Positions 1 through 35,479 of a stretch of 35,479 bases of DNA are shown piece by piece; within the stretch, counting starts at the first letter, position 1, and each line of letters opens with the position of its first letter. Made by a program: the position numbers and the translations under genes. The notes below the pieces were generated by a model that was given only the letters and a program-made list of their open reading frames with translations, was not told the origin of the DNA and made no database searches. The DNA comes from an uncultured Bacteroidales bacterium. Its GTDB lineage: Bacteria > Bacteroidota > Bacteroidia > Bacteroidales > UBA932. The stretch lies in the NCBI GenBank assembly GCA_944326265.1, contig CALVDE010000011.1:1-35479 (forward strand), in the 5' to 3' direction.

Positions 1-76
1 CCAGCAGGTGGACCCGTAAACTGTTGCTTTTTATCATTACTTTTTCTCTTGTGTCCAACTTTTTTGGTACACCTCA
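1..76 (+). mobile_element. Right end of an IS3-family (IS150-group-like) insertion sequence, cut by the window edge
   Basis: Positions 53-76 form one arm of a perfect 24-bp match, in inverted orientation, with 35407-35430. Read inward, the arm has the TG...AAAAAAGTTGGAC pattern familiar from IS150-group IS3 elements. Left of it, positions 2-19 could encode the last five residues of a transposase (QQVDP) followed by TAA, about 35 bp from the terminus, as expected for the orfB end. The sequence beyond the arm differs from that at the other end, as expected if one window edge holds the right end and the other the left end of the same IS. The match is seen directly; the family assignment rests on remembered terminal motifs, and no transposase is visible. 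Confidence 0.55.
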
Positions 77-489
77 TCAGCTATGCACATATCTGCCGAA
101 AGCACACGCCACCCATGCAAGCAACTGACCTTCCAGCACATACGATTCCACCCTGCGTCAGTACTTACCATTACTTCGCACTGCTGCAATTGCTGCCGCT
201 TTCCCACTCCTTCCGAAGGAGTCGAACGAATATGAAAAGGCGATGCCACCCCATTCCAGCCCCCCCTCCCTAACGACATATCATTGCCGCAACGACACTG
301 AAACGCAGGAAGCGCCACCGTTGTGGCAAAAAGAATGAAGCGACAAGCTGACTGGCTGCAGGTCTTTATTCTGTTTCCTGTCAATGAAATACTATCGGGC
401 TGATAGCAAGTTAGTCAAATTTAGCACCTCGAATGAATACTCTAACAAAGCGAAAAGTGGTGCCTCCTGCATCTCCCCCTGGTTGTAAT
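77..489. other. Intergenic stretch without a supported gene
   Basis: Nothing convincing is encoded here. Open frames on both strands have no recognisable domain and one runs into the IS end. The minus strand carries a G-run pattern at 249-270 that could form a G-quadruplex, and there is a small CTATC/GATAG hairpin at 392-406. The stretch probably separates an old IS insertion from the tracrRNA terminator. Confidence 0.5.
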
Positions 490-570
490 TTAATACAAAA
501 GGCGAACCGTGAGGCCCGCCTTAAATGTTTTCACAACGGAATAATCCTTATTGTGAATTGCTTCAAACTT
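490..570 (-). ncRNA. tracrRNA of the type II-C CRISPR-Cas system
   Basis: Minus-strand positions 570-551 are the anti-repeat. They pair with the first 22-23 nt of the transcribed CRISPR repeat: TTGTGAATTGCTT, one bulged U in the repeat, then CAAACTT. Downstream come a nexus-like segment (GGATTATTCCGTTGTGAAAA) and a terminal hairpin with arms AAGGCG (517-522) and CGCCTT (499-504) followed by TTTTGTATT, an intrinsic terminator. The promoter TATATTTG at 576-583 predicts a start near 570, so the RNA would begin at the anti-repeat and be about 80 nt long. It diverges from cas9, a common place for tracrRNA in Bacteroidota. Its preservation argues that the locus was recently functional. Confidence 0.88.
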
Positions 571-575
571 GAAAA

Positions 576-607
576 CAAATATAGCCCATTTTTCCAAAAT
601 GAGCAAT
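576..607 (-). promoter_or_regulatory. tracrRNA promoter
   Basis: On the minus strand, ATTG (607-604), 20 nt, then TATATTTG (583-576), matching the Bacteroidota consensus TTTG-N19-21-TAnnTTTG. It overlaps the divergent cas9 promoter by about 17 bp. Confidence 0.65.
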
Positions 608-622
608 TTTTTCTTAAATTTG
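591..622 (+). promoter_or_regulatory. cas9-cas1-cas2 promoter
   Basis: TTTC (591-594), 20 nt, then TAAATTTG (615-622), a full match to the TAnnTTTG -7 element. The predicted start is near 629, about 20 nt before the cas9 ATG. It overlaps the divergent tracrRNA promoter, so the two units may compete for polymerase. Confidence 0.6.
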
Positions 623-650
623 AAGCATATTCATTTAATGCCAATACACT

Positions 651-3600
651 ATGAAAAAGATACTAGGCCTAGACCTCGGAGTTTCAAGCATCGGATGGGC
701 ACTCGTTAACGAAGCGGAGACGAAATACGAACATTCTTCTATTACAAAGCTTGGTGTCAGAATAATTAATTATGACAATTTCGGAAATTCTGAGACAGGT
801 AAAGACTCCAAAAATCCTGTAAATGATTTTAGAAGCGGCAAAGGACTCTCTTGCAATGCAAAACGCACACTGAAACGCAGTATGCGCCGCAACCTACAAA
901 GATACAAACTGCGCAGAGCCGCACTTATAGATACCCTTATGTCATACGGATGGATCAACGAGGGCAGTATCCTTGCAGAATCCGGAAAGGATACCACATT
1001 CCAGACTCTGAAACTGCGGGCCAAAGCCGCAGAGAAGGAGATTTCACTGGAGGAACTGGCTCGAGTATTTCTGAACATCAACAAGAAGCGCGGATACAAG
1101 AGCTCCCGTAAGCTGAACAAGAGTGAGAACACAGATGAGGGAAGCCTCATAGACGGCATGGAGACCGCACGGATTCTGAGCGAAGAAGGCATTACTCCGG
1201 GAGAATATTCCTTCCGGCTTTTATGCGAAGGAAAAGAAGAGAAAAATCTGCCGGAATTCTACAAGTCCGACCTGGAAAACGAATTCGAGCGGATATGGAA
1301 ATTCCAGCGGCAATTCTACCCCGACATAATGACTGACACCCTTAAAGAGGAGCTGAGAGGCAAGAGCGAGAAACAGACATGGGCAATATGTGAGAAACCA
1401 TTCAACATAGCCGGTATCAAACGCACATCCAAAGGCAAAGATCTTGCGAAAGAAAATTATCTGTGGAGAACTTTAGCCCTCAAAGAGCAGCTGGATCTGG
1501 AACAGCTCGCCGTAGTACTGCAGAAAGTAAACGCACAACTCAAAAAGTCGGACAGTTACCTAGGGAAAATCAGCGACCGGAGCAAGGAACTTTATTTCAA
1601 GCACCAGACAGTCGGACAATACCAGCTGGAGCAGCTGCTGAAAGACCCGCATTCAAGCCTCAGGAATCAGGTATTCTACAGACAGGATTACATGGAAGAA
1701 TTCGACCGGATATGGGAGACCCAGTCCATGTTCCATCCGGAACTGACACAGGAGATGAGGAATACCCTCCGGAACATCATCATCTTCTACCAAAGGCCAC
1801 TAAAAAGCCAGAAGGGCCTCGTGGCCTACTGCGAGTTCGAGAAAGGCCGGAAAGTATGTCCCAAATCATCCCCGGTATTCCAGGAATTCAAGATCTGGCA
1901 GATATTGAACAACCTGAAAATCGACGGAAAGTATCTGGACATCGATGCTAAAGAGAGGCTGTTCAAAGAATTGAGCATACAAAAAGAGCTGAGCAAGACA
2001 GACGTATTGAAAATATTTTTCGGCAAGTCCAAAGGCCACGACATGAATTTCCGCAAACTGGAGGGCAACCGGACTCAGGCCACTCTGTTCCAGGCATATT
2101 CCAGAATTCTCTCACTCTCCGGACACGGTGAAATTGATTTCTCAAAAGGAGCCGATGCAATTATCGAAAAGACCTCCGCCGTATTCTCCGCACTCGGCAT
2201 CGGTTCCGGCATCCTTACCTTCGACTCATCCAAGTCCGGCAAGGATATGGAAAACGAGCCTCTGTACAGACTATGGCACCTTATCTACTAGTACACGGAG
2301 GACAGTTCCAAAACAGGTTACGACTCACTTGTACGCAAGCTGCATGACGAGTTCGGATTTGACCCTGAATACGGGAAAATACTTGCTGCAGTTACCTTTG
2401 ATGACGATTACGGCAGCCTCAGCACAAAGGCCATGTGCAGGATACTCCCCTACATGAAAAAAGGTATGGAATACAGCGAGGCCTGTACCGAGGCCGGATA
2501 CCGGCATTCACAAAGGTCTCTCACCAAAGAGGAAATCGAAAGCAGGGAGTACAAGGACAAACTGGACATCCTCCCTAAGAATACTCTTCGCAACCCTGTC
2601 GTAGAGAAGATCCTCAATCAGATGATTAACGTCGTGAACGGGGTCATCGACACCTACGGCAAGCCGGATGAGATCCGTGTGGAACTGGCCAGGGAACTGA
2701 AAAAGAATGCCGCCGAACGCCAGAACATGACCGAGGCCATCAACAGGTCCACTAAGGAAAATAAGGACATCGAGGAGAAGTTGAAGCAGGATTTCGGCAT
2801 GAGTCACGTGTCCCGCAACAGCATCATACGGTACAAACTCTACATGGAATTAAAGGACAACGGCTTCAAGACTCTGTACAGCAACACATACATTCCTTAC
2901 GAAGATTTGTTCAGCAAGCGGTTCGACATAGAGCACATCATCCCGCAGTCGAGACTGTTCGACGACTCGTTAGCCAACAAGACTTTGGAAAGCAAGGACA
3001 TCAATATCACCAAAGGCGACATGACCGCATTGGATTTCGTCACCGACAAATACGGTCAGGAAGGACTTGAAGAGTATCGGTCACGGGTTGAAATGCTGTT
3101 TAAGAACAATGCCATAAGCAAGACCAAATACCGCAATCTGCTCAGAACCGGGAAAGATGTCCCGGAGAATTTCATACAGAGAGACCTGCGCGACACTCAA
3201 TATATCTCCAAAAAAGCACTGGAAATGCTGGGTGACATTGTCAAGTCCGTCGTTGCCACTTCCGGCGAGATAACCGCCAGACTACGCGAGGACTGGGGAC
3301 TTATAGACGTACTCAAAGAGCTGAACTGGGACAAATACGACAAACTAGGGCTGACCGAATACTACAACGACCCCGACGGACGCAGAATCAGCCGGATAAA
3401 GGACTGGACAAAGCGGAATGACCACCGCCACCATGCCATGGATGCCCTGACTGTCGCATTTACGAGAAGGAGCATCATCCAGTATCTCAATACTCTCAAT
3501 GCCAAAGACAAAGAGCAGCAACAGGAGATTACCTCAAAAGGCCGCCTGATGCCGCCGATGCCTTTCGATGAAATTCGGAGTGAAGCCAAAAGGCATTTGA

Positions 3601-4724
3601 GCGATATTCTGATATCAATAAAGGCCAAGAATAAAGTCGCCACACGCAATGTCAACAAGACAAAACGCAAGGGCGGATCTAACGAGAAAGTCCAGCTGAC
3701 TCCCCGGGGACAGCTCCACAACGAGACTGTTTACGGACAGATACTGCAATACGAGTGCAAGGAAGAGAAAGTCGGTAGCGCTTTCGATGCAGACAAAATC
3801 GCTACCGTGGCCTGCGAACGCTGCCGTAATGCCCTTTACCAGAGGCTGGCACAATACGGAGGCAACCCCAAGAAGGCCTTCAGCGGTTCCAACAGCCTTG
3901 AAAAGAATCCTGTCTTCACCGACATCCTGCACAGCGAGCAGGTACCGCAAAGAGTCAAGACTGTCAGACTGTCTCCTGTCTACACGATACGCAAGCAGAT
4001 TGACCCCAATCTTAAAATAGACAAAGTCATAGACAGCCACATTAGAAGGATTCTCACCGAGAGGCTTGAAGAATTCGGAAACGACCCCCAAAAGGCATTC
4101 TCCAACTTGGACGAGAATCCTATCTGGCTCAACAAGGACAAGGGCATACAGATTAAACGGATAACAATCAGCGGTCCTACAAGCGTCTACGCACTGCATG
4201 ACAAGCTAAATATGCTCGGAACACCGATTGTGAACAACCAAGGGAAAACCATACCGTCCGACTTCGTCAGCCTGAGCAATAATCACCATATCGCAATATT
4301 TATCGACCCTGACGGAAATCTGCAGGAGCAGCCCGTACCGTTCATGGAGGCAGTCGCCAGAGTCAGCCTCGGAGACCCGGTCATCGACAAGACATACAAA
4401 GTCAAGGATGGCTGGAAGTTCCTGTTCTCCATGAAGCAGAACGAGTATTTTGTATTTCCGAACAATGAGACCGGTTTCTACCCCAACACCATAGATTTGC
4501 TCAATCCGATTAATTACCCGGCAATCAGTCAGAATCTTTACAGGGTTCAGAAACTTGCAAGTAAATATTATGTCTTCCGCCACCATTTAGAAACAACTGT
4601 TGCTGAAGACAATACATTAAGAGACACCACATGGAAAAGGATACAGAATGTCAATGGCCTTAAAGGCATTGTGAAAGTACGCATAGACCACTTAGGCAAC
4701 ATAGTCCAGACAGGAGAATACTGA
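651..4724 (+). pseudogene. cas9: cas9, type II-C CRISPR endonuclease, interrupted by an in-frame TAG at codon 547
   Basis: The frame is open from 651 to 4724 (1357 codons besides the final stop) except for TAG at 2289-2291; there is no frameshift. RuvC-I (ILGLDLGVSSIGWALV, D8) is followed by an arginine-rich bridge helix (about residues 68-95) and the REC lobe. After the TAG come RuvC-II (VELAREL, E678), HNH (DIEHIIPQS, H762; N776), RuvC-III (HHRHHAMDALTVAF, H928, D931) and a C-terminal region with two similar segments (each with a G-x-x-P-x-KAFS pattern). All catalytic residues are present. The N-terminal piece alone (546 aa) has only RuvC-I and REC. The first in-frame ATG after the stop is codon 595 and lacks an obvious ribosome site. 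Size, cas1-cas2 neighbours and absence of csn2/cas4 indicate II-C. UAG is an ordinary stop here (cas1, hicB and prfA use it), so Cas9 is probably lost unless there is readthrough, reassembly or a sequencing error. Confidence 0.93.
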
Positions 4725-4725
4725 T

Positions 4726-5634
4726 ATGATAAAGCGCACCCTATATTTCGGCAATCCTGCATACCTCTCGCTCAAGCTCGGGCAGCTGGTCGTCAAGATA
4801 CCGGACAGTCAGGACAACATGGAGACCGTCCGGACGATTCCCATTGAGGACATAGGAATCGTCATCCTCGACCACAAGCAGATAACCCTCACTCAAGGCC
4901 TTATCGAGAGCCTGCTGGACAACAACTGCGCCCTCATAACATGCTCGTCCAACCACCTTCCCGTCGGCCTGATGCTGCCGCTCTACGGCAATACCATCCA
5001 GAACGAGCGTTTCCGCTACCAGATAGATGCCTCTTTGCCCCTCCGCAAACAGCTGTGGCAACAGACCGTCCAGGCAAAAATATCAAATCAGGCCGCTGTT
5101 CTGAAATACGCCACCGGCTCCGTCCACAACAACATGCAGATATGGGCCGCTGATGTCCGCAGCGGAGACTCTGCCAACATGGAGGCCAGGGCCGCCGCAT
5201 ACTACTGGAAAACCTTGTTCCAGGACATAGACGGATTCGTCAGAGGAAGGGACGAGGACGAACCCAACAATCTGCTCAACTACGGATACGCCATAGTCCG
5301 CGCCATAATCGCACGCGCCTTGGTTTCCAGCGGCCTGCTTCCCACCCTCGGCATCCACCACCACAACCGTTACAACGCCTACTGCCTCGCCGACGACATC
5401 ATGGAACCGTACCGTCCGTATGTGGACAAAACCGTATTCGACATCTGCCGCAGAGGCGGATCCCTGAAACTCACCATCGATCTCAAGCGCGAGCTGCTGT
5501 CCATTCCCACAATGGATGTCTGCATCAACGACAAACGCAGTCCGCTGATGGTCGCTGCAACTACGACTACCGCCTCGCTTGTAAAGTGTTTTACCGGTGA
5601 GATGAGGAGGATATCCTATCCTCTAATTACTTAG
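4726..5634 (+). CDS. cas1: CRISPR-associated endonuclease Cas1 (type II-C)
   Basis: A 302-residue Cas1 integrase, which with Cas2 inserts new spacers at the array. The beta-rich N-terminus ([20 protein letters not shown]) carries the family's [11 protein letters not shown] segment. The metal-binding active site is visible as E153 (in [12 protein letters not shown]), the histidines of GIHHHN (H211-H213) and E227 (in [13 protein letters not shown]). Length is normal for type II Cas1. It starts 1 nt after the cas9 stop and ends in TAG, 8 nt before cas2, so the three genes form one operon. Nothing looks damaged, which contrasts with cas9. Identification is firm. Confidence 0.97.
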
Positions 5635-5642
5635 TATATTCT

Positions 5643-5978
5643 ATGAACGAACGGATAAGCGAATATAGAGTCATGTGGGTACTTGTCTTTTTCGATTTGC
5701 CGACTGATACGAAAAAAGAGCGCAAGGCCGCTGCCGAATTCAGAAAACAGCTGATTAAGGACGGCTTCATCATGTTCCAGTTCTCCATCTATATGCGCCA
5801 TTGCCCCAGCGTAGAAAATGCCAATGTCCATATCCGCAGAGTAAAATCCGTTCTTCCGCCATTAGGGCAGGTCGGAATTCTTTCCATTACCGACAAACAA
5901 TTCGGAGCCATGGAGCTATTTTCCGAGAAAAAGGAACGTCAACCGCCTATCGACTATCTCCAGTTAGAACTCTTTTAA
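5643..5978 (+). CDS. cas2: CRISPR-associated protein Cas2
   Basis: A 111-residue Cas2, the structural partner of Cas1 in spacer integration. The ferredoxin-like first strand ends in the conserved [16 protein letters not shown] segment with the family aspartate at D18. The central [10 protein letters not shown] and the C-terminal IDYLQLELF tail fit type II-C Cas2. A start at M11 is possible, but the ten extra residues ([10 protein letters not shown]) are usual in this subfamily, so the first ATG is kept. It is the last gene of the cas operon, followed by an intrinsic terminator and then the array. Confidence 0.95.
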
Positions 5979-5994
5979 TGCTCGAAACACAAAC

Positions 5995-6024
5995 AAAAAA
6001 TCCGACATCGCTGCCGGATTTTTA
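5995..6024 (+). terminator. Terminator of the cas operon
   Basis: Arms AAATCCG (5998-6004) and CGGATTT (6015-6021) with a 10-nt loop, followed by TT. A run of A on the left makes it potentially bidirectional, so it could also stop minus-strand pre-crRNA leaving the array toward cas2. Confidence 0.7.
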
Positions 6025-6076
6025 ATTCTGCAAACGCATCCTAAGTCGTTGTTATCATTTATCTTACAGACATCCT

Positions 6077-6591
6077 GCTGTTTGCAGTCCGTCAAAGATA
6101 CAAAGTTTGAAAGCAATTCACAACTTTCTGAGTACGTCATTCCTACCCTCGGTGGCTGTTTGCAGTCCGTCAAAGATACAAAGTTTGAAAGCAATTCACA
6201 ACTTACTTATTCTGATAATACTGTTCCGTATGCTGTTTGCAGTCCGTCAAAGATACAAAGTTTGAAAGCAATTCACAACTAGACGGCACACCGCTAGGTG
6301 AAATGGGAGGCTGTTTGCAGTCCGTCAAAGATACAAAGTTTGAAAGCAATTCACAACCAAGATAGTTCAGGCATTGCAAGTATGTCTCGCTGTTTGCAGT
6401 CCGTCAAAGATACAAAGTTTGAAAGCAATTCACAACACGACGCCCTGTCGATGTTCTCCCAAATGCGCTGTTTGCAGTCCGTCAAAGATACAAAGTTTGA
6501 AAGCAATTCACAACTGCCCCACTTTTGCAAATTTCTCAGAGGAGCTGTTTGCAGTCCGTCAAAGATACAAAGTTTGAAAGCAATTCACAAC
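6077..6591 (-). CRISPR. CRISPR array, seven identical 48-bp repeats and six spacers
   Basis: Repeats lie at 6077-6124, 6155-6202, 6232-6279, 6310-6357, 6389-6436, 6467-6514 and 6544-6591; spacers are 30, 29, 30, 31, 30 and 29 nt. One terminal base may belong to the spacers, giving the usual 47-bp unit. The tracrRNA pairs with the strand beginning GTTGTGAATTGCTTTC, so crRNA is made from the minus strand, toward cas2. Each repeat has TATCTTTG on that strand (6093-6100 in the first), a match to the Bacteroidota -7 box, with GTTG 20 nt upstream. Each spacer may thus have its own start about 10 nt before it, as in other II-C systems with in-repeat promoters. All seven repeats are identical, so there is no sign of array ageing. 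Confidence 0.97.
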
Positions 6592-6675
6592 TGACTTGGG
6601 ATTACTTTTTGCCAATACTCGCAATCGTCTACTCCAGTAACATATTGGAGTCTCTGCTGTAAAAAATGATAAAAT

Positions 6676-6706
6676 TTTGCAAATTATAGCATTTTTGCTA
6701 TATTTG
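6676..6706 (+). promoter_or_regulatory. hicAB promoter
   Basis: TTTG (6676-6679), 19 nt, then TATATTTG (6699-6706): a perfect match to the Bacteroidota consensus. Predicted transcription start is near 6713, 24 nt before the hicA ATG. Confidence 0.75.
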
Positions 6707-6707
6707 C
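6679..6707. promoter_or_regulatory. Candidate HicB operator (inverted repeat over the promoter)
   Basis: GCAAATTATAGCA (6679-6691) and TGCTATATTTGC (6696-6707) form an inverted repeat, perfect apart from one extra T in the left arm, around a TTTT centre. It fills the space between the -33 and -7 boxes and covers the -7. HicB here has a C-terminal HTH, so autorepression through this site is the natural reading; binding is inferred. Confidence 0.6.
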
Positions 6708-6736
6708 GGTGTCTTTAACAAACGGTCTTTCAAATC

Positions 6737-6922
6737 ATGAAGTACAATCAGTTATTTGCGGAGCTTACCGCAGCCGGTTGTAGCGTTCACAGACACGGCG
6801 CGAACCACGATATATGGTTCAGCCCCCTTACGGGAAACAGATTCCCACTGCCGAGACACGGCGGACAGGAAGTCCCGAAAAGGATGGAACGCAAGGCAAG
6901 AAAGGTTCTTCTGGGGGAGTAA
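6737..6922 (+). CDS. hicA: HicA-family mRNA interferase toxin
   Basis: A 61-residue protein of the double-stranded-RNA-binding-like HicA fold. HicA toxins cleave mRNA and tmRNA and are held inactive by HicB. The family pattern is clear: an N-terminal helix (NQLFAELTAAGCSVHRHG), the catalytic-histidine strand ANHDIWFSP, and the P-x-P-R-H segment RFPLPRHGGQEVPKRM. Length is typical. It comes first in the pair, as is usual for hicAB. The stop codon lies inside a GC-rich hairpin (6913-6928), and the gap to hicB is an unusually long 104 nt. Confidence 0.85.
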   Translation: MKYNQLFAELTAAGCSVHRHGANHDIWFSPLTGNRFPLPRHGGQEVPKRMERKARKVLLGE

Positions 6923-6940
6923 TCCCCCGGCCTTTCTTTT
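6913..6940 (+). terminator. Hairpin overlapping the hicA stop codon
   Basis: GGGGGA (6913-6918) and TCCCCC (6923-6928) pair around the TAA stop, followed by GGCCTTTCTTTT. It looks like an intrinsic terminator or an attenuator between toxin and antitoxin. Confidence 0.5.
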
Positions 6941-6975
6941 CTCATGACTGAATGTCCGAATTTGTTGAGACAAAC

Positions 6976-7004
6976 GGGACGGCACGATGCCGTCCCTGAT
7001 TTTT
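6976..7004 (+). terminator. Second hairpin between hicA and hicB
   Basis: A perfect 9-bp stem, GGGACGGCA (6976-6984) and TGCCGTCCC (6988-6996) with a 3-nt loop, followed by TGATTTTT. With the hairpin at 6913 it puts two terminator-like structures inside the presumed TA operon. Confidence 0.55.
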
Positions 7005-7026
7005 ATGGAAAATTGAACTGGATATT

Positions 7027-7422
7027 ATGAAAGTAACGGCTATTATGGAAAAGGCGAAGGACGGAAACTTCTCCTGCTTCGTCAAGGAAGACTTTCCGGG
7101 ATTCGGACTGGCGGGCTACGGAAGTACCGCCGCTGAGGCCAGGACGGACATGTTGCTCGCCTGGGCTGAGATCCGGGAGGACATGGCCACCAAGGGTCTG
7201 GAAGTCCCTGAGCTGGAGTTCGTCTACAAGTACGACATGCAGTCATTCTTTGACTGCTTCCCGTTCCTGAATGTCTCCAAGGTGGCCGAGCTGGCCGGCA
7301 TCAACCCGTCACTGATGAGGCAGTATACCTCGGGTGTGGCCAATGCCGGGCAGAAGCAATATGACAGAATACGTAATGCTGTCCGGAAGATTTCACGCGA
7401 GCTTTCGGAAGCCACGTTCTAG
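7027..7422 (+). CDS. hicB: HicB-family antitoxin with C-terminal HTH
   Basis: A 131-residue antitoxin of the HicB partial-RNase-H fold. The N-terminal half has the pattern GNFSCFVKEDFPGFGLAGYGST with the following AAEARTDMLLAWAEI helix. The C-terminal part (about residues 80-128: VSKVAELAGINPSLMRQYTSG) is a helix-turn-helix, so the protein should both block HicA and bind the hicAB promoter. The gene ends in TAG and is followed by two terminators. No separate TAnnTTTG promoter is evident directly upstream, so it probably depends on readthrough of the hairpins after hicA. Confidence 0.85.
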   Translation: MKVTAIMEKAKDGNFSCFVKEDFPGFGLAGYGSTAAEARTDMLLAWAEIREDMATKGLEVPELEFVYKYDMQSFFDCFPFLNVSKVAELAGINPSLMRQYTSGVANAGQKQYDRIRNAVRKISRELSEATF

Positions 7423-7467
7423 AGATAGTGTACCGCCGTGAGGCGATGACCGTTTATTAAGACAACC

Positions 7468-7513
7468 GGGCCGGCCTGGAAGGACATACATCTTCCGGCC
7501 GGTCCTATTTTTT
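7468..7513 (+). terminator. Terminator of hicAB
   Basis: A long GC stem: arm 7468-7482 (GGGCCGGCCTGGAAG) with 7492-7505, one bulge and one G-T pair, followed by TATTTTTT. Confidence 0.75.
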
Positions 7514-7515
7514 GC

Positions 7516-7556
7516 AGCGGTGACTTCGGTATGTCCGGGACACCGCTTTTTATTTG
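7516..7556. terminator. Second, possibly bidirectional terminator
   Basis: AGCGGTG (7516-7522) pairs with CACCGCT (7541-7547), followed by TTTTATTT on the plus strand; an A/T run also follows on the minus strand. It could back up the hicAB terminator and stop minus-strand transcripts from the phosphoesterase operon after they pass the solitary CRISPR repeat. Confidence 0.55.
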
Positions 7557-7587
7557 AAAAATTAGATGATTATATGCCAAGGCGACA

Positions 7588-7635
7588 GCTGTTTGCTGTC
7601 CGTTAAAGATACAAAGTTTGAAGGCGATTCACAAC
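7588..7635 (-). repeat. Solitary degenerate CRISPR repeat
   Basis: The 48 bp match the array repeat at 44 positions; differences are at 7597, 7604, 7623 and 7626. It lies 996 bp beyond the last array repeat, across hicAB, and 3 bp past the phosphoesterase stop codon. The change at 7604 turns the minus-strand -7 box TATCTTTG into TATCTTTA. Those at 7623 and 7626 break pairing with the tracrRNA anti-repeat. It is probably a remnant of the old array end. Confidence 0.93.
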
Positions 7636-7638
7636 CCA

Positions 7639-8733
7639 TCACAGTGCGACAGTACAGGATGCGCCCCAGCGGATACCGGCTGCTCCGTCCGGGTTCCACA
7701 GGCACTCCCTGGCGGTCAGTAGACGGGAGCCGACATCCACAGTCACTACTATGTAGGACAGCAGGGTCTCGTCCACGGACGAATAATCTCCCTTCATCGG
7801 AGAATCCACCCTGAAGACAGGCAGGCTGACAGTGCCGTCCACACCCGTCCAGGTGTAGAACTCATTGTAGTTCCAGTCACCGTGAAACCAGGCCTTTATC
7901 TCAGGATGCGAGGCAAGGAATCGCTCCAGTACCCGCCAGTTGTCCTTCGGTGTACGGTCTATGCTGCGTACGGAGCACATATCGGTCAGCAGGTTCTCGA
8001 ACTTATCGGCAGAATTGATATCGTGAGGTTTCCATGGATTGGTAAAATGCTTTGCATCCGCCTCCGGAGGATCGTGCGTGAAAAGCAGGACGGGAATATC
8101 CTCTCCGGCATCCACAGTACCGCTGTACCACTCCCGCATGTGCGAGTCGGGCCACATACCCATAAAGACTAAGCGTATACTGTCCGCCACAAAGGTATAG
8201 TGCGTCTTATGCACTGCGTAATCAAAATTATCCGCCGTAACCGCCGTATCCGGAGACATCATCATATCATAAATGCCCGCAGCGCTCGCGGCATCCTTAT
8301 CAGGACTCATGGGCTTCGGATAACCTATGGCGTTCGATATGTCATGATTGCCCGGAATCAGATACATCCTGTCCAGATACTCCTCCCAGTCGCGGCAGAA
8401 CTGCTTCCATGATTCCGATGCCGCCTGCACTCCATGCTGCATCCTGTTTGCGATATCGCCGGTGCATATAATAAACTCCGGCTCACCGAACACCTGTCCC
8501 TGCCCTACTCCACCGTCCAGCGGCAATGCCGTTTTCTCCAGAAGTCCGAACGAGACTATCATGGCCCTGCTGACCGAATCCGCAGGCACATCCTCTTCTC
8601 CCCGGAAATCCCGTTCCAGACCGTAATGCAGGTCGGAACAATAGACAAAACGGAGAATTTCCCCGCCCTGCGCCCACATAGAGCAGCAGAACAGGGAAAC
8701 GCTCACCAACACTAATATTAACCTCTTTACCAT
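7639..8733 (-). CDS. Exported calcineurin-like metallophosphoesterase
   Basis: A 364-residue protein with an N-terminal signal (KRLILVLVSVSLFCCSMWAQG). Calcineurin-like motifs appear in order: CSDLHYG (D-x-H, near residue 34), CTGDIA, PGNHDIS, and LFTHDPPEA. The usual last motif G-H-x-H is replaced by WFHGDWNYNEF, a variant that may alter metal binding or specificity. The substrate is unknown. It is the last gene of a porin, lamin-tail lipoprotein, phosphoesterase operon and overlaps the end of the preceding gene by 7 nt. With an OprO/P-like porin and a PHO-box-like site upstream, release of phosphate from extracytoplasmic organophosphates is the best guess. Its transcript would run straight into the solitary CRISPR repeat. 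Confidence 0.82.
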   Translation of the reverse strand: MVKRLILVLVSVSLFCCSMWAQGGEILRFVYCSDLHYGLERDFRGEEDVPADSVSRAMIVSFGLLEKTALPLDGGVGQGQVFGEPEFIICTGDIANRMQHGVQAASESWKQFCRDWEEYLDRMYLIPGNHDISNAIGYPKPMSPDKDAASAAGIYDMMMSPDTAVTADNFDYAVHKTHYTFVADSIRLVFMGMWPDSHMREWYSGTVDAGEDIPVLLFTHDPPEADAKHFTNPWKPHDINSADKFENLLTDMCSVRSIDRTPKDNWRVLERFLASHPEIKAWFHGDWNYNEFYTWTGVDGTVSLPVFRVDSPMKGDYSSVDETLLSYIVVTVDVGSRLLTARECLWNPDGAAGIRWGASCTVAL

Positions 8734-9755
8734 TCTATCTTATCGTCCTCTACTTTCTCAGCCGACGCATTGCTCTCACCTTCCGTAACGGTCATGATAT
8801 ACCAGTCACCAGTACCGTCTGTCTCGCGGGCAAACGAGCCCTTGTCCTTGCTGTCGTACATACCGTCGTCCTCACCCCAGGCCTCACCTAAAGATACGCT
8901 CAGGTTCTTAAACACATCCAGAGACGTGCCGTCCGGTGCGAAGAGCTCTATCTTCACCGACTTGTCGGCTGACAGGCCGAACTCGAACACCGGAGCCAGA
9001 CCGGGATTCTCCTCAAGGGCATCGGCCTTCTCCGACCACACCGTCAGAAATCCTTTGGCCGGCACCACAGTACCTTCGGCTGCGGTAAACGTATCCTCAT
9101 CGTCTTTTGTAAAATACACACCGGCTATGTCGATGTCCGCATCGGACGAGTTGTAAAGTTCGATGAACTTGTCATTTCCGTTCAGCTCATTGAGTCTCAA
9201 GGCCGAATAATCCACCCCGGAAGGCTGGTCATCATCAGGATTGTCCCCGTCATCGGGATCCCCGGGCCTCTCATCAGGAGTACCGCCGTTGCTGCGGCCT
9301 TTGGTACCGCCCTCGACTATCTCCCATGATGAACCACCGTCCTCTGTACGGGCATAAGTGAAGCCGTCCTCCATCTCGGGAACAGTCACGTCATCTATTA
9401 CAGAATAGTTCTCATCCAGCACCTTTATCTCATCTCCACCGCCGGATATTCCGAACTCAAACGTACCCTCCTCCAGTACCAGGAAGCCTTTGGCTGCAAT
9501 GCTTGAGCCGGAAGGGAATGTATACTCCTCATCCGTTCCCTTGCTGTCCTGCACATGATAGCCGGTAAGGTCCATCGCCTCGTCCGAAGCGTTGTACAGC
9601 TCGATCCAGTCCGTACCTCCGGAGCACACTTCGTTGACAAACAGCCCCTGTACGTCAGAGGGCTCTACACCGGGTTCCACATCGTCCTTGCACCCGGAGG
9701 CAAGTACTGCTGCGGCAAATGAAACCGCGCATAAGAAAAATGTTCTGATTCTCAT
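8727..9755 (-). CDS. Lipoprotein with two lamin-tail domains
   Basis: A 342-residue lipoprotein: the signal peptide ends in the lipobox LASGC (Cys about residue 22). Two lamin-tail (LTD) Ig-like domains are visible, one from FVNEVCSGGTDWIELYNAS (about 39-140) and one from LNELNGNDKFIELYNSS (about 187-300). They are joined by an Asp/Pro/Gly-rich linker (about 155-180). Bacterial LTDs often accompany secreted nucleases and phosphatases and are thought to act as DNA- or surface-binding modules. No catalytic domain is present. It overlaps the downstream phosphoesterase and probably works with it at the cell surface; that role is inferred. Confidence 0.8.
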   Translation of the reverse strand: MRIRTFFLCAVSFAAAVLASGCKDDVEPGVEPSDVQGLFVNEVCSGGTDWIELYNASDEAMDLTGYHVQDSKGTDEEYTFPSGSSIAAKGFLVLEEGTFEFGISGGGDEIKVLDENYSVIDDVTVPEMEDGFTYARTEDGGSSWEIVEGGTKGRSNGGTPDERPGDPDDGDNPDDDQPSGVDYSALRLNELNGNDKFIELYNSSDADIDIAGVYFTKDDEDTFTAAEGTVVPAKGFLTVWSEKADALEENPGLAPVFEFGLSADKSVKIELFAPDGTSLDVFKNLSVSLGEAWGEDDGMYDSKDKGSFARETDGTGDWYIMTVTEGESNASAEKVEDDKIEW

Positions 9756-9788
9756 ATCCTGAATGTTTTAATTGTTTTCTGTCCGTGC

Positions 9789-11186
9789 TTAGAATGACAC
9801 CATAAGTCTGAGCTGAAGTACATGAAAGTCTATACCGCCGGGACGGGCCTCGCTGAGGGCCTTGTTGCCGGAAGGAGTATTGACAGTTATCTGTCCCTTG
9901 GAGTCAGCGTACTTGTCATTGTCCATGAAGAGGTAATTGAGACCGATCAGCACATTGCTCACAGGATACCAGTTCAGGTTCGCGCTGTAGGAGTAGGCGC
10001 TGCCGCCCGTTATAGGCGAGGACATATCATGAAAATCGTTCAGGTTCAGATGACTGACTCTTGCACTCAGCTCCAGGTTGCCGCCCCTGCGGTTGACCTT
10101 CACACCGCCGAACTCGGCATCCTCCGGACTGTAGTGTCTCTGCTCTCCTATTATCATATACGAGGCGGTGGCGTACCATCCCATGAACTCGGCGTTCTTA
10201 AGAGGCTCATGCGCCTGACCGTTCTTCTTGTATCTGCTCAGGTCCGTAAATAGATACTCTCCGTACATGAGCAGCTTGTCCCACCTGAAAGCCAGCTCGA
10301 CTCCGTATGTAGTGTAATGGTTCACATTGCCGACTTCCGCCTGTACGAAACGCCTGCGGTCGGTCCGGCTCTCCGGGAATGTCCTGAAAAGGGCGATCCG
10401 GTCCTCCTCTCCGCCGGCATCAGGTCTGCGCCAGCTGGCATAGCCGCCTATATGCAGCGTAATATCGTCGTTATTTATAATAGGAACCGCTACCCTGCCG
10501 GTAAATCCGTAACCGTCGCTGCCCCTGTTGCGCTCCTTCTGAATCAGGTCCACCTGCTGTCCGAAGACACCGCCGGAGACCCACCAGTACTTGCCCCACC
10601 AGGTCACCGCCACTCCCAGACGGCGGCCGCCGGCCAGGGCATCCACCACCATAGGACGCTCATTGGCCATGATATAGCGCGAGCTGGTCACCCTTTCCAT
10701 ACTCATCGGCTCCTTGAAATGGCCGGCCTGAATGGAAAGATGCTCGCTGAACTTATACCCGAGATACATGTCCTTTATCTCCACTTCATTGTAGGCGAAA
10801 TCAAGGTCAAACTCGGCGAACCACCTGTCGTAAAGCTCTGCCTTGATGGCGAAACGGGCCCTGCGGATACTCACCCCGTTGCTGAAACGGAACACTCCGT
10901 CGTCCTCCTCCAGGTCCTTATTGACCTTGGACACAAGTCCGTCCACCGGCTCCGTCGGGAAATAAAACGATGCATCGGTGTAGATACGGTTGTCCAGCCA
11001 CAGATGGAACTTGCCGTCCCTGGACCTGACGTTGAACTTGCCGTCCTTGAAATACACACTTGCTTTTGACTCATTGCCGTCCGATGACATACTTACCGAA
11101 TCCCTCGTCTGCCCGGAGACCGGGACAGACAGGCTCAGGAGAGCTGCGGCTGATGCGGCGAGCGCCGCTGTCAATTTCCTATACAT
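9789..11186 (-). CDS. OprO/OprP-type outer-membrane porin
   Basis: A 465-residue beta-barrel protein with a signal peptide (about 1-25, ending VSGQT). The opening segment FNVRSRDGKFHLWLDNRIYTDASFYFP is the plug/first-strand region typical of phosphate-selective porins O and P. Alternating strands with aromatic girdles follow (e.g. YDRWFAEFDLDFAYNEVEIKDMYLGYKF), and the chain ends in MVSF, the terminal Phe expected of a barrel. Family members carry anions, often phosphate or polyphosphate. It is the first gene of its operon, 33 nt before the lamin-tail gene, and has a dedicated promoter with PHO-box-like repeats. Phosphate specificity is inferred from family and context. Confidence 0.85.
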   Translation of the reverse strand: MYRKLTAALAASAAALLSLSVPVSGQTRDSVSMSSDGNESKASVYFKDGKFNVRSRDGKFHLWLDNRIYTDASFYFPTEPVDGLVSKVNKDLEEDDGVFRFSNGVSIRRARFAIKAELYDRWFAEFDLDFAYNEVEIKDMYLGYKFSEHLSIQAGHFKEPMSMERVTSSRYIMANERPMVVDALAGGRRLGVAVTWWGKYWWVSGGVFGQQVDLIQKERNRGSDGYGFTGRVAVPIINNDDITLHIGGYASWRRPDAGGEEDRIALFRTFPESRTDRRRFVQAEVGNVNHYTTYGVELAFRWDKLLMYGEYLFTDLSRYKKNGQAHEPLKNAEFMGWYATASYMIIGEQRHYSPEDAEFGGVKVNRRGGNLELSARVSHLNLNDFHDMSSPITGGSAYSYSANLNWYPVSNVLIGLNYLFMDNDKYADSKGQITVNTPSGNKALSEARPGGIDFHVLQLRLMVSF

Positions 11187-11207
11187 ACCTGTATCTGTTT
11201 ACGGCCG

Positions 11208-11215
11208 CAAAACTA
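11208..11215 (-). promoter_or_regulatory. -7 box of the porin operon
   Basis: Minus strand TAGTTTTG matches TAnnTTTG. No good -33 box is present; that region is taken by the tandem repeats at 11226-11265, as in activator-dependent promoters. The distance to the porin ATG is 22 nt. Confidence 0.55.
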
Positions 11216-11225
11216 CCGCAGCGAT

Positions 11226-11265
11226 ATTTCACTTTTATGTCATTTCCTTGTCATGTATGTTTCAT
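11226..11265. promoter_or_regulatory. PHO-box-like tandem repeats upstream of the porin operon
   Basis: Four 7-bp units on the plus strand at exact 11-bp steps: ATTTCAC (11226), ATGTCAT (11237), TTGTCAT (11248) and GTTTCAT (11259), each followed by a 4-bp spacer. The 7+4 layout and TGTCAT core are those of the PhoB box. The block ends 10 bp from the -7 box at 11208-11215, the spacing PhoB uses. The units point away from the porin gene, opposite to the classical E. coli arrangement, so another OmpR-family regulator is possible. Confidence 0.6.
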
Positions 11266-11291
11266 CTTTATCGGTAAAAACAATTACCAGT

Positions 11292-11339
11292 CGAAGGTGA
11301 ATTCTAAGTTAAATCCAATTTTTTAAGAATTCACCCTCG
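11292..11339. repeat. Inverted repeat downstream of the beta-propeller gene
   Basis: GGTGAATTCT (11296-11305) and AGAATTCACC (11326-11335) pair perfectly, extended by three more pairs after one mismatch. The loop is A/T-rich. It may end the minus-strand transcript from 11387, although no clean T-run follows directly. Confidence 0.5.
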
Positions 11340-11386
11340 CGCTATGTATGTCTTCAAGTGGAAAAGCCGGAGAAAGATGACAGAGC

Positions 11387-12565
11387 CTATCTCTTAAGGC
11401 GGCCCAGCATCAGAATGTCATTGTCTTCGTCAGAAAGATCCGAAAGAATCTCAGATGCCTGCTCCGCTGCCCTGCCGGTCAAAAGTCCGTTGTCAAGAGC
11501 ACTGCGGGCTGCTTCGCGGAACTCATCCGGACTGATCAAGTTTATCAGATATCCGTTTCTGAATGACAGCACTCCCTCTATGTCCAGAAAATCATTGTGC
11601 ATGGAGGTCGATCCATACCTCAACGCCTTCCCTGTCCTCAGATCGGTAAGAATGCATCCCTGAGACTCACTGACAATCACCCCTGGGAAAAGTTCCTCAC
11701 CGCGACCGAAAACCGTGCTTAGCACCTTTCCCGGCAGAAGGCTGTGCATCATGGAGGTCCCGTCCTTGAAGGACTTCAAATCTACCGTAAACAATGGTAT
11801 CAGCTCCCTGTCCCGCAACAAATACAGTGTGTCCGGATAATTCCCGTCAGACTTCAGACTGAACTCCAAGGCTCCGTCCACATTGCAGTCCGAACTGATG
11901 TTAGTATTGGCCGGTGAGGATGAACGCCATCGGCCGGTCCGAGGTATCTCCCACAATACATTGCCCTCCAGATCCTGCTCCCACACAAAAGCAGCGGTGC
12001 TGTCATCGTCATACGGTATGGATGCAACCGCTATGCTCTTCCCTTCCTTGTCTATGGAAAACACAGCCTCCGGCAACATATAAAACTCATCCATGTCGTA
12101 AGCCATAGGGACCTCCCCGACATGAATGCCTGTAAACACATCATAAATGTCTATCAGGCCGGACTTGCTCCTTATCCACACTTTGTCCCCCTTATCATCC
12201 AACGCTACCTGAAATGTCGACTGGTACTCGCCCGGACCGCGTCCGATATGCCCCATGCACGCTATCAGTTTCCCTGTGGAACGGTCAAATACCCTTACAG
12301 GCAATTTAGCACTGTAGCCGAAGTCCACCCGCGCGACATATTTGTCCGAGATGACACAGTCCCCTATTCCGTAAGCCACGACAGTGTCGCTGTCCAATGC
12401 GATGAACTCCACTTCCGAGACCAGATCGGAGCAAAGCAAGGTGCCGCCGTCAGCGACATCTCCGTTCCGTAGGGTGACAATCTCATCCTGCCTGTTACAC
12501 GACATTGCCGTCATGACCGCTACTGTCATGACAAGAAGATTGAACAAAAATGACTGCGCTTTCAT
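11387..12565 (-). CDS. 6-bladed beta-propeller lipoprotein
   Basis: A 392-residue protein with a signal peptide ending in lipobox TAMSC (Cys about 23). The body repeats propeller-type segments (YVARVDFG..LPVRVFDRSTGKLIACMGHIGRGPGEY, VWIRSKSGLIDIYDVFTG, FVWEQDLEGNVLWEIPRTGRW). The GRGPGEY signature is characteristic of the large Bacteroidota family of 6-bladed propeller lipoproteins, which often sit beside bacteriocin-type peptide or exopolysaccharide genes. No such partner is present here. It begins 24 nt after the prfA stop and could be read from the prfA promoter. Function is unknown. Confidence 0.78.
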   Translation of the reverse strand: MKAQSFLFNLLVMTVAVMTAMSCNRQDEIVTLRNGDVADGGTLLCSDLVSEVEFIALDSDTVVAYGIGDCVISDKYVARVDFGYSAKLPVRVFDRSTGKLIACMGHIGRGPGEYQSTFQVALDDKGDKVWIRSKSGLIDIYDVFTGIHVGEVPMAYDMDEFYMLPEAVFSIDKEGKSIAVASIPYDDDSTAAFVWEQDLEGNVLWEIPRTGRWRSSSPANTNISSDCNVDGALEFSLKSDGNYPDTLYLLRDRELIPLFTVDLKSFKDGTSMMHSLLPGKVLSTVFGRGEELFPGVIVSESQGCILTDLRTGKALRYGSTSMHNDFLDIEGVLSFRNGYLINLISPDEFREAARSALDNGLLTGRAAEQASEILSDLSDEDNDILMLGRLKR

Positions 12566-12589
12566 ATTGTTGCCTTTAACCGTAAGTGA

Positions 12590-13672
12590 CTATTCGGCGG
12601 ACTTCAGACGCTCTGCGTTCTCGGCTATGGTCAGCTGGTCAATGACCTCCTGGATGTCACCGTCCATGAAGACGGGCAGATTGTACATCGTATAGTTGAT
12701 GCGGTGGTCGGTCACGCGGGACTGCGGATAGTTGTAGGTGCGGATCTTCGCCGAGCGGTCACCGGTGGAGACCATGGTCTTGCGCTTCTTGGACATCTCG
12801 TTGAGATACTTCTCGTACTCCATGTTGTAGATACGGGTACGCAGCTCTGCGAGGGCCTTGTCGAAGTTCTTGAGCTGGGACTTCTCGTCCTGGCACTGCA
12901 CTACGATGCCGGTGGGGATGTGGGTCAGACGGATGGCCGAGTAAGTGGTGTTCACGGACTGGCCGCCGGGACCTGACGAGCAGAAGGTATCCTTGCGTAT
13001 ATCGTTCATGTTGATCTCCACGTCGAACTCGTCGGCCTCGGGCAGCACGACCACCGAAGCGGCTGAGGTATGCACCCTGCCCTGAGTCTCGGTCTGGGGC
13101 ACACGCTGCACGCGGTGCACTCCGCTCTCATACTTCAGCGTACCGTAGACACCCTGGCCGGACACCTTGAAGATGACTTCCTTGTATCCGCCGGCAGCAC
13201 CCTCGGACTGACTGTTGATCTCTAGCTTCCAGCCCTTGCGCTCGCAGTACTTGGCATACATGCGGAAGAGGTCTCCTGCAAAGATGGCCGCCTCGTCGCC
13301 GCCTGTACCGCCACGGATCTCCACGATGGCGTTCTTCTCGTCCTGAGGGTCCTTGGGAATGAGCAGGAGCTTAATCTCCTCCTCCATTTCCGGAAGCTGC
13401 CCCTCGATGGAGGACACCTCCTCCTTGGCCAGCTCGCGCAGATCCTCGTCTTTCTCCTTGGCCAGGATATCCTTGGCTCCTTCCAGGTCGCCGACCATCT
13501 TGACGTACTTGTCGCCGGCAGCCACGATAGGCTCCAGTTCCTTGTACTCGCGGTTGAGCTGGATGTATTTCTTCATGTCGGACATTACTCCGGGGTCTGA
13601 AAGCTGGGCTGAGAGACTCTCGTATTTCTTCTTCAGTTCCTGTAATTTCTCTGCTAAAGGATATTCACTCAT
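12590..13672 (-). CDS. prfA: Peptide chain release factor 1 (RF1)
   Basis: A 360-residue class I release factor, which recognises UAA and UAG in the ribosomal A site and triggers peptide release. The catalytic GGQ lies in SSGPGGQSVNTTYSAIRLTH; upstream is the RF1-type core (AIVEIRGGTGGDEAAIFAGDL). Length and domain order are normal: N-terminal coiled helices, then recognition domain, then GGQ domain. The gene itself ends in TAG (12590-12592), one of the codons RF1 reads. A -7 box lies at 13694-13701. The presence of a normal RF1 argues against reassigned UAG as an explanation of the cas9 stop. Confidence 0.97.
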   Translation of the reverse strand: MSEYPLAEKLQELKKKYESLSAQLSDPGVMSDMKKYIQLNREYKELEPIVAAGDKYVKMVGDLEGAKDILAKEKDEDLRELAKEEVSSIEGQLPEMEEEIKLLLIPKDPQDEKNAIVEIRGGTGGDEAAIFAGDLFRMYAKYCERKGWKLEINSQSEGAAGGYKEVIFKVSGQGVYGTLKYESGVHRVQRVPQTETQGRVHTSAASVVVLPEADEFDVEINMNDIRKDTFCSSGPGGQSVNTTYSAIRLTHIPTGIVVQCQDEKSQLKNFDKALAELRTRIYNMEYEKYLNEMSKKRKTMVSTGDRSAKIRTYNYPQSRVTDHRINYTMYNLPVFMDGDIQEVIDQLTIAENAERLKSAE

Positions 13673-13693
13673 ATACTGATTTCAATTGACTCG

Positions 13694-13701
13694 CAAAGAT
13701 A
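13694..13701 (-). promoter_or_regulatory. -7 box of prfA
   Basis: Minus strand TATCTTTG, a full match to TAnnTTTG, 21 nt before the prfA ATG. It lies just downstream of the hydrogenase operon terminator, so prfA is a separate unit. Confidence 0.6.
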
Positions 13702-13715
13702 CAATAAAATGCCGA

Positions 13716-13751
13716 AATAAAAAGGGCGGGTCCGCCGAAACGGATCCGCCC
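13716..13751 (-). terminator. Terminator of the hydrogenase operon
   Basis: On the minus strand, GGGCGGATCCG (13751-13741), a 6-nt loop, CGGACCCGCCC (13734-13724), then TTTTTATTT. This 11-bp stem (one G-T pair) plus T-run is a strong intrinsic terminator. Confidence 0.88.
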
Positions 13752-13778
13752 CACCTTATCTCCTTCTGTGTAAAAACG

Positions 13779-14255
13779 TCATTCGTACTGGGCGAGGATG
13801 CCCTTTATCTGCTTGGGTTCCAGACGGCCGTAGACCTTCTCATCCACGAGCATCACGGGAGCCAGACCGCAGGCACCTACGCAGCGCAGGCACTCCAGGG
13901 AGAATTTTCCGTCTGGGGTAACTCCGCCCACATCGATCTTAAGTTCCTTCTTGATCTCCTCCAGCACACCCTCGGCTCCGCGGACATAGCAGGCCGTACC
14001 CATGCACACTGAGATGGAGTGGCGGCCCTTGGGCTGCATGGTGAAGAAGGAATAGAAGGTAACCACACCGTAGACCTTGGCCACCGGGATGTGGAGGCAG
14101 CGGGCTATCTCGCGCTGCACCTCCTCGGGCAGATAGCCGAAGTGTCCCTGGGTCTTGTGCAGGACGTTGATCAGCTCACCGGGGGAGTTGTGGAACTCGG
14201 CGCAGATCTCGGCGATCTTGTCTTTCTGACATTTGTTCAATTCTATCTTGTCCAT
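13779..14255 (-). CDS. hydC: NADH-dependent [FeFe] hydrogenase, NuoE-like subunit HydC/HndA
   Basis: A 158-residue thioredoxin-like [2Fe-2S] protein of the NuoE family. The four cluster cysteines are in CMGTACYVRG and CLRCVGACG (C-x4-C ... C-x3-C). In trimeric hydrogenases this subunit pairs with the NuoF-like HydB and takes part in electron exchange with NAD(H). Length is normal. It is the last gene of the operon, 18 nt after hydA and just before a strong terminator. The NuoF-type neighbour with extra ferredoxin domains and the [FeFe] catalytic subunit make a complex I role unlikely. Confidence 0.9.
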   Translation of the reverse strand: MDKIELNKCQKDKIAEICAEFHNSPGELINVLHKTQGHFGYLPEEVQREIARCLHIPVAKVYGVVTFYSFFTMQPKGRHSISVCMGTACYVRGAEGVLEEIKKELKIDVGGVTPDGKFSLECLRCVGACGLAPVMLVDEKVYGRLEPKQIKGILAQYE

Positions 14256-14273
14256 AACTGATGTCTCTAAGAA

Positions 14274-16034
14274 TTAATCGTGTTTGTCGAAATAGTGAGT
14301 ATGCAGCAGATGATGCGCCTTCTCGCTCAGAGGCTTGCCGAGGAACTCCTCGTACAGCTTGATGATGTAGGGATTCTCGTGCGACTTGCGGAGAGCCTTG
14401 CCGGCATCCTCGCGGTAGATGGCATCCATACGGGCCTTGATCACGCTGCTGTCCCCGTGATGGAAGGGCTGGCCGGCACCGCCGATACAGCCGCCGGGGC
14501 AGGCCATGATCTCGATTGCGTGGAAGTTGTACATGCCGGCGCGGATACCGTCAAGCAGCTTGCGGGCATTGCCTAGGGTGTGGGCTATGCCGATGTTCAC
14601 GGACAGGCCGTTGAAGTCGATCGTGGCATGACGGATGCCCTCGAGTCCCCTGAGTTCATTGAAGTCGATACGGTCCAGCTTCTTGCCGGTGTAGAGCTCG
14701 TAGGCAGTACGCACGGCGGCCTCGATCACGCCTCCGGTGGCTCCGAAGATGACAGCCGCACCCGTGGACTCACCCAGAGGAGCATCAAAGTCCTCGTCTG
14801 GCAGCGAGAGGAAGTCGATGTTGGCCGACTTGATCAGCGATGCCAGCTCGCGGGTGGAGATGGAGTAATCCACGTCGGGGTTGCCGTCCACCTTGAACTC
14901 GTCTCTCTGGCATTCATACTTCTTGGCCAGGCAGGGCATCACGGACACTACCACCAGGTCCTTGCGGTCCACTCCTATCTTCTCGGCAAAATAGCTCTTG
15001 GCAATGGCTCCGAACATCTGCTGGGGCGACTTCGCGGAGGAAGGCACGTCCAGCATGTCGGGATAGTTGTGCTCGAAGAAATTGACCCAAGCGGGGCAGC
15101 AGGAGGTCAGGATCGGGAGCTTCACGCTCTTGTCGCCCTGGAGATAACGTCCGAGGCGGTCGAGCAGCTCGGAACCCTCCTCCATGATGGTGAGGTCGGC
15201 GGCGAAGTCAGTATCGAATACCTCGTCGAAGCCGAGGCGGCGCAGGGCTGCCACCATCTTGCCTGTAACCAGGGTACCGGGCTCCATGCCGAACTCCTCT
15301 CCGAGGGCGGCGCGTACTGCGGGCGCTGTCTGCACGATGACCTTCTTGGTAGGGTCCATCAGGGCCTGAATAATCTTTCCGGTATTGTCCACCTCGGTCA
15401 GGGCTCCGGTGGGGCAGACTGCGACGCACTGGCCGCAGAAGGTACAGTTGCTGTCCACCAGCCTCTGCTCGAAGGCGGGAGCGACCACAGCCATGAAGCC
15501 ACGGTTTACGGCACTCAGGGCACCCACGCTCTGCACGTCGTTGCACATGGTCTCGCAGCGGCGGCACATCACGCACTTGTCCATATCCCTCTTGAGGGAA
15601 GGCGAGGTGTCTTTCTTATATGTCGATACAGCCGCATTCTCCACGGAATGTATCTCCCTTATGCCCAGACGGGCGGCCAGGTCCTGCAGTTCGCAGCGGC
15701 CGTTCTTGGGGCAGACCAGGCAGTCCTTGGGATGATCCGAAAGAATCAGCTCGAGGACGGTCCTGCGGGCATTGATGACTCTCATAGTGTGGGTGTGCAC
15801 CACCATTCCGGGGGTGCAGACCGTCGAGCAGGAGGGGGCCAGGTTCCTGCGGCCCTCGACCTCCACCACGCAGATGCGGCAGCCGCCCGGACGGTTCTCT
15901 ACTCCGAGGTTATCCAGTTTCATGTAGCAGAGAGCCGGGATGTCTATTCCCATCTGCCTGGCAGCCTGGAATATCGTCGTCCCGTTTTCAACCTCGACCT
16001 CTCTGTTGTCTATAGTAAGTTTAATTTTATCCAT
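14274..16034 (-). CDS. hydA: [FeFe] hydrogenase catalytic subunit HydA/HndD
   Basis: A 586-residue catalytic subunit that interconverts protons and H2, here coupled to NAD(H) and probably ferredoxin. The N-terminal [2Fe-2S] domain has C36, C52, C55 and C69. A His-Cys3 [4Fe-4S] segment (HPKDCLVCPKNGRC) and two ferredoxin-type clusters (CVMCRRCETMC, CTFCGQCVAVCPTGAL) follow. All three H-cluster motifs are intact: TSCCPAWVNFF, MPCLAKKYECQRDE and CPGGCIGGAGQP, then the small-subunit-like tail. The partners HydB and HydC flank it, the arrangement of trimeric, often electron-bifurcating, group A hydrogenases. The maturases HydEFG are not in the window. Confidence 0.95.
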   Translation of the reverse strand: MDKIKLTIDNREVEVENGTTIFQAARQMGIDIPALCYMKLDNLGVENRPGGCRICVVEVEGRRNLAPSCSTVCTPGMVVHTHTMRVINARRTVLELILSDHPKDCLVCPKNGRCELQDLAARLGIREIHSVENAAVSTYKKDTSPSLKRDMDKCVMCRRCETMCNDVQSVGALSAVNRGFMAVVAPAFEQRLVDSNCTFCGQCVAVCPTGALTEVDNTGKIIQALMDPTKKVIVQTAPAVRAALGEEFGMEPGTLVTGKMVAALRRLGFDEVFDTDFAADLTIMEEGSELLDRLGRYLQGDKSVKLPILTSCCPAWVNFFEHNYPDMLDVPSSAKSPQQMFGAIAKSYFAEKIGVDRKDLVVVSVMPCLAKKYECQRDEFKVDGNPDVDYSISTRELASLIKSANIDFLSLPDEDFDAPLGESTGAAVIFGATGGVIEAAVRTAYELYTGKKLDRIDFNELRGLEGIRHATIDFNGLSVNIGIAHTLGNARKLLDGIRAGMYNFHAIEIMACPGGCIGGAGQPFHHGDSSVIKARMDAIYREDAGKALRKSHENPYIIKLYEEFLGKPLSEKAHHLLHTHYFDKHD

Positions 16035-16045
16035 CTCAGTTACGA

Positions 16046-17836
16046 TTATTGAACGGTTACCGCATTGAATTTACATTTCTCCAGACATGCACCGCAGCGG
16101 ATACACTTCTCCGTGTCGATGACATGCGCCTGCTTGACCTCGCCCTTGATGGCTCCGGCGGGACATGCCCTTGCGCAGGCAGTACAGCCCTTGCACCGGT
16201 CGGGATCGATGGCGTAGACCCTGAGGGCGCGGCACTTGTGGGCGGGACAGCGCTTGTCCACGATGTGGGCCACGTACTCGTCGTAGAAGTTGTCGATGGT
16301 CGAGAGCACGGGATTGGGGGATGTCTGGCCGAGACCGCAGAGAGCGGTGTCCTTGATGACCTTGCTGAGGTTCTTGAGGTAGTCCAGATCCTCCATCGTA
16401 CCCTTGCCCTTGGTTATCTTGTCGAGAATCTCCTCCAGACGCTTGTTGCCGATACGGCAGGGGGCGCACTTTCCGCAGGACTCGTCCACGGTGAACTGAA
16501 GGTAGAACTTGGCCACGGACACCATGCAGTCGTCCTCGTCCATGACGATCATACCTCCCGAGCCCATCATCGAGCCGGCGGCGGTAAGGTTATCGTAATC
16601 GATAGGTGTGTCGAGATGTTTCTTGGTAAGGCAGCCGCCGGATGGACCTCCTGTCTGGACGGCCTTGAACTCCTTGCCGCCCTTGATGCCGCCTCCGATG
16701 TCGTAGATGACCTCGCGGAGGGTCGTACCCATGGGCACCTCGATGAGGCCCACGTTGTTGATCTTGCCGGCCAGGGCGAACACCTTGGTTCCCTTGGACT
16801 TCTCGGTACCGATGGAAGCAAACCACTCGGGACCCTTGAGGAAGATTACGGGTATGTTGGCGAAGGTCTCCACGTTGTTGACGTTGGTGGGCTTGCCGAG
16901 ATAACCGCTGACTGCGGGGAAAGGAGGCTTCACGGTAGGCTCGCCCCTCTTGCCCTCCATCGAGTGGATGAGGGCGGTCTCCTCACCGCAGACGAAGGCA
17001 CCGGCTCCGTAACGGATCTCTATGTCGAAGTTGAATCCAGAGCCGAGGATGTCGTCTCCCAGCAGACCGTAGTCGCGGGCCTGCTTCATGGCAATCTGGA
17101 GACGCTTCACGGCCAGGGGATACTCGGCGCGGATGTACACCAGACCCTTGGAGGCTCCGATACAGTAACCGCAGATGGCCATGGCCTCGATTACCGAGTT
17201 GGGGTCGCTCTCGAGGATAGAGCGGTCCATGAACGCGCCGGGGTCACCCTCGTCGGCGTTGCAGACCACGTATTTCTCCTTGCCGGGGCTCTTGGAGGCT
17301 ATCTCCCACTTGAGACCGGTGGGGAATCCTCCGCCGCCGCGTCCTCTCAGACCGGACTTCTTGACAGTCTCGATGGCCTCCTGGGGAGTGCCCTGAAGCA
17401 CCTTGGCCAGAGCCTCGTAGCCGTCGCGGGCTATGTACTCGTCGATATTCTCGGGATTGATGAATCCGCAGTTACGCAGAGCTATACGGAGCTGCTTCTG
17501 ATAGAAGCCCATGTGCTTCGAGTCGCTGATATGCTTCTGGGTGTCCGGATCCTCGTAGAGCAGGCGGGTGACCTTGCGGCCCTTGACCACATGCTCCTTG
17601 ACGATTTCCTCGGCATCCTCAGGCTTCACATTGGTGTAGAAAGTGTTGTCGGGAATCACCTTCACGATGGGACCCTGCTCGCAGAAACCGAAGCAGCCCG
17701 TCACCACCACCTGCACGTCATTGTCCATCCCTGCGGCGGCGATCTCCTCCCTCAGCCTCTCGACGATCCTCACGCTCTCGGATGCACGGCAGCCCGTACC
17801 TCCGCAGCACAGTAAACTCATTTTGTAGTTTGCCAT
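16046..17836 (-). CDS. hydB: [FeFe] hydrogenase NADH-binding subunit HydB/HndC (NuoF-like)
   Basis: A 596-residue flavoprotein. An N-terminal thioredoxin-like [2Fe-2S] domain (CCGGTGCRASES ... GCFGFCEQGP) precedes the NuoF core. The core has the FMN/NADH-binding segments GLRGRGGGGFPTGLKWE and GAGAFVCGEETALIHSMEG and the N3-type cluster ESCGKCAPCRIGN. The C-terminus adds two [4Fe-4S] ferredoxin motifs (CKGCTACARACPAGAI, CIRCGACLEKCKFNAV). This N- and C-terminally extended NuoF is the signature of HydB/HndC in trimeric hydrogenases and the presumed site of NADH oxidation. It starts 6 nt after hndB and is followed by hydA after 11 nt. Confidence 0.94.
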   Translation of the reverse strand: MANYKMSLLCCGGTGCRASESVRIVERLREEIAAAGMDNDVQVVVTGCFGFCEQGPIVKVIPDNTFYTNVKPEDAEEIVKEHVVKGRKVTRLLYEDPDTQKHISDSKHMGFYQKQLRIALRNCGFINPENIDEYIARDGYEALAKVLQGTPQEAIETVKKSGLRGRGGGGFPTGLKWEIASKSPGKEKYVVCNADEGDPGAFMDRSILESDPNSVIEAMAICGYCIGASKGLVYIRAEYPLAVKRLQIAMKQARDYGLLGDDILGSGFNFDIEIRYGAGAFVCGEETALIHSMEGKRGEPTVKPPFPAVSGYLGKPTNVNNVETFANIPVIFLKGPEWFASIGTEKSKGTKVFALAGKINNVGLIEVPMGTTLREVIYDIGGGIKGGKEFKAVQTGGPSGGCLTKKHLDTPIDYDNLTAAGSMMGSGGMIVMDEDDCMVSVAKFYLQFTVDESCGKCAPCRIGNKRLEEILDKITKGKGTMEDLDYLKNLSKVIKDTALCGLGQTSPNPVLSTIDNFYDEYVAHIVDKRCPAHKCRALRVYAIDPDRCKGCTACARACPAGAIKGEVKQAHVIDTEKCIRCGACLEKCKFNAVTVQ

Positions 17837-17842
17837 AGCTGA

Positions 17843-18244
17843 TTAGATTTTTTCCTGGATTGTTTGATAATTGACTGGAAGGACACCGTCCACAAGCTCA
17901 CCGTGAAGCACGTACTTGTCGATAATCTCCATAGCCTTGTCCTTATCGACGTGTCCGAATACTACAGGATCTTCTCCCGGGCGTCTTACCTCGATCGTAG
18001 GTTCGGCATAACAGTAGCCCATACAGCCGCCCTGTGTAACAATAACGGGTAATTTTTCCCTCTCGACCCGGTCTATGATAGAATTCATTACGGCACGGGC
18101 ACCGGCCGCGATACCGCATGTGGCCATAGCAACGCGTATCTGGACAAGCTTCTCAGGATTATTGCTTTTCTCCCTGATGTCCATCTCGCTCTCTAGCCTG
18201 GCCTTCATTTGACGAAGTTCGTCAAGAGACTTAATCTTACTCAT
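17843..18244 (-). CDS. HndB-like [2Fe-2S] ferredoxin-domain protein
   Basis: A 133-residue protein with a short N-terminal helix (SLDELRQMKARLESEM) and a thioredoxin-like [2Fe-2S] domain. Cluster ligands appear as the Cys in ATCGIAAGARA and the Cys pair in GGCMGYCYAEPT. It matches HndB, the small electron-transfer subunit found with NADP- or NAD-linked [FeFe] hydrogenases. It leads the structural genes hydB-hydA-hydC and has its own TAnnTTTG box upstream. Whether it is a stable subunit or an accessory carrier cannot be read from sequence. Confidence 0.82.
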   Translation of the reverse strand: MSKIKSLDELRQMKARLESEMDIREKSNNPEKLVQIRVAMATCGIAAGARAVMNSIIDRVEREKLPVIVTQGGCMGYCYAEPTIEVRRPGEDPVVFGHVDKDKAMEIIDKYVLHGELVDGVLPVNYQTIQEKI

Positions 18245-18276
18245 ACAGTTTGGTTAATATTTAGTGTTGAATTACG

Positions 18277-18284
18277 CAAATTTA
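18277..18284 (-). promoter_or_regulatory. -7 box of the hydrogenase structural genes
   Basis: Minus strand TAAATTTG, a full match to TAnnTTTG, 32 nt before the hndB-like ATG and in the longest internal gap (49 nt) of the cluster. No convincing -33 box is seen, so an activator may be needed. It would let hndB-hydBAC be transcribed apart from the upstream sensing genes. Confidence 0.45.
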
Positions 18285-18293
18285 TAAAAATAT

Positions 18294-18839
18294 TTAAGAA
18301 TCCCTTACTACACACATATTATCTTTTATCATTTTTTCCAAATTTCTTATCAATGTCAAATCCTCCAGGGCTCCGTTTCCGAACACTTCCCGCACATCAG
18401 CAGTATCAAATGCGTATTCACGTCCTGCATAACGGTACGTGAACAGAAAATCCCTGTCCGGATTGGCGGAGACCATAAGCATCAAGGCATTGGCCACATC
18501 ACCGAGGGGAGGACGGTCTATGTCCGAATAGCCGAACTCTGCCGTCACCTCAGTTCCCTTACCAGGCTCGGAGGATATCCGCACATCACCCCCGCTCTGC
18601 CTTGCAGACTGCATCAGCAGCGGAATGCCCATACCTACCCTCCTGGTCGTTCTGGACGTGAAAAACGGATCGGCCAGACGGTGGACCTGCTCCGCTGTCA
18701 TGCCTTTGCCGTCATCCGCCACCACAATGGTCAGTCTGTCAGCACCAGGATCCTCGTCCACCGTGAGACAGACTCTGGAAGCCCCGGCACTAAGGGAGTT
18801 CTGCACGATATCTATGATATGCATCGAAAGATCGTTCAT
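18294..18839 (-). CDS. Stand-alone histidine-kinase-type ATPase domain
   Basis: A 181-residue GHKL/HATPase protein without a HisKA domain or membrane segment. The N-box region is DIVQNSLSAGASRV; the G1 box is VADDGKGM; GMGIPLLMQSARQSGGDVRISSEPGKGTEV gives the G2 box and the last strand. The C-terminal tail (about 130-181) is not recognised. Similar single-domain ATPases recur beside hydrogenase-like proteins in anaerobes and may be partner-switching or signalling kinases. It lies between the PHP gene and the hydrogenase structural genes. Catalysis is not demonstrated by sequence. Confidence 0.78.
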   Translation of the reverse strand: MNDLSMHIIDIVQNSLSAGASRVCLTVDEDPGADRLTIVVADDGKGMTAEQVHRLADPFFTSRTTRRVGMGIPLLMQSARQSGGDVRISSEPGKGTEVTAEFGYSDIDRPPLGDVANALMLMVSANPDRDFLFTYRYAGREYAFDTADVREVFGNGALEDLTLIRNLEKMIKDNMCVVRDS

Positions 18840-18857
18840 AATATTGGTTTCAAATCA

Positions 18858-19604
18858 TTAATCAATCTGCACGCAGCGGCCTTCACTTCCATGAAGGGCC
18901 ATGCGTATCTCTTCAAAATTCCGGCATGACATACTGAAGTATGTAACAGCCCTGCAGAAATCCTCCGGATAATGAGCGTCTGAGGAACGGATGAACGAGG
19001 AGTTCCGCTTCCTGAGGTAAGGATGACGTGTCAGCAGACTCTCCAGATCGCACCGGGCAGAAATCTCCAGAGCATCGGAATGCAGGTCCGGAGGCACGAA
19101 TCCCAACTGGGATATTACCGAATTCTGCGGCTTGTCTATATGGGCCGGGATGAATATTCCCCCTATCGAGGCCACAAATGCCGCCACCTCCTCTATGCTC
19201 CGGTCTATGGCGGAAATCAGCAGCCAGGGAGCCTCGTAGATCACCTCCTCGGTCTCATTTACGGCCAGCTGGTATCCGAAGACCTCCTCATCGTTAGGTA
19301 TCTTCGGAAGACTGTCATCCAGAAACCTCTGGAGGGCATCCAGGCTTTCCTCGCTGTATGCGAAAGCCAGGCAGTGCGCCTCCTCGCGTGTAGTCACCTC
19401 CGCTCCGCACAGGATATAAGGTTCACCGCCGCCTACCATCCGGCGGATCTCCCGTCCCTGCAGTGTCGTATTATGGTCGGTGATACCTATTATATCATAA
19501 CCCTTTCTCAGAGCTGTCCGCACGATGAACGCAGGTGTCATCTCTATGTCCCCGCAGGGAGACAGCAGCGTGTGACAATGCAGATCGGCCCTGAAACGGT
19601 TCAT
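18858..19604 (-). CDS. PHP-domain metal-dependent phosphoesterase
   Basis: A 248-residue PHP protein. Metal-binding motifs are visible in order: DLHCHTLLSPCGD near the N-terminus, GITDHNTT, GAEVTTREEAHCLAF, FIPAHID and the final RSSDAHYPED. PHP proteins hydrolyse phosphoesters such as nucleotides or histidinol phosphate; this soluble subgroup is usually linked to signalling or RNA metabolism. It starts 3 nt after the DRTGG gene, inside the hydrogenase-linked set, where PHP proteins recur in other anaerobes. The substrate is unknown; turnover of a signalling nucleotide is a guess. Confidence 0.83.
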   Translation of the reverse strand: MNRFRADLHCHTLLSPCGDIEMTPAFIVRTALRKGYDIIGITDHNTTLQGREIRRMVGGGEPYILCGAEVTTREEAHCLAFAYSEESLDALQRFLDDSLPKIPNDEEVFGYQLAVNETEEVIYEAPWLLISAIDRSIEEVAAFVASIGGIFIPAHIDKPQNSVISQLGFVPPDLHSDALEISARCDLESLLTRHPYLRKRNSSFIRSSDAHYPEDFCRAVTYFSMSCRNFEEIRMALHGSEGRCVQID

Positions 19605-19607
19605 ACC

Positions 19608-19946
19608 CTATTCTCCTGTTAAAAGGTTGTATATCTGTCCGGCAAGCTCAAAAGTCTGCTCTCCGGAACCTAGAATAGGGATCCCCTCTTCCTCGGAGAC
19701 TTCCCTGGCATCATCCTCAGGCTCAAAGCCCTTGACAATAATCACCGCCGCCAGCTCCTTGAGAGTGGCGATTGCCATCACGTTCTTGTGTGTCTGAAGG
19801 GTCACCCAGACTGAGCCGTCCTTGGCGAATCCCATCACGTCGGACAGCAGGTCCGACACGTATCCACCGGTAACCTCGCGGTCCAGGCCGGAAGCTCCGG
19901 AAAACACTTTCAGATTGAGTTTCTCAACAATTTCTCTTACCGTCAT
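19608..19946 (-). CDS. DRTGG-domain protein
   Basis: A 112-residue protein consisting of one DRTGG domain (SGASGLDREVTGGYVSDLLSDVMGFAKDGSVWVTLQTHKNV). This domain is otherwise found in CBS-domain enzymes and phosphotransacetylases and is thought to bind small ligands, possibly nucleotides. A second copy is at 21746-22102, so the cluster has a pair. It is packed between the hydrogenase-like Fe-S protein (13 nt) and the PHP gene (3 nt). A ligand-sensing role is inferred. Confidence 0.78.
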   Translation of the reverse strand: MTVREIVEKLNLKVFSGASGLDREVTGGYVSDLLSDVMGFAKDGSVWVTLQTHKNVMAIATLKELAAVIIVKGFEPEDDAREVSEEEGIPILGSGEQTFELAGQIYNLLTGE

Positions 19947-19959
19947 GATATAATATATT

Positions 19960-21321
19960 CTATTCAGATTCTGATTTCTCTTTGTTTACAAACCGGTCCT
20001 TGCCCCAGACCTGTTCCATCAGGTCTATGGCCTCCGAAACCTGAAGGGAGCCCTCTTTCTCGAAGCGGGCCTGCATGAAGATACAGTTGTTCAGCGAGGC
20101 ATCCTCCCTTACGATATCCGCCGCCAGAGCCTCGCAGCTGGGCGCACCGCAGGCACCGCAGTCGATGTCGGGAAGAATCTTCCTGAGCATTCCGGCCATC
20201 TCCATCTTCTTGATGGCTACGTTGATATCCTTGTCATACTTGACCATGGAACGTGGCTCCACGGCATCCATCTTTATGTAAGCCGAGCAGAACCGCTTAT
20301 ACTCCTCCGCCTTGATATGGGTATCCGGAGCCGAAGCCGCTACTTCCCTGAGATTGTCCGCAACCAGGAAGCGGTTGCCCTGAACCAGAATTCCGCCGGG
20401 ACAGGACTCATCGCACCCCCTGAGCTCCAGATAATCTATCGGCTCCTCTATCTCCTCGTCCTCCAGTTTTTCCAGAAACTCTATCACATTGCTCATACCG
20501 TCGATGGACAGTGCGCGTCCTTCTATCTGCGAGGCCTCACCTCCTGTCAGAGGCCACAGCAGGCCTTTGGACGACACTGCGTCATTGACACTCTCTGTAC
20601 CCATTCCTTCCTCAGGATACTTCTTGTTCTTGTAAGCGTGCAGGACCTTATTATAGACATAATCCATATTGATCACCCCGCTGATGGGCGACTCGTAGCC
20701 GCCTACCGGGGACTTGACCGCAGCTATCTTGGCTATACACGGTGTAAGGTAGAACACCCCGAGTTCCGCCGGGTCTCCTCCGCCCATCTGCCATCTGCGG
20801 ACATAATACTGAGCTGTCACCTCTATAGGCGGCAGCAGAAGCATAATGCGGTCTATCAGCGACGGGAAGCGCACCTGTATAAGTCGGATAACAGCCGGAC
20901 AGAAAGATGATATCACCGGCTTCTCCCCGGCCCCTCGCACATAACCGTTGATCTCCTCGACCAGGGTATCCGCGCTCTGCTCCACGGTACATACTTCCGA
21001 AAAGCCCATATCCCCCAGAATATCATTGATTACCCTCCTCGGGATACGTTTCTCGAACTGAGCGTAGAAGACTGCCGGGACAAGCAGGACCCGGTGCCTG
21101 TAGGAAAATATATTGTCAAAATCATCATCCACCACCCTGATGGCGCGGCTCGGACACACTCTGAAACACCTGCCGCAGTCAATGCACCAGTCCGCATAAA
21201 GCAGGGCCTTGCCGCCCGAGACCCTCAGGGCCTCAGTCGGACAGACCTTGATGCAGTGCGAGCAGCCGATACAGAGCTCAGGCTGAATCTCAAGTGCCTT
21301 ATGGAAAGTATTGTGTTCCAT
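19960..21321 (-). CDS. [FeFe]-hydrogenase-like iron-sulfur protein, probable sensor
   Basis: A 453-residue protein. Two N-terminal [4Fe-4S] motifs (CIGCSHCIKVCPTEAL, CIDCGRCFRVCPSRAI) are followed by a hydrogenase large-subunit-like region. A C-terminal Fe-S domain (CGACGAPSCEALAADIV) is of the kind seen in RnfB-type proteins. The H-cluster motifs are altered: TSCCPxW becomes SSFCPAVI, MPCxxKxxE becomes TPCIAKIAAV, and the last motif is GCDESCPGG. The four iron-ligand cysteines remain, but the proton-relay Cys and Glu are gone. Such proteins sit next to DRTGG, PHP and HATPase genes in anaerobes and are regarded as putative H2 or redox sensors. Alternatives are an inactive scaffold or an electron carrier. 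Confidence 0.82.
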   Translation of the reverse strand: MEHNTFHKALEIQPELCIGCSHCIKVCPTEALRVSGGKALLYADWCIDCGRCFRVCPSRAIRVVDDDFDNIFSYRHRVLLVPAVFYAQFEKRIPRRVINDILGDMGFSEVCTVEQSADTLVEEINGYVRGAGEKPVISSFCPAVIRLIQVRFPSLIDRIMLLLPPIEVTAQYYVRRWQMGGGDPAELGVFYLTPCIAKIAAVKSPVGGYESPISGVINMDYVYNKVLHAYKNKKYPEEGMGTESVNDAVSSKGLLWPLTGGEASQIEGRALSIDGMSNVIEFLEKLEDEEIEEPIDYLELRGCDESCPGGILVQGNRFLVADNLREVAASAPDTHIKAEEYKRFCSAYIKMDAVEPRSMVKYDKDINVAIKKMEMAGMLRKILPDIDCGACGAPSCEALAADIVREDASLNNCIFMQARFEKEGSLQVSEAIDLMEQVWGKDRFVNKEKSESE

Positions 21322-21333
21322 AGAAGTCAGTAT

Positions 21334-21744
21334 TTAGAACTTGATGTAGATGCTCAGGGTTGTGCCTTTCCCCACCTCAGTCTCAATCTTCAGGTCATCG
21401 GCATTCTCCTGGATGTTCGGAAGTCCCATTCCCGCTCCGAACCCCATCTCCCTCACCTCCTTAGACGCAGTAGAGAACCCTTTCTGCATAGCTTTCCGCA
21501 CATCGGGGATACCCGGACCGGTATCGGCGAGAACCACACTGATTCCCTCCGGTTCTATATCGGCGGTGATGTGCCCACCGTAGGAGTGCGCCACGATATT
21601 GACCTCCGCCTCATAAACTGCCACCACCACCCTTTTTACCACAGCAGGGGCCACTCCCAGCTGCTTGAGGGCCTTCTTGATGGCCGAAGAGGCGTTGCCG
21701 GCACGGGTAAAGTCGCCAGCTGCCACGTCGTACTCCAGTCTCAT
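21334..21744 (-). CDS. Anti-sigma-factor-type HATPase
   Basis: A 136-residue HATPase of the RsbW/SpoIIAB kind. The N-box lies in VVVAVYEAEVNIVAHSYGG, the G1 box is LADTGPGIPD, and MGFGAGMGLPNIQENADD carries the G2 loop, ending TEVGKGTTLSIYIKF. It is complete and soluble. Proteins of this type phosphorylate anti-anti-sigma partners or bind sigma factors, but no STAS-domain partner is near. It follows DRTGG protein 1 by 1 nt and precedes the hydrogenase-like protein by 12 nt. Confidence 0.8.
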   Translation of the reverse strand: MRLEYDVAAGDFTRAGNASSAIKKALKQLGVAPAVVKRVVVAVYEAEVNIVAHSYGGHITADIEPEGISVVLADTGPGIPDVRKAMQKGFSTASKEVREMGFGAGMGLPNIQENADDLKIETEVGKGTTLSIYIKF

Positions 21745-21745
21745 A

Positions 21746-22102
21746 TCAGTACACCGGCTTGAGTCCGGCCCCGTAGAGGATGCCGGAAGTCTTGAACATC
21801 GAATAGTCCGTACGTATCACCACCATGCCGTTGTCCTCGGCCAGGGCGGTCATCTCCTCCGTAACGGCCTTGCCGCGCACGAAGAGGATGTATTCCACGT
21901 CCGACATCTCTGCTGTCCGGACTGACTGCACGTTGGCCAGTCCGGTAATCAGCAGGAAATCATCAGTCTTGATAGTCAGCACATCGCTCATCAGGTCAGA
22001 GGCGAAGGCATAGTCCACATTCTCGTCCAGACGGTCATGGCCGCAGAGAACTTCGCCCTGCACTGCGTCTGCTATATCTCTTAGTCTCATTTTATTCTGC
22101 AC
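21746..22102 (-). CDS. DRTGG-domain protein (first copy)
   Basis: A 118-residue single DRTGG domain (LDENVDYAFASDLMSDVLTIKTDDFLLITGLANVQSVRTAEMSD). It is paralogous to the protein at 19608-19946, sharing the SDL-SDV core and overall length, but differs in the DRTGG loop itself (LDENVDYAF). It opens the sensing set and overlaps the 3' end of the DUF3857 gene by 11 nt, so the two are translationally linked. Confidence 0.75.
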   Translation of the reverse strand: MQNKMRLRDIADAVQGEVLCGHDRLDENVDYAFASDLMSDVLTIKTDDFLLITGLANVQSVRTAEMSDVEYILFVRGKAVTEEMTALAEDNGMVVIRTDYSMFKTSGILYGAGLKPVY

Positions 22103-23687
22103 TGAAAATTAAAGGTGATGAAGATATGGTGTACCACTCGCTCATAAGCCTGTAATACTCAGGATAGAGTTCCGGAGTGACAAGCTGCCTGACGATACTG
22201 AGCCGGCGTGTTATGACAGTATCTCCGCCAGCAGAGCCGACCTCCACAGCAACCGAGCCGACCGAATTGGAAATATGCACGGATTCAGGAAGAATCACAG
22301 GCTTAAGGCCGTCCTCGATCCTGAGCGTACACTTATATGTCTCATCGGAAAGATAGGGCAGAAGCAGATTGACACTGCGGACCGTGTTGGCCACAGTCGA
22401 CGGGTACACGTCTTTAATCCACCCTGACTCCGCATCCGGAAGGCTGTACGACAGCATTCCTCCTCCCAGTTCCCTGCCTCCGGAAGCCGTAACCGACAGT
22501 TCCGTAACGGACTCTATTGTCCTGGGCCGGGACTGCGGATCCACGATCCGGCCGTCAAGCCCGGATATAGAGAGATACGCGCCTATATCCTCCGTCGCAT
22601 CGTCAGCAGCATCCACCAGTCCGGTCGCCATGATGTTCTGCACGGAAGCGAGTCCTGTCGAGGCAGGATCGGCTGCCTTGGGAAATGCCAGCAGCACTTC
22701 CGAGTCCATACCTGAAGCACGCAGCAGAGCATTTGCCAGCAATGTCTTCTCAGCATCCGTAGCATACGCGCTTTTGATGACTTCCGCCGCCGGACGCACA
22801 CGGTAACCGGTCATGGCCGGTGTCAGTCCGCAAGTACCGAGCCCGGAGTGTATGTATTCGTGAATCTTGTCCACATCCGAACGCCTGTCGGCTTTCCCCG
22901 AATCAAATGAGTCCAGCAATGCCCTGACAGCATCATCCTCTGGACTATATACCTGAGAAGCCATTATATCCAAAGCCGCCTGACGGGACGGGTAAGTTGT
23001 CACGGCGAAAGCCTGGACACTTCCGGCAGGAACTGATACCGGCAAGGATACCGGACGGGGCATTACATTCCTGAGTTCCCAGGTCACGGTACGCATCCCT
23101 TCCGCATCAGTAATCTTCGGAGATGCCTTGCCGTTGAGCAGCTCATAATGAAGCGGAGTGTCTTCCGGAACCGTCACAGACAGCCGGTATTCCTTAATAG
23201 GAGACAGTTCCTCCACCTGCTCGAAAATATCCAGAGCCGGCAGTGCCCCTGCGTCAGTTGTCAATGTATAGTCCAGGTAAATGGTCGCGCCAAGCTCCAG
23301 CCCTGTATGCACGATCACCATCTCTCTCAGACCATTGTAGGCAGGAGCGTTCGCCGCAGCCGAAGGCAGCACCTCCACAAAAGCATTGGAGGGTGTCTCC
23401 ACTATTGTCCCGTCCGTCTGACAGGTGTAGGACTCGTTGATCTTCAACTGCTGATAAGCAGGGTCATAGACGATGAAGGTCTCGCCGTAGAGACTGTTCA
23501 TCGCGGCGTGTGTATAGATTGTAAGCTGCTTCTGCACCCTGAGCTCCTGACTGCCGTCGGGATTGAGGGTATAGGTCTTGACCAGCTTGTCGAACTGCGC
23601 CTCATTCTTGGGTGCTGCAGCGGCTGTCAGAACCGCCGAGAGAAAAAGGGCGGCCGGCATTATTGTTTTTATCAGAACATTTTTCAT
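22092..23687 (-). CDS. Exported DUF3857 protein with a degenerate transglutaminase-like domain
   Basis: A 531-residue protein with a signal peptide (about 1-24, ending TAAAAP). The N-terminal half is DUF3857 (RVQKQLTIYTHAAMNSLYGETFIVYDPAYQQLKINESYT). A transglutaminase-like region follows, but where an active enzyme has a G-x-C-x-D core this one reads SAYATDAEKTLLANALLRASGM, so the catalytic Cys is missing. The C-terminus is beta-rich. It lies 9 nt after the 660-residue homologue, probably a duplicate that lost catalysis. It most likely acts in the periplasm or at the surface; function is unknown. Confidence 0.78.
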   Translation of the reverse strand: MKNVLIKTIMPAALFLSAVLTAAAAPKNEAQFDKLVKTYTLNPDGSQELRVQKQLTIYTHAAMNSLYGETFIVYDPAYQQLKINESYTCQTDGTIVETPSNAFVEVLPSAAANAPAYNGLREMVIVHTGLELGATIYLDYTLTTDAGALPALDIFEQVEELSPIKEYRLSVTVPEDTPLHYELLNGKASPKITDAEGMRTVTWELRNVMPRPVSLPVSVPAGSVQAFAVTTYPSRQAALDIMASQVYSPEDDAVRALLDSFDSGKADRRSDVDKIHEYIHSGLGTCGLTPAMTGYRVRPAAEVIKSAYATDAEKTLLANALLRASGMDSEVLLAFPKAADPASTGLASVQNIMATGLVDAADDATEDIGAYLSISGLDGRIVDPQSRPRTIESVTELSVTASGGRELGGGMLSYSLPDAESGWIKDVYPSTVANTVRSVNLLLPYLSDETYKCTLRIEDGLKPVILPESVHISNSVGSVAVEVGSAGGDTVITRRLSIVRQLVTPELYPEYYRLMSEWYTISSSPLIFSAE

Positions 23688-23696
23688 AATCCGGAT

Positions 23697-25679
23697 TTAC
23701 TTTTTGACAACAACATATTCACTGTATGCTTTGTGCGCATTGACGGCATCACGGAAACCATCCCAGTCGGAAGGCTCATAAACTCTCTTCTTCAGAGCCA
23801 GACTGCCGTGCAGGACCACATCGCGGCCTTCCTGGAGCAGACTGCCGGAGAAATCCGCCGCACTGCCGCACATATCGTCACTTCGTCCGTCCGAAACCAT
23901 GACAAAACCCTCCGGCAGGGATATCCTCTCATCAAGCTCCACCAGGCGCGAGCATGCGTCCTTAAAGCCATACTTTCTGTGTTCCAGAGACGTATCCATC
24001 CTCATATACGAGCGCACACTGTTATACAGATTGTTCATCACCAAAGGGCGGAAAAGCATAACACCGTCACCGACAAGCGCGTAATCCGGTATCTCATATC
24101 GGAAAACTATCTCTATCGGCGCAGCCTGATAGTTCTTTGGATCGCGGCCGTAGTCCACATCCAGCAGTCTGGCCTTGGGAGAGACATTGAGCAGCTCACG
24201 CTCCATGGCGTTGTACCACTCGCTCTGAAATCCGGTCGTAAAAATACGGCGCACACGCAGATCGCTCTGGCCTTCGGCACTTACAGTCAATGTACCTTTA
24301 AGAGTACCGTCCGCAGCGAGGCGGCTTTCGGACTTTATGCGCAGATAATGATTTTCCGGGGCCGAAACAGGTGTCACGCACAGATCCGAGCCCTCAGGAA
24401 TACCGGGCAGATAATTCTGCTGCTGCTCTGCACTGCTCCAGAGTTCGCGGCAGAAAGGAACCCAGGTGGGATCAAGAGGAATATATGTGCCGTCTGAGAG
24501 TTTGACCACAGCAACGCAGTGGTTGAAATGGTCGGCCGGAATACTCTCGACGCGGCTGCCGGCCATCGTCATCGCCGGATATGCCTCGAAACCGGCCATG
24601 CGCAGGAAAGAGATCAAGGTACCGGCAATATCCTTGCAGACACCGCAGCGGTCAGTATAGTTCATCTCAGTATTGTGCAGGGTATACCCCTCGCCCTTGC
24701 CCATGGTAATGCCCGCATACCGGATGTTGTCGGCCACCCAGTGGGTCAGCACGGCTATCTTCTCCATTTCAGTCTTCTTTCCGCGTATCAGCTCATCCAC
24801 CTTCTTCTGGGCGGGCGCATACGCTTCAAAGCTGCCGTAGTCCTCATTGACCTTATTGAACCACAGAGATTTGTCCCTCCACTCAGGAGTAGTAGACAGC
24901 ATAAGTTTAGGTGCCGCATCGAAAAGATCCACCATATCCGGCTCGCGATCGAAAGGCATCACGTCATCCACCGCAAACTTATAGACCTTACGTCCGTTCT
25001 CAAATCTCATAGAAGAAGTACTCTCGCCCTGATAGAACTGGAACTGCACGTCCTTCTCCATCGGAAAAGACACCATGTAGACCTTGCGCACGGTAGGATC
25101 CGCACACCAGAAAGGCACGATGTCGTAGAACTGCCCTCTCATAGGAGGAATGAACCGCGAGTCTTCCTCTCCGCCTGCCGCAACAGCTCCGCCGCCTGCA
25201 CCGTCCGATGCCAGCAGGGCGTATGTAAATCCTTTCTTGGCTATCTCATATTCCACAATATCGCCAGGTCCCAAAGCACCGACCTCCATCATAATCTGAC
25301 GGGCACCCCAGTAAATCATCCTTGCCGGAGCGGCATAATCAAGAGCTCCGGACACATCCAGATGCTCTACACTTCCGTCAGCGCGATACACTGTCACATA
25401 CTTGAACTCGGCAAACGCTGTAAGAGGATCATAGTCATACCTGATGGTTCTGTTGGCCAATGCCCCCTTCCCGGTCTGCACCTTGAACGCCCTGCACACA
25501 GCGAAAGTCCCCTGACCCGTGGGCTCCACGCTGACCGAAGTGCTGTCCAGCAGGACCACACAGTCAGCATTCTGACAGGCCAGGTCAGCAGCTGCGGTCT
25601 CATACTGCCTCCAGGCCTGGGCCGACAGGGCCGCCGAGACGAGAAGTACGCAGGATAATACTGCAAAAAACCTTTTCAT
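23697..25679 (-). CDS. Exported DUF3857/transglutaminase-domain protein
   Basis: A 660-residue protein with a signal peptide (cleavage near ALSAQA, residue 21). DUF3857 occupies roughly residues 50-250, followed by a transglutaminase core with an intact triad: C348 (DRCGVCKDIAG), H387 (DHFNHCVAVV) and D403 (LDPTWVPF). The C-terminal part is DUF2569-like or beta-rich and not assigned. Active members are thought to be papain-like peptidases or transferases acting outside the cytoplasm. It is the first gene of the tightly packed run down to 13779; 113 bp separate it from tcdA, with no convincing promoter box in that gap. Confidence 0.82.
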   Translation of the reverse strand: MKRFFAVLSCVLLVSAALSAQAWRQYETAAADLACQNADCVVLLDSTSVSVEPTGQGTFAVCRAFKVQTGKGALANRTIRYDYDPLTAFAEFKYVTVYRADGSVEHLDVSGALDYAAPARMIYWGARQIMMEVGALGPGDIVEYEIAKKGFTYALLASDGAGGGAVAAGGEEDSRFIPPMRGQFYDIVPFWCADPTVRKVYMVSFPMEKDVQFQFYQGESTSSMRFENGRKVYKFAVDDVMPFDREPDMVDLFDAAPKLMLSTTPEWRDKSLWFNKVNEDYGSFEAYAPAQKKVDELIRGKKTEMEKIAVLTHWVADNIRYAGITMGKGEGYTLHNTEMNYTDRCGVCKDIAGTLISFLRMAGFEAYPAMTMAGSRVESIPADHFNHCVAVVKLSDGTYIPLDPTWVPFCRELWSSAEQQQNYLPGIPEGSDLCVTPVSAPENHYLRIKSESRLAADGTLKGTLTVSAEGQSDLRVRRIFTTGFQSEWYNAMERELLNVSPKARLLDVDYGRDPKNYQAAPIEIVFRYEIPDYALVGDGVMLFRPLVMNNLYNSVRSYMRMDTSLEHRKYGFKDACSRLVELDERISLPEGFVMVSDGRSDDMCGSAADFSGSLLQEGRDVVLHGSLALKKRVYEPSDWDGFRDAVNAHKAYSEYVVVKK

Positions 25680-25792
25680 ATACTTAGAATGTTGCTTAAA
25701 ATACGGTTAGTGGTAAAAACTCTGCCAAGGTACGAAAATTTTCCGATTCCACAGCCGTATTCATGCGGCATTTTTCTTAACGTCCAGGAGTG

Positions 25793-26551
25793 TCAACCGT
25801 TTCTACGGCAGAGATAAGTCAGGGCCGCCTGGGCACAGACACAGCCGAAGACGGCGGGGATGTAGGAGATGGTGCCTACCTGGGACTTCTTGTTGCGCTC
25901 GCCCTCCGTAGGTACAATGGCGTCACGGTCGGGCAGTTCCTCCGAGAACACCACGGGGAAGCCCTTGCTGATACCTATCTTGCGGAGTTTCTTCCGGAGA
26001 ATGAAGGCCAGGGGGCAGTTGTAGGACTTCGAGAGGTCGGTCAGACGGACCTTCGTGGCATCGAATTTGGCTCCGGCGCCCATCGAGGAGACAAGGGGAA
26101 TACCGCTGTGGACGCAATGGGCGATAAGGGCGATCTTCGGAGCCAGGGTGTCTATAGCATCGATAAGAAAATCCGGACGGGCAACCCCCGCCTCGGCGCA
26201 GGAACGCTCCACGAGCGCCGCCACATTGTCCTCGGTAAGGTATTCTTCCACCTTGATTATCTGCAATTCCGGATTGATGTCCAGAAGCCTTTCCGCCATA
26301 ACCTCCGTCTTGGGCTGTCCTACGGTCGAGCAGAGTGCCAGCAGCTGTCGGTTCCGGTTGCTCTCCGAAACTTTGTCCGAGTCTATGATTATCATCCGCC
26401 CTACCCCGGCGCGGGCCGTCATCTCCGCAGCGTATGCCCCTACCCCGCCCAGACCGGCGACCACTACGGTCGCCTTTTTCAGGGCCTGCAGGGCCTCCCC
26501 ACCCACCAGCAGGGCGGTGCGTTCAAGCCAGGCAGGACTATTTTCCGGCAT
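25793..26551 (-). CDS. tcdA: tRNA threonylcarbamoyladenosine dehydratase TcdA
   Basis: A 252-residue E1-like ThiF-family enzyme that converts t6A37 to cyclic ct6A37 in ANN-decoding tRNAs using ATP. The nucleotide-binding loop is VVAGLGGVGAYAAEMTARAGVG, followed by the E1 signature IIDSDKVSESNRNRQLLAL and the Asp of FLIDAIDTLAPK. Length matches TcdA/CsdL. The C-terminus (about 225-250) has a hydrophobic stretch usual in this group. It overlaps mazG by 14 nt, so the two are co-transcribed. ThiF and MoeB were considered, but no thiamine or molybdopterin genes are nearby and the SNRNRQ motif fits TcdA. Confidence 0.9.
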   Translation of the reverse strand: MPENSPAWLERTALLVGGEALQALKKATVVVAGLGGVGAYAAEMTARAGVGRMIIIDSDKVSESNRNRQLLALCSTVGQPKTEVMAERLLDINPELQIIKVEEYLTEDNVAALVERSCAEAGVARPDFLIDAIDTLAPKIALIAHCVHSGIPLVSSMGAGAKFDATKVRLTDLSKSYNCPLAFILRKKLRKIGISKGFPVVFSEELPDRDAIVPTEGERNKKSQVGTISYIPAVFGCVCAQAALTYLCRRNG

Positions 26552-27383
26552 TGTCCTCAGAATTTTTCTCCAGGGCCTTCGCTTCGTCCCAGATAGCGTC
26601 CATCTCCGCCAGCGTCATGTCCTTCAGAGACTTGCCTTGGCGGATGGTGTGCTCCTCGAGATAAGTGAAGCGGCGGCGGAACTTGGCGCAGGTCATCTCC
26701 AGCGCCGTGTCGGGATTCAGGTCGTACAGACGGGCTGCGTTGACTATCGAGAAGAGAAAATCACCGAGCTCGCCCTCGGCCCTTTTCACCGACTCAGGGT
26801 CTGACTTGTCCATCCGGCCCAGCTCCTCACGGAACTCCCCGAGCTCCTCGGCCACCTTGTCCCAGACCTGGGAACGCTCCTCCCAGTCGAAACCCACGGC
26901 GCGGGCCTTGTCCTGCATGCGGTAGGCCTTGAGCAGCGGCGGCAGCGAGACAGGCACTCCCGAGAGCACCCGCTTGTTTCCGTCCTTTTCCTTGGTCTTG
27001 AGCTCCTCCCAGTTCTGCACCACCTGGTCGGCCCCGTCCACATGGACCTCGCCGAAGACGTGCGGATGACGGTAGATAAGCTTGTCGCACAGACGGTTGA
27101 TCACATCCACGATGTCGTACTCACCTTTCTCGGAGGCTATCTTGGCATAGAAGACAATGTGCAGCAGCACGTCGCCCAGTTCCTTGGAGACCTCCCTGCC
27201 CTCCCCGCGGAGGATGGCGTCGCTCAGCTCGTAAGTCTCCTCAATCGTCTGAGGACGCAGCGACTCGGTGGTCTGCTTGTGGTCCCAGGGGCATTTCTCC
27301 CTGAGCTCATCCATTATATCCAGAAGGCGGCCGAAAGCCTCCAGCTTGGCCTCCCTCGATGACATCTCGTTTCTGCTCATCAT
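26538..27383 (-). CDS. mazG: Nucleoside triphosphate pyrophosphohydrolase MazG
   Basis: A 281-residue MazG that hydrolyses NTPs to NMP and PPi, cleaning non-canonical nucleotides. Two MazG domains are visible. The first has CPWDHKQTTESLRPQTIEETYEL and KELGDVLLHIVFYAKIASE (the E-x-x-E and E-x-x-D motifs); the second has KVAEELGEFREEL and EGELGDFLFSIVNAARL. Length is standard. Start codons at 27383, 27380 and 27365 are all possible; the first is given. It is followed by tcdA with overlap and diverges from rtcB. Confidence 0.94.
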   Translation of the reverse strand: MMSRNEMSSREAKLEAFGRLLDIMDELREKCPWDHKQTTESLRPQTIEETYELSDAILRGEGREVSKELGDVLLHIVFYAKIASEKGEYDIVDVINRLCDKLIYRHPHVFGEVHVDGADQVVQNWEELKTKEKDGNKRVLSGVPVSLPPLLKAYRMQDKARAVGFDWEERSQVWDKVAEELGEFREELGRMDKSDPESVKRAEGELGDFLFSIVNAARLYDLNPDTALEMTCAKFRRRFTYLEEHTIRQGKSLKDMTLAEMDAIWDEAKALEKNSEDNAGK

Positions 27384-27493
27384 TCTTGAATTTTGAGACG
27401 TAAAGATAAATCAAATATCTGTTGGAGCGGTATTTTTTCAACTTGCGCTGCGGCAAACCACATCATGTGCTGCGATACGGCACAAGCAGCCAC

Positions 27494-27501
27494 TATATTT
27501 G
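27494..27501 (+). promoter_or_regulatory. -7 box of rtcB
   Basis: TATATTTG, a full match to TAnnTTTG, with a predicted start near 27508. This places the RtcB start at the ATG at 27522 rather than at the earlier in-frame ATG at 27393, whose extension has no family similarity. Confidence 0.6.
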
Positions 27502-27521
27502 CAGGTACAAATGCAACAGAT

Positions 27522-28796
27522 ATGAGAACAATTGACAACTACGATGTGAGAATATTCACCGACAATGTCGAGGAAACGGCCATAGGGCAGCTCCGCCAGC
27601 TGATGTCCATCGAGGTATTCAGCGGCTGCAAAATCAGGATAATGCCGGATGTACATGCCGGAGCTGGGTGCGTGATAGGCTTCACCGGCGACTTGGGTGA
27701 AAGGGTCATCCCCAATATCGTCGGAGTGGACATAGGCTGCGGCATGCTGATTCAGCCGTTCGAGTGCAGCGGAGAGATAGACTTCCACGAATTGAATCAG
27801 TTCATTCTGAGCAGCATTCCATCAGGCCGGGACATACGGAGCCAGGAAGGTCTGGTCCAGCTGCTGCCGTACATGGAAAGATACCAGGAAGCGAAAGAGC
27901 TGGTCAAGGAACTGCGCTGCTTCCGCGAGCTGAAAGATGTCAAAAGGCTGTACAAGGCCGCAGGCACCCTCGGCGGAGGCAACCATTTCATAGAGCTGGA
28001 CCGTGACGGCCAGGACAGAATGTACGTGGTCGTCCATACCGGCAGCCGCAACTTAGGCAAACAAGTGGCAGACATCTACCAGAAACAGGCCGTGAAGAAC
28101 ATGTCCGGCTGGGACAAACTGATGGAAAAGCAGACTAAGATGATAGAGGAATACAAGGCGGCAGGACGGAGAGCCGAGCTGCAGGAGGCCATACGGAAGC
28201 TGCACAACTCCTTCAGGATGCAAAAACCACCGGTTCCCGCGGAACTCTGCTGGCTCGAGGGACAGCCGCGCGAGGACTACCTGCACGACATGCGGCTGTG
28301 TCAGAGATGGGCGCAAATCAACCGGGGTATCATCATGGACCTGCTTGTAGAATACCTGCGGGCCAAAGACAATATCTGCAGTACACCGGAGACATTGGCC
28401 TCAGAGCGTTTCGAGAGCGTCCACAACTACATCGGGGACGACGGCATCATCCGCAAAGGAGCCATCTCCGCCCGCAAGGGAGAGAAGTGCATCATCCCCA
28501 TGAACATGCGGGACGGCTCCCTGATATGCACCGGCAAGGGCAATCCGGACTGGAACTGGTCGGCCCCTCACGGAGCAGGCCGCATAATGAGCCGCGCACA
28601 GGCATTCCAGCAGCTAAGCATGGAAGCCTTCACCGACTCGATGAAAGGCATCTACAGCGAGACCGTCTCCGAGCAGACCATCGACGAGTCCCCCATGGTC
28701 TACAAACCGACGGAGGAGATCATCGCCAACATCCGGGACACTGCAGAAATCAGTTGCGTCATCAAACCGGTATTCAATTTCAAGGCCGCACAATGA
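27522..28796 (+). CDS. rtcB: RtcB-family RNA-splicing ligase
   Basis: A 424-residue RtcB. RtcB ligases join 2',3'-cyclic phosphate (or 3'-phosphate) and 5'-OH RNA ends using GTP and Mn2+. Metal-site motifs are intact: MPDVHAGAGCVIGFT, NIVGVDIGCGM, GTLGGGNHFIELD and VVHTGSRNLGKQ. The GMP-accepting His is in WSAPHGAGRIMSR. It is shorter than archaeal RtcB and of the bacterial stand-alone type without archease or RtcA nearby. The frame continues upstream to 27393, but the extension is unlike the family and the promoter lies inside it. A role in RNA repair or tRNA restoration is expected from the family. Confidence 0.9.
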   Translation: MRTIDNYDVRIFTDNVEETAIGQLRQLMSIEVFSGCKIRIMPDVHAGAGCVIGFTGDLGERVIPNIVGVDIGCGMLIQPFECSGEIDFHELNQFILSSIPSGRDIRSQEGLVQLLPYMERYQEAKELVKELRCFRELKDVKRLYKAAGTLGGGNHFIELDRDGQDRMYVVVHTGSRNLGKQVADIYQKQAVKNMSGWDKLMEKQTKMIEEYKAAGRRAELQEAIRKLHNSFRMQKPPVPAELCWLEGQPREDYLHDMRLCQRWAQINRGIIMDLLVEYLRAKDNICSTPETLASERFESVHNYIGDDGIIRKGAISARKGEKCIIPMNMRDGSLICTGKGNPDWNWSAPHGAGRIMSRAQAFQQLSMEAFTDSMKGIYSETVSEQTIDESPMVYKPTEEIIANIRDTAEISCVIKPVFNFKAAQ

Positions 28797-28830
28797 CAAT
28801 GAAGTAAGGAAGCTTTTCAGAAGAGCTTTC

Positions 28831-29802
28831 TCATGCTGTTCTATTCAGCAGCAACATGACCTTGACATTTTCATTCCCGCTACTTGTCACTGCTGTGCCG
28901 AACATGACATTCTCATACCCCAACCGCTTATGCACCGCCTTACGGAATGCCTCCACTTCCAAGTCTTCCAACGGATAACGGGAGGGATAAAGGACAAATA
29001 CAACCGCATTGTCATATCTGGCTAAATCCAGCTGCTGGTATTTGGTCATGGACTCAAGGATGTAATCCAGGCGCCCGTTTGTTCCGCAGCCGACTGAGTA
29101 ATAGTCATACCGCATACCATAGTCAACGCCCAACAGAAACTCCACATCACTGCGCGTGAAGGTGCTGCCCTGAACGGTCAGCGTCTGAATCAAGGTTTCG
29201 CGCCGCGACATGGTCGCAAGATATTTTATTCGCCTGTTCTGACGGTATTTCCGTTTTCTCTTGGCGCGGTTCATCCGCCTGCCGCACCGCTCAAATGCAA
29301 ACCACCCGGTTATCAACCGTTCTCCGCCCTCACCTCTTAAACGGAACTTGCGGGGAGTCTGCCGTCTCCAGATACTTTCCTTTAACTTATCTAATGCCGC
29401 CTCATAACGGTTCTGCGGCTTTTGCCTGCCCAACATCCCGGAGAATGTGTCTTTGACACCCGCAGGCGAAAAACCGTAAAAGGTAATCTCCCACAGGCAG
29501 TGCATGGTAAGTTCCTCCATGCTGACCGACAGACCGTCCGGAAAGACAAGTTCCTTAGCCAGTTCTTTCTCCCAGGCATCATCGTCCAAGTAACATACAC
29601 GTGTGGTCCTTGTCCCGTCCTCCCTTATTGAAGTTGTCACGGTCGCCTTCCCACGATAATCCCTGTCCGGCTCCATGCCCCGGAGAATATCGTATGCCTC
29701 ACGGAAGGCGTAGATGTTATCCAAATGTCTATTTTCCCACTTTTCCAAATACGGGAGAAGGCTGTCGAAGTCAACCTTCATAACAAGTTCCTTAAGCGTC
29801 AT
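28831..29802 (-). CDS. Uncharacterised protein paired with a DprA-like gene
   Basis: A 323-residue soluble protein without signal peptide. Residues 1 to about 120 (MTLKELVMKVDFDSLLPYLE, then AFREAYDILRGMEPD) resemble an uncharacterised Bacteroidales family, possibly DUF6557. The middle is strongly basic (RRMNRAKRKRKYRQNRRIKYL, about 173-193), suggesting nucleic-acid contact. The C-terminal third (LIQTLTVQGSTFTRSDVEFLLGVDYG) is a second domain not recognised. Its start overlaps the end of the DprA-like gene by 11 nt, so the two are translationally coupled and probably work together. Function is unknown. Confidence 0.65.
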   Translation of the reverse strand: MTLKELVMKVDFDSLLPYLEKWENRHLDNIYAFREAYDILRGMEPDRDYRGKATVTTSIREDGTRTTRVCYLDDDAWEKELAKELVFPDGLSVSMEELTMHCLWEITFYGFSPAGVKDTFSGMLGRQKPQNRYEAALDKLKESIWRRQTPRKFRLRGEGGERLITGWFAFERCGRRMNRAKRKRKYRQNRRIKYLATMSRRETLIQTLTVQGSTFTRSDVEFLLGVDYGMRYDYYSVGCGTNGRLDYILESMTKYQQLDLARYDNAVVFVLYPSRYPLEDLEVEAFRKAVHKRLGYENVMFGTAVTSSGNENVKVMLLLNRTA

Positions 29803-30739
29803 TTTCTGTTCCGTTTATGATTTGACAATATTGATTCAGAGCGATGTCCTGTTCTGGGCGGAGGGGTATGGCAAGATTATGGTCGAGCAAGAACTTGTTG
29901 CCGGAGTTCAGGTCGTTCCAAGTGCCGTATTCCACCGCGTAAATGTCGTTTTCCCAGCCGAAGATGTCTCCGTCATATTCCTGCGCGAAGCGGACGGCAT
30001 ACATCGTTCCGCTGACAATAGGGCACTGCACCACGATAACCGACCGGGCCAGAGCCACTTGCATACGGCAGCGGGCGACCAGTCTCGTCGGATTGGCCTT
30101 CACCCCGAAGGGATGCTCAGAGACTATGGCTCCACCCTTCGCCACAATCTCCTCCTGCAAGTGCTTATTTACCTTGGGATGAGTGATGTTCAGTCCCGAA
30201 GCAACGATGGCGACAGTCTGCCCCTCCGCATCGAGACAGCCCCGATGGGCAGCCGTATCGCAGCCCAATGCCAGTCCGCTGATGATCACGTGTCCCTGCC
30301 CTCCGGCCTGCCCGGCAAACCGGTATGCGACATCCAATCCTTCCGCATCGGCACCACGGGCACCGATAACCGCCACAGTGTCATCCCGGTTAAGCAACCC
30401 CAAGTCGCCTGACACATGAATGAGCGCAGGGGCGTCATTGCACAGGTTATTAAAATGCCAGGGATAATCATCAGCATAATACGGGACTGTGATGACTCCA
30501 GCTTTGGCCTGCCTGTCCAGTATCCGCCTGGCTTTGTCCATTTCGCGCTGAGCCTTTGCAGCCGTCTCTTTCAATTGCCCGTTTCCCTCAATGCCCATCC
30601 CCACTATCTGTCGGGAAGAATATCCCGACAGCTGCAGGCACAGCAACTCCTCGACTGACGGGCAGGAAGCCTTCCATTCGGCTTTTTCCTGCTTCCTTCT
30701 TCCGACTATTTCGTTCAACTTTTCCTCCCAACTGGTCAT
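29792..30739 (-). CDS. DprA/Smf-like (SLOG-fold) protein
   Basis: A 315-residue protein from the ATG at 30739; an earlier ATG at 30790 would add 17 residues. The Rossmann-like core resembles DprA: VAVIGARGADAEGLDVAYRFAGQ, VIISGLALGCDTAAHRGCLDAEGQTVAIVASGL, GAIVSEHPFG, and VIVVQCPIVSGTMYAVRFAQEYD. The first motif departs from the G-S/A-R-x-x-S/T-x-Y-G of competence DprA, and no C-terminal winged helix follows. The N-terminal part (about 1-90) has helical SAM/HhH-like character. SLOG-fold DprA relatives appear in conflict systems as predicted nucleotide sensors. The overlap with the basic uncharacterised gene supports a two-gene system of unknown purpose rather than housekeeping dprA. Confidence 0.75.
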   Translation of the reverse strand: MTSWEEKLNEIVGRRKQEKAEWKASCPSVEELLCLQLSGYSSRQIVGMGIEGNGQLKETAAKAQREMDKARRILDRQAKAGVITVPYYADDYPWHFNNLCNDAPALIHVSGDLGLLNRDDTVAVIGARGADAEGLDVAYRFAGQAGGQGHVIISGLALGCDTAAHRGCLDAEGQTVAIVASGLNITHPKVNKHLQEEIVAKGGAIVSEHPFGVKANPTRLVARCRMQVALARSVIVVQCPIVSGTMYAVRFAQEYDGDIFGWENDIYAVEYGTWNDLNSGNKFLLDHNLAIPLRPEQDIALNQYCQIINGTENDA

Positions 30740-30885
30740 AAATTGTTTTTCTGCAAAGAAAATCCGCACTTGCGCCAAATCACGGCACAAGTAGATTATT
30801 TTACTGCGTTAGCTAAAGATATTGGTCGCACAATGCATCAGCTATTACGTACTGCATAAAATACTACATATTTTGTGCAATACAC

Positions 30886-30917
30886 ATTGTTTTTTGAGTA
30901 AAAAAATAGTAATATTG
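30886..30917 (+). promoter_or_regulatory. Promoter of the AAA/DUF4143 ATPase gene
   Basis: ATTG (30886-30889), 20 nt, then TAATATTG (30910-30917), one mismatch to TAnnTTTG. The ATG follows 22 nt later. The surrounding 150 bp are markedly A/T-rich. Confidence 0.5.
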
Positions 30918-30939
30918 TATCCGAATAACAGTACAAAAG

Positions 30940-32184
30940 ATGAAAACAATCATTCTAAATCAACGCAAAGAACGTGATGAACTGATGTCTCGTCCGTATC
31001 TGATACGTAAGAGCCTCCAAGATACAGATTTGCTATTGAGCAGCCATCTGATCAAGTTGATAACAGGTCCCCGTCGGGTGGGCAAATCCACTCAGGCATT
31101 ATTGATGCTGCGGAACAAGAATTTCGCATACTTGAACTTCGACAATTATCAATTGCTGGAAGCCTGGGACGCAAATCTGGTCATGCGGATGCTGGATGAT
31201 GTCTATCCCGGGTACGAATATATCCTGTTGGACGAGGTTCAGAACCTTGACGCATGGGATTTGTGGGTCAGTGAACTATATAGAATGGGAAAGAATCTTG
31301 TAATAACAGGCAGTAATGCTAAAATGCTCAGTAGCGAAATGGCTACAGTATTGACAGGCAAGTATCTTCAGATAGAGATGCTGCCTTTCAGCCTTGAAGA
31401 GTTTTTCGATTGGAACAAGCTTGACATGCACGCACTGAAACCGGAACACAAAACAGAGTCTCTTGTGCTGACAGATGACTATTTGAGGAACGGCGGCTAT
31501 CCGGAAGCAGTCGCCTCACGCCTGTTGACCCGCAGTTACCTTGATACGTTGTTTGACTCCATTATATGGAAAGATGTGGCCAAGCGTCATAATGTCCGTA
31601 ATGTGACAGATCTGAATAACCTGGCCATGTATCTTGTCTCGAACTTCTGCAATCCTGTAAGTGCTAATGAATTGACATCTGAACTTGATTTCTCCAGTGT
31701 CAATACGACCAAGAAATATATGGACTACCTCCATGAACCATACCTTTTCTATTATTTGTCACGCTACAACAATAAGCTTAAGCTGATGAAAAAAGCTCCA
31801 AGGAAAGTGTATGTCGTTGACAACGGTTTTGTGGCATCGAAGGCATTTTCCTTGAGTGACAATCTGGGACGATTGCTTGAGAATCAAGTTTTCATAGAAC
31901 TTATACGCCGGGGCTATGATGTTGAGAAGACGATGTTCTATTATCGCTCACGGAATGATAAGGAGGTTGATTTTGTCCTTCGTGAAGGCACCCGCATATT
32001 GAGGCTTGTTCAGGTATGTTATGATATGGGCAGTCCTAAAACGGAGAAGCGGGAAGTGGACAGCATTGTTGAATGTGCCGGAGAATTAAAGTGTGATAAT
32101 CTTGTTATTGTAACTTATAACGATAAGCGCACAATTGAGAAAGACGGTTATAGGGTGAACGTAGTGCCAATTACAGAATTTTAA
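30940..32184 (+). CDS. AAA ATPase with DUF4143 domain
   Basis: A 414-residue ATPase. Walker A is ITGPRRVGKSTQALLML and Walker B is YEYILLDEVQNLDAW, followed by sensor region NLVITGSNAKMLSSE. The DUF4143 C-terminal part (about 220-410) includes a restriction-endonuclease-like segment, YRSRNDKEVDFVLREG, then LRLVQVCYD. The usual second acidic residue and lysine (E-x-K) are not evident there, so nuclease activity is doubtful. The family is common, scattered and often duplicated in Bacteroidota, with no settled role. It is isolated in its own transcription unit, divergent from the DprA-like gene, with lower GC than its neighbours, consistent with transfer. Confidence 0.88.
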   Translation: MKTIILNQRKERDELMSRPYLIRKSLQDTDLLLSSHLIKLITGPRRVGKSTQALLMLRNKNFAYLNFDNYQLLEAWDANLVMRMLDDVYPGYEYILLDEVQNLDAWDLWVSELYRMGKNLVITGSNAKMLSSEMATVLTGKYLQIEMLPFSLEEFFDWNKLDMHALKPEHKTESLVLTDDYLRNGGYPEAVASRLLTRSYLDTLFDSIIWKDVAKRHNVRNVTDLNNLAMYLVSNFCNPVSANELTSELDFSSVNTTKKYMDYLHEPYLFYYLSRYNNKLKLMKKAPRKVYVVDNGFVASKAFSLSDNLGRLLENQVFIELIRRGYDVEKTMFYYRSRNDKEVDFVLREGTRILRLVQVCYDMGSPKTEKREVDSIVECAGELKCDNLVIVTYNDKRTIEKDGYRVNVVPITEF

Positions 32185-32279
32185 ATAACAAACACTTTTG
32201 CAGAAGTGCATTTTAAGCAAAATTTCATTTTTATAAAAGTGTCACGTCATGCAGGGCGGGGATTTGAGCCAGCGTTTCC

Positions 32280-32314
32280 GGTTCACAAGTTTGTGGACCA
32301 CAAGTTTGTGAACC
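32280..32314. repeat. Nested direct and inverted repeat after ftsK
   Basis: The 35 bp begin GGTTCACAA and end TTGTGAACC, and inside contain CACAAGTTTGTG twice in tandem (15-bp period). It lies 5 bp past the FtsK stop. It may be a terminator stem, though no T-run follows, or a binding or recombination site. Confidence 0.6.
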
Positions 32315-32319
32315 GCAAA

Positions 32320-33915
32320 TCATAAAGTTGAGAGCAGTTCGTCCAGGGACTCAAGGCTGGTGATGCGTACCTGACGGGGTTTGCTGCCCTCGGAAGGACC
32401 GACTATGCCGGCATCCTCCAACTGGTCCATGATGCGGCCGGCACGGTTGTACCCAAAACTAAGCTTTCTCTGGATAAGGGATGTGGAGCCTCTCTGCTCG
32501 CGGACTATCAGTCTCGCCGCCTCTTTGAACAGGTCGTCTCTGGCATCGCCGGAAAGCTTCTTCACCGGGCCGTCCTCACCATCCTCCAAGTCACACTCAG
32601 GCAGCTGATATGCACCCCCGAAACCGGCCTGGGCCGATATGAAATTGACCACATTCTCCACCTCGGGCGTATCGATGAAGGCGCACTGCACGCGCACGGG
32701 CTCGCTGCTGCCGATGGAGATGAGCATGTCACCGCGGCCCACCAGCTGATTGGCGTCGGTCTGGTCCAGAATGGTCTTCGAGTCAACAGTGGACATCACA
32801 CGGAATGCGATACGGGCAGGAAAGTTGGCCTTGATGGTTCCGGTAATGACGTTGGCCGTAGGACGCTGGGTGGCTATCACCAAATGGATACCGATGGCCC
32901 TTGCCAGCTGCGCCAGACGGGCTATGGGCTCTTCAACCTCACGGCCCGCGGTCATAAGCAGATCAGCGAACTCGTCGATTATCACCACGATATAGGGCAT
33001 GAACTCGTGCCCCTTGTAGGGATTCAGCTTACGGGACAGGAACTTCTCGTTGTACTCCTTTATAGTACGGACGGATGCCGCCTTCAGCAGGTCATACCGG
33101 TGGTCCATCAACTTGCACAGTGAGCGGAGGGTGTAGACCACCTGCTTGGTCTCTGTAATAATGGCATCCTCTGCGTCCGGCAGCTTGGCCAGATAGTGCT
33201 TCTCCAACGGTGAATACAACGACAGCTCCACCCTTTTGGGGTCCACCAGCACGAATCTCAGTTCCGCCGGATGCTTGTGGTAAAGCAAAGATGTGATAAT
33301 GGCGTTAAGGCCCACGGACTTGCCCTGTCCGGTCGCTCCGGCCACCAGCAGGTGCGGCATCTTCGTAAGGTCAAAAGATATCACCTCGTCAGAGAAGGTC
33401 CGCCCTATCACCACCGGCAAGTCGTATTCCGAGGCACTGAACTTGGGATCTACCAGAATCGAACGCATCGGCACTATGCTTGGCGTCTCATTCGGAATCT
33501 CTATTCCTATAGCATTCGCATACGGCAGGTCAACAACCCTAGCCCCACTGACTGCCAGGGAAAAGGCAATATCGTACTGTAACTTCATGATTCGGGCCAC
33601 ACGCACTCCAGGAGCAGGCACTACTTCATATACCGTCACCGTAGGCCCCACCCGGGCCGATATTGTGGACACACCTATCTTATAACCCCTTAGGACAGAA
33701 ATGATTCGATAATAGTTCCTTTCCAGCTCTTCCTTCGATACCTCATAGACTTGCTCCGAATAATCCTTCAACAGAGAAAGATCCGGCATCCGGTAATCGG
33801 GCATACTCAGCTTAGGGTCATATCTGATCTTCCACAGCTCATCCGACAGAGCCGCAGAAAAATCCTCAGGGTCTTCGCCCCTCACTTCCACGATATTATT
33901 TTCTTCTGATTTCAT
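32320..33915 (-). CDS. ftsK: FtsK/SpoIIIE-type DNA translocase lacking a membrane domain
   Basis: A 531-residue hexameric DNA pump. FtsK proteins move DNA toward dif in chromosome segregation. The FtsK alpha region (about 60-180, SVLRGYKIGVSTISARVGPTVTVYEVVPAPGV) is followed by Walker A GATGQGKSVGLNA, Walker B YIVVIIDEFADLLM, and the arginine/sensor region. The C-terminal gamma winged helix (STSLIQRKLSFGYNRAGRIMDQL) is the KOPS/XerD contact. The N-terminus shows no transmembrane helices, unlike the usual 4-TM, roughly 800-residue FtsK. The ATG at 33915 was chosen because GGAGG lies just upstream; an ATG at 33948 adds 11 residues. A separate membrane-bound FtsK may exist elsewhere. Confidence 0.9.
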   Translation of the reverse strand: MKSEENNIVEVRGEDPEDFSAALSDELWKIRYDPKLSMPDYRMPDLSLLKDYSEQVYEVSKEELERNYYRIISVLRGYKIGVSTISARVGPTVTVYEVVPAPGVRVARIMKLQYDIAFSLAVSGARVVDLPYANAIGIEIPNETPSIVPMRSILVDPKFSASEYDLPVVIGRTFSDEVISFDLTKMPHLLVAGATGQGKSVGLNAIITSLLYHKHPAELRFVLVDPKRVELSLYSPLEKHYLAKLPDAEDAIITETKQVVYTLRSLCKLMDHRYDLLKAASVRTIKEYNEKFLSRKLNPYKGHEFMPYIVVIIDEFADLLMTAGREVEEPIARLAQLARAIGIHLVIATQRPTANVITGTIKANFPARIAFRVMSTVDSKTILDQTDANQLVGRGDMLISIGSSEPVRVQCAFIDTPEVENVVNFISAQAGFGGAYQLPECDLEDGEDGPVKKLSGDARDDLFKEAARLIVREQRGSTSLIQRKLSFGYNRAGRIMDQLEDAGIVGPSEGSKPRQVRITSLESLDELLSTL

Positions 33916-34003
33916 ATTTGCCTCCTTTATTTTATCATTTGACCACAAAATAAGACCGAACTTATGCCAAATTAAGGCCCATGGCGCGAAAATGACTACA
34001 TGC

Positions 34004-34603
34004 CTAATCTATCCGCACGAGAACCGGCTCATTCAACTGACCGCCGTCCCGCATGAGAGCCGCATTGACATAGACTGTACCGTCCTTCTCCGTCATGCCG
34101 TACCCTGCATGGACATGGCCGAAGAGACAATAAGACGGACGGATATCATGTATCCTCTGAGCAAGACTCTCACTGCCATAATGACAAACCTTCCCGGACT
34201 CACCGGCCTCGTCCAGCACCCCGAATGGAGGCTGATGCGAGATAAGCACGTCCACGCCGGACGGGACTGCCTGCACACTGTGATTTTCAAGCCCCTCGAT
34301 AAAAAACGGCAGACCGTGGAAATGCACACCGTCAAGCGTTACGCCATTGCCGGACAAGAAATAGCAGTTCCCGTCCAGCCCCTCAACACCACCGCCGTAA
34401 AAACACACGTCATGATTGCCCACCGTGAACAGCTTGTACCGATAGGGCTGATCGCAGAACCAGTTGAGAAAATCCAACGCCTCAGCCTCTGTTCCGTACT
34501 CAGTAAAGTCTCCGCAATGCACCAGGACATCGGCCTGAGGCAGATTTCTGAGACTGCGGTGCCGGTTGTGCGTGTCCGACAGACATAGAATCGTCCTTAT
34601 CAT
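34004..34603 (-). CDS. Calcineurin-like metallophosphoesterase (MPPED/239FB type)
   Basis: A 199-residue cytoplasmic phosphoesterase. All canonical motifs are present: CLSDTHNRH (D-x-H), VHCGDFTEYG, TVGNHDVCF, LISHQPPFG and the full GHVHAGYG. Length and the CLSDTHNRHRSLRNLP opening match the bacterial 239FB/MPPED-like group, whose substrates are poorly known (2',3'-cyclic nucleotides in relatives). It lies 12 nt after the RNA methyltransferase gene and is probably co-transcribed with it. Unlike the exported phosphoesterase at 7639, it has an intact final motif and no signal peptide. Confidence 0.87.
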   Translation of the reverse strand: MIRTILCLSDTHNRHRSLRNLPQADVLVHCGDFTEYGTEAEALDFLNWFCDQPYRYKLFTVGNHDVCFYGGGVEGLDGNCYFLSGNGVTLDGVHFHGLPFFIEGLENHSVQAVPSGVDVLISHQPPFGVLDEAGESGKVCHYGSESLAQRIHDIRPSYCLFGHVHAGYGMTEKDGTVYVNAALMRDGGQLNEPVLVRID

Positions 34604-34615
34604 AATATCTCACTG

Positions 34616-35143
34616 CTACACTGTCCCGAAACTTCCATTTTTAAGCAGACGGTCATACAGCACGATACTGCCCGCCGCCGACACGTTCAGCGAATACTCC
34701 CCGGGAATCTGCACCACATCCGTACAATGCTCCAACGCCTCGGCGGACAGTCCCTTATCCTCTGCACCGAGCAGATATACAGCCCTTTGCGGATGACTGT
34801 ACGATGTAAGCGGCACACTACGCGAGTCCAGTTCCACACCGACCAGTTCAGCATCCTTGGGCATAGCCTTGTAGAAATGCCCGAAACTCTCATATTCGAA
34901 CAATGGTATATGCCTCCAGCTCTTGAGAGTGTCCGTAGCCACTTTTGTATAACGCCGCCCTATGACGAACATGAAGTCCGCTCTCATGATGTGGGCGGAA
35001 CGCCACAGCGTTCCCACGTTCTTAGCCGTCACCGGATACTCTATGCCGATACCGAAAAAGCCCCTGCCGCGCTGAGGGACAACTACATTTGGATAATTCT
35101 TCCTGCACTTGCCGTGCAATACTTCCTGCTCTTTAGTTTCCAT
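34616..35143 (-). CDS. SpoU/TrmH-family RNA methyltransferase
   Basis: A 175-residue SPOUT methyltransferase, predicted to 2'-O-methylate RNA using SAM. The three family motifs are present: motif 1 YPVTAKNVGTLWRSAHIM, motif 2 AVYLLGAEDKGLS, and motif 3 VVQIPGEYSLNVSAAGSIVLYDRL, which forms the knotted SAM site. There is no N-terminal L30e-like substrate domain, so it is a minimal form close to TrmL/TrmH. The RNA target cannot be told from sequence. A TAnnTTTG box (TAGTTTTG) lies at 35169-35176 upstream. Confidence 0.87.
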   Translation of the reverse strand: METKEQEVLHGKCRKNYPNVVVPQRGRGFFGIGIEYPVTAKNVGTLWRSAHIMRADFMFVIGRRYTKVATDTLKSWRHIPLFEYESFGHFYKAMPKDAELVGVELDSRSVPLTSYSHPQRAVYLLGAEDKGLSAEALEHCTDVVQIPGEYSLNVSAAGSIVLYDRLLKNGSFGTV

Positions 35144-35168
35144 AACTATTTTACTTTTATTCCGGGGA

Positions 35169-35176
35169 CAAAACTA
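35169..35176 (-). promoter_or_regulatory. -7 box of the RNA methyltransferase gene
   Basis: Minus strand TAGTTTTG matches TAnnTTTG, 25 nt before the ATG. A TTTTTG run (35191-35196) lies closer than the usual -33 distance, so the call is tentative. Confidence 0.42.
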
Positions 35177-35406
35177 AGGGCGGGTTAAGCCAAAAAGCAG
35201 CACAAGTGTAAAATATCCGAAAATATCAGGAATAATTTACCCGGTCGGCGGATATGTAAACTGTTCCAATCTAAATACAGGTAAATTTAAATCGTCCCAA
35301 AGACTGCAAAAATTTTACGGTTACGACAAACGGGAAGTACGGACATCGCTTTATTTGCCAAAATACTGTTAATCAATGTATTCGTCACACATCCAATGGA
35401 TTTCAC
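35177..35406. other. Intergenic region with no supported gene
   Basis: An A/T-rich stretch between the methyltransferase promoter and the right IS end. No open frame with recognisable content, RNA gene or strong hairpin was found. Confidence 0.5.
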
Positions 35407-35479
35407 TGAGGTGTACCAAAAAAGTTGGACGGATTAATATTTATCAGTTATTTGATAATTAACTGATCTGCAATGTATT
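35407..35479 (+). mobile_element. Left end of an IS3-family (IS150-group-like) insertion sequence, cut by the window edge
   Basis: Positions 35407-35430 are the exact inverted counterpart of 53-76. Beginning TGAGGTGTACC and ending AAAAAAGTTGGAC, they resemble an IS150-group left terminus. The next 49 bp are A/T-rich and contain no orfA start yet. Together with the left edge this implies two copies of the same IS in the same orientation, 35.3 kb apart, or assembly breaks at a repeated IS. Confidence 0.55.

Follow-up and report, generated by a model that had tools for sequence, protein, structure and literature searches.

Premature stop codons and other point mutations in cas genes have been described in both natural and laboratory strains. 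In Escherichia coli UTI89, csy2 of the type I-F locus carries a natural premature TAG codon, and nonsense and other cas mutations were found in plasmid recipients, where mutants of Staphylococcus epidermidis RP62a accept a targeted plasmid; the same paper views CRISPR-Cas systems as being in flux (Jiang et al., 2013; PMC3784566). On natural split, truncated, inactivated or pseudogene cas9, nothing on point was present among the literature matches listed, which came from search terms that were in part very narrow and do not imply absence from print.

The window analysed here, 35,479 bases long, makes up an entire contig. It carries a cas9 frame (positions 651-4724, + strand) of 1357 codons with a terminal TGA, and the sole interruption of this frame is a TAG at positions 2289-2291, codon 547. 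Neither a frameshift nor a second stop was found in the remainder of the frame. The features relevant to the analysis are as follows.

651-2291, + strand: cas9, first part; 546 codons closed by the TAG, covering RuvC-I and the greater part of REC
2289-2291, + strand: in-frame amber codon, cas9 codon 547, aligned to Ser in 103 of 104 homologues
2292-4724, + strand: cas9, second part; 810 codons and TGA (remaining REC, RuvC-II, HNH, RuvC-III and PI)
4726-5634, + strand: cas1 (type II), terminal TAG
5643-5978, + strand: cas2 (type II), terminal TAA
6077-6591, strand not assigned: CRISPR array of seven identical 48-nt repeats and six spacers of 29-31 nt
491-600, - strand: probable tracrRNA (inferred orientation, approximate ends), in which hairpins and a terminator-like stem come after an anti-repeat
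12590-13672, - strand: prfA (RF1, which reads UAG), intact, with TAG as its own stop; outside the locus, given as context for the readthrough analysis

Both parts of the frame match the Cas9 model TIGR01865 (E = 1.3e-70 for the 546-residue part and 1.2e-98 for the 810-residue part), and the HNH_4 and RuvC_III matches lie in the second part. Because both flanking frames are long and are conserved Cas9, chance is no rival explanation for the split frame. The motifs LGLDLG, RVELARE, DIEHIIP and NDHRHHAMDA are kept; D8, D924 and H928 are invariant across 99 close homologues, and the RuvC-II glutamate E678 is invariant in a 31-row alignment (A2). The preliminary description of this DNA, which had reported a type II cas9 intact but for a single amber codon, with its catalytic residues surviving, is thus borne out on the first point, with the frame open on both sides and both parts matching Cas9, and on the second for these four residues. 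RuvC and HNH are supplied by the two parts together and by no single uninterrupted product. The TAG interruption is confirmed as a genuine feature of the assembled sequence.

The codon-547 column was examined in 104 homologous frames longer than 900 residues, a length limit that tilts the set towards intact genes. In this column Ser is found 103 times and Phe once, the Ser codons are TCN in every case, and the neighbouring W542, H543 and Y546 are invariant in all 104 frames; the earlier statement that Ser follows the WHLIY motif in related Cas9s was therefore correct. A structure model of codons 370-710 (mean pLDDT 78.9) is mainly helical and places codon 547 at the end of a helix preceding a short loop. 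Residues 394-619 match the sequence of PDB 9b72, the Rec2 domain of GeoCas9 (PMC12088677). When the 341-residue model was superposed on whole Cas9 chains with Foldseek, the fits were loose (TM to query of about 0.4, rmsd 5-15, rows with E ≤ 0.001) and served solely to confirm the lobe. Since residues 394-619 match GeoCas9 Rec2 and the model is mainly helical, the break falls within the helical recognition lobe, in its Rec2 equivalent. Codon 547 lies about 130 codons ahead of E678. The proposal that the cut parts RuvC-I/REC from RuvC-II/HNH/RuvC-III/PI is accurate in that the stop is upstream of RuvC-II onward, but the cut lies inside the REC lobe and not at its border. CbCas9 (PDB 8iyq), the best PDB sequence match, has a WHIIYS motif at the corresponding site, and Bacteroidales Cas9s such as L131, L132 and L004 share 62-63% identity with the window protein over aligned positions; unlike the window cas9, these are uninterrupted at this place.

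The gene content around cas9 is, as judged from sequence matches, consistent with subtype II-C. The adjoining cas1 and cas2 are typed as type II (TIGR03639; PADLOC Cas1_II and Cas2_II). The anti-repeat at 551-570 matches the CRISPR repeat on the opposite strand and the predicted tracrRNA hairpins are stable (z -3.71), with no Rfam match to positions 491-600. A Csn2 model gave no match, in a search whose controls gave no match either, and the Cas4 search (controls matched in 8 of 14) returned a single match, on another contig, below the cut-off and within a 1005-residue frame. The locus is patchy in the genus: 2 of 19 genomes have it, or 2 of 8 when only those with completeness of 90% or more and contamination of 5% or less are counted. 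Beyond the array lie a HicA-toxin-like gene (6737-6922; PF07927) and a 131-residue frame without a Pfam match (7027-7422), followed by a lone degenerate CRISPR repeat at 7587-7635 (92% over 49 bases); the pair between array and lone repeat may be a hicAB module inserted at the distal array end.

A genus search returned one close relative of the window cas9, in genome G017, which has 82% identity and ends at codon 500 at its own contig end. Over codons 1-500 the comparison gave dN 0.104, dS 0.675 and dN/dS 0.154 (488 aligned codons), pointing to purifying selection on this part of the gene relative to G017; the first hundred aligned codons are looser (dN/dS 0.356). It was also observed that window positions 497-650, the 154 bases directly upstream of cas9 (the tracrRNA side and promoter region), are identical to positions 8493-8646 of L162 in G017, while the cas9 genes differ with a dS of 0.68 and the sequence farther upstream is unrelated. 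This identity may reflect strong constraint or recent exchange.

Outside codon 547 the gene shows no marked decay. At columns conserved to at least 97%, the window departs from consensus at 2 of 98 positions before the stop and 3 of 156 after it; in each half, 17 of the 99 homologues do so at least as often. Residues found in no homologue number 15 of 522 before and 24 of 804 after the stop. These shares are about twice the median and are reached by 14 and 10 of the 99 homologues, respectively; normal divergence would account for them as well as slight relaxation would. Three of 34 residues in codons 530-565 are absent from all homologues, a share that one homologue of 99 reaches. As a decay signal this cluster was given no weight, the stretch having been picked afterwards and about one such residue being expected at the gene-wide rate. 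Together, these data indicate either a young lesion or a wrong base, and they date the lesion only loosely, the close comparison ending at codon 500.

On the second of these readings, the assembly has a consensus error or a minority-strain base at the TAG, and the gene is intact in the living population. Besides the lack of other decay, it is favoured by the position of the site, 2.3 kb from the contig start, and by the character of the contig ends. Exact copies of 74-77 of the first 77 bases recur at 10 other places, at least 8 of them at the very ends of contigs, a pattern that resembles a short-read graph assembly broken at a repeat; therefore no long-read check is to be presumed. The recurring piece at 1-77 lies about 0.6 kb from cas9 and probably represents a multi-copy insertion element; a 24-27-base part of it also occurs near many more contig ends, including the other end of this contig (35407-35430). 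Substitution errors are rare in short-read contigs, however, and the assembly (24 contigs) is 99.36% complete with 0.4% contamination; both points tell against an error, which we consider unlikely, though well within reason.

Comparison with relatives bears on this reading and on others. When 397 related genomes were searched with the DNA around the site, no near-identical copy spanning the stop was found, and no uninterrupted same-species cas9 was found for comparison. Plasmid records gave no match, and a scan of viral_contigs yielded two homologues at 54%. In a genome scan the best-scoring 80 of 240 homologue loci, a choice that may lean to intact genes, were uninterrupted in 80 of 80 cases, one running off its contig. 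Interrupted cas9 is therefore rare among the best homologues, which lends some weight to an assembly error and speaks against a conserved split arrangement. When 28 family loci were read on both strands, a matching frame was present in each and two frames were present in one, L139 (G327 contig 61), where they overlap and meet near codon 643; either the family has a further interrupted cas9 here or the assembly is in error.

Could the interrupted gene still yield a working protein? The stop might be usefully read through, or both halves might be made and assembled as a two-chain Cas9, with the second chain starting at 2433; the stop would then set the dose of Cas9 rather than destroy it. Consistent with this, both parts keep their conserved motifs, the stop falls at a predicted helix end before a short loop, where a break could be tolerated, and the second part has a possible start codon in the ATG at 2433. 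That ATG is, however, the first in-frame start past the stop, 47 codons on, and restarting there would drop 48 codons of the Rec2-equivalent region, codon 547 included. A natural split Cas9 thus found no support, there being no nearby start and no interrupted gene among the best 80 of 240 homologues. Nor is there a sign of amber suppression. A tRNA model identified 42 places in the assembly, of which ARAGORN typed 41, none with a CTA anticodon (CUA tRNA), so the amber-suppressor tRNA considered in the preliminary description did not materialize. The forty-second (L161 102-160, minus strand; G000 contig 4) is a tRNA-like remnant of 59 nt (31 bits) whose loop reads GAA; an integration may have left it as a piece of a tRNA-Phe gene. 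PylS gave no match above the cut-off in the assembly, RF1 is intact, and TAG serves as the terminal stop of both cas1 and prfA, leaving amber readthrough or recoding without support. A second release-factor gene (L115; G000 C1:81604-82629) contains one in-frame TGA, which we take to be that expected of RF2 with programmed frameshifting. Taken together, a readthrough or two-chain Cas9 is very improbable.

In the 2.36 Mb assembly, HNH_4, Cas9 and Cas1 each matched once. The possible second cas9 was accordingly not found in this 99.36% complete assembly, the window gene being the only one found. Reversible, phase-type inactivation would accord with a lesion confined to a single site and nothing else, but no homopolymer of five or more bases occurs within 2201-2380 and no unit of 2-6 bases is repeated four or more times within cas9; moreover, a substitution-type stop is not a slippage event. 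Slippage-type phase variation is unsupported at a site that has no repeat tract, and we give it almost no credence. Five possibilities had originally been entertained for this stop. A recent null and a base-call error remain, whereas phase-like inactivation, readthrough and a natural split are not supported by the tRNA, RF1, start-codon, homologue and repeat evidence.

The spacers offered no reason for the loss of cas9. Searched against its own genome, the array matched, apart from its own sequence, the anti-repeat at 551-570, the degenerate repeat at 7587-7635 and three stretches of 17-20 bases at chance level; no spacer matched the genome above chance, and autoimmunity as a cause of the stop found no support. 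For five of the six spacers, a 21-22-nt piece from one end had no exact match in viral_contigs; for the sixth, a 21-mer matched one viral contig while the other 8 bases did not. The matches of a phage search (E 0.1-6), in seven pieces joined at one place, were read as falling on the repeats and not on the spacers. No confident viral target was found for the six spacers by the exact one-end searches of viral_contigs and the phage search. In the phage search, 11 Riemerella phage records and one Shigella phage record each contain a lone 34-42-base stretch about 85% like the CRISPR repeat, at weak E-values (0.1-6).

The explanation that we favour, at a probability of roughly three in four, is that the strain carries a null allele of cas9 produced by a recent nonsense mutation; here we infer that the base is real, that the change is young and that function is lost. 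The stop is in frame in a conserved part of the gene, and neither a suppressor nor a second copy was found in the assembly. Translation would begin at 651 and RF1 would terminate it at codon 547, leaving a fragment of 546 residues that comprises RuvC-I and the greater part of REC. Lacking RuvC-II, HNH, RuvC-III and the PAM-interacting part, such a fragment would be unable to cut DNA, and interference would be lost. On this explanation the time elapsed would have been too short for decay to reach cas1, cas2, the tracrRNA and the array, which remain intact. In type II systems, Cas9 takes part in spacer acquisition, where it serves to choose spacers. The earlier idea that adaptation continues is therefore doubtful, and acquisition is probably impaired as well. 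The event itself is unremarkable, since 4.5% of single-base changes in the cas9 frame are nonsense and 240 of its 1357 codons are one step from TAG. That no cause for the stop was found counts against the null reading, as do the failure to find an uninterrupted same-species copy for comparison and the rarity of interruption among the best 80 homologues.

Unless split or readthrough function is demonstrated, this is an ordinary case; a specialist would be surprised only by those unlikely readings. Provided that the base is real, the locus is a further natural CRISPR-Cas locus switched off by point mutation, with its array and adaptation genes persisting, which agrees with the picture of such systems in flux, and annotation by gene content can count such an inactive system as active. 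Like csy2 of E. coli UTI89 (PMC3784566), the window cas9 has one in-frame TAG in a cas effector gene of a natural, otherwise present locus. The UTI89 locus differs in being type I-F, in having a spacer that matches a resident plasmid and in having known strains with the uninterrupted gene (PMC3784566), whereas the window locus is type II, with no spacer target and no same-species comparison copy found. The S. epidermidis RP62a mutants are alike in that nonsense substitutions in cas genes are a way to lose immunity; they are unlike in being type III-A and laboratory-selected (PMC3784566), while no selection is known for the window cas9. The stop in the window cas9 is of the same kind as the csy2 stop of UTI89 and the nonsense mutations of RP62a.
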